Source: Thermobifida cellulosilytica TB100
GTDB taxonomy: Bacteria > Actinomycetota > Actinomycetes > Streptosporangiales > Streptosporangiaceae
Direction of reading: 5' to 3'
Length of the DNA stretch: 55,210 nucleotides
Assembly (NCBI RefSeq): GCF_001517975.1
Contig: NZ_KQ950182.1
Coordinates: 512,073-567,282, forward strand
The notes beneath the pieces were generated by a model that did not search any database, was not told the DNA's origin, and saw only the letters and a list, made by a program, of their open reading frames with translations. Positions 1 through 55,210 of the stretch are shown here, piece by piece. Both the position numbers and the translations under genes were made by a program. Each line of letters opens with the position of its first letter. Position 1 is the first letter of the stretch.

Positions 1-497
1 GCGGAGCCGCCCCCGGAGGAAGAGGCTGGCCCGCCAAGGGCTGGCCGGCCAGCGGGGTCACCCCCGGCGGCAGCGGGCCGGACGCGGGCGGCCGCATGGG
101 TCCCAGCGGGGCCTGGGGGCCTGATGCGAGGACGTCCTGGCCCTGGGCGGGCTGGGGCGGCGGAGGGGGAAACGCAGGCCGAGGGGCCTGCGCGGTCTCG
201 TTCATGCCCCGGTTCGGGGAGGTGGGCGGCCGCATGGGTCCCAGCGGGGCCTGGGGGCCTGATGCGAGGACGTCCTGGCCCTGGGCGGGCTGGGGCGGCG
301 GAGGGGGAAACGCGGACCGCGGAGCCTGCGCGGTCTCGTCCGCGCCCGGATTCGGGGGCGCGGGGGGAAGCGGCGGCCCGTAGGGGGCGGGGCCGTCGGT
401 GGGCTCGTTCGGCTGGGGTGCGATGGGAGACTCCGGATGCTGTCCTGGGGCGGGAGCGAGCCGGGGAGCGACCCGTCCCCGCCGCGTACTGCGTCAC
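1..497 (-). CDS. Proline-rich protein, N-terminal part, runs off left edge; apparent frameshift
   Basis: The reverse frame with codons at 2-4, 5-7 and so on is open from 493 to the left edge and reads like real protein: Pro/Gln/Ala-rich segments such as APYGPPLPPAPPNPG and FPPPPPQPAQGQD with high-GC third positions. It has no start codon below the TGA at 494-496. A GTG at 495-497, preceded by a purine-rich stretch, begins MTQYAAG in the neighbouring frame; skipping one G of the four-G run (CCCC at 477-480 on the plus strand) joins it as MTQYAAGRVAPRLAPAPG. I infer a one-base insertion or a sequencing error. Long Pro-rich N-termini are common on actinobacterial membrane or type VII secretion proteins, but the function is not visible here. 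Confidence 0.4.
   Translation of the reverse strand, partial: MTQYAAGTGRSPARSRPRTASGVSHRTPAERAHRRPRPLRAAASPRAPESGRGRDRAGSAVRVSPSAAPARPGPGRPRIRPPGPAGTHAAAHLPEPGHERDRAGPSACVSPSAAPARPGPGRPRIRPPGPAGTHAAARVRPAAAGGDPAGRPALGGPASSSGGGS
86..361. repeat. 138-bp tandem duplication inside the Pro-rich gene
   Basis: Bases 86-175 recur without mismatch at 224-313, an offset of 138 bp, and weaker similarity continues beyond. The offset is 46 codons, so the duplication keeps frame and gives two copies of a Pro-rich module containing FPPPPPQPAQGQDVLASG. Confidence 0.85.
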
Positions 498-915
498 GAT
501 TCCGTATGCTCGCCTGCTCAGGAACGGTCGCGAGGCCGCAGACCGGACTGGCTGGGGGGCGAAAGGGATCCTGTCGGAGGGGGCGCGTTCGGGGGGACAC
601 ACCACCGGAAGCGAACAAGAGGGAGAGCGGTGACGGACCCTTCCCGGCCGCGCGCTATCCTCGTGAGGTAAGGCGGTGGCGACACTGCCGCCACTATCCT
701 AGTCAGTGCTCTCCACGGGGGACCGTTCCACCGTCCGGTTCCGCTAGCGGAGCGACTGACCTCAAAAGACGCGCGGGCGCGTGACCAACCCGACGGGTCG
801 GGGCCGGTGACGGTGCACAAGCACTCGTCACTCAAGGCATAATGAGAGTGGAGTAATCGCGCACCGCGACATGAGCGCTGGCCACCCCATGGCACGAAAC
901 CGGTGCATGGGGGCT
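498..915. other. Intergenic stretch without convincing genes
   Basis: Reading frames here lack family resemblance and coding-like third positions. The stretch should contain the promoter of the leftward Pro-rich gene. A CATAAT hexamer at 838-843 follows two nearby CACTC motifs, but I could not pair it with a good -35 box. Confidence 0.5.
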
Positions 916-945
916 TTGACCTGTGACTCATGTCCGGGCTACGAT
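916..945 (+). promoter_or_regulatory. Putative promoter of rplM-rpsI
   Basis: TTGACC at 916-921, an 18-base spacer and TACGAT at 940-945 resemble an actinobacterial housekeeping sigma promoter. Transcription would start near 952 and give a leader of about 190 bases before rplM, long enough for regulation, although I recognise no known leader motif. Confidence 0.55.
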
Positions 946-1141
946 TCTCCTTCGTTGTGCGTTGAGTTGCCGTGGGTACCCACCAGACCTCGTTGGGCGC
1001 CGATCACGCATCACCGTCTGCGCACTCAAACCTACCGAAACGGCCCTCGGGGAACCGGGTGCCTTTCGGGCCAGTAATACGAGTTTCCCCGTCTTCGCAA
1101 GCGCGGAGGCGGACACCGCCGACTGAGAAGGCAATACGATC

Positions 1142-1591
1142 GTGCGCACATTCAGCCCCAAGCCCAGCGATGTCCAGCGTCAGTGGCACGTCATCGACGC
1201 CTCCGATGTCGTGCTCGGCAGGCTGGCGAGCCACGTCGCTGCGCTGCTTCGCGGCAAGCACAAGCCGTACTACGCGCCCCACATCGACACCGGTGATTAC
1301 GTGATCGTCGTGAACGCCGACAAGGTGGCGCTGACCGGTAAGAAGTTGCAGCAGAAGCGGGCCTACCGGCACTCCGGCTACCCCGGTGGTCTGCGCGCTG
1401 TCCCCTACAGCGAACTGATGGCCAAGAACCCGGCCCGCGCTGTGGAGAAGGCGGTCAAGGGCATGCTGCCGAAGAACTCTCTGGGCCGTCAGATGGCCAA
1501 GAAGCTCAAGGTGTACGCCGGGCCGGAGCACCCGCACCAGGCCCAGCAGCCGGTGCCGTTCGAGATCACCAAGATCCAGCAGCCCGCGTAG
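1142..1591 (+). CDS. rplM: 50S ribosomal protein L13
   Basis: The 149-residue product is a full-length L13, an early-assembling protein of the large ribosomal subunit. It begins [20 protein letters not shown] and contains the family signatures [24 protein letters not shown] and [12 protein letters not shown]. The GTG start is preceded by GAGAAGG. rpsI follows 34 bases downstream, the near-universal L13-S9 pair, so both are probably one transcript. Confidence 0.98.
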
Positions 1592-1625
1592 GCGTTCGCG
1601 AGACTAAGGAAGTACGAGGAGAACC

Positions 1626-2135
1626 GTGGTCGAGCCCACCGGCATCGAAGACGTTCAGGAATTCGACGAGAACTCCGAGGAGTTCCCGGCCGAGTACACC
1701 ACCGAGAGCCCCGAGGTGGCCGGCGAGACGTACATTCCGACCGCTTCCGGGCCCGCCCTGGGGACCGGGCGGCGCAAGACCGCCGTCGCGCGCGTCCGCG
1801 TCGTCCCCGGCACCGGCGAGTGGAAGATCAACGGCAAGTCGCTCGAGGCCTACTTCCCGGACAAGGTGCACCAGCAGCTCATCAAGGAGCCCCTGGTCAC
1901 CCTGGGCTTCGAGGGCGCCTACGACGTCTTTGCCCGCCTGAACGGCGGCGGCACCAGCGGCCAGGCCGGTGCGCTCCGTCACGGCCTCGCCCGCGCGCTC
2001 GCCGCCATGGACCCCGAGCACAACCGCCCGCCGCTGAAGAAGGCCGGCTTCCTCACCCGCGACGCCCGCCAGGTGGAGCGGAAGAAGGCCGGTCTCAAGA
2101 AGGCCCGCAAGGCTCCGCAGTACTCCAAGCGGTAG
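1626..2135 (+). CDS. rpsI: 30S ribosomal protein S9
   Basis: The 169-residue product is S9, whose C-terminal tail reaches the P-site tRNA in the small subunit. About 40 acidic N-terminal residues (many Glu and Asp) precede the conserved core, which starts near [13 protein letters not shown] and ends in the typical basic tail [12 protein letters not shown]. Such acidic extensions are usual in actinobacteria. GAGGAG lies five bases before the GTG start. It is co-transcribed with rplM. Confidence 0.97.
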
Positions 2136-2355
2136 CACGCCTTCCCGGTTCGGCGGCCGCGTCGTTCGACGCCGCCACGACTGGACGTGTTCCACCGGAA
2201 CAAGGTCCCAGGCCCGCCAGCCATCCGTCAGGAGGACGGGTGGCCAGTGCGGGCCACAGTCGTTTCTGTCGACGCTCGGCCGCGTCAACCGCCGCATACT
2301 GGATCCCATGGCGTTGACCAGCGCCGTCACCTGGACGAAACGGAGCGATTGGTTC

Positions 2356-3696
2356 GTGACACGGCTGTTTGGCACTGACGGAGTCCGCGGGCTCGCAGGA
2401 CGCGACCTCACCGCTGGACTGGCACTTGATCTCGCGATCGCGGCGGCCGAGGTACTGCCGGACCGGAACACGGGAGGAAGACGGCCCCGAGCGGTGGTCG
2501 GCCGCGATCCGCGCGCCTCGGGCGAGTTCCTGGAGGCGGCTGTGGTCGCGGGACTGGCCAGTGCGGGGGTGGACGTGGTCCGGCTCGGCGTGCTGCCCAC
2601 CCCGGCCGTGGCCTTCCTGACCGGGACGCTGGACGCGGACTTCGGCGTCATGCTGTCGGCCAGTCACAACCCGGCTCCCGACAACGGCATCAAGTTCTTC
2701 GCGCGCGGCGGCCACAAACTGCCCGACGAGGTCGAGGACGAGATCGAGCGGCGCCTGGGCAACCCGGCCCCCGGAGCGACCGGGAGGGACGTCGGCCGGG
2801 TCACCGACACCGCCGACGGCGCGGAACGCTACATCAACCACCTGGTGGACTCCCTGCCCCACCGGCTGGACGGCCTCAAGGTCGTCGTGGACTGCGCCAA
2901 CGGCGCCGCGGTGGGAATCGCCCCCGAGGCGCTGCGCCGCGCGGGAGCCGAGGTCGTCACCATCGGCGACCAGCCCGACGGGTTCAACATCAACGAAGGC
3001 TGCGGCTCCACCCACCTGGACGCGCTGCGCGCGGCGGTGCTGGAGCACAACGCCGACGCGGGCATCGCGCACGACGGGGACGCCGACCGCTGCCTGGCCG
3101 TGGCCGCCGACGGCTCGGTCGTCGACGGCGACCAGATCATGGCCGTCCTGGCGCTGGAACTGCACGAACGGGACGCGCTGAACGAGGACACCCTCGTGGT
3201 CACCGTCATGTCCAACCTCGGCCTCAAACTCGCCATGAAGGAGGCCGGCATCACCGTCGTGGAGACCCCCGTCGGGGACCGCTACGTCCTGGAGGCGATG
3301 CGGGCCGGATCGTACTCGCTCGGCGGCGAGCAGTCCGGGCACGTGATCCTGCTGGACCACGCCACCACCGGCGACGGCCTGCTGACCGGGATGCACCTGC
3401 TCGCCGCCGTCAACCGCCGGGGGGTGGCGCTGGCGGAACTGGTCAAGGTCATGAACCGCCTGCCGCAGGTGCTGGTGAACGTGCGCGGCGTGGACAAGAC
3501 CCGGGTCGCCACCTCCGAGCGGATCGCCGTCGAGGTGGCCCAGGCCGAGGCGGAGCTCGGCGACAGCGGCCGGGTACTGCTGCGCCCCAGCGGCACCGAG
3601 CCGATGGTGCGGGTGATGGTCGAGGCGGCCTCGCAGGAACGCGCCCAGGACGTCGCGGACCGGCTCGCCGAGGTGGTCCGCGAGGAGCTGGGATAG
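2356..3696 (+). CDS. glmM: Phosphoglucosamine mutase
   Basis: Converts glucosamine-6-phosphate to glucosamine-1-phosphate on the route to UDP-GlcNAc and peptidoglycan. The 446-residue product has the four family signatures: the phosphoserine loop [12 protein letters not shown] near residue 102, the metal loop DGDADRC, the sugar-binding GEQSGH and the phosphate-binding [13 protein letters not shown] chose the GTG at 2356 because homologues begin at [11 protein letters not shown]; an in-frame ATG at 2308 would add 16 unconserved residues. A CATACT hexamer at 2295-2300 would place transcription initiation near 2308. glmS, the preceding enzyme of the pathway, converges from the other side. Confidence 0.96.
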
Positions 3697-3870
3697 CGCC
3701 GCACGGCGGCGCGCAGGCCCGGGCGTGATCCTTTTCTCCGGCGCCGCCCCGCAGGGCCTCAGCGGCCCTCTCAGCAGCCGTACCGCCTCCTGCCCGGACC
3801 CGCGGGCCCCGGAGGCGGGGCGGCTCCCGTTCCCGGACCGCCGTCCGCGCTCCGCCCGGCCAGGGCACAC

Positions 3871-3908
3871 GGAAGGGGGCGGCTCCCCGCGGGGAGCCGC
3901 CCCCTTCC
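3871..3908. terminator. Bidirectional hairpin between glmM and glmS
   Basis: An 18-base arm (GGAAGGGGGCGGCTCCCC) and its exact reverse complement are separated by two bases. The hairpin lies between two converging genes and can serve both strands. No T-run follows, as is frequent in high-GC actinobacteria. Confidence 0.8.
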
Positions 3909-3932
3909 GTCCGTTCGGCGGCGCCCGGCGGA

Positions 3933-5786
<1,854 letters not shown>

Positions 5787-5799
5787 GAGCGTCAGAGTA
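5787..5799 (-). promoter_or_regulatory. -10-like element directly before glmS
   Basis: On the reverse strand TACTCT is followed by exactly seven bases (GACGCTC) and the ATG of glmS. This matches the TANNNT placement seen in leaderless actinobacterial genes. No convincing -35 box is visible. Confidence 0.45.
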
Positions 5800-5958
5800 A
5801 CCAAAAAAGGAGGCGGAAGAGAGCTGCGACGGTCTGGCCCAATCACGATTTTCGCAGGTAGCGGTATAGACCAGAGGTCCGTGTACCCCCTTTGACGCAG
5901 GTCGTGGCGGTGCGGTTCGCCCGCATTCGCCCGCGGGAGCGTCTGGCTTCTCACACAG

Positions 5959-5987
5959 AAAAACCCGAGGTCCGAGCGTTTCCCGGG
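5959..5987 (-). terminator. Rho-independent terminator of the DoxX-like gene
   Basis: On the reverse strand, immediately after the stop codon, CCCGGG pairs with CTCGGG (one G-U pair) and is followed by five T. Confidence 0.6.
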
Positions 5988-6527
5988 CTAGCGCAGCCAG
6001 GGGAAGCGCCGCACCAGCGGGCTCTGGCGCCAGACCCGGCCCAGTCCCCAGACCTCTCCCGAGCCGTTGGCGGCCAGACCGAAACCGAGCAGGAGCAGGA
6101 TCAGGTGGAGGTTGACGAACAGGTCCGGCGGGTCGGGGAACCGGGCCAGCGCGGACAGGCCCATCAGCAGCGCGTTGCCGACCGCGGCGGCGCGCAGCGC
6201 CACCCCCAGGGTGAAGGCCGCGCACAGCAGCAGGAGCAGCAGCATCAGGGCCAGGTCGAGCAGGGGATGGCCCGCCGTGGGGCGGAAGAGCTCCGCGGCG
6301 GGGGAATCCAGGCTGATCAGGGACCACCGGATCGGGCTGTTGCCGGTGAGCCAGGCCCGCTCGGGCGGCGCGAACCAGCCCAGGCCGAAGGTGAGGTCCA
6401 GGAAGGCCCACAGGTAGCCCAGCCCCAGGTTGATCCGGAGCAGCGGCCACACGACGGCGGCCGTGTCGCCCGACGGGCCGGTCGGGGCGGGACGCAGGCT
6501 GTGGGAGCGCTCACGGAGCACGGACAC
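5988..6527 (-). CDS. DoxX-like integral membrane protein
   Basis: The 179-residue product has four hydrophobic segments and the N-terminal motif [23 protein letters not shown], which resembles the RI-x-LG-x-x-F/Y-x-x-x-G opening of DoxX/TQO small-subunit proteins. A non-membrane loop with RWSLISLDS follows, then helices around [29 protein letters not shown] and [17 protein letters not shown]. DoxX proteins are linked to quinone or thiol redox chemistry, but this relative has no assigned reaction. I chose the GTG at 6527 because GAGGAG lies 11 bases upstream; the ATG at 6566 lacks such support. Confidence 0.65.
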
Positions 6528-6744
6528 GGGAATCTCCACTCCTCGGATCTGCAAGGAAGACAGCACACAAGGGGGGTGTCGTCCAGCGCAACCGGCGCGT
6601 ACCGTCGGAATAGTTCACCGCTGCGGTCTTTTTACGCGCCCCGGACCAGGACTTTGCGCTCGGTCCGGCCGGGAGCGGGTGATCCGGTCCGGCACGGGGG
6701 CAGGGAAGAGGCGGGGCGCACGCCGATACCGAATCCCGTTCGTC

Positions 6745-6758
6745 TAGGGTGGGCAGAC
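6745..6758 (+). promoter_or_regulatory. -10-like element directly before coaA
   Basis: TAGGGT at 6745-6750 lies eight bases before the GTG of coaA, compatible with a leaderless transcript. The same bases could instead serve as a weak purine-rich ribosome binding site, so the assignment is uncertain. Confidence 0.35.
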
Positions 6759-7703
6759 GTGTCTCATGCGACGAAGAACGGCTTCCTGACGCCGTACATG
6801 GAACTCGACCGCGATTCGTGGGCCGAGTTGCGGGCGGCGACCCCACTGTCGCTGACCGAAGCGGAGCTGGAGGTGCTGCGCGGCACCGCGGACCCCACCT
6901 CGCTGGACGAGGTCCGCGACATCTACCTGCCGCTGTCCCGGCTGCTCAACCTCTACGTCAAGGCCACCCGGCAGCGCCACGCGGCGGTGCGCGGCTTCCT
7001 CGGGGAGAGCGACCGCCCCACCCCCTTCGTCATCGGAGTGGCCGGAAGCGTGGCGGTCGGCAAGTCCACCACGGCCCGGCTGCTGCGGGCACTGCTGGCC
7101 CAGTGGCCCGACCACCCCAACGTCGAACTCGTCAGCACCGACAACTTCCTGTACCCCAACGCGGTGCTCCAGGAGCGCGGGATCATGAACCGCAAGGGCT
7201 TCCCCGAGAGCTACGACCGGCGCGCGCTGCTCCGGTTCGTCTCGGAGATGAAGGCCGGCGCCGACATGATGAAGATCCCCATCTACTCGCACCTGGCCTA
7301 CGACATCCTGCCCGGCGAGACGCAGACCGTGCACCGGCCCGACATCCTCATCGTCGAGGGCATCAACGTGCTCCAGCCGCCTCCTGCGGGACGGCTGGCA
7401 CTGGCCGACTTCTTCGACTTCTCCCTCTACGTGGACGCCCGGGTGGAGCACATCCGCTCCTGGTACCTGGACCGGTTCATGGAGCTGCGCCGCACCGCCT
7501 TCGAGGACCCGCGCTCCTACTTCCACGCCATGGCCACCTCCGCCACCGAGGAGGAGGCCAGGGAGTTCGCGCTCAACACGTGGCGCACCATCAACGAGGT
7601 CAACCTGGTGGAGAACATCATCCCCACCAGGCCGCGCGCCACCCTCGTCCTCTACAAGGGCGAGGACCACCGGGTCCGCCGGGTCCGACTGCGCAAGACC
7701 TGA
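6759..7703 (+). CDS. coaA: Pantothenate kinase, type I
   Basis: Phosphorylates pantothenate, the first step of coenzyme A synthesis. The 314-residue length matches the bacterial CoaA family. The P-loop [12 protein letters not shown] is near residues 93-104, followed by [35 protein letters not shown], the Walker B-like [12 protein letters not shown] and the C-terminal [19 protein letters not shown]. The open frame continues far upstream, but homologues start close to the GTG at 6759, where [13 protein letters not shown] begins. The gene is divergent from the DoxX-like gene. Confidence 0.96.
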
Positions 7704-7707
7704 CCCC

Positions 7708-8208
7708 TCAGGAGCCGCGGGGGCGGTGCCCGGTGGGACCCAGGCAGTCGGCGAACGGGCCGTCGGAGCCGAGCAGCCGGTCCAGGGCGGGGTCCAGGTG
7801 GTCGCGGTGCCACAGCCCCGGCCCCGACGGCCCGGACAGGTGGGTGTCGGTGAGTTCCAGGTAGGCCAGGCGCACCGCGTGCAGCCGTCCCACCGCCTCG
7901 TGGTGCTCCCACCAGGCCGGGCACCAGCGGGTCACCGGCCCCGCGTAGACCGGGATGAGGAAGTCGTTCACCCAGGAGACGAGGGCGGCGAGCTCGCCGC
8001 GGTACTCCTCCCGGGACAGGTTGAAGATGAACTGCGACGCGGGCTGCCGCTCCTGCGACCGCGGGGGCGCGGTACTGGTCGCGATCTCGCTGAGCTGGGT
8101 TTGCAGCCGGATGACGTCCGCGCCGAGCTTGTGCATGGCGTTCTGCAGGAGGGAGACGCGGTCGGTCAAGCCGGAGTCGGTGGTAACACGGTCGTCAGTG
8201 AAGGTCAT
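7708..8208 (-). CDS. DUF4913-type protein
   Basis: The 166-residue product has a probable short coiled coil near residues 18-40 (SLLQNAMHKLGADVIRLQTQLSEI) and a C-terminal half with FLIPVYAGPVTRWCPAWWEHHEAVGRLHAVRLAYLEL. The WC-x-x-WW-x-H-x-x-A pattern resembles DUF4913, a family of unknown function that I associate with actinobacterial plasmids and integrative elements. Its stop is four bases from the convergent coaA stop. Its presence beside core genes may mark an insertion. No function is assigned. Confidence 0.6.
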   Translation of the reverse strand: MTFTDDRVTTDSGLTDRVSLLQNAMHKLGADVIRLQTQLSEIATSTAPPRSQERQPASQFIFNLSREEYRGELAALVSWVNDFLIPVYAGPVTRWCPAWWEHHEAVGRLHAVRLAYLELTDTHLSGPSGPGLWHRDHLDPALDRLLGSDGPFADCLGPTGHRPRGS

Positions 8209-8419
8209 GGAAGTGTTCCGTGCTGCTGCTCGATGGATGGCGGCTGGTCTTCGCGGTGGCAAAAGTAAACCAGGGAGGGCAATCGGCCCCGGCGGGTGGA
8301 TCGGGTAGCTGTGTGGCGGAGGACACACAGCCGCGTCGGGTGGAACATCACCACCATGATCGCACCGAGCGCCGGGCATGCCGTGCGATCGATCCGACCG
8401 TCGACCGATAGGGGAGAGC

Positions 8420-9895
8420 ATGCGCACCGCACACGTCGTGGAGACCGTCCGAACCGCCGAGCACGCGCTCATGGCCCGGCTCCCCGACGGCACGCTGATG
8501 CACCGGGCCGCCTTCGGACTGGCCTCGGTCTGCGCGCAGATCCTGCCCCGCGTCTCGGGGGCGCGGGTGGTGCTGCTGGTCGGCAGCGGCGACAACGGCG
8601 GCGACGCGCTCTTCGCCGGAGCCGAACTGGCGCGGCGCGGCGCCGCGGTGACGGCGGTCGCCGCGGGCCGCACCCCGCACCCGGGCGGCCTGGCCGCGCT
8701 GCGCGCCGCCGGAGGCCGCACCGCCGCCGTGGCGGAGGCCGCCGACCTCGTCGCCGCCGCCGACCTGGTCGTGGACGGCCTCGTGGGGATCGGCGTGCGC
8801 GGGGCGCTGCGCGAACCGCACGCCTCCCTGGCCGCGCTGACCGAGACCACCGACGCCGCCGTGGTCGCCGTGGACCTGCCCAGCGGGGTCGACGCGGACA
8901 CCGGCGCGGTCCCCGGGGCCAGCGTGCGGGCCGACGTCACCGTCACCTTCGGCACCCACAAGCCGGGGCTGCTCGTCGACCCGGGAGCGCAGCGCGCCGG
9001 GGTCGTGGAGTTCGTGGACATCGGCCTGGCCCCGGACCTGCCCGCCCCGGACGTGGTCGCCCCGCAGGCCGCCGACGTCGCCGCGCTGCTGCCGCGCCCG
9101 ACCGCCGAGAGCGACAAGTACCGGCGGGGCGTGCTCGGCCTGGCGGCGGGCAGCGACCGCTACCGGGGGGCCGCGGTGCTCGCGGCCGGGGGAGCGCTGC
9201 GCACCGGCGTGGGCATGCTCCGCTACGCGGGACAGCCCGAGGTGGCCCGCGAGGTGGTGGCCCGCTGGCCGGAGGCGGTCGTGTCGGTCCTGGACCCGAT
9301 GGACCCGGTGGCGAGCCTGCCCCGGCGGGTGGCCGCGTGGGTGATCGGGCCGGGCCGCGGCCTGCACCCCACGGCCGCGGCGGAACTGGAGGCGGTGCTG
9401 GCCACCGAGGAGCCGGTGCTGGTGGACGCCGACGCCATCACCCTGCTGGCGCGCGACCCGGACCTGGTGCGCAAGCGCGACGCCCCCACCCTGCTCACCC
9501 CGCACGCGGGCGAGCTGTCGCGGCTGCTGCCCGGCGCCGACCGCGCCGACATCGAGGCCAACCGGCTGGAGCACGCGCGGCGGGCCGCCGCCGAGTACGG
9601 CTGCACGGTGCTGCTCAAGGGCTCCACGACCCTGGTCGCCGAACCGGGCAGGCCGGTGGCGGCCAACCCGACCGGCACCCCGCTGCTGGCCACCGCGGGC
9701 AGCGGGGACGTACTGGCGGGCATGATCGGCGCGCTGCTGGCGGCTGGCCTGCCCTCGTGGGAGGCCGCGGTGTGCGGTGCCTACCTGCACGGCCTGGCCG
9801 CCCGCCTGGCCCACGACGGCGCACCGATCAGCGCCTCCGACCTGTTCGACGCCGTCCCCCGGGCCATCGCAGCGGTCACCCGCCCCGGGGAGTAG
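8420..9895 (+). CDS. nnr: Bifunctional NAD(P)H-hydrate epimerase / ADP-dependent dehydratase
   Basis: Repairs hydrated NADH and NADPH. The 491-residue product fuses an N-terminal epimerase (roughly residues 1-210; VVLLVGSGDNGGDALFAG, VAVDLPSGVDADTG) to a C-terminal ribokinase-like dehydratase (roughly 225-491; ADAITLLAR, LLTPHAGELSRL, LLKGSTTLVA and NPTGTPLLATAGSGDVLAG with the catalytic Asp). GGGGAG precedes the ATG closely. In many actinobacteria alr and the tsa genes follow directly; here about 9 kb of accessory DNA intervenes. Confidence 0.95.
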   Translation: MRTAHVVETVRTAEHALMARLPDGTLMHRAAFGLASVCAQILPRVSGARVVLLVGSGDNGGDALFAGAELARRGAAVTAVAAGRTPHPGGLAALRAAGGRTAAVAEAADLVAAADLVVDGLVGIGVRGALREPHASLAALTETTDAAVVAVDLPSGVDADTGAVPGASVRADVTVTFGTHKPGLLVDPGAQRAGVVEFVDIGLAPDLPAPDVVAPQAADVAALLPRPTAESDKYRRGVLGLAAGSDRYRGAAVLAAGGALRTGVGMLRYAGQPEVAREVVARWPEAVVSVLDPMDPVASLPRRVAAWVIGPGRGLHPTAAAELEAVLATEEPVLVDADAITLLARDPDLVRKRDAPTLLTPHAGELSRLLPGADRADIEANRLEHARRAAAEYGCTVLLKGSTTLVAEPGRPVAANPTGTPLLATAGSGDVLAGMIGALLAAGLPSWEAAVCGAYLHGLAARLAHDGAPISASDLFDAVPRAIAAVTRPGE

Positions 9896-9901
9896 ACGCG
9901 G

Positions 9902-9927
9902 GCGGCCGTGCCCCGGGGCACGGCCGC
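9902..9927 (+). terminator. Palindromic hairpin after nnr
   Basis: A perfect 26-base palindrome (arm GCGGCCGTGCCCC) begins seven bases after the nnr stop and can fold with an 11-bp stem and a CCGG tetraloop. There is no T-run. It marks the end of the core segment and the left edge of the island. Confidence 0.65.
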
Positions 9928-10001
9928 AGCACAGAAGGGCCTGCCCCGGACGTGGGATTCGAGGGCCGTCCGCCGGGCGGCGGTACGGGGACCCCTGCCG
10001 C

Positions 10002-10159
10002 CTGCTTCGGCCGCGAGGCGCGGCAGCCTTGACCGCTCCTCGGGTGCGGGAGGGACTGTCGGCCGCCGGGTTCCCGGATGGCGGAGCGCTGCGGAGAGCC
10101 GACAACCCCTCAAGCACCAGAGCGCCCCTCAAGGCTGCCGGGCCTCCCGGCCGAAGCAG
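10002..10159. mobile_element. 158-bp element with terminal inverted repeats, copy 1
   Basis: The left end (10002-10032, beginning CTGCTTCGGCCGCGAGG) and the right end (10129-10159, ending CGGCCGAAGCAG) are 31-base inverted repeats matching at 29 positions. The interior has no convincing gene. A second copy of the same length lies just past the far end of the CRISPR array. The structure resembles a MITE or a REP-like element; no transposase or clear target-site duplication is seen. Confidence 0.7.
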
Positions 10160-10347
10160 ACCGGAGGCTTCCCCGCCCGCATCGCCCCCACCCCCGGGGC
10201 CCCGTCAGCGGCTCCAGCACCCGACCGCCCGCTCGGAACGCCAGTGTTCTTCCGCCAAAATTGGTCTAAGGTGACTGACGGGCCGAGACTGCCCTGCAAG
10301 GTTGATCACGGCAAGATAACGCCCCGAAAAACCGCAGGTCAGTTTCT
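10160..10347 (+). promoter_or_regulatory. CRISPR leader
   Basis: The leader side is on the left because the rightmost repeat is degenerate. The last 100 bases are less GC-rich than their surroundings (for example CCAAAATTGG near 10255 and CAAGATAACG near 10312). CAGGTC followed by AGTTTCT directly precedes the first repeat. A CAGGTC at the identical distance precedes the lone relic repeat at 14349, so this motif probably belongs to the leader end used in spacer integration. Confidence 0.7.
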
Positions 10348-13300
10348 GTGCTCCCCACGCACGTGGGGATGGTCCGCACTTCGACCAGGCACTCCTGGAA
10401 GAGCTCGCGTGCTCCCCACGCACGTGGGGATGGTCCGTCGGATCGGGCCATCCCCACGTGCGTGGGGAGGTGCTCCCCACGCACGTGGGGATGGTCCGAG
10501 GACGCCGATGTCTGAGACCACGCCCCGTCCGTGCTCCCCACGCACGTGGGGATGGTCCGGTCACCGCCGAGTACGTCATGGAGCACCTCCCGTGCTCCCC
10601 ACGCACGTGGGGATGGTCCGCCAAGGCCGGGCGGGTGCTGTCGGCGAAGAACGTGCTCCCCACGCACGTGGGGATGGTCCGGGCACCAAACGCTGCACGG
10701 TCCAGGGCTGCGGGTGCTCCCCACGCACGTGGGGATGGTCCGCCTAGGCCTCATCGGTTTTCTCCCTAGCTAGCGTGCTCCCCACGCACGTGGGGATGGT
10801 CCGACCTCATGCAATCGGGCGGTCTCGTCATCGTCGTGCTCCCCACGCACGTGGGGATGGTCCGGAGCGCCGTGCACGCGCCCATGCTCTCCCGGAGTGC
10901 TCCCCACGCACGTGGGGATGGTCCGTCGACAACCGGCACACCCTCGTCGTGGGGATGGTGCTCCCCACGCACGTGGGGATGGTCCGATCGTGTCGGTTGC
11001 CGCCCGCCGCGACACGTTGTGCTCCCCACGCACGTGGGGATGGTCCGGCCAGGAACGCGTTGATCGCCAGGTTCTTCGCGTGCTCCCCACGCACGTGGGG
11101 ATGGTCCGGCCATACCACGGGCACGGACGTCCGGTTGGCGGTGCTCCCCACGCACGTGGGGATGGTCCGCCGTCAAACCCATCGCCCCCACCAAACCGGC
11201 CGTGCTCCCCACGCACGTGGGGATGGTCCGACCGACCCGGCCGCGCTCGCCGAGCGGCTCACGTGCTCCCCACGCACGTGGGGATGGTCCGATCATGCAG
11301 ACCGCCATGCAGCGAGCCGCCTAGTGCTCCCCACGCACGTGGGGATGGTCCGAGTCTGCCCCATTTTGTCTGGTTTCTGTTTGAGTGCTCCCCACGCACG
11401 TGGGGATGGTCCGTCGGGGTACCTGCGGGTTCCGGAGGCCTCGAGGTGCTCCCCACGCACGTGGGGATGGTCCGCCACGGGCGGAAACGTGATTACCGCG
11501 CGGTTCGTGCTCCCCACGCACGTGGGGATGGTCCGAACTCGGCCCAGGACATGGGGCGACTGATCGCGTGCTCCCCACGCACGTGGGGATGGTCCGGCCG
11601 CGATCGACGGCCTGGTGGACGCCCGCGTGGTGCTCCCCACGCACGTGGGGATGGTCCGCGGTTGGGGCCGCACGCCGAGGCGGCGTGGACGTGCTCCCCA
11701 CGCACGTGGGGATGGTCCGCAGTGGATAGGGGCACGACCCACGCGGGGTTCGTGCTCCCCACGCACGTGGGGATGGTCCGGCTATGGTGAAGGGCGGTCC
11801 GCTCGCTGACCTGTGCTCCCCACGCACGTGGGGATGGTCCTAGACCGCGACCCGGCGCGGGTCCCGCGCCTTGGTGCTCCCCACGCACGTGGGGATGGTC
11901 CGCCGCGGCCAGTCGCTTTCCGGGATGCCCTGCTGTGCTCCCCACGCACGTGGGGATGGTCCGTCGCGGCTCCTCGACCAGTCGCGGCTCCTCGGGTGCT
12001 CCCCACGCACGTGGGGATGGTCCGGGTCTTCCGGAGCCCTGGCAAGCCGGAGTCAAGTGCTCCCCACGCACGTGGGGATGGTCCGTGAATTCGCCTCCGC
12101 TCGCCGCGGTGCAACGCGTGCTCCCCACGCACGTGGGGATGGTCCGCGTTCGTGGTGGTGCTTCCGGGGGAGCCGAGCGTGCTCCCCACGCACGTGGGGA
12201 TGGTCCGGGGGAGGAGTCGTCGCTGTGGCTCCACTGCGCGTGCTCCCCACGCACGTGGGGATGGTCCGGCCCCGCCACCACCACGGTGACGGGGCCTACT
12301 GTGCTCCCCACGCACGTGGGGATGGTCCGTCGTACTCCTCGTGCAACCACACCGTTTCGATGTGCTCCCCACGCACGTGGGGATGGTCCGAGGGCGGCGA
12401 GTGATCCACTTCTGCATGAACTGTGCTCCCCACGCACGTGGGGATGGTCCGGGGCGATGAGCGCCGAGTCGCGCGGAGGCGACGTGCTCCCCACGCACGT
12501 GGGGATGGTCCGCGTTCGCAACCGGCCGCGGCAACGCCACCAAAGTGCTCCCCACGCACGTGGGGATGGTCCGCGGCGGGTGGTGCTGGGTGAGTTCGGG
12601 CCGGTGTGCTCCCCACGCACGTGGGGATGGTCCGCCTGCCGCAGACGCTTGCGTCGTTCTCAGCCTGTGCTCCCCACGCACGTGGGGATGGTCCGGCGAA
12701 CATCGCCCGAAAAGCGCCGTCCCTGACGTGCTCCCCACGCACGTGGGGATGGTCCGACGTGAAACAGGTCGTGGCCGCCGCGCGCGCCGTGCTCCCCACG
12801 CACGTGGGGATGGTCCGGCGCGCAGGGACAGGGCGTCGCAGTGCGGGCAGTGCTCCCCACGCACGTGGGGATGGTCCGCGGCTAGCCACACGTTCCTTGT
12901 CAACTCAATAGTGCTCCCCACGCACGTGGGGATGGTCCGCCCGGCAATGTAGGTTTCTCCGTCGTCATCCTGTGCTCCCCACGCACGTGGGGATGGTCCG
13001 GCGCAGGACCTCTGGAATGACCTGAAAGAGGCGTGCTCCCCACGCACGTGGGGATGGTCCGATCACCCCGGAGCTGCGCGGCCAGCTCCAGCGGTGCTCC
13101 CCACGCACGTGGGGATGGTCCGTCACCGGACGTGCCCCAGCGGATCTTGCGGCCGTGCTCCCCACGCACGTGGGGATGGTCCGCGGCCCCCGTCCACCTG
13201 AGTGGTGGGCGGGGGGTGCTCCCCACGCACGTGGGGATGGTCCGACCGCCCGAGTCGCCGTGGACGGCACAGAGACGTGCTCCCCACGCACGTGGGGATG

Positions 13301-13854
13301 GTCCGCCGCACCTCGCCAAAACGGCCGTGCCGCGCCGGTGCTCCCCACGCACGTGGGGATGGTCCGTGGCTGTACCGGTCTGGGGTGAAGCGCGGCGCGT
13401 GCTCCCCACGCACGTGGGGATGGTCCGATCCGCGTCCACACCGACACCGGTGAGGTGCTGTGCTCCCCACGCACGTGGGGATGGTCCGGCCGCTGCTTCC
13501 TTCGGGGACCACAGCCGGTCGTGCTCCCCACGCACGTGGGGATGGTCCGTATGCGGCGAGCCGCTTGGGGTCAGAGGCCCGGTGCTCCCCACGCACGTGG
13601 GGATGGTCCGCTGACGGCGGCTACATCGTCGCCCCGCCGTCCGTGCTCCCCACGCACGTGGGGATGGTCCGACAGTTCGGGCTTGCCGGACACCTTGAAC
13701 GTGGTGCTCCCCACGCACGTGGGGATGGTCCGCCATAGCTCCTCCAACGTCAGGTTGCGTGCACGTGCTCCCCACGCACGTGGGGATGGTCCGCCCCCTC
13801 CAGAGCCCAAGAGTCGTGGGGGCCCGTGCTCCCCACGCACGTGGGGATGGTGCT
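10348..13854 (+). CRISPR. Type I-E CRISPR array, 58 repeats and 57 spacers
   Basis: The 29-base repeat begins GTGCTCCCCACG and ends GGGGATGGTCCG; its core CCCCACGCACGTGGGG folds into a seven-pair stem, as in Cas6e substrates. Repeats lie exactly 61 bases apart (32-base spacers) except for one 33-base spacer at 11597-11629. All repeats are identical apart from repeat 25 (last base T at 11841) and the terminal one at 13826-13854, which ends GGTGCT. The class is inferred from repeat length, stem and ending. No cas gene is in this window, so the interference and adaptation machinery must be encoded elsewhere. Confidence 0.98.
10438..10469 (+). other. Spacer 2: contains an inverted copy of the array's own repeat
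   Basis: The last 22 bases of this 32-base spacer are the exact reverse complement of repeat bases 4-25. The whole spacer matches the reverse strand of the repeat 51/spacer 51 junction (13402-13433) at 30 of 32 positions. With repeat 3 it forms a 22-bp perfect palindrome around GTG (10448-10494). Confidence 0.95.
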
Positions 13855-13876
13855 GCATTGCAGCAACAGTTTCTGT

Positions 13877-14034
13877 CTGCTTCGGACGCGAGGCGCGGCA
13901 GCCTTGACCGATCCTCGGGCGCGGGAGGGGTTGCCGGGCGGCGGGTTTCCGGGTGGTGAAGCGCTACGGGAAGCTGACAGTCCCTCAGGTACCGGAGCGG
14001 CGCTCAAGGCTGCCGCGCCTCGCGGCCGAAACAG
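13877..14034. mobile_element. 158-bp element with terminal inverted repeats, copy 2
   Basis: Same length and orientation as copy 1 at 10002-10159, with ends CTGCTTCGGACGCGAGG (from 13877) and GCGGCCGAAACAG (to 14034). The interiors are clearly related but diverged (my rough estimate is three quarters identical). It begins 22 bases after the last CRISPR repeat, so the two copies bracket leader plus array. Confidence 0.7.
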
Positions 14035-14040
14035 AGGGAA

Positions 14041-14161
14041 CAGTGAAGTGCCCCCACCAGCCTGGGCCGGGCCGCGAGGTTGCGGCACCGTTTCACCGTC
14101 TTCCATGGCCCTGGGGGCATAACAAGCATCTGTTCTGTCCCTGGGGCCATGATCGTCAAGG
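14041..14161. repeat. Hairpin-bearing inverted repeat, left copy
   Basis: This 121-bp stretch matches 18462-18577 in inverted orientation. It contains a stem-loop: arms 14104-14123 and 14132-14151 pair at 16 of 20 positions around an eight-base loop. It starts six bases after the 158-bp element copy 2. No gene is apparent in it. Confidence 0.75.
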
Positions 14162-14335
14162 CCGTGCCGGTGGTCGTCCGTGGCGTCCGGCGACAGGAGG
14201 GCTTCCAGCCGGTTCCGCGGTCCAGCGGGCAGGACACGAGCGGACTGTGGGACTGCGGGGGCGTTGCCGACGGCTGGGGTGCTTGCCCAGGTTTTCCCGA
14301 GTGAAGGAAAACCGCCCGGGCCGCTGGTAAAGTCC

Positions 14336-14377
14336 CAGGTCGCCAAGGGAGCTCCCCGCGCACGCGGGGATGGTCCC
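14336..14377 (+). CRISPR. Lone relic CRISPR leader end plus one repeat of a different repeat variant
   Basis: A 29-base unit at 14349-14377 starts GAGCTCCCCGCGCACGCGG and ends GATGGTCCC. Compared with the array repeat, A/T pairs of the stem are replaced by G/C on both sides, so the hairpin is preserved. CAGGTC at 14336-14341 sits seven bases before it, the same as at the main array. No second repeat follows. Confidence 0.65.
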
Positions 14378-14405
14378 GGCGTACCTGACCGCGGAAAGGC
14401 TCTGT

Positions 14406-14699
14406 TCAGGTGTGGGTGACGTGGGTGGGGTGGGCGATGGTGTTGCTGGAGAGTTTGAGCATGGGCGGCAGGCCAGGGGAGTCGGTGTAGCCGGTCACGG
14501 TGTGCAGGTTGCCCCCGAACCGCACCCGGGCACCGACCGGGTAGGCCTCGCGCAGGGCGTCTTCTTCGCGGGTGCGGGTGATGGCGGCCAGGGTCTGGGC
14601 CAGGGCGTGGATCTGGGCGGGGGACAGTTCGGTCTTTCCGCGCCAGACCCGGTTTTCGCTGATGCGGTAGATGCGCGCCTGTTCGGACCGGCCGCTCAC
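14406..14699 (-). CDS. Hypothetical protein, 97 residues
   Basis: Basic N-terminus (MSGRSEQARIYRI) and a helix-rich middle (SPAQIHALAQTLAAITRTREEDALREAYP), followed by a short beta-rich stretch YPVGARVRFGGNLHTVTGYT that looks like a small barrel such as a KOW or SH3-like fold. The start overlaps the stop of the upstream gene by four bases (ATGA), so the two are translationally coupled. It is the last gene of the leftward operon. I recognise no family. Confidence 0.6.
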   Translation of the reverse strand: MSGRSEQARIYRISENRVWRGKTELSPAQIHALAQTLAAITRTREEDALREAYPVGARVRFGGNLHTVTGYTDSPGLPPMLKLSSNTIAHPTHVTHT

Positions 14700-14935
14700 G
14701 GGGCCTCCTCCCCGGCATCGCCCTTCGGGTTGTCGTTGTGGCCGAGTAGTCCGGGGGCGGCGTAGATCCAGCGGTCTTCGGTCTGCTGCTGGTAGAGGCC
14801 GGAGGCTCCGCAGTGGGTGAGGAGCAGGAAGCGGTCGTTTCCGTGGTCTTGGGCGAGGGTGTCCAGGTGGGTGCGGGTGACGGTGAGCCCGTCCAGAGGG
14901 CCGGCATACAAGGTCACGAAGTCGTCATCAGGCAT
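14696..14935 (-). CDS. Hypothetical protein, 79 residues
   Basis: Starts MPDDDFVTLYAGPLDGLTVTR and ends in a charged tail. It has a mixed alpha/beta profile with DRFLLLTHCGASGLYQQQ in the middle and no membrane segment. The ATG at 14935 has AAAAGG eleven bases upstream. It overlaps the downstream 97-residue gene by four bases and lies 167 bases after the HATPase gene, so it may have its own promoter or belong to the same message. No function is recognised. Confidence 0.6.
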   Translation of the reverse strand: MPDDDFVTLYAGPLDGLTVTRTHLDTLAQDHGNDRFLLLTHCGASGLYQQQTEDRWIYAAPGLLGHNDNPKGDAGEEAP

Positions 14936-15102
14936 GGAACACAGAACCTTTTCGACGTCGAATCGGGGTGGCCGGGGCCGGGGAAGGAGACGGCCCCGGC
15001 CACGCTTGCGGGGCTGACTGCTGCGGGCGTGGGCCGACCGCAGCGGGGCTGGGTCGTGCGGGATGCGGTCCGGGCGTGTGCGGCCTGCCCGGGCGGGTTC
15101 GG

Positions 15103-15522
15103 TCAGGTTCTTGGGGTGGGCCAGTGGAGGAGGAAGTAGACGCCGTGGGCGTGGGGCAGGCTGCCCCAGCGGGTGGTGAGCTGGTCGACCAGGGCCAGGC
15201 CGCGCCCGCCCTCGGCCAGCCCGCCAAGGTCGGCCTGGAACACGTGCGGGGTGTCGTGCCGGTGCAGGAGGGCTCCGCTGTGCACCTCGCCCCGCACCCG
15301 GCACGGGGTGGTCTCCACGCGCACGCTGAAGGTGCCCCCGGAAGCCCCGGTGCGGGTGTGGCGTAGGGCGTTGGTGGCCAGCTCAGAGACGACCAGCTCC
15401 ACCGCCTCGGTGACCTCGTCGGGCACCCCCACCGGACAGGCCCGCAAGGACGCCGCCACGAAACGCCGCGCCGCCCCCACACTGTGCGGCTGTCCGGGCA
15501 GGGTGGTGAACACCGTGCTCAC
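15103..15522 (-). CDS. ATP-binding protein of the HATPase_c / anti-sigma kinase (RsbW-like) type
   Basis: The 139-residue single-domain protein has the N-box ELVVSELATNALRHTR (Asn at residue 51) and the glycine-rich lid GGLAEGGRGLALVDQL (about 100-115) of GHKL ATPases. It resembles stand-alone actinobacterial RsbW-like serine kinases that bind sigma factors or anti-anti-sigma factors. No partner sigma factor or STAS-domain protein is adjacent. GGAGGCGGG lies directly before the GTG, which overlaps the stop of the 95-residue gene upstream by four bases. Confidence 0.8.
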   Translation of the reverse strand: MSTVFTTLPGQPHSVGAARRFVAASLRACPVGVPDEVTEAVELVVSELATNALRHTRTGASGGTFSVRVETTPCRVRGEVHSGALLHRHDTPHVFQADLGGLAEGGRGLALVDQLTTRWGSLPHAHGVYFLLHWPTPRT

Positions 15523-15806
15523 CCCGCCTCCCCGGCCTCTGCGGCCTGTGTGGCCTGCCCGGCCTGGTCGGGTGGCGTGGGCTGCCAGGGGCGGGTGCGC
15601 CGGTACAGGGCCACCGCCGACAGGGCCGCGCCCAGCAGGCTGTCGAGGTTGGCCAGGGCGGTGACCGTGGCGGACACGTCGCCTACGGGCAGGATGAGCT
15701 GGTCTGCTCCCAGCACCACGGCCAGGCCGCGGGGATGCTCCTCCACGTAGGCGCGCCCGTCGGCCAGCAGAGCAATCTGGTCAGCAGTGAGGGTGTAGTC
15801 GGCCAT
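15519..15806 (-). CDS. Hypothetical protein, 95 residues
   Basis: Starts MADYTLTADQIALLADGRAYVEEHPRGLAVVLGADQLILPVGD, followed by an Ala/Leu helix and a tail rich in Gln, Ala and Pro. The alternating beta-like segments suggest a small soluble domain. It is coupled at both ends: its ATG overlaps the stop of the 216-residue gene by one base and its stop overlaps the HATPase start by four. Position between a membrane protein and an RsbW-like ATPase suggests a signalling adaptor; this is inference. Confidence 0.6.
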   Translation of the reverse strand: MADYTLTADQIALLADGRAYVEEHPRGLAVVLGADQLILPVGDVSATVTALANLDSLLGAALSAVALYRRTRPWQPTPPDQAGQATQAAEAGEAG

Positions 15807-16456
15807 CACCACCCGCCCCCGTTCCACCGCTCCTGCGCGCTGTCGGTGCGCTGTCCCGCCGCACGGCCGCCCTCCAGACGGCCGCCCGGCTGGGTGCCGT
15901 GACGGCCACGGCTTCGGCTGCTCCCGTAACTGTGGCCGTGGGGGAGGAAGTGCTGGCCGTAGTAGCCGCGTACGGGGTGGGGGTGTTCGTAGGTGGCCAG
16001 GATGTGGTCGAGCAGGTCCACGTCGTCGGCGGCCACCGTGCTTCCGGTGACCCGGTTGCGCGCCACGTACGGGCAGGGGGAGCCGTGGGTGTAGGTGGCC
16101 TCCCACAGGGCCGAGTGGCGGCGGGCGCAGGCGGCGAACTCGGTGTAGTTCGGGATGCGCGGGGGCAGGGTCCGTGCCTGCCGCTTCGGCGGTGCGGCGT
16201 GTCGCGGCCGGTGCACCACGGGCCGCCTGCGGAGTGCGGGGGAGTCGGGCGCGGGGCGGAAGGCCGCCAGCAGCAGCGGCACGGCCAGGCCCAGCACGAG
16301 ACCCGCCACACCGCGGGCACCTCGCCCGGCGGCCGCGTTCTGAGGAGTCCTGGAGGAGGGCGTCGTGCCGCCTCCGCGGTGGGAGCCTGCCCGCACAGGG
16401 CGGATGCGGGCGTTGTGCCGCGAATCGGGCACGGGTAGGGCAGTAGCCTTGGGCAT
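15806..16456 (-). CDS. Single-pass membrane protein, 216 residues
   Basis: A basic N-terminal region precedes one membrane segment (about residues 48-66, GGVAGL... as GVAGLVLGLAVPLLLAAF), then a basic linker and an extracytoplasmic-looking domain with two Cys (EFAACARRHSALWEATYTHGSPCPYVARNRV) and a His-rich patch (HPHPVRGYYGQHFLPHGH). The ATG at 16456 has GGTGG close upstream. It is the first gene of the leftward operon and diverges from the GntR regulator. It could be a sensor for the downstream ATPase. No family is recognised. Confidence 0.6.
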   Translation of the reverse strand: MPKATALPVPDSRHNARIRPVRAGSHRGGGTTPSSRTPQNAAAGRGARGVAGLVLGLAVPLLLAAFRPAPDSPALRRRPVVHRPRHAAPPKRQARTLPPRIPNYTEFAACARRHSALWEATYTHGSPCPYVARNRVTGSTVAADDVDLLDHILATYEHPHPVRGYYGQHFLPHGHSYGSSRSRGRHGTQPGGRLEGGRAAGQRTDSAQERWNGGGW

Positions 16457-16613
16457 GAGTCACCACCTGGTCCAGTCAGGTCGGGGGCTAAGGCCCTGTC
16501 CGGTGTTGGCGCACCGGACAGGGCCGCTTGTGTCTGTTACGGCTGGCACCACGTGCAACCTTGAGAGCAGGAGTGGTGCGGTGAGCGGATTTCGGCTTCA
16601 GGTTCACTATAGG

Positions 16614-16677
16614 CTAGGTTGCCTAGGCATGCTAGTCATATTGCGGGAATCGGGCGCACTTCTTCTAGCTTGGCTAG
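16614..16677. promoter_or_regulatory. Two 13-bp palindromic operators between the divergent units
   Basis: CTAGGTTGCCTAG at 16614-16626 and CTAGCTTGGCTAG at 16665-16677 are both palindromes with a central TTG, 51 bases apart centre to centre. They lie upstream of the GntR gene and of the leftward operon. The second overlaps the expected -35 region of the regulator gene, which suits autoregulation. Confidence 0.6.
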
Positions 16678-16687
16678 GCAGGTTCTC

Positions 16688-16699
16688 TAAGCTGGCTTC
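16688..16699 (+). promoter_or_regulatory. -10-like element directly before the GntR gene
   Basis: TAAGCT at 16688-16693 is followed by six bases and the ATG at 16700, suggesting a leaderless message for the regulator. Confidence 0.45.
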
Positions 16700-17539
16700 A
16701 TGGCCATCGACCCTGAAGATCCCCGACCGCCTTTTCAACAGGTCGCCAACGCGCTACGCGCCGCCATCCTCACCCGCAAGCTCAAGCCAGGGGATAAGCT
16801 CCCCTCCGGAGCCGAGTTGGCGGCGACCTACGGAGTGGCGCGGATGACCGTGCAGCAGGCCATCCGTGTCCTCCGTGACGAAGGACTGGTCGTCTCCCAA
16901 CAGGGACGCGGAGTGTACGTACGCGAGCGTGTCTCCCGTCCAGTCGGTCTGCGCCCTCACATTGGGCGCGCCTTCACCAGTGAGACTGTCACCATCGACT
17001 TCGCCGGTCTGTCCGCGGAGACCCTTCACGGAGCCCTGCAAGAGCCGCTGGACCAAGTTCGCCACGGGCGGTTCACGCCCCGGAGCATTCGGATTCGCAT
17101 CCTCGTCCCGGACACCTCGGTTCCGATGGCTGTTCCCACACGGGGTGACACTGGCGCGGACGATCCCGAGATTCGCGCGCGACTTCAGCGGATCATCCTG
17201 CGCTACACCCAGGCCATCGAGGACGTTGTCGGAGAGCTGGAAACGCTGGGATTGGTGGAGAGCGCTACCGTGGAAACCCGTGTCTATGCCACCTCACCCA
17301 CTTTCAAGCTCTACATCATTAACCAGAGGGAGGTGTTCTTCGGCTTCTACCCGATCACCCAGCACGCCGTCACCATCAACCAGGAGAGGATCGACATCTA
17401 CGACCTCATGGGCCGTGACTCCGTCCTCTTCCACCACAGCCACGACGAGGATCCGGAATCCGTCGCTTCCCAGTACGTGACACAGGCGCGGTTGTGGTTC
17501 GACAGCGTCTGGGGAACGATCGCCACAGGACGTTCCTGA
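16700..17539 (+). CDS. GntR-family transcriptional regulator
   Basis: The 279-residue protein has an N-terminal winged helix (about residues 10-76: PPFQQVANALRAAIL, LKPGDKLPSGAELAATYGVARMTVQQAIRVLRDEGLV, QGRGVYV). The C-terminal 200 residues do not look like UTRA or FCD ligand domains; they include VIEDVV-like helices and YIINQREVFFGFYPITQH, so the ligand is unknown. The stop overlaps the HAD gene start (TGATGA), tying regulator and phosphatase into one unit. It probably acts on the two palindromes upstream. Confidence 0.88.
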   Translation: MAIDPEDPRPPFQQVANALRAAILTRKLKPGDKLPSGAELAATYGVARMTVQQAIRVLRDEGLVVSQQGRGVYVRERVSRPVGLRPHIGRAFTSETVTIDFAGLSAETLHGALQEPLDQVRHGRFTPRSIRIRILVPDTSVPMAVPTRGDTGADDPEIRARLQRIILRYTQAIEDVVGELETLGLVESATVETRVYATSPTFKLYIINQREVFFGFYPITQHAVTINQERIDIYDLMGRDSVLFHHSHDEDPESVASQYVTQARLWFDSVWGTIATGRS

Positions 17540-18240
17540 TGACTGGCGCTGACCACTGTGCTCTGCTGCCTCTGCTGCGGCAGACCAGTGCGGTGCTGCT
17601 TGATTTCGACGGGCCGGTCTGCGACCTCTTCTCCGCCTATCCCGCACCCCGAGTCGCCGCGGACCTGCGCGACCACCTGGACGCCCACGCCATCCCCGTG
17701 CCCGAGGAGCTGCACGGCCTGGACGATCCGCTGGCCCTCGTCCGCCAGCTCCACCGGCACGCCCCCCAGCACTACCCTGCGGCCGAGGCGTTCCTGACCC
17801 GGGCCGAGACCCGCGCCGCCGCCCGCGCCGCCCCCACCCCCGGGGCTGTGGAGGCCCTGGCCGCCTGCGCCCGCCGGGCGCTTCCGGTCGCCGTAGTCAG
17901 CAACAACTCCCCCGAAGCCATCCGGACCTTCCTGGCCGCCCGCGGCCTGCAAGGGCTGGTCGCCGGGGTCTTCGGACGAGACAAGACCACCCCCGAGCGG
18001 CTCAAGCCCCACCCCCACCTGCTGAACCGGGCAGCCGCCGCACTGCGCACCCCCCACCGGGAGTGCCTGATGGTCGGAGACTCGACCACCGACGTCCAGG
18101 CCGCCCACGCCCTGGGCGTGCGCGCGCTGGGCTACGCCAACCAGCCCGGCAAGCACGCCGCTTTCCAGAGACTCGGCTGCGCAGCGGTCATCACCCGCAT
18201 GACCGACCTCGCTCACGCACTTCTGACTCCTGCGGCCTGA
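17539..18240 (+). CDS. HAD-superfamily hydrolase (phosphatase)
   Basis: The 233-residue protein carries all four HAD motifs: LDFDGPVCD (nucleophile Asp22 and acid Asp24), VVSNNS (Ser121), KPHPHLL (Lys156) and MVGDSTTDV (Asp181 and Asp185). A helical cap lies between motifs I and II, as in phosphoglycolate-phosphatase-like enzymes. Pro at motif I position +2 after DxD is unusual, but the acid residues are intact. It is translationally coupled to the GntR regulator, so its substrate may relate to the regulator's ligand; the substrate is unknown. Confidence 0.88.
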   Translation: MTGADHCALLPLLRQTSAVLLDFDGPVCDLFSAYPAPRVAADLRDHLDAHAIPVPEELHGLDDPLALVRQLHRHAPQHYPAAEAFLTRAETRAAARAAPTPGAVEALAACARRALPVAVVSNNSPEAIRTFLAARGLQGLVAGVFGRDKTTPERLKPHPHLLNRAAAALRTPHRECLMVGDSTTDVQAAHALGVRALGYANQPGKHAAFQRLGCAAVITRMTDLAHALLTPAA

Positions 18241-18437
18241 GTCGAAGGACGGCTCTGGCCCTCGTGTTCACCCCCGTGTTGATGTCAGCGACAGGACCGA
18301 CGCAGCCATGACGGAGCAGGGCAGCGCTGGCACACCAGAGCCCTCTCAGACCAGCCCGCCCACAGGGAAGCCCAACGCCGATCCCGGGCGCAGAAGCGGA
18401 TGCTGCGACCGTCGGATGAGAAGTCCGCTGCTCGCAA

Positions 18438-18462
18438 CATCCCCGGGTGCGCGGGGAGCATC
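18438..18462 (-). CRISPR. Degenerate single CRISPR-like repeat, reverse orientation
   Basis: Read on the reverse strand it contains CTCCCCGCGCACCCGGGGATG, close to the relic repeat at 14349-14377 with one stem mismatch. It abuts the right copy of the hairpin inverted repeat. It is too short and isolated to be an active array. Confidence 0.45.
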
Positions 18463-18577
18463 CTTGACGATCATGGCCCCAGGGACAGAACCGACGCTTG
18501 TTCTGCCCCTGGGGCCATGACGGTGACGCGGTGCCGCAGCCCTGTGACCCGGTCGGGCTGGCGGAGGCAGTTCACTG
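18462..18577. repeat. Hairpin-bearing inverted repeat, right copy
   Basis: Matches 14041-14161 in inverted orientation. Its stem-loop is nearly perfect: CATGGCCCCAGGGACAGAAC (18472-18491) pairs with 18500-18519 at 19 of 20 positions around an eight-base loop. Together the copies enclose about 4.3 kb holding the GntR/HAD and HATPase genes. Confidence 0.75.
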
Positions 18578-18950
18578 CCGGCCCCGGCCGAAGGAGACAG
18601 AAACCGTCACCGCCGCGCGAAGGCGTCCGCAGCCTGGAAAGCGTCTGTGGGGAGTACGCGGACGGGAGGGCCGGGGCGAGGGAGAGCCAGGACTGTCCCT
18701 GAACACGTGGGAAACCCTGGCGCGGGTGGTCCGACGGCCCGGCCGTGGTGGGCGCTGGACCGTCCGGTCTGCCTGCGCCTGCCGACGGAACTGGTCCTAC
18801 CAGCGGCCTCAGCCGGGCCGGAGCCGCGGCGCCCGCAAGGCGGGCATTCCCGTGTTTTCCGGTGAAGTGGTGTTCTCGGATGTCTTGAAAAAGTGTTGAT
18901 TCGTCGCGATAACGTAAGCACTTCGCCGGATCGCTCCGGCGTGACGTGTT
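18578..18950. other. Intergenic stretch before the PrsW-like gene
   Basis: I see no supported gene. CGGCCCCGGCCGAAGGAGACAG near 18580 (written in part) weakly recalls the right end of the 158-bp element. TTGAAA at 18885-18890 and TAACGT at 18910-18915 are 19 bases apart and could be the promoter of the next gene. Confidence 0.4.
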
Positions 18951-18983
18951 GTGTCGGCACACCGGACACGGGAAAACGAGGCC

Positions 18984-21164
18984 ATGGACCAGCAGGCCAT
19001 GCTCACGCGCGATCTGGTACTGCGGATCTGCGCCACCGCCACCGAGTTCGACCCGGAGTGGATCCGGCTCGACCGCAAGGTCGTGGCGCCGTTCACCGCA
19101 CCGCGTGACACCTCCCTGATCGAGCGGGTCACCGCCGCGGCCGCCGCGGTGGGCGTGGAGCACGTGCTGATCTGCCGCACCCGGCCCGAGTACGCCTACG
19201 AGCCGGTCACCCAGGTGCGGGCGGCCACCGCCTCCCTGATCGGGGTCATCCGCAGTTGGGGTGACGAGCCCACCGACTTCCTGGTGTGCCTGGAGGACTT
19301 CTCCGCCGCGGTCCTGATCACCGCCGAGGAGCTCACCGTGGCCGCCGGACCCGCCGACTACGTGGCCGCCCTCGTCGGCCCCGACATCGGCCGGGCCCGC
19401 GCCGACTTCGCCGCCGCCGCGCACGACCGGCAGGACCCCGATCTGCTGGAGGCCGCCGACCTCTACGGCTGCCCGGTCCCCGACGACCCGGCCGCGCCGT
19501 CCCGCCGCAGCCTGGCCGACCGCATCACCGGCCGCAACCGCGCCGACCGCGACGGGCCGCCGCGTGCCGCCGCCGGGCCGCGCGCGCTGCGGGGCGCGTG
19601 GGGGTGGGCCATGGTGGTCGTGCTCGTGGTCGCGGCGCCGTTCGTCCCCGGCATCCCCGGGACCGTGGCCGTCGCGGTGCTCACGGTGTGGCTGCTCGCC
19701 CAGCTCGCCTGGCTGGCCCGGTCGCGAACGCTCAGCTTCGCCGCGCTGCTGCGCCTGGCCCTGCTCGGCGCGCTCACCACCTGGCCGGTCGCCCTGGTGG
19801 AGCTGGCCGTGGCGTCGGCGGTGCGGCTCGACCCGGGCGACCCGCTCGCCTACGTCTACCTCGCGGTGCCCGTCGAGGAGGCCGCCAAGTTCACCCCGCT
19901 CCTGCTGTTCTGGCTGGTGGCCCGGCGGCGGATGCGGCGCTTCGCGGCCGTGGACTACCTGCTGGCCGCGGCGGCCTGCGGGGCGGGCTTCCAGCTCGTG
20001 GAGTCGGCCGCCTCGCTGCTGGTGTTCAGCGACGCGGTCGCCTACCCGCTGCCGCAGGGCGGGCTGTTCACCCTGCTGCCGGGCTGGCTGGAGCACCCCG
20101 TGGCCGGTATCCGCTTCTCCGGCCACGCCGTCACCACCGGGCTGGTCGGCGCCGCGGTCGGCCTGGCCGTGGTGGGGCGGGGCCTGTACGGGGCCAAGCT
20201 GTGGCTGCTGCCGCCGCTCGCGCTGGGCGCCACCGCGCTGGAGCACCTCAACCACAACGCGGCGCTGGCGGAGCTGACTCCCACCGCGCTCACCACCGTG
20301 GTCTTCGCCCTGTACGGCAACGGCGCGGCGACCCGCTGGCTGCTGCTGCTCCTGCTGGTCTGCGCGGTGCTGCTGGACCACCGGATGCTCCGGTTCGCCG
20401 CGCAGAGCACGCCGCCCCTGCCGGGGGAGGCCCCGCTGCGCGGGCTCACCGCCCGGGCCCACGGCCGCGCCGTGTGGCGCCGCTCCCACCTGCCCGGGGA
20501 CATCGCCCCGCTGTTCCGCGGCATCGCCCTGGCCTGGGCGCGGTTCCCGGTGACCCTCACCCAGGCGGCGTCGGCGGTCCTGCACGAGTTCGCGGTGCAG
20601 CTCGCGGCGGCGAGACGGGGACCGGCGACGCTCTACTCGACCTGGCGGCTCCTGCGCCGCCGCCGGGAGCACGCCATGGGCGTGGCCCGCGCCGCGGGGC
20701 GGACCCGGCGGCAGGACCCCGACCGCGGGGAGCTCGCCGCGGAGGTGGACGGCCTGGCCGAACGGCTCGGCCTGGCCGCTCCCGCTCTGGCGGCCTCCGC
20801 GGTCCTGGCGGTCGCCGGGGCGGTGGCCGCGGCGACCGTCCCGCTTCCCGCGGCGGTCGGCGAGCCCGGAGCGGCCTACGCGTTCGTCACCGTCACCTTC
20901 CTGACCGACTGGTTCACCGCGCTGCCCACCGTCCAGGCCGCCTGGGCGGCGGCCGGGACGCTGGCCCTGGCGTCGCTGCTGGCGAGCGGGTGGAGCGTGC
21001 CGCGCGACCTGCCCAGTCTGCGCCGCTTCCTGCGCACTCCCAGCGCCGCCGTCGGCACGGTCCTGGGGGCGGGCGCGCCCGGCCAGCTCCCCTACGCGGT
21101 GGTGGGCCTGCTCGGCCTGCTGCTGCCGAAGAGCACGGACCGGCTTCTTGCCCGCTCCCGGTGA
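18984..21164 (+). CDS. PrsW-family (CPBP-superfamily) membrane protein, putative intramembrane protease
   Basis: The 726-residue protein has an N-terminal soluble part (about residues 1-200), then many membrane helices. The middle contains PVEEAAKFTPLLLFW, followed by CGAGFQLVESAAS and RFSGHAVTTGLVGAAVGLA, which matches the EE-x-x-K, E and H positions of PrsW-type glutamic intramembrane proteases. ALEHLNHNAAL may supply another polar patch. PrsW in Bacillus cleaves an anti-sigma factor; the substrate here is unknown. The ATG at 18984 has ACGAGG two bases upstream; a GTG at 18951 would add 11 residues. Confidence 0.7.
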   Translation: MDQQAMLTRDLVLRICATATEFDPEWIRLDRKVVAPFTAPRDTSLIERVTAAAAAVGVEHVLICRTRPEYAYEPVTQVRAATASLIGVIRSWGDEPTDFLVCLEDFSAAVLITAEELTVAAGPADYVAALVGPDIGRARADFAAAAHDRQDPDLLEAADLYGCPVPDDPAAPSRRSLADRITGRNRADRDGPPRAAAGPRALRGAWGWAMVVVLVVAAPFVPGIPGTVAVAVLTVWLLAQLAWLARSRTLSFAALLRLALLGALTTWPVALVELAVASAVRLDPGDPLAYVYLAVPVEEAAKFTPLLLFWLVARRRMRRFAAVDYLLAAAACGAGFQLVESAASLLVFSDAVAYPLPQGGLFTLLPGWLEHPVAGIRFSGHAVTTGLVGAAVGLAVVGRGLYGAKLWLLPPLALGATALEHLNHNAALAELTPTALTTVVFALYGNGAATRWLLLLLLVCAVLLDHRMLRFAAQSTPPLPGEAPLRGLTARAHGRAVWRRSHLPGDIAPLFRGIALAWARFPVTLTQAASAVLHEFAVQLAAARRGPATLYSTWRLLRRRREHAMGVARAAGRTRRQDPDRGELAAEVDGLAERLGLAAPALAASAVLAVAGAVAAATVPLPAAVGEPGAAYAFVTVTFLTDWFTALPTVQAAWAAAGTLALASLLASGWSVPRDLPSLRRFLRTPSAAVGTVLGAGAPGQLPYAVVGLLGLLLPKSTDRLLARSR

Positions 21165-21258
21165 CCGCTCTCTCCCCGACCGCGACGGCCTCTCGGGCCG
21201 CGCGCCAGGGCCGCAGGTCACGAGCGTGAACGCCCCTTTTCGTGACAGACTTGCAGAC

Positions 21259-22383
21259 ATGCCTTCTTTTGCCGAAGCCAGGGTCGATCTGGACGCCATC
21301 AGCGGCAACGTCTCCCTGCTCGCCGAGCGGGCGGCGGGGGCGCTGGTCATGGGCGTGGTCAAAGCGGACGGCTACGGACACGGCATGCTCCCCGCCGCGC
21401 GGGCCGCGCTCGCCGGGGGCGCGACCTGGCTGGGCACCGCCTTCATCTCCGAGGCGCTGCACCTGCGCGCCGCCGGGATCGACGCCCCCGTGCTGGCCTG
21501 GCTGGTGCCTCCCGGCGAACCCCTCACCGAGGCGATCGACGCCGGTATCGACATCGGCGTGGGCTCGGTGTGGCTCGTCGACGAGGTCCTCGACGCGGCC
21601 CGCCAGGCCCGCCGTCCCGCCCGCGTGCAGCTCAAGGCCGACACCGGGCTCAACCGCGGCGGCATCGGCCCCGTCGAGTGGCCGGACGCGGTCGCCGCCC
21701 TGGCCCGCGCCGAGGCCGAGGGGCTGGTCACGGTCACCGGTGTGTTCTCGCACTTCGCCTGCGCCGACGACCCCGGACACCCCGCCACCAGCGCGCAGTT
21801 GGAGGCGTTCCACCGGGCGCTGGACGTCGTCGACAAGGCCGGGCTGCGCCCGGAGGTCCGGCACATCGCCAACTCCGCGGCCGTGCTCACCCGCCCCGAC
21901 GCCCGGTTCGACCTGGTGCGGCCGGGCATCGCCGCCTACGGGCTCTCCCCCATCCCCGGGCTGGCCGTGCCGGGGCTGCGCCCGGCCATGACGCTCAGCG
22001 CCATCCTGGTCGGCTGCAAGCGCGCCCTCGCCGGAAGCGGCGTCTCCTACGGCTACCGCTACGTCACCGAACGCGCGACCAACCTGGCGCTGGTGCCCCT
22101 CGGCTACGGCGACGGCGTGCCGCGCGCCGCCACCAACCGCGGTCCCGTGTTCGTGGCGGGCCGCCGCCGCACCATCGCGGGCACCGTGTGCATGGACCAG
22201 TTCGTCGTGGACATCGGCGAGGACACGGTCTCCCCCGGCGACCGCGCCATCCTGTTCGGCCCCGGCGACCACGGCGAGCCCACCGCCCAGGACTGGGCCG
22301 ACGCCCTGGACACCATCTCCTACGAGATCGTCACCCGCATCGGGCAGCGCGTGCCGCGCACCTACACCGGCGCCGTGCGCTGA
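21259..22383 (+). CDS. alr: Alanine racemase
   Basis: PLP enzyme that makes D-alanine for peptidoglycan. The 374-residue product has the PLP lysine motif VVKADGYGHG (Lys35), the barrel (VQLKADTGLNRGG, VTGVFSHFACAD, RPGIAAYGLSP) and the C-terminal domain with the second catalytic Tyr in GVSYGYRYVTE and CMDQFVVDIG. I chose the ATG at 21259 because homologues begin close to AEARVDLDAI; a longer frame reaches back into the upstream gene. It heads the run into tsaE, tsaB, rimI and tsaD. Confidence 0.97.
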   Translation: MPSFAEARVDLDAISGNVSLLAERAAGALVMGVVKADGYGHGMLPAARAALAGGATWLGTAFISEALHLRAAGIDAPVLAWLVPPGEPLTEAIDAGIDIGVGSVWLVDEVLDAARQARRPARVQLKADTGLNRGGIGPVEWPDAVAALARAEAEGLVTVTGVFSHFACADDPGHPATSAQLEAFHRALDVVDKAGLRPEVRHIANSAAVLTRPDARFDLVRPGIAAYGLSPIPGLAVPGLRPAMTLSAILVGCKRALAGSGVSYGYRYVTERATNLALVPLGYGDGVPRAATNRGPVFVAGRRRTIAGTVCMDQFVVDIGEDTVSPGDRAILFGPGDHGEPTAQDWADALDTISYEIVTRIGQRVPRTYTGAVR

Positions 22384-22477
22384 ACGCGGACCGTCCGGCC
22401 CACTCCCCGCAGTGCCTACCCTGGTGCTGTAGGGCGAGTACCCGACGCCTCCCTCCGACGCCGCGAGCCGAACGCAC

Positions 22478-22975
22478 ATGACCGACACCGCATTGACCGA
22501 CACGACCACCGTCACCGTCGCCACCGACACCGCGATGCGCGCGCTGGGCAGCGCGATCGCCGCCGAGGTGCGCGCCGGTGACCTCATCCTGCTGTCCGGG
22601 CCGCTCGGCGCGGGCAAGACCACCTTCACCCAGGGGCTCGCCCAGGGGATGGGCGTGCGCGGCCCCGTCACCTCGCCCACCTTCGCCATCGCCCGCACCC
22701 ACCCCAGCCTCGTCGGCGGACCCGACCTGGTCCACGTCGACGCCTACCGGCTCGGCGGCCCCGAGGAGCTCGACGACCTCGACCTGGAGGCGGGCCTGGC
22801 GGAGTCGGTCACCGTCGTCGAGTGGGGCACCGGCATGGCGGAGTGGCTCAACGACGACCGCCTGGAGATCAGCATCGACCGGCACGCCGACGACGTGCGG
22901 ACGGTGCGGGTCCGCCGGGTGGGGGAGCGCTGGCGCGGCACGCTGGCCGCACTCGCCGCGGACGAACTCGAATAG
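22478..22975 (+). CDS. tsaE: tRNA threonylcarbamoyladenosine biosynthesis ATPase TsaE
   Basis: ATPase partner of TsaB and TsaD in forming t6A at position 37 of ANN-decoding tRNAs. The 165-residue protein carries Walker A GPLGAGKTTFTQGLA near residue 43, SPTFAIARTH, the HVDAYRL motif and VVEWGTGMAEWL. The N-terminal 12 residues (Thr-rich) are not conserved, so a slightly later start is possible. A TACCCT hexamer about 50 bases upstream may provide a promoter. Confidence 0.94.
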   Translation: MTDTALTDTTTVTVATDTAMRALGSAIAAEVRAGDLILLSGPLGAGKTTFTQGLAQGMGVRGPVTSPTFAIARTHPSLVGGPDLVHVDAYRLGGPEELDDLDLEAGLAESVTVVEWGTGMAEWLNDDRLEISIDRHADDVRTVRVRRVGERWRGTLAALAADELE

Positions 22976-22986
22976 GCTGGTCGACC

Positions 22987-23682
22987 GTGCTGCTTCTGGC
23001 TTTTGACACCGCCACCCCCGCCGTCACCACGGCCCTGTGCGAGCCCGACCCCGACGGTGTGCGGGTGCGCGCCGCCCGGTCCTCCGTGGACGCCCGGCGC
23101 CACGGCGAACTGCTCGCCCCCCAGATCCGCTCCGTCGTGGCCGACGCCGACGCCGTGCTCGGCGACGTCACCCACATCGCCGTGGGCATCGGCCCCGGCC
23201 CCTACACGGGGCTGCGCGTGGGACTGGCCACCGCGCACGCCCTGGCCGAGGCGCTGGGCGTGCCGTGCGTGGGCGTGGCCACCCTGGACGCCCTGGCGTG
23301 GGCGTCGGGCCGCACCACCCCGTTCGTCGCCGCCACCGACGCCCGCCGCCGGGAGGTGTTCTGGGCGCGTTACGCCGACTCCGCCACCCGGATCGGCGAC
23401 ATCCGCGTGGACCGGCCCGCCGACGTCGACACCGGGGGAGCGCCGGTGATCGGCCACGGCGCGCTGCTGTACGCCGACGTCTTCGGACAGGACCCCGATG
23501 CGGCCGCCCCGGTGTACCCGTCGGCCGCCGCGCTGGGGGAGCTGGCCGTGCGCGCGCTGCTCGACGGGACCGAGCTGCCCGAGCCGCGCCCGCTGTACCT
23601 GCGCCGCCCCGACGCCCAGGTGCCCGGGGCACCCAAGAAGGTGCGCCAGCCCACCGCGGCCGAGCTGGGGCAGGCCCGATGA
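22987..23682 (+). CDS. tsaB: tRNA threonylcarbamoyladenosine biosynthesis protein TsaB
   Basis: ASKHA-fold scaffold that dimerises with TsaD in t6A synthesis. The 231-residue product begins VLLLAFDTATPAVTTALCE and has HGELLAPQI, GIGPGPYTGLRVGLATAHALAEAL and PLYLRRPDAQVP. The GTG at 22987 has no clear Shine-Dalgarno; TAGGCT, which contains the stop codon of tsaE, lies eight bases before it. Its stop overlaps the rimI start (ATGA). Confidence 0.94.
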   Translation: MLLLAFDTATPAVTTALCEPDPDGVRVRAARSSVDARRHGELLAPQIRSVVADADAVLGDVTHIAVGIGPGPYTGLRVGLATAHALAEALGVPCVGVATLDALAWASGRTTPFVAATDARRREVFWARYADSATRIGDIRVDRPADVDTGGAPVIGHGALLYADVFGQDPDAAAPVYPSAAALGELAVRALLDGTELPEPRPLYLRRPDAQVPGAPKKVRQPTAAELGQAR

Positions 23683-24137
23683 CCCCGGTGCTGCGTCCGA
23701 TGACTGTCGACGACGTCGACGAGGTCATGAAGCTGGAGCGGGAGCTGTTCCCCACCGACGCCTGGACCGAGGGGATGCTGCGCGACGAGCTCGCCCAGCC
23801 CGACCGCTACTACCTGGTCGCCCAGGACCCCGACGGCCCGATCGTCGGCTATGCGGGGCTGCGCGCGGTGCCGCCCGAGGGCGACGTGCAGACCATGGCC
23901 GTGGCCCCCGACCGGTGGGGGCGCGGCATCGGCGGCACGCTGCTGGCCGCGCTGCTGGACGAGGCGCGCCGCCGCGGCGTCGGCGCCGTGTTCCTGGAGG
24001 TGCGGTCGGACAACCCGCGCGCCCAGGAGCTGTACCGGAGGTTCGGTTTCGTGGAGATCGGGATGCGCCCCGGCTACTACGTCGGCGCCGACGCCGTCGT
24101 TATGCGCCGCCTGGAGCCCTTTGAGGAGGAGCGATGA
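23679..24137 (+). CDS. rimI: Ribosomal-protein-alanine N-acetyltransferase, GNAT family
   Basis: The 152-residue GNAT protein begins [20 protein letters not shown] and has the acetyl-CoA-binding stretch [24 protein letters not shown] and the C-terminal [18 protein letters not shown]. RimI acetylates the N-terminus of S18 in Escherichia coli; in actinobacteria it is regularly found between tsaB and tsaD. It overlaps both neighbours by four bases. Confidence 0.93.
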
Positions 24138-25177
24138 GCACTGCCGGGCAGCCGCCCCTGGTCATGGGGATCGAGAGTTCCTGCGACGAGACCGGGGTCG
24201 CCTTCGTGCGCGGCTGCGAACTGCTCGCCGACGAGGTCGCCTCCAGCGTCGACCAGCACGCCCGCTTCGGCGGGGTGGTGCCCGAGGTCGCCAGCCGCGC
24301 GCACCTGGAGGCGATGACGCCCACCGTGCGCCGGGCCGCCGAACGGGCGGGCGTGCGGCTGTCCGACGTGGACGCGATCGCGGTCACCGCCGGCCCCGGG
24401 CTGGCGGGGGCGCTGCTGGTGGGCCTGTCCGCGGCCAAGGCGTACGCGCTGGCCCTGGACAAGCCGCTGTACGGGGTGAACCACCTGGTCGGCCACGTCG
24501 CCGTGGACCAGTTGGAGCACGGCCCGCTGCCCAAGCCGGTGGTGGCGCTGCTGGTGTCCGGCGGGCACACGTCGCTGCTGCTGGTCCGCGACCTGGCCAC
24601 CGACGTGCGCCTGCTCGGCGAGACCGTGGACGACGCCGCGGGCGAGGCGTACGACAAGGTGGCCCGCCTGCTCGACCTGCCCTACCCGGGCGGCCCGCAG
24701 ATCGACCGGGCGGCCCGCGGCGGCGACGGCCGGTCGATCCGCTTCCCGCGCGGCAAGTGGGGCGACGGCACCTACGACTTCTCCTTCTCCGGGCTGAAGA
24801 CGGCGGTGGCCCGCTGGGTGGAGGACGCCGAGCGGGCGGGCCGCACGGTCAGCGTGCCGGACGTGGCCGCGGCCTTCCAGGAGGCGGTGGCCGACGTGCT
24901 GACCCGCAAGGCCGTGGACGCCTGCCGGGAGTACGGCGTGCGGCACCTGGTGATCAGCGGCGGGGTGGCCGCCAACTCGCGGCTGCGCGCGCTGGCCGAG
25001 GAGCGCTGCGCGGCGGCGGGCATCGAGGTGCGGGTGCCCCGGCCCCGGCTGTGCACCGACAACGGCGCGATGATCGCGGCCCTGGGCGCGGAGGTCGTGG
25101 CGGCCGGGCTGCCGCCGTCCCCGCTGGACCTGGCCACCGACACCTCGCTGCCGGTGAGCAGCGTGCTGGCGGGCTGA
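24134..25177 (+). CDS. tsaD: tRNA N6-adenosine threonylcarbamoyltransferase TsaD
   Basis: Transfers the threonylcarbamoyl group to A37 of tRNA. The 347-residue protein shows the family features in order: [14 protein letters not shown], the metal-binding HLVGH near residue 117, [40 protein letters not shown], and [12 protein letters not shown] with CTDNGAMIA at the end. GAGGAGG precedes the ATG. Confidence 0.96.
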
Positions 25178-25333
25178 GGGGAACGCCGGGGAAACCCCTC
25201 CGCTGCGGGCCCCCGGGCCGTGTGACGCGGTCCTCCTGCCGTGGCGCCCGCGGTCCTGTCGTTGCACCGCGCGGAGCGGCGGGCGGGGATGGGGGCCGCC
25301 GCTGCCGCGTCCGGGCGTCCGGGAAGACGGCGA

Positions 25334-25368
25334 GGGGCCGGTCCGTGCGGACCGGCCCCTCCGGTTTT
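25334..25368 (+). terminator. Terminator after tsaD
   Basis: GGGGCCGGTCCG (25334-25345) and its exact complement (25348-25359) form a 12-bp stem; TTTTT follows at 25364-25368. It lies just before the stop of the converging coiled-coil gene and may serve both strands. Confidence 0.85.
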
Positions 25369-25379
25369 TCCGTCCGGGA

Positions 25380-27317
25380 CTACTCGTCGTCCTCGTCGTC
25401 GTAGCCGCCGGAGCGCCGCTTCCGGCTGCCGTCGCGGCCGGGCCGCAGCAGGGCCTCGGCCAGGGCGAGCATGGTCTCCTCCAGGGCGGCCAGGCGCTTG
25501 GTGATGTCGTCGTGCGACGTCTCCACGGCCTCGCTGACGGTCTCCTCGAACTCGTGCCGGTCGGGCCGTGCGCGCAGCTCGTTCAGCAGCGGGTCGAGGC
25601 CCTCCTCCAGCTTGCGGTCGAGCGAGTCGAGGCGGTCGCCGTGGTCGATGACCGGGCGCTCCACCAGTTCGGCCAGGCGCCGGTGCACCTCGCTGACCTC
25701 CAGGACGGCGGGCAGTTGGGCCAGGCGCTGGTTGACCGCCTCCAGCCGGTCGTCGATCGCCTCCAGGCGGCCGTCGACCCCCTCGAAGTGGCCGTGGACG
25801 CCCTCGAACTTGCCCTCCACGCCGGTGACCCGGCCGTCCAGGCCGTCCAGTCGGCCGTTGATCCCGTCGATCTTGCCGTCGATGCCCTCGAAGCTGCCGT
25901 CGAAGCGGCCCTCGAAGGTGTCGAAACGGCTGCTCAGGTTGCCCAGTCCGAGCTCGAACTTGCTGGTCAGCGACTCGTGCTGGGTCTCCAGGCGGGTGTC
26001 GACGGCGGCCTGGTGGGCGTCGAGCCGCTCGGCCACCTCGCGCTCGTGCTGGTCGAGCTGTTCGGCGACGGCGGAGCGGTGTTCGGCGAACGCCTCGGCC
26101 AGGGCGGTGCCGCGCTCCTCCACGGTGGTGCCGAGCGTGCGGACGTCCTCGGCCACGGCCGCGCGCAGCTCCTCGACGAGCGCGGTGAGCCGCTCGGCCA
26201 GGGCGGCGGAGTCCGTCTTGGCCTCGGTGCGGGCCTCGGCGAGCGCGGAGGTCAGCTCGGCAGCGGCAGCGGCGGCCTCGGAACGGGCCTCGGCGAGCGC
26301 GGCGCGCAGGTTCTCGGCGGCCTCGGCGAGCCGGGCCAGCACCGCCTCGTGCAGCTCGTCGTCGCGCTCCCGCAGCTCCGCGTGCTGGGCGCTGAGCTGC
26401 TCGGACAGCTCGGCGCGGTTCTTGCGCAGTTGCTCGCGCATCTCGCCGAGCTGCTCGGCGCTGCTGCTGCCCAGCTTCACGACCGCGCTGTTGACGTCGG
26501 CGATCGCCGCGGTGGCCTCGGCGTGGTTCTCGTCGGCCTGCGTGGTCAGGAACTCCACGCTCTGCGAGAGGGCGCTGTTCAGGGCGTCGCGCTGTTCGGT
26601 GAGGGCGGTGGTGAGGCTGGTGTGGCGCTCGGAGGCCTCCTGGCTCAGGGAGGCAGCGGTGTCGGTGATGCGCTGTTCGAGCTGTGTGCGGGTCTCCTCC
26701 AGCGCCTCGCGCTGCGCCTCCGCGGCAGCGCCGAGCCGCTGCTCCAGCCGCTCGCCCACCGACTCCACCGCGTTCTCCAGGGTCGCGGCCCGGGTGCTCA
26801 GCGACTCGATGGCCTCGTCGATGCGGGACAGACGCAGGTCCAGGGCGCTGGCCAGGCTCTCCAGCCGCTCGGAGAGCGCGGCGGTCCGGTCCGCGGTGCG
26901 CGCGGCGGTGTCGGCCAGCTCCGCCAGGCGGTCCAGGGAGCTGTCCAGGCCGCTCACCAGTCCGGTGACGTCCGAACGCAGCGGGGCCATCTCCGCGAGC
27001 GGCCTGACCCGCACCCCCACCTGCTCGATGTGCTCGGCGAGCGTCTCGGCCCACTCCGGGGGGCGCGTGGACAGCTCGTCGACACGGGCCTGGACCGCGG
27101 CGACGGTCTCGGACAGCGCGGCCAGCTCCCGCTCCCGGAACTCGCGCAGCAGCCACTCCATGCCCTCCAGCCGCTGGCGCATCTCCTCGGTGATCGCGCC
27201 CTGCGATTTCTGCTCCGAGAGATGCTCCTGGGCAGCCCGGGAGAGCAGCTCCCGCATGCGATCAGAGATCCCGGCCTGACCTCCCCCGTTGAGGAAGTTG
27301 TGGTTGGTCTGTTCCAC
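25380..27317 (-). CDS. Large coiled-coil protein
   Basis: The 645-residue protein is almost entirely Glu/Ala/Leu/Arg-rich heptads from about residue 30 to 560, with no membrane helix. Around residues 470-545 a seven-residue repeat of the type F/I-x-G-x-D-G-R/K runs about ten times (FDTFEGRFDGSFEGIDGKID and onward), like trimeric or phage tail-fibre coiled coils. The tail is basic then acidic (RKRRSGGYDDEDDE). AAGGAG lies seven bases before the chosen GTG; longer starts lack a binding site. A cytoskeletal or scaffold role like the Scy/FilP proteins of Streptomyces is possible but not shown. Confidence 0.8.
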   Translation of the reverse strand: MEQTNHNFLNGGGQAGISDRMRELLSRAAQEHLSEQKSQGAITEEMRQRLEGMEWLLREFRERELAALSETVAAVQARVDELSTRPPEWAETLAEHIEQVGVRVRPLAEMAPLRSDVTGLVSGLDSSLDRLAELADTAARTADRTAALSERLESLASALDLRLSRIDEAIESLSTRAATLENAVESVGERLEQRLGAAAEAQREALEETRTQLEQRITDTAASLSQEASERHTSLTTALTEQRDALNSALSQSVEFLTTQADENHAEATAAIADVNSAVVKLGSSSAEQLGEMREQLRKNRAELSEQLSAQHAELRERDDELHEAVLARLAEAAENLRAALAEARSEAAAAAAELTSALAEARTEAKTDSAALAERLTALVEELRAAVAEDVRTLGTTVEERGTALAEAFAEHRSAVAEQLDQHEREVAERLDAHQAAVDTRLETQHESLTSKFELGLGNLSSRFDTFEGRFDGSFEGIDGKIDGINGRLDGLDGRVTGVEGKFEGVHGHFEGVDGRLEAIDDRLEAVNQRLAQLPAVLEVSEVHRRLAELVERPVIDHGDRLDSLDRKLEEGLDPLLNELRARPDRHEFEETVSEAVETSHDDITKRLAALEETMLALAEALLRPGRDGSRKRRSGGYDDEDDE

Positions 27318-27593
27318 CGAGGTGCTCCTTATGTATGGCACGTCCCCGTCCTTCGGTGCCCCGGGACGGGGGAGTTCCCGCGAGGTCCGGCGGTGACGCG
27401 GGACCACCACGGCACGCAGCGCAACCTCTTGTCCACGGTGGGTAGGCGACGTTGCCGTGGCGGAGAGGCCGTGTGGGTGGTCCGGAACCGACCGCCGTAC
27501 CAGAGCGGGTTGAAGGGGGAAACATTCAGCGCGGCCAGTCTAACGACACGGGGGCCGTTGTCCCATGAGACAGCCGAAGAACCGTACGTACCG

Positions 27594-28913
27594 TTATGTA
27601 CGGAGGTTCGGCGCGCCGGCGCGGGAAGAAGGGCCCGAGGCGGTGCGCTCCTGGCCGCCGGTGTCGGGGCCGACCTCGGCGCACAGCAGGCAGTAGGGCC
27701 GGGAGCCGAAGCGGGTCAGCACCACCACCGCCGACTCCGGGCCGTTCAGCCGCAGGTCGCGGCGGAGGCGTTCCACGTCGACCGCGGAGCCGCGCTTCTT
27801 GATCGTCACCGTTCCCACGCCCCGTTCCCGCAGGGCGGCCCGCAGCCGCTTCAGGGAGAAGGGCATGACCTCGTGCACCTCGTAGACCCGGCACAGCGGG
27901 GTGCGCACCAGGGAGTCGGAGGTGAGGTAGGCGATGTCCGGGTCGAGCAGTGCGCCGTCCACGGCCTGCGCGGCCTCGGCGACCAGGTGCGAGCGGACGA
28001 CCGCGCCGTCGGGTTCGTACAGGTAGCGCAGCGGCCGCGACACCGGGGGCGCGCCCAGGCCGCGTCCGGCCAGCGTGGTGACCTCCGGCTCTGCGGAGCC
28101 GGGGCGGGTCCGCAGCAGCGTGGCCCGCCGCGCCGGGACGCCCTCGGCGAGCGCCCCGAACCACAGCGCGGTCTCCTTGACCTCCCAGTCCACCGAGATC
28201 CACTCGACCGCCGCCCCCGCGGGCAGCGACTCGTGGGGCAGGCCGGGTGCGGCCTTGACGCAGCCGGCCGGGGCGGTGCGGGCCAGGTGCACGACCGTGT
28301 CCCAGGCGGGGGAGTAGGCGCGCGGGTCGAAGACGCGCCCGTGCCGTCCGCGCCGAGCCGGGTCGCAGAACACGGCCGCGTACTGCCCGGCGCGGACCTC
28401 GGTGGCGTCGCCGACGCGCACCCGGGCCCGGTCGGCCAGCCCGGCCGCCGCGATGTTGGCCTCGGCGACGGCGACGGTGAACGGGTCCAGGTCCACGCCC
28501 TCCACCGACAGCCCTTCCCCGGCGAGGGCGAGCAGGTCGGCGCCGATCCCGCAGCACAGGTCGGCCACGGGGGCGCTGTCGCGGCCGACCCGTTCGGCGA
28601 CGCGGCGCGCCCGGTAGGCCGCCAGCGGCGCTCGGGTGGCCTGCTCCAGGCCGTCGGGGGTGAAGAAGAGGCGGTCGGCGAGGGGGCCGAACTTCTCCCG
28701 GGCGCGGGCGCGCAGCCGCGCCTGGGTCAGGACCGCGGTGACCAGGTCGGCGGCGGCGTCGCGGGGGGTTTCGGCCAGTGCGGGGTGGCGGCGCAGCCGG
28801 TCCGCGGCCCGTAGCGGGTCGGCCGCCGACTCGCCCGGGGAGACCTCGTCGAGGAGGCGTCGTCCCACCGGGCTGAGCAGCGCCCGGAAGCCCGCAATCT
28901 GCCTGTTCGTCAC
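27594..28913 (-). CDS. Class I SAM-dependent methyltransferase with THUMP-like C-terminal domain
   Basis: The 439-residue protein has a helical N-terminal region, a Rossmann methyltransferase core with motif I VADLCCGIGADLLALAG near residue 120, the acidic VEGVDLDPFTV and the motif IV-like FCDPARRG, and a C-terminal part with MPFSLKRLRAALRERGVGTVTIKKRG, which fits the THUMP-like domain. RNA is the likely substrate, but it is not known for this family. AGGGG precedes the GTG by ten bases. The gene diverges from groES. Confidence 0.85.
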   Translation of the reverse strand: MTNRQIAGFRALLSPVGRRLLDEVSPGESAADPLRAADRLRRHPALAETPRDAAADLVTAVLTQARLRARAREKFGPLADRLFFTPDGLEQATRAPLAAYRARRVAERVGRDSAPVADLCCGIGADLLALAGEGLSVEGVDLDPFTVAVAEANIAAAGLADRARVRVGDATEVRAGQYAAVFCDPARRGRHGRVFDPRAYSPAWDTVVHLARTAPAGCVKAAPGLPHESLPAGAAVEWISVDWEVKETALWFGALAEGVPARRATLLRTRPGSAEPEVTTLAGRGLGAPPVSRPLRYLYEPDGAVVRSHLVAEAAQAVDGALLDPDIAYLTSDSLVRTPLCRVYEVHEVMPFSLKRLRAALRERGVGTVTIKKRGSAVDVERLRRDLRLNGPESAVVVLTRFGSRPYCLLCAEVGPDTGGQERTASGPSSRAGAPNLRT

Positions 28914-28939
28914 CCTCGTGTTCCCCTGTGACCTGTTGT

Positions 28940-28968
28940 TTGACGACCCTGATACGCCCTACTACTGT
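28940..28968 (+). promoter_or_regulatory. Promoter of groES-groEL
   Basis: TTGACG at 28940-28945, a 17-base spacer and TACTGT at 28963-28968 form a good housekeeping promoter. Transcription would start inside the adjacent CIRCE element. Confidence 0.75.
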
Positions 28969-28974
28969 TTCGTA

Positions 28975-29001
28975 TTGGCACTCTCAAGGGTAGAGTGCTA
29001 A
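28975..29001 (+). promoter_or_regulatory. CIRCE operator (HrcA site)
   Basis: TTGGCACTC, a nine-base spacer and GAGTGCTAA match the CIRCE consensus, with one change in the left arm (G for A). It overlaps the transcription start region, so the HrcA repressor should block groES-groEL until heat shock. Confidence 0.95.
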
Positions 29002-29106
29002 CCACGACGAGGTTGGTCTGGCACCCGCGACGGCAGGCCGCCGTGGTCGTCCCTTTTGTCTGCATGCCATTCATCGTTCAGAAATTCTGAAGGGGGAGGT
29101 CACACC

Positions 29107-31172
<2,066 letters not shown>

Positions 31173-31208
31173 TTCCGTAGTCCCCGCTACGGCTGGGGCA
31201 GTCCCTTA

Positions 31209-31246
31209 CCACGTGTGTCCCGGGTGTGCGCCCGGGACACACGTGG
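31209..31246 (+). terminator. Terminator after groEL
   Basis: CCACGTGTGTCCCGGG and its exact complement form a 16-bp stem with a six-base loop, followed by TGTTT. Confidence 0.85.
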
Positions 31247-31305
31247 TGTTTCGCGAGAATAGTTCCGAATGTAACCATTCTGTTGCCCCGAATCGTGACG
31301 AGTGA

Positions 31306-33576
<2,271 letters not shown>

Positions 33577-33744
33577 CCCGTCCCACGCCGCGCGCCTCCG
33601 GGCGCGCGCGGGGCGGCGGGCCGCCCGGCGGTAGACTCGCGCCGGTGGTCATCGCCGGTCGCCGCCGCGGCACTCGGCAGCCCCGACCGAAGACCCCGCC
33701 GCCGGGCGGGGCGGCTCCGCAGACTTACAGAGGAGAGCACAGCG

Positions 33745-34857
33745 TTGGCTCAGGTTGAGATCGGGCTGGGCAAGGCCGGACGGCGGGCGTACGAGCTCGA
33801 CGAGATCGGGATCGTGCCCGCACGGCGCACCCGGGACCCCGAAGAGGTCTCCATCTCGTGGCAGATCGACGCCTACCGGTTCGACACACCGCTGATGGTG
33901 AGCCCCATGGACAGCGTGGTCTCGCCGAAGACCGCCGTCGCCATCGGCGAACTGGGCGGCCTGGCGGTGCTCGACCTGGAGGGTCTGTGGACCCGCTACG
34001 AGGACCCCGAGCCGCTGCTCGCCGAGATCCGGGAGCTCGACGACGCCACGGCCACCCGCCGGCTCCAGGAGATCTACGCCGAGCCGATCAAGGAGGAGCT
34101 GATCGGCCGCCGCATCGAGGAGATCCGCCAGGCCGGGGTGATCACCGCGGCCCGCCTCTCCCCGCAGCGCACCGCCCAGTACCACAAGGCCGTGATCGAC
34201 GCGGGCGTGGACATCTTCGTCATCCGGGGCACCACGGTCTCCGCCGAGCACGTCTCCGGCCGCGCCGAGCCGCTCAACCTCAAGCAGTTCATCTACGACC
34301 TCGACGTCCCGGTGGTGGTGGGAGGCTGCGCCACCTACACCGCGGCCCTGCACCTGATGCGCACCGGGGCGGCGGGCGTCCTCGTCGGCTTCGGCGGCGG
34401 CTCCGGGCACACCACCCGCAGCGTGCTGGGCGTCGCGGTGCCCATGGCCAGCGCGATCGGCGACGTCGCGGCGGCCCGGCGCGACTACCTCGACGAGTCC
34501 GGCGGCCGGTACGTGCACGTCATCGCCGACGGCGGCATGACCCGCAGCGGCGACATCGCCAAGGCGCTGGCGTGCGGCGCCGACGCGGTCATGATCGGCT
34601 CCCCGCTGGCCCGCGCCACCGAGGCCCCCGGCGGCGGCTACCACTGGGGCAGCGAGGCGCACCACCAGGAGCTGCCGCGGGGCGAGCGGGTGGCCGTCGG
34701 CACGATCGGCACCCTGGAGGAGATCCTGCGCGGCCCGGCCTCTACCAGCGACGGCTCCATGAACCTCATGGGTGCGCTGCGCCGCACCATGGCGACCGCC
34801 GGATACACCGACCTGAAGGAGTTCCAGCGGGTCGAGGTCGTGGTGGCGCCGCACTGA
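33745..34857 (+). CDS. guaB3: GuaB3 family IMP dehydrogenase-related protein
   Basis: The 370-residue protein has the IMPDH/GMPR barrel without CBS domains. The loop that carries the catalytic Cys in GuaB reads GFGGGSGHTTRSVLG here, with no Cys, as I recall for other actinobacterial GuaB3 proteins. Phosphate-binding IADGGMTRSGDIAKAL is present. Activity in this lineage is unclear. The start is TTG, preceded by GAGGAGAG. TAGACT at 33632-33637 may be a separate promoter. Confidence 0.93.
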   Translation: MAQVEIGLGKAGRRAYELDEIGIVPARRTRDPEEVSISWQIDAYRFDTPLMVSPMDSVVSPKTAVAIGELGGLAVLDLEGLWTRYEDPEPLLAEIRELDDATATRRLQEIYAEPIKEELIGRRIEEIRQAGVITAARLSPQRTAQYHKAVIDAGVDIFVIRGTTVSAEHVSGRAEPLNLKQFIYDLDVPVVVGGCATYTAALHLMRTGAAGVLVGFGGGSGHTTRSVLGVAVPMASAIGDVAAARRDYLDESGGRYVHVIADGGMTRSGDIAKALACGADAVMIGSPLARATEAPGGGYHWGSEAHHQELPRGERVAVGTIGTLEEILRGPASTSDGSMNLMGALRRTMATAGYTDLKEFQRVEVVVAPH

Positions 34858-34893
34858 GCGCGCCCGCACCCCCCTCTCACCGACAACTCTTCA

Positions 34894-34925
34894 CGACGCC
34901 CCCGTCCCGCGGTTCGGGGGCGTCG
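34894..34925 (+). terminator. Terminator after guaB3
   Basis: CGACGCCCCCG and CGGGGGCGTCG form an 11-bp stem around a ten-base loop. No T-run follows. Confidence 0.65.
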
Positions 34926-35060
34926 CCGTGTCGGGAAAAATCCCGTACGGAGCCGATGACGCGAACAGTCTGAATTCTTCCGGCAAGCCGCTGTTCCGAG
35001 GAGCGGGGACGGGTAATTTCGGCCCTGAACTCCCTGGGTCGGCAGAGAAGTGGGGTTCTG
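34926..35060 (+). promoter_or_regulatory. Structured leader of the transglycosylase gene; possible c-di-AMP riboswitch
   Basis: The stretch includes ACGGAGCCGATGACG, GAGGAGCGGGGACGGG and CCTGAACTCCCTGGGTCGG, which faintly recall the ydaO/c-di-AMP aptamer that precedes cell-wall hydrolase genes in actinobacteria. The highly conserved CAGCTAAC-type 3' segment is not visible, so this may only be a structured promoter region. Confidence 0.2.
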
Positions 35061-35921
35061 GTGGCCGAGACGCTCTCCAACACCCAGACAGAACCGGTCC
35101 CCGACGCGACTCCCGCGTCCGGACGGCGTTCCCTGGCCGTGGCCGGAGTCGCGTTGACCGTGGTGGTGGGGGCCACCGGCGGCATCCTCGGCGTGGTGGC
35201 GTCCACCACCGGGCCCGACGGGCAGCCGACCCTGCCCCCCGGCCCCGGCGACCTGGGCGGGAGCGTGGCGACCGTCGTCGAGTCCGGGGCGGACCCGGCC
35301 GAGGAGGCCACGGCGCTCCCCGAGGCCCGGCCGCTGCCGTCGCAGACCCCCCAGACGGTGCCGCAGGCCGACCCCGCGTGGCTGGACCGGGTCGCGTCGG
35401 CCACCGGCATCCCCCGCCGCGCCCTCCAGGCGTACGCGGCCGCGCAGCTCCGGCTGATGGTGGAGCAGCCGGACTGCCAGGTCTCCTGGCCCACCCTGGC
35501 CGCGATCGGCGAGGTGGAGTCCGAGCACGGCACCTACGCGGGCGGCGAGCTCGCCGCCGACGGGACCACCACCGTCCCGGTGATCGGCATCCCCCTCGAC
35601 GGGACCGCCGGGACCGCGGCGATCCCCGACACCGACGGGGGCCGCCTGGACGGCGACACCGAGTGGGACCGGGCGGTCGGCCCCATGCAGTTCATCCCCA
35701 CCACCTGGGCGATCTGGGGGACCTCCGCCGACGGCGGCGAACCCGATCCCCACGACATCGACGACGCCGCGCTCAGCGCCGCCCGCTACCTGTGCGCCGA
35801 CGGCCGGGTGATGACCACCGCGCAGGGCTGGTGGGAGGCCGTCCTCGCCTACAACCGGTCCGAGAAGTACGCCGAGAAGGTCCTCGCCATCGCGTCCGAC
35901 TACGCCGAGGCCGCCAACTGA
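35061..35921 (+). CDS. Membrane-anchored lytic transglycosylase
   Basis: The 286-residue protein has a short cytoplasmic N-terminus, one membrane segment (about residues 24-46, SLAVAGVALTVVVGATGGILG), a Pro-rich linker and a lysozyme-like domain from about residue 105. The catalytic Glu lies in AAIGEVESEHGTY, followed by AVGPMQFIPTTWAIWG and the C-terminal VLAYNRSEKYAEKVL, typical of MltB/SLT enzymes that cut the glycan strand. The start is GTG; a purine-rich stretch (AGAGAAGTGGGG) precedes it. Confidence 0.9.
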   Translation: MAETLSNTQTEPVPDATPASGRRSLAVAGVALTVVVGATGGILGVVASTTGPDGQPTLPPGPGDLGGSVATVVESGADPAEEATALPEARPLPSQTPQTVPQADPAWLDRVASATGIPRRALQAYAAAQLRLMVEQPDCQVSWPTLAAIGEVESEHGTYAGGELAADGTTTVPVIGIPLDGTAGTAAIPDTDGGRLDGDTEWDRAVGPMQFIPTTWAIWGTSADGGEPDPHDIDDAALSAARYLCADGRVMTTAQGWWEAVLAYNRSEKYAEKVLAIASDYAEAAN

Positions 35922-35953
35922 CCTCCTCCGCGCGGGGTACAGACCGTGATGAA

Positions 35954-35998
35954 CTGTCCGTTATAGCCTGACTCCAGGACGGACCTCACAACGGACAG
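35954..35998 (+). promoter_or_regulatory. Inverted repeat upstream of glpD, putative operator
   Basis: CTGTCCGTT at 35954-35962 and its exact complement AACGGACAG at 35990-35998 are separated by 27 bases. TATAGC between them could be part of a -10 region. A regulator of glycerol metabolism (GylR/GlpR type) may bind, but no such gene is in the window. Confidence 0.5.
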
Positions 35999-36100
35999 CC
36001 ACCCGCTCCACGCGCCGCGCACCGCGCGGCTTCCCGCGAGAGGAGGGAAGCGGGGGTCCTCCGTTCCCCGCGACCCGGGGAGGGGGACACCGCGAACCTG

Positions 36101-37822
36101 ATGACGGCAGCACGGTTGGGACCGGGAGAACGGGACGCCGCCCTCGACCACATGGCCGGCAACGAACTCGACGTGTTGGTCGTGGGCGGCGGCATCGTCG
36201 GCGCCGGCGTCGCACTGGACGCGGTGTCGCGCGGCCTGTCGGTCGGGCTCGTCGAGGCCCGCGACTTCGCCTCGGGGACCTCCAGCAGGTCCAGCAAGCT
36301 CATCCACGGCGGCCTGCGCTACCTGGAGCAGCTCGACTTCGCGCTGGTGCGCGAGGCGCTGACCGAACGGGGGCTGCTGCTCGGCCGCATCGCCCCCCAC
36401 CTGGTGCGCCCCGTCCCGTTCCTGTTCCCGCTGCGCCACCACTGGGAGCGGCCCTACGTCGGCGCGGGGGTGGCCCTCTACGACGCGCTCTCCCTGACCT
36501 CCACCCACACCCGCGGACTGCCCGCCCACCGCCACCTCACCCGCCGCGGAGCCCAGCGGATCTTCCCCGCGCTGCGCCGCGACGCGCTGGTGGGCGCCGT
36601 GCGGTACTGGGACGCGCAGGTCGACGACGCCCGCTACGTGGTGACGGTGCTGCGCACGGCCGCCACCTACGGCGCCCACCTCGCCTCCCGCACCCAGGCC
36701 GTGGGCTTCCTGCGGGAGGGCGAGCACGTCACCGGCGCCCGCGTGGTCGACCTGGAGCGCGGCCGGGAGTTCCCGATCCGCGCCAAGCAGGTGGTCAACG
36801 CCGCCGGGGTGTGGACCGACGACATCCAGCAGATGGTGGGCGGGCGCGGCCAGATCCACGTGCGCGCCTCCAAGGGCGTGCACCTGGTGGTGCCCCGCGA
36901 CCGCATCCAGGCGTCCTCGGGGCTGATCCTGCGCACCGAGAAGAGCGTGCTGTTCGTCATCCCGTGGGGGCGGCACTGGATCATCGGCACCACCGACACC
37001 GCCTGGGACCTGGACAAGGCGCACCCCGCGGCCAGCCGCGCCGACATCGACTACGTGCTCGACCACGTCAACGCGGTGTTGAAGACCCCGCTGACCAGGG
37101 ACGACGTCGAGGGGGTGTATGCGGGGCTGCGGCCGCTGCTGTCCGGGGAGTCCGACGAGACCTCCAAGCTGTCCCGCGAGCACACCGTGGCGCACCCGGT
37201 CCCCGGCCTGGTGCTCATCGCGGGCGGCAAGTACACCACCTACCGCGTCATGGCCAAGGACGCCGTGGACGCCGTCGCGCACGGTCTCGGCGGGGGAGTG
37301 CCCGAGTCGGTGACCGACCGGCTGCCCCTGGTGGGCGCCGACGGTTACGCCGTCCTGTGGAACCAGCGCCGCGCCCTGGCCCGCCGGGCCGGGCTGCACG
37401 TCTCCCGCATCCAGCACCTGCTGCGCCGCTACGGCTCCCTCGTCCACGAGGTGCTGGAACTGGTCGCCGAGCGGCCGGACCTGGGCGAGCCGCTCACCGG
37501 GGCCGACGACTACCTGCGCGCCGAGGTCGTGTACGCGGTCCTGTGCGAGGGCGCCCGCCACCTGGACGACGTGCTCAGCCGCCGCACCCACATCGCCATC
37601 GAGACCTGGGACCGCGGCCTGGCCGCCGCCGAGGAGGCCGCCCGGCTGATGGCCGGACCGCTCGGCTGGGACAACGGACAGATCGCCCGAGAAGTGGAGT
37701 ACTATCGCAAACGCATCGAAGCCGAACGCGCCGCGCAGGAACAGGACAGCGACCACGAGGCCGACGCGGTGCAGCACGGCGCCCCCGACATCGTGCCGCA
37801 GGCGGCAGCAGCACGGCTGTGA
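36101..37822 (+). CDS. glpD: Aerobic glycerol-3-phosphate dehydrogenase
   Basis: FAD enzyme of the membrane surface that oxidises glycerol-3-phosphate to dihydroxyacetone phosphate. The 573-residue product has the dinucleotide-binding VLVVGGGIVGAGVALDAVSRG near residue 26 (GGGIVGAG core), the signature SSRSSKLIHGGLRYLEQ, GTTDTAWD, and a C-terminal helical domain after about residue 390. An ATG at 36152 would trim 17 unconserved residues. The kinase-phosphatase gene follows after 34 bases. Confidence 0.95.
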   Translation: MTAARLGPGERDAALDHMAGNELDVLVVGGGIVGAGVALDAVSRGLSVGLVEARDFASGTSSRSSKLIHGGLRYLEQLDFALVREALTERGLLLGRIAPHLVRPVPFLFPLRHHWERPYVGAGVALYDALSLTSTHTRGLPAHRHLTRRGAQRIFPALRRDALVGAVRYWDAQVDDARYVVTVLRTAATYGAHLASRTQAVGFLREGEHVTGARVVDLERGREFPIRAKQVVNAAGVWTDDIQQMVGGRGQIHVRASKGVHLVVPRDRIQASSGLILRTEKSVLFVIPWGRHWIIGTTDTAWDLDKAHPAASRADIDYVLDHVNAVLKTPLTRDDVEGVYAGLRPLLSGESDETSKLSREHTVAHPVPGLVLIAGGKYTTYRVMAKDAVDAVAHGLGGGVPESVTDRLPLVGADGYAVLWNQRRALARRAGLHVSRIQHLLRRYGSLVHEVLELVAERPDLGEPLTGADDYLRAEVVYAVLCEGARHLDDVLSRRTHIAIETWDRGLAAAEEAARLMAGPLGWDNGQIAREVEYYRKRIEAERAAQEQDSDHEADAVQHGAPDIVPQAAAARL

Positions 37823-37856
37823 CCACGCCCCGCCTCGCGGGGAGGAGGCAGGCACA

Positions 37857-39146
37857 GTGACCCGGGTCCTCGACCTCCCCGCGGCGGGCCTGGTGCTACT
37901 CGTGGGAGTCTCCGGAGCGGGCAAGTCCACCTTCGCCGCCCGCCACTTCCGCCCCACCCAGGTGGTCAGCTCCGACCGCTGCCGGGCCATGGTCAGCGAC
38001 GACGAGAACGACCAGTCCGCCACCGCCGACGCCTTCGAACTGCTCCACTCCGTCGTCGACCGGCGGCTGCGCCGCGGCCTGCTCACCGTGGTCGACGCCA
38101 CCAACCTCCACCCGCACCCCCGCCAGGAGCTGCGGCGCATCGCCAAGAAGCACTGCCTGCCGACCGCCGCGGTCGTCCTGGACCTCCCGGCCGACCTGAT
38201 CCGCGAGCGCACCCGCAACCGGTCCGACCGCGTCATCGACGACGACGTCACCGCCCGGCAACTGCACGACCTGCGGCGCGCGCTGCGCCAGTTGGACCAG
38301 GAGAAGTACCGCGCCCTCCACGTGCTGCGCACCCCCGAGGAGGTCGACGCCGCCGTGGTGCGGCTGGTGCCCCTCCGCTGCGACCGCTCCGACCTGCGCG
38401 GCCCCTTCGACATCATCGGCGACGTGCACGGCTGCCGCGCCGAACTGGAGGAGCTGCTGCACCGGCTCGGCTACCGGCTGCGCCGCGACGGGCAGGGGCG
38501 CGCGGTCGGCGCGCACCACCCCGACCGCACCGCGGTGTTCGTCGGCGACCTGGTGGACCGCGGCCCGGACTCGCCCGGGGTGCTGCGCCTGGTCATGGGC
38601 ATGGTCGCCGACGGCGACGCGCTGTGCGTGATGGGCAACCACGAGAACCGGCTGGTGCGGGCGCTGCGGGGCAGAGCGACGCGGCTGTCGTACGGCCTCC
38701 AGGAGACCCTCGACCAGCTCGGCGCCGAAACCGAGGAGTTCCGCGACCGGGTCCTCTCCTTCTGCGCGGGCCTGGTCGACCACTATGTGCTGGACGGCGG
38801 GAACCTCGTGGTCGCGCACGCCGGGCTCAAGGAGGAGTACCACGGCCGCTCCTCCGGCCGGGTGCGCGCCTTCGCGCTGTACGGCGAGACCACGGGAGAG
38901 GTGGACGACTACGGGCTGCCCGTCCGCCTGCCCTGGGCCCGGGACTACCGGGGGCGCGCGGTGGTCGTCCACGGCCACGTGCCCGCCAGCGACACCATGT
39001 GGGTCAACAACACGCTCTGCGTGGACACCGGGTGCGTGTTCGGCGGGAAGCTGACCGCGCTGCGCTACCCCGAACGGGAGATCGTCGACGTGCCCGCCGA
39101 GCGGGTCTGGTACGACCGGGGGCGGCCGCTCGAACCCCGCAGTTGA
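37857..39146 (+). CDS. Two-domain polynucleotide kinase-phosphatase-like protein, no ligase domain
   Basis: The 429-residue protein joins an N-terminal P-loop kinase (GVSGAGKST at residues 17-25, SSDRCRAMVSDDENDQSAT, VVDATNL) to a binuclear metallophosphoesterase (GDVHGC near 188-193, VFVGDLVDRGPDS, GNHENR, VAHAG, VVHGHVP). This is the order of the first two domains of bacterial Pnkp, the RNA-repair enzyme paired with Hen1; the third, adenylyltransferase/ligase domain is absent and the next gene is galE. It could repair or trim RNA ends with a ligase in trans. The GTG start is preceded by GGAGGAGG. Confidence 0.85.
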   Translation: MTRVLDLPAAGLVLLVGVSGAGKSTFAARHFRPTQVVSSDRCRAMVSDDENDQSATADAFELLHSVVDRRLRRGLLTVVDATNLHPHPRQELRRIAKKHCLPTAAVVLDLPADLIRERTRNRSDRVIDDDVTARQLHDLRRALRQLDQEKYRALHVLRTPEEVDAAVVRLVPLRCDRSDLRGPFDIIGDVHGCRAELEELLHRLGYRLRRDGQGRAVGAHHPDRTAVFVGDLVDRGPDSPGVLRLVMGMVADGDALCVMGNHENRLVRALRGRATRLSYGLQETLDQLGAETEEFRDRVLSFCAGLVDHYVLDGGNLVVAHAGLKEEYHGRSSGRVRAFALYGETTGEVDDYGLPVRLPWARDYRGRAVVVHGHVPASDTMWVNNTLCVDTGCVFGGKLTALRYPEREIVDVPAERVWYDRGRPLEPRS

Positions 39147-39306
39147 CCCGGCCGGAAGCCGGGTAGTGGACACCGGACGCGGTGGCGGCGCGGCCCGTCG
39201 CGTCGGGAGGACCACAGCCCGGCACGGCACGGCCCCGCCGTCGGCCCGCCTATGCTGGTGGGGCCGCACCGTCACTGCGGTCTGCCACGCGAATCCAGGT
39301 GTGACC

Positions 39307-40320
<1,014 letters not shown>

Positions 40321-40392
40321 ACCGGCAGCCCTCCCGCGGCAGCGGCGGGGGCACTTCCGCCGAATCGCCGCCGTTGCGGACGGACCGGCCGG

Positions 40393-41664
40393 TCAGCGGC
40401 GTTCGGGGGTGCGGACGTGTTCGGGGAGCAGGCCGTACATCAGGGTCCGGCCCAGCGAGGCGCCCAGCACCCGGCCCGCCACCCTGCTCCACCTGCCGTC
40501 GGAGAACAGGCGGGCGACCGCGGGCGGCAGGGCGACCCGGCCGTTCAGCGCCGGTTCGACGATCCGCCGCTGGATGACGCGCTGGACGAGCTGGGTGCCC
40601 CGGGTGGGCAGTTCGCGGCGGCGCTGCACCCGCTCCACCAGGGCGGGGTTGAACGTCCGGGTGAAGCGGTCGGGGTCGGCCTGCGCCCGGTACAGCGGCT
40701 CGGCCAGCAGGTTGGCGGCGGCCACCGCGTCCTGGACGGCCAGGTTGATGCCGACTCCGCCGATCGGGCTCATGGTGTGGGCGGCGTCGCCGATGCACAG
40801 CAGGCCCGGCACCGACCAGCGGGGCAGCCGGTCCAGGCCGACCTCCAGGAAGGCCACCTGGTCCCAGGACTCCAGTCCGGCGACCCGGTCGGCCAGGAAC
40901 GGCAGCAGGTCGGCGACGGCCTCGCGCAGCGGTCCCAGGCCGCGGCGGCGCAGCTCCGCGTAGCCGCCCTTGCGCACCAGGTAGGCGATCTGCCAGTAGT
41001 CGCCGCGGTCGATGCCCACGGACATGCCCCGCGCCCCGATCCGGCCGGCGAGGCCGTGGGGGTCGCCTTCGGTCCGGGGCAGGCGCAGCCACAGCACGTC
41101 CATCGGCGCCCCCAGGTCGACGGGGGTCAGCCCGGCGGCCGCGCGCAGCACCGAGCGGCGGCCGTCGGCGGCCACGGTGAGCACGGCCCGCAGCTCGTGC
41201 TCGCCGTCGGCGTCGCGGTAGCGCACGCCGCGCACCGCGCCGTTCTCCCGGACGAGGCCGTGGGCGGGGGAGTTGAGCAGCAGGCGGAAGGTGGGGTAGC
41301 GCTGGGCGTGCTCGGCGAGCAGGGTCAGGAAGTCCCACTGGGGGACCAGGGCGATCCGCCTGTGCGGCCCGGGGATGTCGGCCAGGCGCACGCCCACGAG
41401 CTGCTGTCCGGACACCTCGAACCCGATCTGCGCCACGTCGCGGTGGGGCAGGGCGTCGAACGCCTCCAGCAGGCCGAGCTCGGCGAGCAGGGTCAGGGTG
41501 GAGGGGTGCACGGTGTCGCCGCGGAAGTCGCGCAGGAAGTCGCCGTGCTTCTCCAGCACGGTGACCTGGACCCCGGCGCGGGCGAGCAGCAGGCCGAGCA
41601 TGATCCCGGCGGGGCCGCCGCCGACGATCGCGCAGGTGGTGGTGGAGGTCGGCGGTCGCGTCAT
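40393..41664 (-). CDS. FAD-dependent monooxygenase, UbiH/PHBH-like
   Basis: The 423-residue flavoprotein has the N-terminal CAIVGGGPAGIMLGLLLARAG (GGGPAG core), a VAADGRRSVLR segment and the second FAD motif LLCIGDAAHTMSPIGGVGINLAVQDA. These place it among group A aromatic hydroxylases; the substrate is not evident. GGGAGC lies seven bases before the ATG. An AT-rich palindrome sits in its promoter region, shared with the divergent aldehyde dehydrogenase gene. Confidence 0.88.
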   Translation of the reverse strand: MTRPPTSTTTCAIVGGGPAGIMLGLLLARAGVQVTVLEKHGDFLRDFRGDTVHPSTLTLLAELGLLEAFDALPHRDVAQIGFEVSGQQLVGVRLADIPGPHRRIALVPQWDFLTLLAEHAQRYPTFRLLLNSPAHGLVRENGAVRGVRYRDADGEHELRAVLTVAADGRRSVLRAAAGLTPVDLGAPMDVLWLRLPRTEGDPHGLAGRIGARGMSVGIDRGDYWQIAYLVRKGGYAELRRRGLGPLREAVADLLPFLADRVAGLESWDQVAFLEVGLDRLPRWSVPGLLCIGDAAHTMSPIGGVGINLAVQDAVAAANLLAEPLYRAQADPDRFTRTFNPALVERVQRRRELPTRGTQLVQRVIQRRIVEPALNGRVALPPAVARLFSDGRWSRVAGRVLGASLGRTLMYGLLPEHVRTPERR

Positions 41665-41683
41665 GGTGTGCTCCCGGGATCAG

Positions 41684-41705
41684 AAATTCATCACATAATG
41701 AATTT
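41684..41705. promoter_or_regulatory. AT-rich palindromic operator
   Basis: AAATTCAT, six bases and ATGAATTT form an 8-bp inverted repeat in otherwise high-GC DNA, about 20 bases upstream of the monooxygenase start and 104 bases from the aldehyde dehydrogenase start. Size and symmetry suit a MarR- or TetR-family repressor; none is encoded next to it. Confidence 0.6.
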
Positions 41706-41795
41706 ATCTCCTGGGGCTCCCGGAGTCCAGGGAAGGCGCCCCCGGATGCGGCCCCCGCCGTTACCGGCGAGTAGAGAAGCGGGCTCCCGGTCACC

Positions 41796-41808
41796 TAAGC
41801 TGCTGGTC
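41796..41808 (+). promoter_or_regulatory. -10-like element directly before the aldehyde dehydrogenase gene
   Basis: TAAGCT at 41796-41801 is followed by exactly seven bases and the ATG at 41809, with no Shine-Dalgarno, suggesting a leaderless message. Confidence 0.5.
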
Positions 41809-43386
41809 ATGGAGTCTGTGACGACCACCACAGCCGCGCGTTCCCGTCCCCTGGACGACGGAACCGTCCGCCGGCTGACCCGACACGTGGTGAGCACCTC
41901 CGGCGCCACCACCGTCACCACCGCCCCCTTCACCGGACAGCCCCTCGCCGAACTGCCCCGCTCCTCCGCCGCCGACGTCGCCGAGGCGTTCCGCCGCGCC
42001 CGCGCCGCCCAGCAACAGTGGTCCCAGCAGCCGCCGAGCCGACGCGTCGCCCCCTTCCTCCGCTTCCACGACCTGGTCCTCGACCGGCAGGCCGAGGTCC
42101 TGGACCTCCTGCAATGGGAGACCGGCAAGGCCCGCCGCCACGCCTTCGAAGAGGTCTGCGACGCCGCCCTGGGCACCCTCCACTACGCCCGCCACGCCCC
42201 CCGCCTCCTGCGCAGCCGACGGGTCCCCGGCGCGCTCCCCGCGGCCACCCGGACCGTCGTGAACCGCCAGCCCAAGGGGGTCGTCAGCGTCATCACCCCG
42301 TGGAACTACCCGCTGACGCTGCCCGTAGCCGACGCGGTGCCCGCGCTCCTGGCGGGCAACGCCGTCGTCGCCAAACCCGACACCCAGACCGCGCTCAGCG
42401 CCCTGTGGGCCGTCGACCTGCTGGTCGAGGCGGGACTGCCGCAGGACCTGTGGCTGGTCGTCCTGGGCGACCCCGAGGAGATCGGCGACCCGCTCGTCGA
42501 CGAGGCCGACTACGTGGCCTTCACCGGCTCCTCCGCGACAGGCGCCCGCATCGCCCAGCGCGCCGCCTCCCGGCTCGTCGGCTGCTCCGCGGAGCTCGGC
42601 GGCAAGAACCCGATGATCGTGTGCGCCGACGCCGACCTGGACCGGACCGTCCGCGGCGCGCTGAGCGCCTGCTTCAGCAACTCCGGCCAGTTGTGCATCT
42701 CCATGGAGCGCCTCTACGTGCACGAGTCGGTCCACGACGAGTTCGTGGCGAGGTTCGCCGAGGCGACGCGGAACCTGCGGCTGGGAGCGGGCCTGGACTA
42801 CTCCGCCGACATGGGCTCGCTCACCTACCGCCGCCAGTTCGACCGGGTCGTCGCCCACGTGGAGGACGCCCGGGCCAAGGGCGCCACCGTGCTGGCCGGC
42901 GGCCGCCCCCGCCCCGACCTCGGACCGCTGTTCTACGAACCCACCGTGCTCACCGGCGTCGACGAGTCCATGACCCTCTACGCCGAGGAGACCTTCGGAC
43001 CGGTCGTCTCCGTCTACCGGTTCGCCACGGAGGACGAGGCGGTGGAGCGCGCCAACGACACCCCCTACGGCCTCAACGCCAGCGTGTGGACCCGCGACGT
43101 GGCCCGCGGACGCCGCATCGCCGCGCGCCTGCGGGCCGGAACGGTCAACATCAACGAGGGCTACAGCGCCGCGTTCGCCAGCTACGGCGCGCCCATGGGC
43201 GGCATGAAGCGCTCCGGCCTGGGACGGCGCCACGGCGACGAGGGCCTGCTGCGCTACACCGAGGCGCAGACCGTCGCCAGCCAGCACTTCGTCGGCCTCA
43301 ACGGTCCCCCCGGCATGTCCGCCGAGACCCTGTCCCGGGTGATGACCGCCGGAGCCCGCCTGATGCGGACGCTGCGCATCCGCTGA
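41809..43386 (+). CDS. Aldehyde dehydrogenase, succinate-semialdehyde dehydrogenase (GabD2) type
   Basis: The 525-residue enzyme has the NAD(P)-binding VISVITPWNYPL-like segment (GVVSVITPWNYPLTLPVADA), GSSATGARIA, the general base Glu in ELGGKNPMIV (about 262), the catalytic Cys in NSGQLCISMERLY (about 296) and ETFGPVVSVYRF. The nearest family I recognise is actinobacterial NADP-dependent succinate-semialdehyde dehydrogenase GabD2. The C-terminal 40 residues after the catalytic domain are extra. Confidence 0.88.
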   Translation: MESVTTTTAARSRPLDDGTVRRLTRHVVSTSGATTVTTAPFTGQPLAELPRSSAADVAEAFRRARAAQQQWSQQPPSRRVAPFLRFHDLVLDRQAEVLDLLQWETGKARRHAFEEVCDAALGTLHYARHAPRLLRSRRVPGALPAATRTVVNRQPKGVVSVITPWNYPLTLPVADAVPALLAGNAVVAKPDTQTALSALWAVDLLVEAGLPQDLWLVVLGDPEEIGDPLVDEADYVAFTGSSATGARIAQRAASRLVGCSAELGGKNPMIVCADADLDRTVRGALSACFSNSGQLCISMERLYVHESVHDEFVARFAEATRNLRLGAGLDYSADMGSLTYRRQFDRVVAHVEDARAKGATVLAGGRPRPDLGPLFYEPTVLTGVDESMTLYAEETFGPVVSVYRFATEDEAVERANDTPYGLNASVWTRDVARGRRIAARLRAGTVNINEGYSAAFASYGAPMGGMKRSGLGRRHGDEGLLRYTEAQTVASQHFVGLNGPPGMSAETLSRVMTAGARLMRTLRIR

Positions 43387-43562
43387 CCGCCCTCCCGCGT
43401 GACCTTCTGCACACCGCGGCCGACCACGACGCGGCGCAGGGGCAGGATCAGGCCCGCGGACGCCTCCGCGGGCCCCCGCCCCCGCCCCGCGTCGCCGCAG
43501 CACGTCCCGGCAGCGCACTAGACTGGCGGTGATCCCGTCTCCTGTTGCTGGAAGGCCGTTAC

Positions 43563-45149
43563 GTGTCCGTTGCCGGTGCTCCCGACAGCACGTTCGACAC
43601 CGTTCTCGTCGTGGACTTCGGCGCGCAGTACGCGCAGTTGATCGCGCGCCGAGTGCGCGAGTGCCACGTCTACAGCGAGATCGTGCCCTCGACCATGCCG
43701 GTCGAGGAGATGCTCGCCAAGAAGCCCCGGGCCATCATCCTGTCCGGAGGCCCCGCCTCGGTGTACGCCGACGGAGCACCGCAGGCGCCCGAAGGCCTGT
43801 TCGAGACCGGGGTGCCCACCCTCGGGATCTGCTACGGCTTCCAGGTCATGGCGCAGGCCCTCGGCGGCGCCGTCGAGCGGACCGGCCGTTCGGAGTACGG
43901 GCGCACCGAGTTCGAGGCGTCCACCGACAGCCTCCTGTTCCGCACCCTGCCCCAGCAGCAGACGGTGTGGATGTCGCACGGCGACGCCGTGTCCCGGGCC
44001 CCCGAGGGCTTCCGGATCACCGGCCGCACCGCGGGAGCGCCCGTGGCCGCGATGGAGGCCCCCGAACGCGGGCTCTTCGGCGTCCAGTTCCACCCCGAGG
44101 TGCTGCACACCGAGCACGGCCAGGCCGTGCTGCGGCACTTCCTCTACGAGGGCGCGGGCTGCCGCCCCACCTGGACGATGGTCAACATCGTCGAGGAGCA
44201 GGTCGAACGCATCCGCGCCCAGATCGGCACCAAGCGGGTCATCTGCGGGCTGAGCGGCGGCGTCGACTCCGCGGTGGCCGGGGCGCTCGTGCAGAAGGCC
44301 GTCGGCGACCAACTGACCTGCGTCTTCGTCGACCACGGGCTGCTGCGCAAGGGCGAGGCCGAGCAGGTCGAGAAGGACTTCGTCGCCGCCACCGGCGCCA
44401 CCCTCAAGGTCGTCGACGCCCAGGAGCGGTTCCTGAAGGCGCTGGCCGGGGTCACCGACCCCGAGACCAAGCGCAAGATCATCGGCCGCGAGTTCATCCG
44501 CGTCTTCGAACAGGCGGCCCGCGAGGTCGTCGCCGAGGCCGGGGACGGCGACGAGGCGGTGGAGTTCCTGGTCCAGGGCACCCTCTACCCCGACGTGGTG
44601 GAGTCCGGCGGCGGTACCGGCACCGCCAACATCAAGTCGCACCACAACGTCGGCGGCCTCCCCGACGACCTCCAGTTCACCCTGGTGGAGCCGCTGCGGG
44701 AACTGTTCAAGGACGAGGTCCGCAAGGTCGGCGAGGAGCTGGGCCTGCCCGCCGAGATGGTCTGGCGGCAGCCGTTCCCCGGCCCCGGCCTGGCCATCCG
44801 CATCATCGGCGAGGTCACCGCCGAGCGGCTGGCGATCCTGCGTGAGGCCGACGCCATCGCCCGCGAGGAGCTCACCCGCGCCGGACTCGACCGCGACATC
44901 TGGCAGTGCCCCGTCGTGCTGCTGGCGGACGTGCGCTCGGTGGGCGTGCAGGGCGACGGCCGCACCTACGGCCACCCGGTGGTGCTGCGCCCGGTCACCA
45001 GCGAGGACGCCATGACCGCCGACTGGGCGCGCCTTCCCTACGAGGTGCTCGCCACCATCTCCAACCGCATCACCAACGAGGTGCGCGAGATCAATCGCGT
45101 CACCCTCGACATCACCAGCAAGCCTCCGGGCACCATCGAGTGGGAGTGA
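43563..45149 (+). CDS. guaA: GMP synthase (glutamine-hydrolysing)
   Basis: Aminates XMP to GMP. The 528-residue product has a class I glutaminase domain ([17 protein letters not shown], the nucleophile Cys in [11 protein letters not shown] near residue 90, FHPEVLHTE) and an ATP pyrophosphatase domain ([15 protein letters not shown] near residue 229), with the dimerisation domain ending [16 protein letters not shown] lies seven bases before the GTG at 43563; a TTG at 43545 would add six residues. TAGACT near 43519 may be the promoter. Confidence 0.97.
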
Positions 45150-45156
45150 CCTCCCG

Positions 45157-45197
45157 GCACGGGTGAGGGCCGCCCCACGGGCGGCCCTCACCCGTGC
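45157..45197. terminator. Strong hairpin after guaA
   Basis: GCACGGGTGAGGGCCGCCC (45157-45175) and its exact complement (45179-45197) form a 19-bp stem with a three-base loop. It lies between guaA and the converging membrane protein gene and can act on both. Confidence 0.85.
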
Positions 45198-45228
45198 GCG
45201 GACCCGGCCGCCGGGTCCGCGCGTCCGG

Positions 45229-46167
45229 TCAGCCCACCGCGTCCTCGTAGTCCGCGCGGCTGTACGTCTCATACCGTGCGTCGTCGCCGACCTGGCACGT
45301 CACCTCGAGGAAGTCGTCGTTTCCGCCCAGCAGCGTGACGGTCAGGAAGTCGGCGTCGGGAGCGGTCACCGGGGACAGCAGGTAGATCAGGGACGACTCG
45401 GCGCTGTAGTCGTCCGGGTCGTGGTTGCGGATCTGGAAGGGCTCGGCGGGGAACGCCTCCCAGTCGGCCAGCGGGCAGGCGCGCTCCATCAGCGCCCGGG
45501 TGTTCTCCGTGACCAGCGCCTCCGCCGGTTCGTTGCAGTAGTCGAACTCCGGAGAGCACTCGCCCGCCCGGTTCAGGGTGGGCGCGCGGCCGTCGGTCCG
45601 CCCGGGCTCCAGGCCGCCGGGGCGCACCCCGAAGTCCTCCCGCAGCGCCCGGGTGTCCCACACCTGCACGAACGGGTCGTCGTAGCCGGACAGCACCACG
45701 GCCACCTGGTCGTAGGCCCCGGGCACGGTGCTCCAGACGGTCCGGGCCACCTCGGCCGACTCCTCCCGCAGCGTGCCGGGGCCGCCGAAGTCGTAGAGGT
45801 ACAGCGAGACGTACACGGTGCGCGCGCCGTCGGACTCGACGACCCCGAGGAACGGGTCCTGGTTGTAGTCCGCCGCTATGACGCCGTGCACCGCGGCGAG
45901 GTCGCTGATCCGGGTGGGGCGCGACCCGAAGACGAGGACCAGGGCCACCGCGAGCACCACCAGCGCCGCACCGCCCGCGACGAGGCCGACGACCAGCCCG
46001 GTGCGGCGGCGCTGCGGGGGCGGCGGGCCCAGACCCGCGGGACCGTACGGCGGGGGCGGTGGCAGGTTCGGGGGACCGCCCTGGTACGGACCGCCCGCCC
46101 ACGGGGGCTGCCCCGGCGGAGGACCGTGCTGCGGACCACCCCCGTAGGGGCTGTGCTGCGGATCCAC
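45229..46167 (-). CDS. Membrane-anchored protein with Pro-rich N-terminus, function unknown
   Basis: The 312-residue protein begins with a Pro/Gly/Gln-rich cytoplasmic stretch (MDPQHSPYGGGPQHGPPPGQ and on), basic RRR, one membrane helix (about residues 57-79, TGLVVGLVAGGAALVVLAVALVLVF) and an extracellular domain of about 230 residues with several Cys (CSPEFDYCN, ACPLADWE, VTCQVGDD). No family is recognised. GGAG lies upstream of the chosen GTG; an earlier ATG adds six residues. Confidence 0.75.
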   Translation of the reverse strand: MDPQHSPYGGGPQHGPPPGQPPWAGGPYQGGPPNLPPPPPYGPAGLGPPPPQRRRTGLVVGLVAGGAALVVLAVALVLVFGSRPTRISDLAAVHGVIAADYNQDPFLGVVESDGARTVYVSLYLYDFGGPGTLREESAEVARTVWSTVPGAYDQVAVVLSGYDDPFVQVWDTRALREDFGVRPGGLEPGRTDGRAPTLNRAGECSPEFDYCNEPAEALVTENTRALMERACPLADWEAFPAEPFQIRNHDPDDYSAESSLIYLLSPVTAPDADFLTVTLLGGNDDFLEVTCQVGDDARYETYSRADYEDAVG

Positions 46168-46357
46168 GCGGCAACTCCAAAACAACAGTAACGACGGGGA
46201 AGGGACGACCCCGGCTCCGAAGCCGGCTGTACAGCGGATGGTTCCCCATCCGGAAAGGCGGAACCGGCCGTACGGCCGGATTCTCGCCGAACCGAGGCGG
46301 TACGGTGACCGTCCCGCGGCCCCGGCGGAAGGCCGCGCCCGGCAGCCGCCGGACCTC

Positions 46358-47209
46358 TCACGCTCCCGCCGCGGCGATCAGCGCCCGGCCGGCCAGGATC
46401 CGGGCCAGGCCGCGCCGGTGCTCCGCGTCGTCGACGGTCCGGCCGCCCTGCGCCGCGTCCGCCTCGACGGCCCGCGCCGCCGTGCGCATCAGGGAGGCCC
46501 GCACGGGCAGCCCCGCGCATGCGGCCTCCACCGACGGAGCCCGCAACGGGGTCGGGGCCAGATTGCCCAGGACCACCCGCGCCGCGGCCAGGCGGCCGTC
46601 CTCCGGGCGCACCCCGGCGACCGCCGCCGTGAGCGCCCACGACCGTCCCGCCGGGGAGAACCGCTCGTAGTGGAACGACCAGCCGGGCCACTTGGGCACG
46701 CGGACCCCGGTCAGCACCTCGTTCGGCCCCATCGCGGTGGCCCCCTCGCCCACGAAGAACTGCGACGCCGGAACCCCGCGCTCCCCGTCGGGGCCCGTGA
46801 CCCGGCACTCCGCGCCCAGGGCCACCACCGCCACGGGAAGGTCCCCGGCCGGGGCGGCGTACGACAGCGCCCCGCCCACGGTGCCGCGGCGCCGCACCGC
46901 GGGATCGGCGACCGCCTCCGCCGCCCGCGCCAGCAGCGGACAGTGCACACGCACCAGCGGATCGCACGCCACCTCGTGGTGGGTGGTCAACGCGCCGACC
47001 CACAGCGCGTCCCCCTCGTCGCGCACCCCGCGCAGCTCCGCCACACCGCCCAGGTCCACCAGCACGTCCGCGAAGACCCGGTGCGACCGCAGCAGCGGCA
47101 GCAGGCTCTGGCCGCCCGCCAGCACCCGCCCTTCCAGGCTGGCGGTCAGCGCCTCGACCGCCTCGGCGACGCTGCGCACCCGTACGTACTCGAATCTCGG
47201 CGGAAACAC
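46358..47209 (-). CDS. FAD-binding subunit of a molybdenum hydroxylase (CoxM/XdhB-like)
   Basis: The 283-residue protein matches the medium subunit of xanthine/CO dehydrogenases: VLAGGQSLLPLL, the second FAD motif RRRGTVGGALSYAAPAGDLPVA, and a C-terminal helical domain. It passes electrons from the Fe-S subunit to an acceptor through FAD. GAGAGGGG precedes the GTG. It lies 20 bases after the Fe-S gene. No molybdopterin-binding large subunit is present on either side. Confidence 0.88.
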   Translation of the reverse strand: MFPPRFEYVRVRSVAEAVEALTASLEGRVLAGGQSLLPLLRSHRVFADVLVDLGGVAELRGVRDEGDALWVGALTTHHEVACDPLVRVHCPLLARAAEAVADPAVRRRGTVGGALSYAAPAGDLPVAVVALGAECRVTGPDGERGVPASQFFVGEGATAMGPNEVLTGVRVPKWPGWSFHYERFSPAGRSWALTAAVAGVRPEDGRLAAARVVLGNLAPTPLRAPSVEAACAGLPVRASLMRTAARAVEADAAQGGRTVDDAEHRRGLARILAGRALIAAAGA

Positions 47210-47229
47210 GATGCCCCCTCTCGCCCGGC

Positions 47230-47721
47230 TCACCCGGCCGTCCGCGTGCCCAGCGCCTCCAGCACGTCCGCCGCCTCGCGGACCGCCCGCACGACGTCCG
47301 CCTCGTCGCCGCAGGGACACCGGACACCCGCCAGCCTCGCCCGGATCTCCTGCTCGGAGAGCACGGCCTCCTGGTCCCGCAGCAGGTCCACCGCTGCCAC
47401 CGTCAGTCCCGGCAGGCACTGCGCGCACCGCCGGACGTAGCGCCGGAACGTCCGCGCCAGACAGCGCACCGCGTCGTCGTCCGCCAGCCCCCGGACGGTG
47501 GTGACCTCGCACCCGTCCGCCTGCACTGCCAGCATCAGACAGCTCTTGACGGCCACCCCGTCCACCAGCACGATGCAGCCGCCGCACTCCGCCGCCTCGC
47601 ACCCCAGGGGGAGGCCGCCGGACACCCGGTCGTGCAGGTAGTGGGTGAGCGGCAGGCACGCCTCCACCTCGTCGTCGTGGCGGACGCCGTCGACGGTGAC
47701 GGCGACACCGATCCCAGGCAC
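47230..47721 (-). CDS. [2Fe-2S] subunit of a molybdenum hydroxylase (CoxS/XdhC-type), atypical
   Basis: The 163-residue protein has the plant-ferredoxin-like motif LGCEAAECGGCIVLVDGVAVKSC and a second cluster region with CAQCLPGLTVAAVDLL and RCPCGDEADVV. All eight cluster cysteines seem present, but the usual QCGFCTPG and LCRCTGY are altered to CAQCLPG and CPCGD. GGGGAAGGGG supports the GTG at 47721. A GTG at 47760, preceded by a TACAGA hexamer seven bases away, would give 176 residues if leaderless. Confidence 0.82.
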   Translation of the reverse strand: MPGIGVAVTVDGVRHDDEVEACLPLTHYLHDRVSGGLPLGCEAAECGGCIVLVDGVAVKSCLMLAVQADGCEVTTVRGLADDDAVRCLARTFRRYVRRCAQCLPGLTVAAVDLLRDQEAVLSEQEIRARLAGVRCPCGDEADVVRAVREAADVLEALGTRTAG

Positions 47722-47921
47722 CGAACCCCTTCCCCGCTGCGCCGACGGACCCGCGTTCACCTGCGGATCTGTACGTGCGTCGGCGTGCTCGTCACGGTGC
47801 CCCCGACCCTAGACGACCCGGGTGCGCCGACCGCTTGGAGCGGAGCGGGCACAGGGTCTCTTTCCCCCGCCGCGGCGGAAACTTTGCCGAGTCGGGCGTT
47901 AGTCCGGGGGAGTCCCGCAGG

Positions 47922-48128
47922 TCAGGGGGAGTGCCGCTTGGACCGGTCCCGGGAGCGCACCAGCGCGCGCACCACCCCGACCAGCCCCAGCCCGAGGGCG
48001 AGCACCGGCAGCACCCACAGCACGTTGAACTCCCACGACGTGGTGCCGCTGACCACGAACGCCAGCCCCAGCAGCACGAACAGCAGGCCCGCGACCAGCG
48101 AGGCCCAGTCGGCGCTACGCCGCGACAT
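47922..48128 (-). CDS. Small membrane protein, 68 residues
   Basis: Two hydrophobic helices (ASLVAGLLFVLLGLAFVVSG and NVLWVLPVLALGLGLVGVVRAL) with a basic tail RSRDRSKRHSP. The start has GGAGG upstream and lies within the end of the PspC gene (14-base overlap), so the two are coupled. It is probably an accessory membrane component of the PspC module. Confidence 0.7.
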   Translation of the reverse strand: MSRRSADWASLVAGLLFVLLGLAFVVSGTTSWEFNVLWVLPVLALGLGLVGVVRALVRSRDRSKRHSP

Positions 48129-49467
48129 GCCGCACCTCCACATCTCCCGCACAGGAATCCAGCACGAGGTTCAGCGTCGGCGGCTCCGCTGCCGACTCCT
48201 CCTCCGCCTCGTCCGCGTCGGGGGCCGACTCCGGCTCCACGACGCCGCGCACGTCCAGGCCGAACCCCAGAAGGTCCCGCTCCCCGAACGAGAGCCGACC
48301 GAACCCGGACCGGCCCCGGACGGTGATCCGCACCGATTCGGGGACCAGGACGTCCAGCGATCCCAGGCCGACCTCCGCGCGCACCGTCACCTCCTGGCCC
48401 GGTTCCAGTGCAAGCCCGGTCAGGTCCAGATCTGCCCGGCCCGCGGTCAGCTCGAACGGCTCCTGCGCCTCGGAGACGGTCTCCGGACGCCACACCACCT
48501 CGCCGAACCGCAGTTGGGTCAGGTCCGTCGCCGTCGCGGCCACGGCCAGCACCGTCACCAGCGAGGCGACCGGGACCAGGCCGCGCGGGTTGCCCACCCA
48601 GGTGCCGACGACGAGCGCCGCCCCGCACAGCGCGACGAGCCCGCCCAGGTAGACCGGGGCGGCCTCCGGGCCGAGCAGGGCACCGGCCGACACCCCGCCG
48701 GAGAGCGCGAACACCGCCCCGGTCAGCACCAGTGCGGCGCCGACCGTGAAGCCGAGCAGGCCCACCCCCCGGTCCCGGGAGCGCTTCGCCGCGCCGCCGC
48801 CCGGGCGGCCCTCCTCGTCGTCGCCCTCCTCAGCGGGGCTGTAAGCGCCGTGCAGACCGGCCTGCTCGACGGCCTGCCGCGCCACCACCGCCAGGTCGAT
48901 CGGCCCGCTCGGCGCCGCGGCCCAGGGCTGCGCCGGGTTGTAGTAGGCGGCGTCGGGCGCAGGGTCGGGGGCGCTCGGCGGCGGTTCCCGCCGCCGCAGC
49001 CACTCCGGAAGCTGTTGGACGACCCGGTGCAGGTCCACGCCGCGGTTGTGCGCGACCAGCCCGGCCAGTACCAGCGGGACCGCCAGCACCAGTGTGGTCC
49101 AGCCGAACCCGCCGACCAGGTTGCACAGCGTGCCCAGGGCCAGTCCCGCGCCGAGCAGCGCCAGCACGGCCTCGCCGCCCAGCCGCCGGTTCAGCAGTTG
49201 TTCGAGCACTGCGGGGCCGCCGCGTGGGTCGCGCATCAGCAGCCATGCAAAGGCGTACAGCACCACCCCGGTGCCCGCCCCCAGCGCGGTCACCCCGAAC
49301 GCGCAGCGCCACACCACCGGGTCAATCCCGGTGTGGCGGCCCAGTCCCGCGGCCACACCGGCGACCACGCCGCCGACGTCGTCCCGGTACACGCCGTCCC
49401 CGGCGGCGCCGACCGCCGCGGGGGACTCCTGCGCCTCCGCCCCACTCCTCGGCTCGCCATCCACCAT
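48115..49467 (-). CDS. PspC-domain membrane protein with C-terminal beta-rich (toastrack/LiaF-like) domain
   Basis: The 450-residue protein has an N-terminal PspC domain (about residues 25-80, VYRDDVGGVVAGVAAGLGRH, then the helix ending AFAWLLM), two more helices, an acidic Pro-rich linker (about 165-230), four helices (about 235-325) and a C-terminal beta-strand domain (GLGSLDVLVPESVRITVRGR, GFGRLSFGE) like LiaF or toastrack domains. Such proteins sense cell-envelope stress. It diverges from a PspC-domain histidine kinase and its response regulator, forming a three-part system. Confidence 0.85.
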   Translation of the reverse strand: MVDGEPRSGAEAQESPAAVGAAGDGVYRDDVGGVVAGVAAGLGRHTGIDPVVWRCAFGVTALGAGTGVVLYAFAWLLMRDPRGGPAVLEQLLNRRLGGEAVLALLGAGLALGTLCNLVGGFGWTTLVLAVPLVLAGLVAHNRGVDLHRVVQQLPEWLRRREPPPSAPDPAPDAAYYNPAQPWAAAPSGPIDLAVVARQAVEQAGLHGAYSPAEEGDDEEGRPGGGAAKRSRDRGVGLLGFTVGAALVLTGAVFALSGGVSAGALLGPEAAPVYLGGLVALCGAALVVGTWVGNPRGLVPVASLVTVLAVAATATDLTQLRFGEVVWRPETVSEAQEPFELTAGRADLDLTGLALEPGQEVTVRAEVGLGSLDVLVPESVRITVRGRSGFGRLSFGERDLLGFGLDVRGVVEPESAPDADEAEEESAAEPPTLNLVLDSCAGDVEVRHVAA

Positions 49468-49623
49468 GGGTCCATGGTCCCCTCTCGGGGATCCCAGTTC
49501 CCATCAGGGAGTTCCCTGACCCCACCCTGAACCCGGGTCCCGCAGGTCCCGGGCCCCACCCCGATGCGGGCTCCCTCTGCCGGGCGGCATCCTGGGAGGG
49601 AAACCGACGAATGCGAGGAGACG

Positions 49624-50832
49624 GTGACCGCGACGCGAGAAGAGACACCGCGGCTGTACCGGAGACGCGACGACCGGCTGCTGGGCGGGGTCTGCTCCGG
49701 CCTGGCCCGCCACCTCGGCATCGATCCGGTCGTGGCCCGCCTGGCGCTGCTCGCCCTGGCCGTCGGAGGCGTCGGCCTCGCCGTCTACATCGCCCTGATG
49801 CTCGTCGTCCCGGTCGAACCGGAGACCGGGGAGGGGGCCTTCCCCACCGGAGAGGAGAGCGTCCGTCGCAAGGGCCGCGACATCAGCCAGATGCTGGCCT
49901 ACGTCGCGCTGGCCACCGGGTTGGGACTGCTCTTCCTGCTCTTCGGCGGGGTCCTCGACCCGCTGCTGTGGTTCCTGGTCTTCGGGGCGCTCGGCGGGAC
50001 CATCCTGTGGCAGCAGGCCAACCCGGCCGAACGCGACGAGTGGGTCGCCTCCACCGCCCTGCGCGGCAAGGCGTGGCTCCGCACCGGGGTGGGCATCCTG
50101 CTCGTCATCGTCGGCGTCATCGGCTTCCTCGCCTTCCAGCAGCAGCTCCACGAGGCGCGCGCGGGCCTCACCTTCGCCCTCACCCTGCTGGCGGGGATCG
50201 CGCTGATCGTGGCCCCCTGGATCGTCGGCCTGGTGCGGGAGCGGGACCGGGAGCGCCGCGAACGCATCCGCAACCAGGAGCGCGCCGAACTGGCCGCGCA
50301 CATCCACGACTCCGTGCTGCACACCCTCACCCTCATCCAGCGCCGCGCCGACGACCCCCGCGAGGTCCAGCGCCTGGCCCGCGTCCAGGAGCGCGCCCTG
50401 CGCAGTTGGCTCTACCAGCGCCGCACCGATACCGAGACCACCGTCTCGCCCGCCCTGGAGCGGGTGGCCGCCGAGGTGGAGGAGACCCACGGCGTGCCCA
50501 TCGAGGTGGTCAGCGTGGGGGACTGCCCCCTCGACGAAGGACTGCACGCCACCCTGCAAGCAGCCCGGGAGGCCATGGTCAACGCCGCCAAGTACGCGGG
50601 GGCGGACACGATCTCGGTGTTCTGCGAGGTCGAACCCGAGGAGGTGCTCGTCTTCGTCCGCGACCGCGGCGCCGGGTTCGACCTGAACGCCGTTCCGGCC
50701 GACCGGATGGGCGTGCGCGGCTCGATCATCGGCCGCATGGAACGCCACGGCGGGCAGGCCCGGATCCGCACCGCCCCCGGGGAGGGCACCGAGGTCCAGT
50801 TGCGCATGCCCCGCAGTCCCGCCGCCCGCTAG
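49624..50832 (+). CDS. PspC-domain sensor histidine kinase
   Basis: The 402-residue kinase opens with a PspC domain (about residues 8-65: RLYRRRDDRLLGGVCSGLARHLGIDPVVARL), followed by several membrane helices to about residue 205. The HisKA_3-type phosphoacceptor lies in LAAHIHDSVLHTLTLI near residue 228, and the ATPase domain has the N-box REAMVNAAKYAG and the RDRGAGFDL glycine box. GAGGAGAC precedes the GTG at 49624. The response regulator follows after 78 bases. Confidence 0.92.
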   Translation: MTATREETPRLYRRRDDRLLGGVCSGLARHLGIDPVVARLALLALAVGGVGLAVYIALMLVVPVEPETGEGAFPTGEESVRRKGRDISQMLAYVALATGLGLLFLLFGGVLDPLLWFLVFGALGGTILWQQANPAERDEWVASTALRGKAWLRTGVGILLVIVGVIGFLAFQQQLHEARAGLTFALTLLAGIALIVAPWIVGLVRERDRERRERIRNQERAELAAHIHDSVLHTLTLIQRRADDPREVQRLARVQERALRSWLYQRRTDTETTVSPALERVAAEVEETHGVPIEVVSVGDCPLDEGLHATLQAAREAMVNAAKYAGADTISVFCEVEPEEVLVFVRDRGAGFDLNAVPADRMGVRGSIIGRMERHGGQARIRTAPGEGTEVQLRMPRSPAAR

Positions 50833-50897
50833 CCGTCCCGGGCCGGTCGGCTCCGTCCGATGCCGGACGCCGGGTTCCCCGGGACGGAGGGGGCGGG

Positions 50898-50910
50898 TAG
50901 AGTCCACGGC
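50898..50910 (+). promoter_or_regulatory. -10-like element directly before the response regulator gene
   Basis: TAGAGT at 50898-50903 plus seven bases leads straight to the GTG at 50911. The regulator may be transcribed alone as a leaderless message besides read-through from the kinase gene. Confidence 0.5.
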
Positions 50911-51576
50911 GTGGGAGAAGAGAACACCTTCGCCAACGGCCGTGTCCCGCGGGTCGTGATCGTCGACGACCACCGCCTGTTCCGCAGCGGAGTGCGCGGC
51001 GAACTCGGCGACGCCGTCGAGGTCGTCGGGGAGGCAGGCGACGTCGACAGCGCGGTCCGCGTCATCAGCGAACAGCGTCCCGACCTGGTCCTGCTCGACG
51101 TCCACCTGCCCGGCGGGGGAGGCGTCGAGGTGCTCCGCCGGGTCCTGCCGAAGCACCCCGAGATCCGCTTCCTCGCGCTGTCGGTCTCCGACGCGGCCGA
51201 GGACGTCATCGGCGTGGTGCGCGGCGGCGCCCGCGGCTACGTCACCAAGACCATCTCCGGCAAGGAGCTCGCCGACGCGATCGTGCGCGTGGCCGACGGC
51301 GACGCCGTGTTCTCCCCCCGGCTGGCGGGCTTCGTCCTCGACGCCTTCGCGGCCACCGACGCGCCCCCCGTGGACCCCGAACTCGACCGCCTCACCCAGC
51401 GGGAACGCGAGGTGCTGCGGCTGATCGCCCGCGGCTACGCCTACAAGGAAGTCGCCAGGGAGCTGTTCATCTCGGTCAAGACCGTGGAGACCCACGTGTC
51501 CTCCGTGCTGCGCAAGCTCCAACTGTCCAACCGGCACGAGCTGAGCCGCTGGGCCACCGCCCGCAAACTCGTCTGA
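50911..51576 (+). CDS. LuxR/NarL-family response regulator
   Basis: The 221-residue protein has a receiver domain with acidic VVIVDDHRLF and the phosphoacceptor Asp in DLVLLDVHLPGGGG (about 62), and a C-terminal LuxR helix-turn-helix (LTQREREVLRLIARGYAYKEVARELFISVKTVETHVSSVL). It is the partner of the PspC-domain kinase and may control the divergent PspC gene. It converges with the nucleoside hydrolase gene, whose stop is seven bases away. Confidence 0.94.
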   Translation: MGEENTFANGRVPRVVIVDDHRLFRSGVRGELGDAVEVVGEAGDVDSAVRVISEQRPDLVLLDVHLPGGGGVEVLRRVLPKHPEIRFLALSVSDAAEDVIGVVRGGARGYVTKTISGKELADAIVRVADGDAVFSPRLAGFVLDAFAATDAPPVDPELDRLTQREREVLRLIARGYAYKEVARELFISVKTVETHVSSVLRKLQLSNRHELSRWATARKLV

Positions 51577-51583
51577 GACCGGC

Positions 51584-52513
51584 TCAGGCCAGCGCCCGCA
51601 GCATGCGGGAGAGGAACTCCGGCACGTCCACCTCGGTGGGCAGCACCACCGGGTCGCGGGAGCCGGCCTCCGGCCGCGTCCGCAGGTCCGCGACGGTCAT
51701 CCCGCGGGTGTAGGTGCCGGTCAGCTCCACCTGCACCGGAACGGTCACCGACTCCGTCACCAGCGCGGGGTCGAGCAGCACCGCCGCGGCGAGGGGGTCG
51801 TGCATCGGGCAGGCACGCCGACCCAGGAACTCCGTGTACCAGTCCAGGTAGTAGGTGAGGAACCGGTGCGCGTAGCTGGCGCGTTCGCTCGCCAGGCCCG
51901 CCAGCTCCTCCAGCCACGGCTCCGTGGCCAGCGCCCGCATGGTCACGTCCAGGGCCACCAGGGTCAGGTTGAAGCCCGCGCCGAGTACGGCCTCGGCCGC
52001 TTCCGGGTCGTTGTTGACGTTGGCCTCGGCCCACGGCGTGACGTTGCCCGGGGCCCGCACCGCGCCGCCCATCACCACCACGCGGTCCACCAGCTGCGGC
52101 AGCCGCGGCTCCAGGGCCAGCGCCAGGGCCAGGTTGGTGAGCGGGCCGAGCGCCAGGACGCTGATCTCCCCGGGAGCGGAGCGGGCCAGCCGCACCAGCA
52201 CCTCGGCCGCGGACTCGGAGACGGTGGCCGCCTCGACCGCCGGGAGTTCGATGCCGCCGAGCCCGTTTGTGCCGTGGACGTGCGCGGCCAGCCGGGGCTG
52301 CTGCACCAGGGGGCGGGCCGCTCCCGCCGCGACCGGGACGTCCGGCCGGTCGAACAGCCGCAGCAGCCGTACCGCGTTGTCCGTGGTCGTCTCCACGGAG
52401 GAGTTGCCGTAGACCGTTCCCACACCGACGATCTCGACGCTGCTGTCCGCCGCCAGGTAGGCCAGGGCCAGCGCGTCGTCGATTCCGGGGTCGCAGTCGA
52501 CAAAGACCCGCAC
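51584..52513 (-). CDS. Nucleoside hydrolase (inosine-uridine preferring type)
   Basis: Hydrolyses ribonucleosides to base and ribose. The 309-residue protein starts MRVFVDCDPGIDDALALAYL, the Asp-rich calcium-binding motif of the family, and continues with VGTVYGNSSVETTT, HGTNGLGG, LGPLTNLALAL and ANVNNDPEAAEAV. The metal Asp near the C-terminus lies in CPMHDPLAAAVL. GGAGG is five bases before the GTG at 52513; a GTG at 52525 adds four residues. Confidence 0.92.
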   Translation of the reverse strand: MRVFVDCDPGIDDALALAYLAADSSVEIVGVGTVYGNSSVETTTDNAVRLLRLFDRPDVPVAAGAARPLVQQPRLAAHVHGTNGLGGIELPAVEAATVSESAAEVLVRLARSAPGEISVLALGPLTNLALALALEPRLPQLVDRVVVMGGAVRAPGNVTPWAEANVNNDPEAAEAVLGAGFNLTLVALDVTMRALATEPWLEELAGLASERASYAHRFLTYYLDWYTEFLGRRACPMHDPLAAAVLLDPALVTESVTVPVQVELTGTYTRGMTVADLRTRPEAGSRDPVVLPTEVDVPEFLSRMLRALA

Positions 52514-52592
52514 CGAATCCTCCACAGCCGTCGCTTCCGCAGGTTCCGGCCCAGACTAGTCGGGATGGCCCGCGGCCCTTCCCGCCCGCGTC

Positions 52593-52605
52593 TACCCTTG
52601 GTGGC
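52593..52605 (+). promoter_or_regulatory. -10-like element directly before pcrA
   Basis: TACCCT at 52593-52598 is followed by exactly seven bases and the GTG at 52606, suggesting leaderless pcrA mRNA. Confidence 0.5.
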
Positions 52606-54864
52606 GTGTCCTCCCAAGAGCAGCTTCTCGAAGGTCTGAACGAACCCCAGCGCGCGGCAGTGCTCCACCAGGGCAGTCCGCTGCTGATCGTCGCCGGAGC
52701 GGGGTCGGGCAAGACCCGCGTCCTCACCCACCGTATCGCCTACCTGCTGGCCGAGCGGGGGGTCCGCCCGGGGGAGGTGCTCGCGATCACCTTCACCAAC
52801 AAGGCGGCGGCCGAGATGCGGGAGCGCATCGAGCGGCTGCTCGGCGAGCGCACGGTCAACGCGATGTGGGTGATGACCTTCCACTCGGCGTGCGTGCGCA
52901 TCCTGCGCCGCGAGGCCGGACGCCTGGGCTATCCGAGCAGCTTCACCATCTACGACTCCGCCGACTCGCGACGGCTGATGCAGTTGGTCTGCCGCGAGCT
53001 CGACCTGGACCCCAAGCGCTTCCCGCCCAAGTCGTTCTCCGCGCAGGTGTCGAACCTCAAGAACGAGCTGGTGGACTACGACACCTTCGCCGACCGGGCG
53101 GCCAACGAACAGGAGCGCGTCCTCGCCGAGGCGTACAAGCTCTACCAGCAGCGCCTGTACGAGGCGGGCGCGATGGACTTCGACGACCTGATTATGGTCA
53201 CCGTCCACCTGCTACAGATGTTCCCCGAGGTCACCGAGTACTACCGGCGGCGCTTCCGGCACCTGCTGGTGGACGAGTACCAGGACACCAACCACGCCCA
53301 GTACGCGCTGGTGCGGGAGCTCGTGGGCGACGCCGACCCGGCGACGCCCGGCCCGGAGCTGTGCGTGGTGGGCGACGCCGACCAGTCCATCTACGCCTTC
53401 CGCGGGGCGACGATCCGCAACATCCTGGAGTTCGAGCGGGACTACCCCCAGGCCACGACCATCCTGCTGGAGCAGAACTACCGGTCCAGCCAGAACATCC
53501 TCAGCGCGGCCAACGCCGTCATCGCGCGCAACGAGGAGCGCCGCCCCAAGAACCTGTGGTCGGCCCGCGGGGAGGGACCGCCCATCGTCGGCTACGTCGC
53601 CGACAACGAGCACGACGAGGCGGCGTTCGTCGTCCGGGAGATCGACGCGCTCACCGATGCGGGGGCCTGCGAGCCCGGCGACGTCGCGGTGTTCTACCGG
53701 ACCAACGCGCAGTCCCGGGTGCTGGAGGAGGTGTTCGTCCGCACCGGAATGCCGTACCGCATCGTCGGCGGGGTGCGGTTCTACGAGCGCAAGGAGATCC
53801 GCGACATCCTCGCCTACCTGCGGGTCCTGGCCAACCCCGAGGACACGGTGAGCCTGCGCCGGATCCTGAACGTGCCCAAGCGGGGCATCGGCGACCGGGC
53901 CGAGGCGGTGGTCGAGATGTTCGCCTCGCGGGAGCGGATCACCTTCGCCCAGGCGCTGCGCCGCGCGGACGAGGCGCCGGGGATCGCGACCCGATCCCTC
54001 AAGGCGATCAAGGAGTTCGTCGCCCTGCTGGACGAGTTGACCGCCCTGGCCGCCGAGCGCAGCCCGTCCGAGACGGTGGAGGCGGTCCTGGAGCGCACCG
54101 GCTACCTCAACGAACTCGTCAACTCCAAGGACCTCCAGGACGAGAGCCGGGTGGAGAACCTGGAAGAGTTCGTCGGGGTGGCCCGCGAGTTCGAGGCGTC
54201 CTTCGGCGCCGGGCCGGTCGGGGAGGACGTCGAGGACACCGCCGGGGGCGAGGCCGAGCCGACCCTCGTGGACTTCCTGGAGCAGATCTCCCTCATCGCC
54301 GACGCGGACCAGGTCTCCGAGAGCGACGAGCAGGGGGGAGCGGTCACGCTGATGACCCTGCACTCGGCCAAGGGACTGGAGTTCCCGGTCGTCTTCCTCA
54401 CCGGCCTGGAGGACGGGGTCTTCCCGCATCTGCGCACCCTGGGCGACCGGTCGGCGCTGGAGGAGGAGCGGCGGCTCGCCTACGTGGGCATCACCCGGGC
54501 CCAGGAGCGGCTCTACCTCAGCCGGGCCGCGGTGCGCAGCTCCTGGGGAGCGCCGTCCTACAACCCCGCCTCCCGGTTCCTGGACGAGATCCCCGCGAAC
54601 CTGGTGACCTGGCGTCGCGCCGAGTCCTCGATGGACTCGCTCCGCCGCTCCGCCTCCCCGAGCCGCGGGCCGGCGTCCCGCAGGGCGGAGCGCCGGGTGC
54701 CGTCGCTGCGTCCGGGCGACAAGGTGAACCACGACTCGTTCGGCCTGGGCACGGTGCTCCTGGTCGACGGCACGGGGGACCGCACCAAGGTCCGGGTCGA
54801 CTTCGGTGCGGACGTCGGGGAGAAGGACCTCCTGGTCCGCTTCGCCCCGCTCGAGAAGCTCTGA
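52606..54864 (+). CDS. pcrA: ATP-dependent DNA helicase PcrA/UvrD
   Basis: Superfamily 1A 3'-5' helicase in repair and replication. The 752-residue protein has the Q motif LNEPQRAAV, Walker A AGAGSGKT (about 30-37), TFTNKAAAEM, the DExx box LLVDEYQDTNH (about 221), GDADQSIYAFRGA (about 257), QNYRSS, MTLHSAKGLEFPVVFLTG (about 581) and VGITRAQERL. The C-terminal end GDKVNHDSFGLGTVL is the RNA-polymerase-binding Tudor-like module of PcrA. Much upstream open frame is not part of the gene. Confidence 0.96.
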   Translation: MSSQEQLLEGLNEPQRAAVLHQGSPLLIVAGAGSGKTRVLTHRIAYLLAERGVRPGEVLAITFTNKAAAEMRERIERLLGERTVNAMWVMTFHSACVRILRREAGRLGYPSSFTIYDSADSRRLMQLVCRELDLDPKRFPPKSFSAQVSNLKNELVDYDTFADRAANEQERVLAEAYKLYQQRLYEAGAMDFDDLIMVTVHLLQMFPEVTEYYRRRFRHLLVDEYQDTNHAQYALVRELVGDADPATPGPELCVVGDADQSIYAFRGATIRNILEFERDYPQATTILLEQNYRSSQNILSAANAVIARNEERRPKNLWSARGEGPPIVGYVADNEHDEAAFVVREIDALTDAGACEPGDVAVFYRTNAQSRVLEEVFVRTGMPYRIVGGVRFYERKEIRDILAYLRVLANPEDTVSLRRILNVPKRGIGDRAEAVVEMFASRERITFAQALRRADEAPGIATRSLKAIKEFVALLDELTALAAERSPSETVEAVLERTGYLNELVNSKDLQDESRVENLEEFVGVAREFEASFGAGPVGEDVEDTAGGEAEPTLVDFLEQISLIADADQVSESDEQGGAVTLMTLHSAKGLEFPVVFLTGLEDGVFPHLRTLGDRSALEEERRLAYVGITRAQERLYLSRAAVRSSWGAPSYNPASRFLDEIPANLVTWRRAESSMDSLRRSASPSRGPASRRAERRVPSLRPGDKVNHDSFGLGTVLLVDGTGDRTKVRVDFGADVGEKDLLVRFAPLEKL

Positions 54865-55210
54865 GGAGCCGTCGCGGAGGGCACAGGGGAGGCGGTGCCT
54901 GACGTGTCGCGTCCCCTGATTCGCCAAGTGGACGGAGGTCGGCTAAAGTCTTGCGACGTCGCCGAGCTCCGGGGCCTCCCGGAGGGCGGTGGCCCGGTCC
55001 AGAATGTGCGAAACACTCGGCGGAGCAGGTATTCTGGATCTTGAACCGAGCGAGACGGACGCGGCGGAAGCCGCGGCCGGGCCGGTTCTCCCACTCCAAG
55101 CCGGATGGTCCGAGCACCCTCGGACAGGCGCTAGAGTGGAAACACCCCGGAAACACCAACCAGCAAGAGCTGGTGCGGTTTCTGGGACAACTGATGCGGT
55201 TGCCGTGGCT
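54865..55210. other. Right-edge intergenic region, possible start of a new gene at the very end
   Basis: No complete gene is visible. TAAAGT near 54947 and TAGAGT near 55132 are possible -10 boxes for a rightward transcript. An ATG at 55194 opens MRLPW just before the edge; too little remains to identify it. Confidence 0.35.

Follow-up and report, generated by a model that had tools for sequence, protein, structure and literature searches.

Spacer 2 of a type I-E CRISPR array of Thermobifida cellulosilytica TB100 consists for the most part of an antisense copy of the CRISPR repeat, and its resemblance to the repeat is not a matter of chance. It was probably captured from incoming phage or mobile-element DNA, bearing a mimic of the host repeat. 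The array lies within the window, i.e. the whole stretch of 55,210 nucleotides analyzed here, which sits on contig 3 of the 4.43 Mb genome. The coordinates of the features discussed are reported in Table 1.

Table 1. Location of the features discussed; positions refer to the window, unless preceded by the identifier of another locus.
Feature	Position	Strand	Description
Leader end	10288..10347	+	similar at other arrays of the genome
Type I-E CRISPR array	10348..13854	+	58 repeats of 29 nt, 57 spacers
Repeat 2	10409..10437	+	last base G, which should reflect the PAM of spacer 2
Spacer 2	10438..10469	+	32 nt: antisense CRISPR repeat plus 6-nt flank
Non-repeat source flank	10438..10443	+	6 nt; most of the crRNA seed lies inside
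Antisense of repeat bases 4-29, one mismatch (base 26)	10444..10469	-	26 nt, by alignment
Exact antisense of repeat bases 4-25	10448..10469	-	22 nt
Repeat 3	10470..10498	+	predicted partner of spacer 2 when the precursor RNA folds
Repeat 51 and start of spacer 51	13399..13433	+	earlier proposed source (30/32); judged not to be the source
Phage module	L027:5254-5404	-	repeat-insert-repeat
Phage module	L026:7633-7766	-	repeat-insert-repeat
Phage module	L103:4409-4498		repeat-insert-repeat; also at L105 (G007) and L106 (G008)

The array and the composition of spacer 2

Spacers of the window array are 32 nt long in 56 cases and 33 nt long in the remaining one. Arrays with the same repeat, or near variants of it, are found in ten more stretches of the genome. 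The eleven stretches provided a sample of 352 own spacers and correspond to 370 of the 382 repeat-like sites of the genome, few spacers being missed. The leader end is found at nine sites, as assessed by a genome search allowing up to one mismatch. The cas operon is located on a different contig from the window array; in a profile search of the genome, passing matches were obtained with both domain models of Cas3 and with the type I-E models of Cse1, Cse2, Cas7, Cas5e, Cas6e, Cas1e and Cas2e. Spacer 2 therefore shows the attributes of a type I-E spacer, namely 29-nt repeats, 32-nt spacers, a leader and type I-E cas genes in the genome. No matches were obtained by a Pfam search of ten candidate ORFs of the window, nor by an Rfam search of positions 9900-14500.

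Repeats of other kinds also occur in these regions. Solitary repeats of another type, with a CTCCCCGCGCACGCGGGG core, are present in the window (14349-14377), at L029:5285 and at L036:9511 (minus strand). Each of them follows an identical 50-nt leader-like sequence, and they apparently represent CRISPR loci that are empty or orphan. At position 18433 of the window (minus strand) there is one more solitary repeat, without the leader-like sequence. A dispersed element with palindromic ends, CATGGCCCTGGGG...GGGGCCATGA, intergenic and about 49 nt long, occurs at 14104-14152 and 18472-18520; the two copies are 78% alike and lie close to solitary repeats. Spacers 19 and 23 of the L036 array stretch are identical, apparently by duplication.

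Spacer 2 is exactly 32 nt long and is flanked on both sides by perfect repeats, with a 61-nt spacing. Alignment reproduced both matches reported by the first-pass annotation, i.e. the exact reverse complement of repeat bases 4-25 and the similarity, over 30 of 32 bases, between the reverse complement of the whole spacer and positions 13402-13433, the differences falling at spacer positions 1 and 10. The copy within spacer 2 has a C at repeat base 26, where the own repeat has a T. Spacer 2 is the only one of the 352 own spacers to match the repeat over more than 10 nt on either strand, the next longest match being 10 nt; when own spacers were shuffled, the longest repeat match never exceeded 13 nt in 200 trials. 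In the 550 unique spacers of three congeners, matches to the repeat did not exceed 9 nt in antisense and 11 nt in sense orientation. The proposal that spacer 2 derives from a repeat holds, since its 26-nt antisense stretch is equalled neither by other spacers nor by shuffled ones. It is also recent by position, as had been proposed, being second from the leader. The last 10 nt of spacer 10 (10948-10957) also match the repeat, on the sense strand, over a length within the range of shuffled spacers.

Phage units resembling the host repeat

The IMG/VR collection was scanned for the repeat core: five contigs (G004 to G008) carry a short repeat-insert-repeat unit, and one contig of 437 kb carries longer arrays. 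The latter, IMGVR_UViG_3300021978_000001, is classed as viral and contains many short arrays (L041, L047, L058, L059, L070, L081 and L085), several of which follow similar leaders. Many other IMG/VR contigs, among loci L042 to L085, contain units resembling actinobacterial type I-E repeats, and 36 of the 43 IMG/VR loci (including L026, L027 and L038 to L040) show one or two exact units only.

Thermobifida spacers can be placed on the five contigs at 90 positions with at least 80% identity, three of these being placements of spacer 2; the best matches include one of 33/33 with GAG and one of 32/32 with AAG. Because spacers of the genus match them, these phages probably infect, or once infected, Thermobifida. 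G006 carries terminase and integrase genes, the unit adjoining the integrase gene, and G004 and G005 encode DnaB-type helicases. The five contigs amount to four sequences, since no difference separates G006 from G008 in the 1 kb compared. The unit is all that G004 and G005 have in common with G006, G007 and G008, over the 0.9-1 kb compared; in G005 the common module extends over about 81 nt (88-91% identity), and in G004 it is reduced to shorter pieces. There are two repeats per unit in G006, G007 and G008 and three in G004 and G005, where the third repeat has 2 mismatches to the searched core. The 32-nt insert of G005 is much like that of the other group (23 and 27 of 32 positions); its counterpart in G004 is only 15 nt long.

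For the phage insert, a degenerate 31-base pattern with up to 3 mismatches gave no target in four Thermobifida genomes, and the sequence outside the units, both in the five phage contigs and in the window, contained no match above 21/32. Two further apparent copies of the insert (L133 and L134) were discarded, their sequence context being unrelated. Comparison of the unit with the phage collection produced one weak match only (E 0.5). One promoter-like site is located 45 nt before the unit in G006; none was found before the unit in L027.

Two spacers of T. fusca also fall on or near the unit. Spacer 28 of array L024 spans the leader side and the first repeat of the G004 unit (29/33, PAM CGG), and matches the G005 unit at 28/33; spacer 3 of array L100 falls just upstream of the G004 unit (29/32), with PAM AAT and a repeat whose last base is T. 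Host spacers show no clear excess at the unit: of the 29 distinct spacers matching G004 (11.2 kb), only two, besides spacer 2, lie within 260 bases there.

Possible sources of spacer 2

According to the explanation that we favour, Cas1-Cas2 would have taken spacer 2, as a genuine type I-E spacer, from incoming DNA. The donor would most likely be a phage, or else a mobile element of another kind, that carries a repeat-insert-repeat or a solitary-repeat unit; in the unsampled sequence, GATGGCCCG would form the end of the repeat, ATCCGA would come next, and after it the complement of a PAM with G as its last base. No protospacer of spacer 2 was found in the own genome, genome contigs, viral contigs, phages and plasmids, as searched. 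The exact junction match with a type I-E PAM, which the first-pass annotation had envisaged in genome, plasmids or phages, likewise failed to appear in those searched. When the repeat end was searched together with the flank in viral contigs, one scan gave no match and another 4 stretches, which were rejected as donors because none is a repeat. Four stretches found in genome contigs were rejected as well: only that of T. fusca lies in an array, and its base 26 differs. Nothing closely similar to the array segment was present in the phage and plasmid collections. Identity between spacer 2 and the sampled phage units reaches only 25-26 of 32 positions, in no case with a PAM ending in AG, and these units are therefore examples of the kind of source rather than the source itself. 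Apart from spacer 2, a C at base 26 was seen only in phage-borne units, namely in 15 of 77, at 14 of 43 IMG/VR loci, from phages that may or may not infect Thermobifida; the latter count is redundant, in that L043, L052, L067 and L069 show one identical unit, and omits the 7 loci of the 437-kb contig. The mobile mini-array with a variant repeat, one of the origins put forward earlier, fits best, although the exact donor was not found.

The first-pass annotation had regarded this array itself as the apparent source. Copying from repeat 51 and spacer 51, or from an own array since lost, with mutations arising later, would explain the 30/32 identity, and adaptation genes are present in the genome. 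Base 26, spacer base 1 and the PAM, however, all disagree with repeat 51. Among own repeats, the 345 with GGATGG just before base 26 all have a T there and none has a C (7 of 352, differing in the preceding bases, were set aside), and the exact core of the C variant occurs in the own genome in spacer 2 only. The accessible text of PMC3338789 describes the last base of a type I-E repeat as derived from the PAM; the PAM at the junction between repeat 51 and spacer 51 would be GAC, whereas the G ending repeat 2 implies NNG. PAM and repeat end were concordant for 24 of the 35 spacers whose phage matches reach 85% or more, and all three of these spacers with repeats ending in T had PAM AAT; the 11 disagreements may indicate that the sampled phages are relatives of the true sources. 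The 6-nt flank is matched at 5 of 6 positions by 2 of the 352 own spacers and about 1.6 are expected, by arithmetic, to match at 5 or better, so that the agreement with repeat 51 is at chance level. An equally good junction (30/32, PAM TGT) is provided by spacer 18 of L030, and no better source was found in the own genome by searching for the repeat end and flank with up to 2 mismatches. Drift in a leader-proximal spacer is not expected either, since 283 of the 352 own repeats match the consensus exactly. Given its two mismatches, PAM and chance-level flank, the own array was rejected as source, and self-copying is decidedly unlikely. Inverse insertion, known from S. avermitilis according to the available portion of PMC4762764, was also discarded: a spacer inserted in this way would end in C (or T), and spacer 2 ends in G.

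Capture of a repeat/spacer junction from a chromosomal array of a different strain or species of Thermobifida, through DNA from lysed kin, conjugation or transduction, appears rather unlikely, even though host repeats are the most common origin of such a sequence and a degenerate repeat of an unsampled strain could yield an identical one. In its favour, a junction of the T. fusca L024 array (repeat end GGACCG, then ATCCGAACC) matches spacer 2 at 29/32, with the 6-nt flank exact. Against it, the PAM at this junction would be GGT, in disagreement with the G ending repeat 2, base 26 is an A, and the 5' part of the repeat reads GAGCCCC instead of the captured CTCCCC. Finding the exact 6-nt flank once among the 550 unique congener spacers is moreover near the chance expectation of 0.13. 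A C at base 26 is missing not only from the own repeats but also from 579 repeats of three congeners, where A is found 533 times and T 46 times; in this count 1 repeat of 580 was set aside, and the T. fusca array, identical spacer for spacer in two records (L121 and L024), was counted once. A fold-back or template switch, in the cell or during assembly, that inverted repeat 2 or 3 is highly improbable. Adjacent inverted repeats are typical of such events, but a copy of either repeat would show an A opposite base 26 and would lack TCGGAT, and the insert is exactly one spacer long, with the perfect neighbouring repeats and regular spacing described above.

Targeting, RNA folding and relation to known systems

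The seed of type I-E systems comprises spacer positions 1-5, 7 and 8, and that of spacer 2 is mostly contained within the non-repeat flank. None of the 352 own junctions, read in the same register, matches all seven seed positions. Six junctions match six of them, with PAMs TGT, GAC, GTT, AGG, ACG and ACG. The one with AGG (L028 spacer 3), where mismatches fall at positions 2, 6 and 10, may allow weak priming. AAG, reported as the preferred PAM both for T. fusca Cascade and in S. avermitilis (accessible parts of PMC6546366 and PMC4762764, respectively), or GAG is found at only 5 of the 352 junctions, the best of which matches 5 of the 7 seed positions. The possibility, raised earlier, that the crRNA targets every repeat is thus not supported: host repeats should escape crRNA 2, since they lack the full seed and, for the most part, the PAM. 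No site of the own genome combines a near-perfect match with seed and PAM, the best matches (30/32) having PAM GAC or TGT.

The predicted MFE of the repeat-spacer 2-repeat unit is -75.2, compared to a mean of -46.2 (sd 6.4) for the 57 units of the array; the long hairpin with repeat 3, suggested by the first-pass annotation, is accordingly supported as a prediction. The fold predicted for crRNA 2 engages the whole 8-base handle in pairing with the spacer, the remainder of which is paired with the 3' hairpin. For closure of the handle, crRNA 2 ranks within the top three of 588 host crRNAs, a number that includes crRNA 2 (four of 592 were dropped by length). For several ordinary spacers as well, folding of longer precursors predicts a weak Cas6e hairpin, so that the size of the effect of spacer 2 is uncertain. 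With the 5' handle and the 3' hairpin both predicted to be occupied by the spacer, crRNA 2 is probably a poor effector.

Inserts of the phage units were evaluated on the same scale. The 32-nt insert of G005 and the 15-nt insert of G004 are predicted to pair with the repeat handle. Handles equally or more closed are shown by 16-21% of the 588 host crRNAs for three first inserts, by 7% for the shortened first insert, and by 68% and 76% for the second inserts of L027 and L026; the values for five units of other phages range between 6% and 71%. Taken one by one, the phage inserts are unremarkable in comparison to host crRNAs, and their pairing with the handle is therefore a lead only. Variants of the insert, compared by eye, include compatible one-sided changes and one broken pair; as no double change is found, the structure is not proven. 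If the favoured origin of spacer 2 is right, the module is a candidate decoy crRNA against a structurally studied Cascade.

These elements can be assembled, as a tentative and rather speculative picture, into an arms race between Thermobifida and its phages over the CRISPR repeat, in which mobile decoys of about 81 nt are carried by phages, hosts capture pieces of them, and the capture jams the array. The insert of the decoy, kept across unrelated phages, would pair with the crRNA handle, and the captured pieces would be spacer 2 and the two T. fusca spacers. The decoy would be partly self-protecting, because the RNA of the antisense spacer would pair internally and with the repeat that follows, and the host would avoid attacking itself only because the seed lies outside the repeat. 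If this is right, adaptive immunity samples elements that imitate it, and how a memory of a repeat mimic is tolerated, with neither self-attack nor jamming, becomes a testable problem.

A pattern of antisense-repeat spacers was also looked for in 341 genomes of the family. It was found in 7 genomes, compared to 5 with a reversed control pattern, and a general phenomenon is therefore unsupported. The matches located in arrays are those of the window genome, of G137 (13 nt antisense) and of G109 (9 nt). The match in G150, a lone hairpin and not an array spacer, and those in G097, G115 and G233, one common sequence outside arrays, were discarded. The spacer of G137 (L111) is antisense to a repeat end GATGGTCC, compared to GATGGACC in its own array, and may be due to chance.

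Reviews, in their accessible portions, cover both mini-arrays and repeat-mimic RNA anti-CRISPRs (PMC11656645, PMC8616872). No report of host spacers derived from repeat-mimic units was retrieved from the open-access literature under fixed search terms. Virus mini-arrays and Racrs are thus already known, while host memory of repeat mimics is apparently undescribed, which is weak evidence of novelty. Spacer 2 resembles ordinary type I-E spacers of E. coli, S. avermitilis and T. fusca in its 32-nt length, leader-proximal position and PAM-derived repeat base, and differs from them in being an antisense repeat, whose RNA is able to pair with the flanking repeats. Racrs, the RNA anti-CRISPRs described in the available text of PMC10651486, are phage-borne mimics of host repeats without cas genes, like the presumed target of spacer 2. 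They are solitary repeat units, whereas the units of G004 to G008 contain two or three repeats around a conserved insert; the SRUFinder tool of that study, according to the same text, excluded repeats clustered as arrays, and no host spacer against a Racr is mentioned in that part of the paper. CreTA guards (PMC9458426) produce crRNA-like RNAs from one or two ectopic repeats, as the phage units might; the insert has no target above 21/32 in the sequences searched, a comparison that covered longer matches than the short partial ones used by CreA. The virus-borne mini-CRISPR arrays of PMC6858448, as presented in its available sections, are also similar to the phage units, having one or two spacers, no cas genes and a host-like repeat. 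The spacers of those mini-arrays target related viruses; for the phage insert no target was found in the genomes and contigs searched, and here it is the host itself that carries a repeat-derived spacer.
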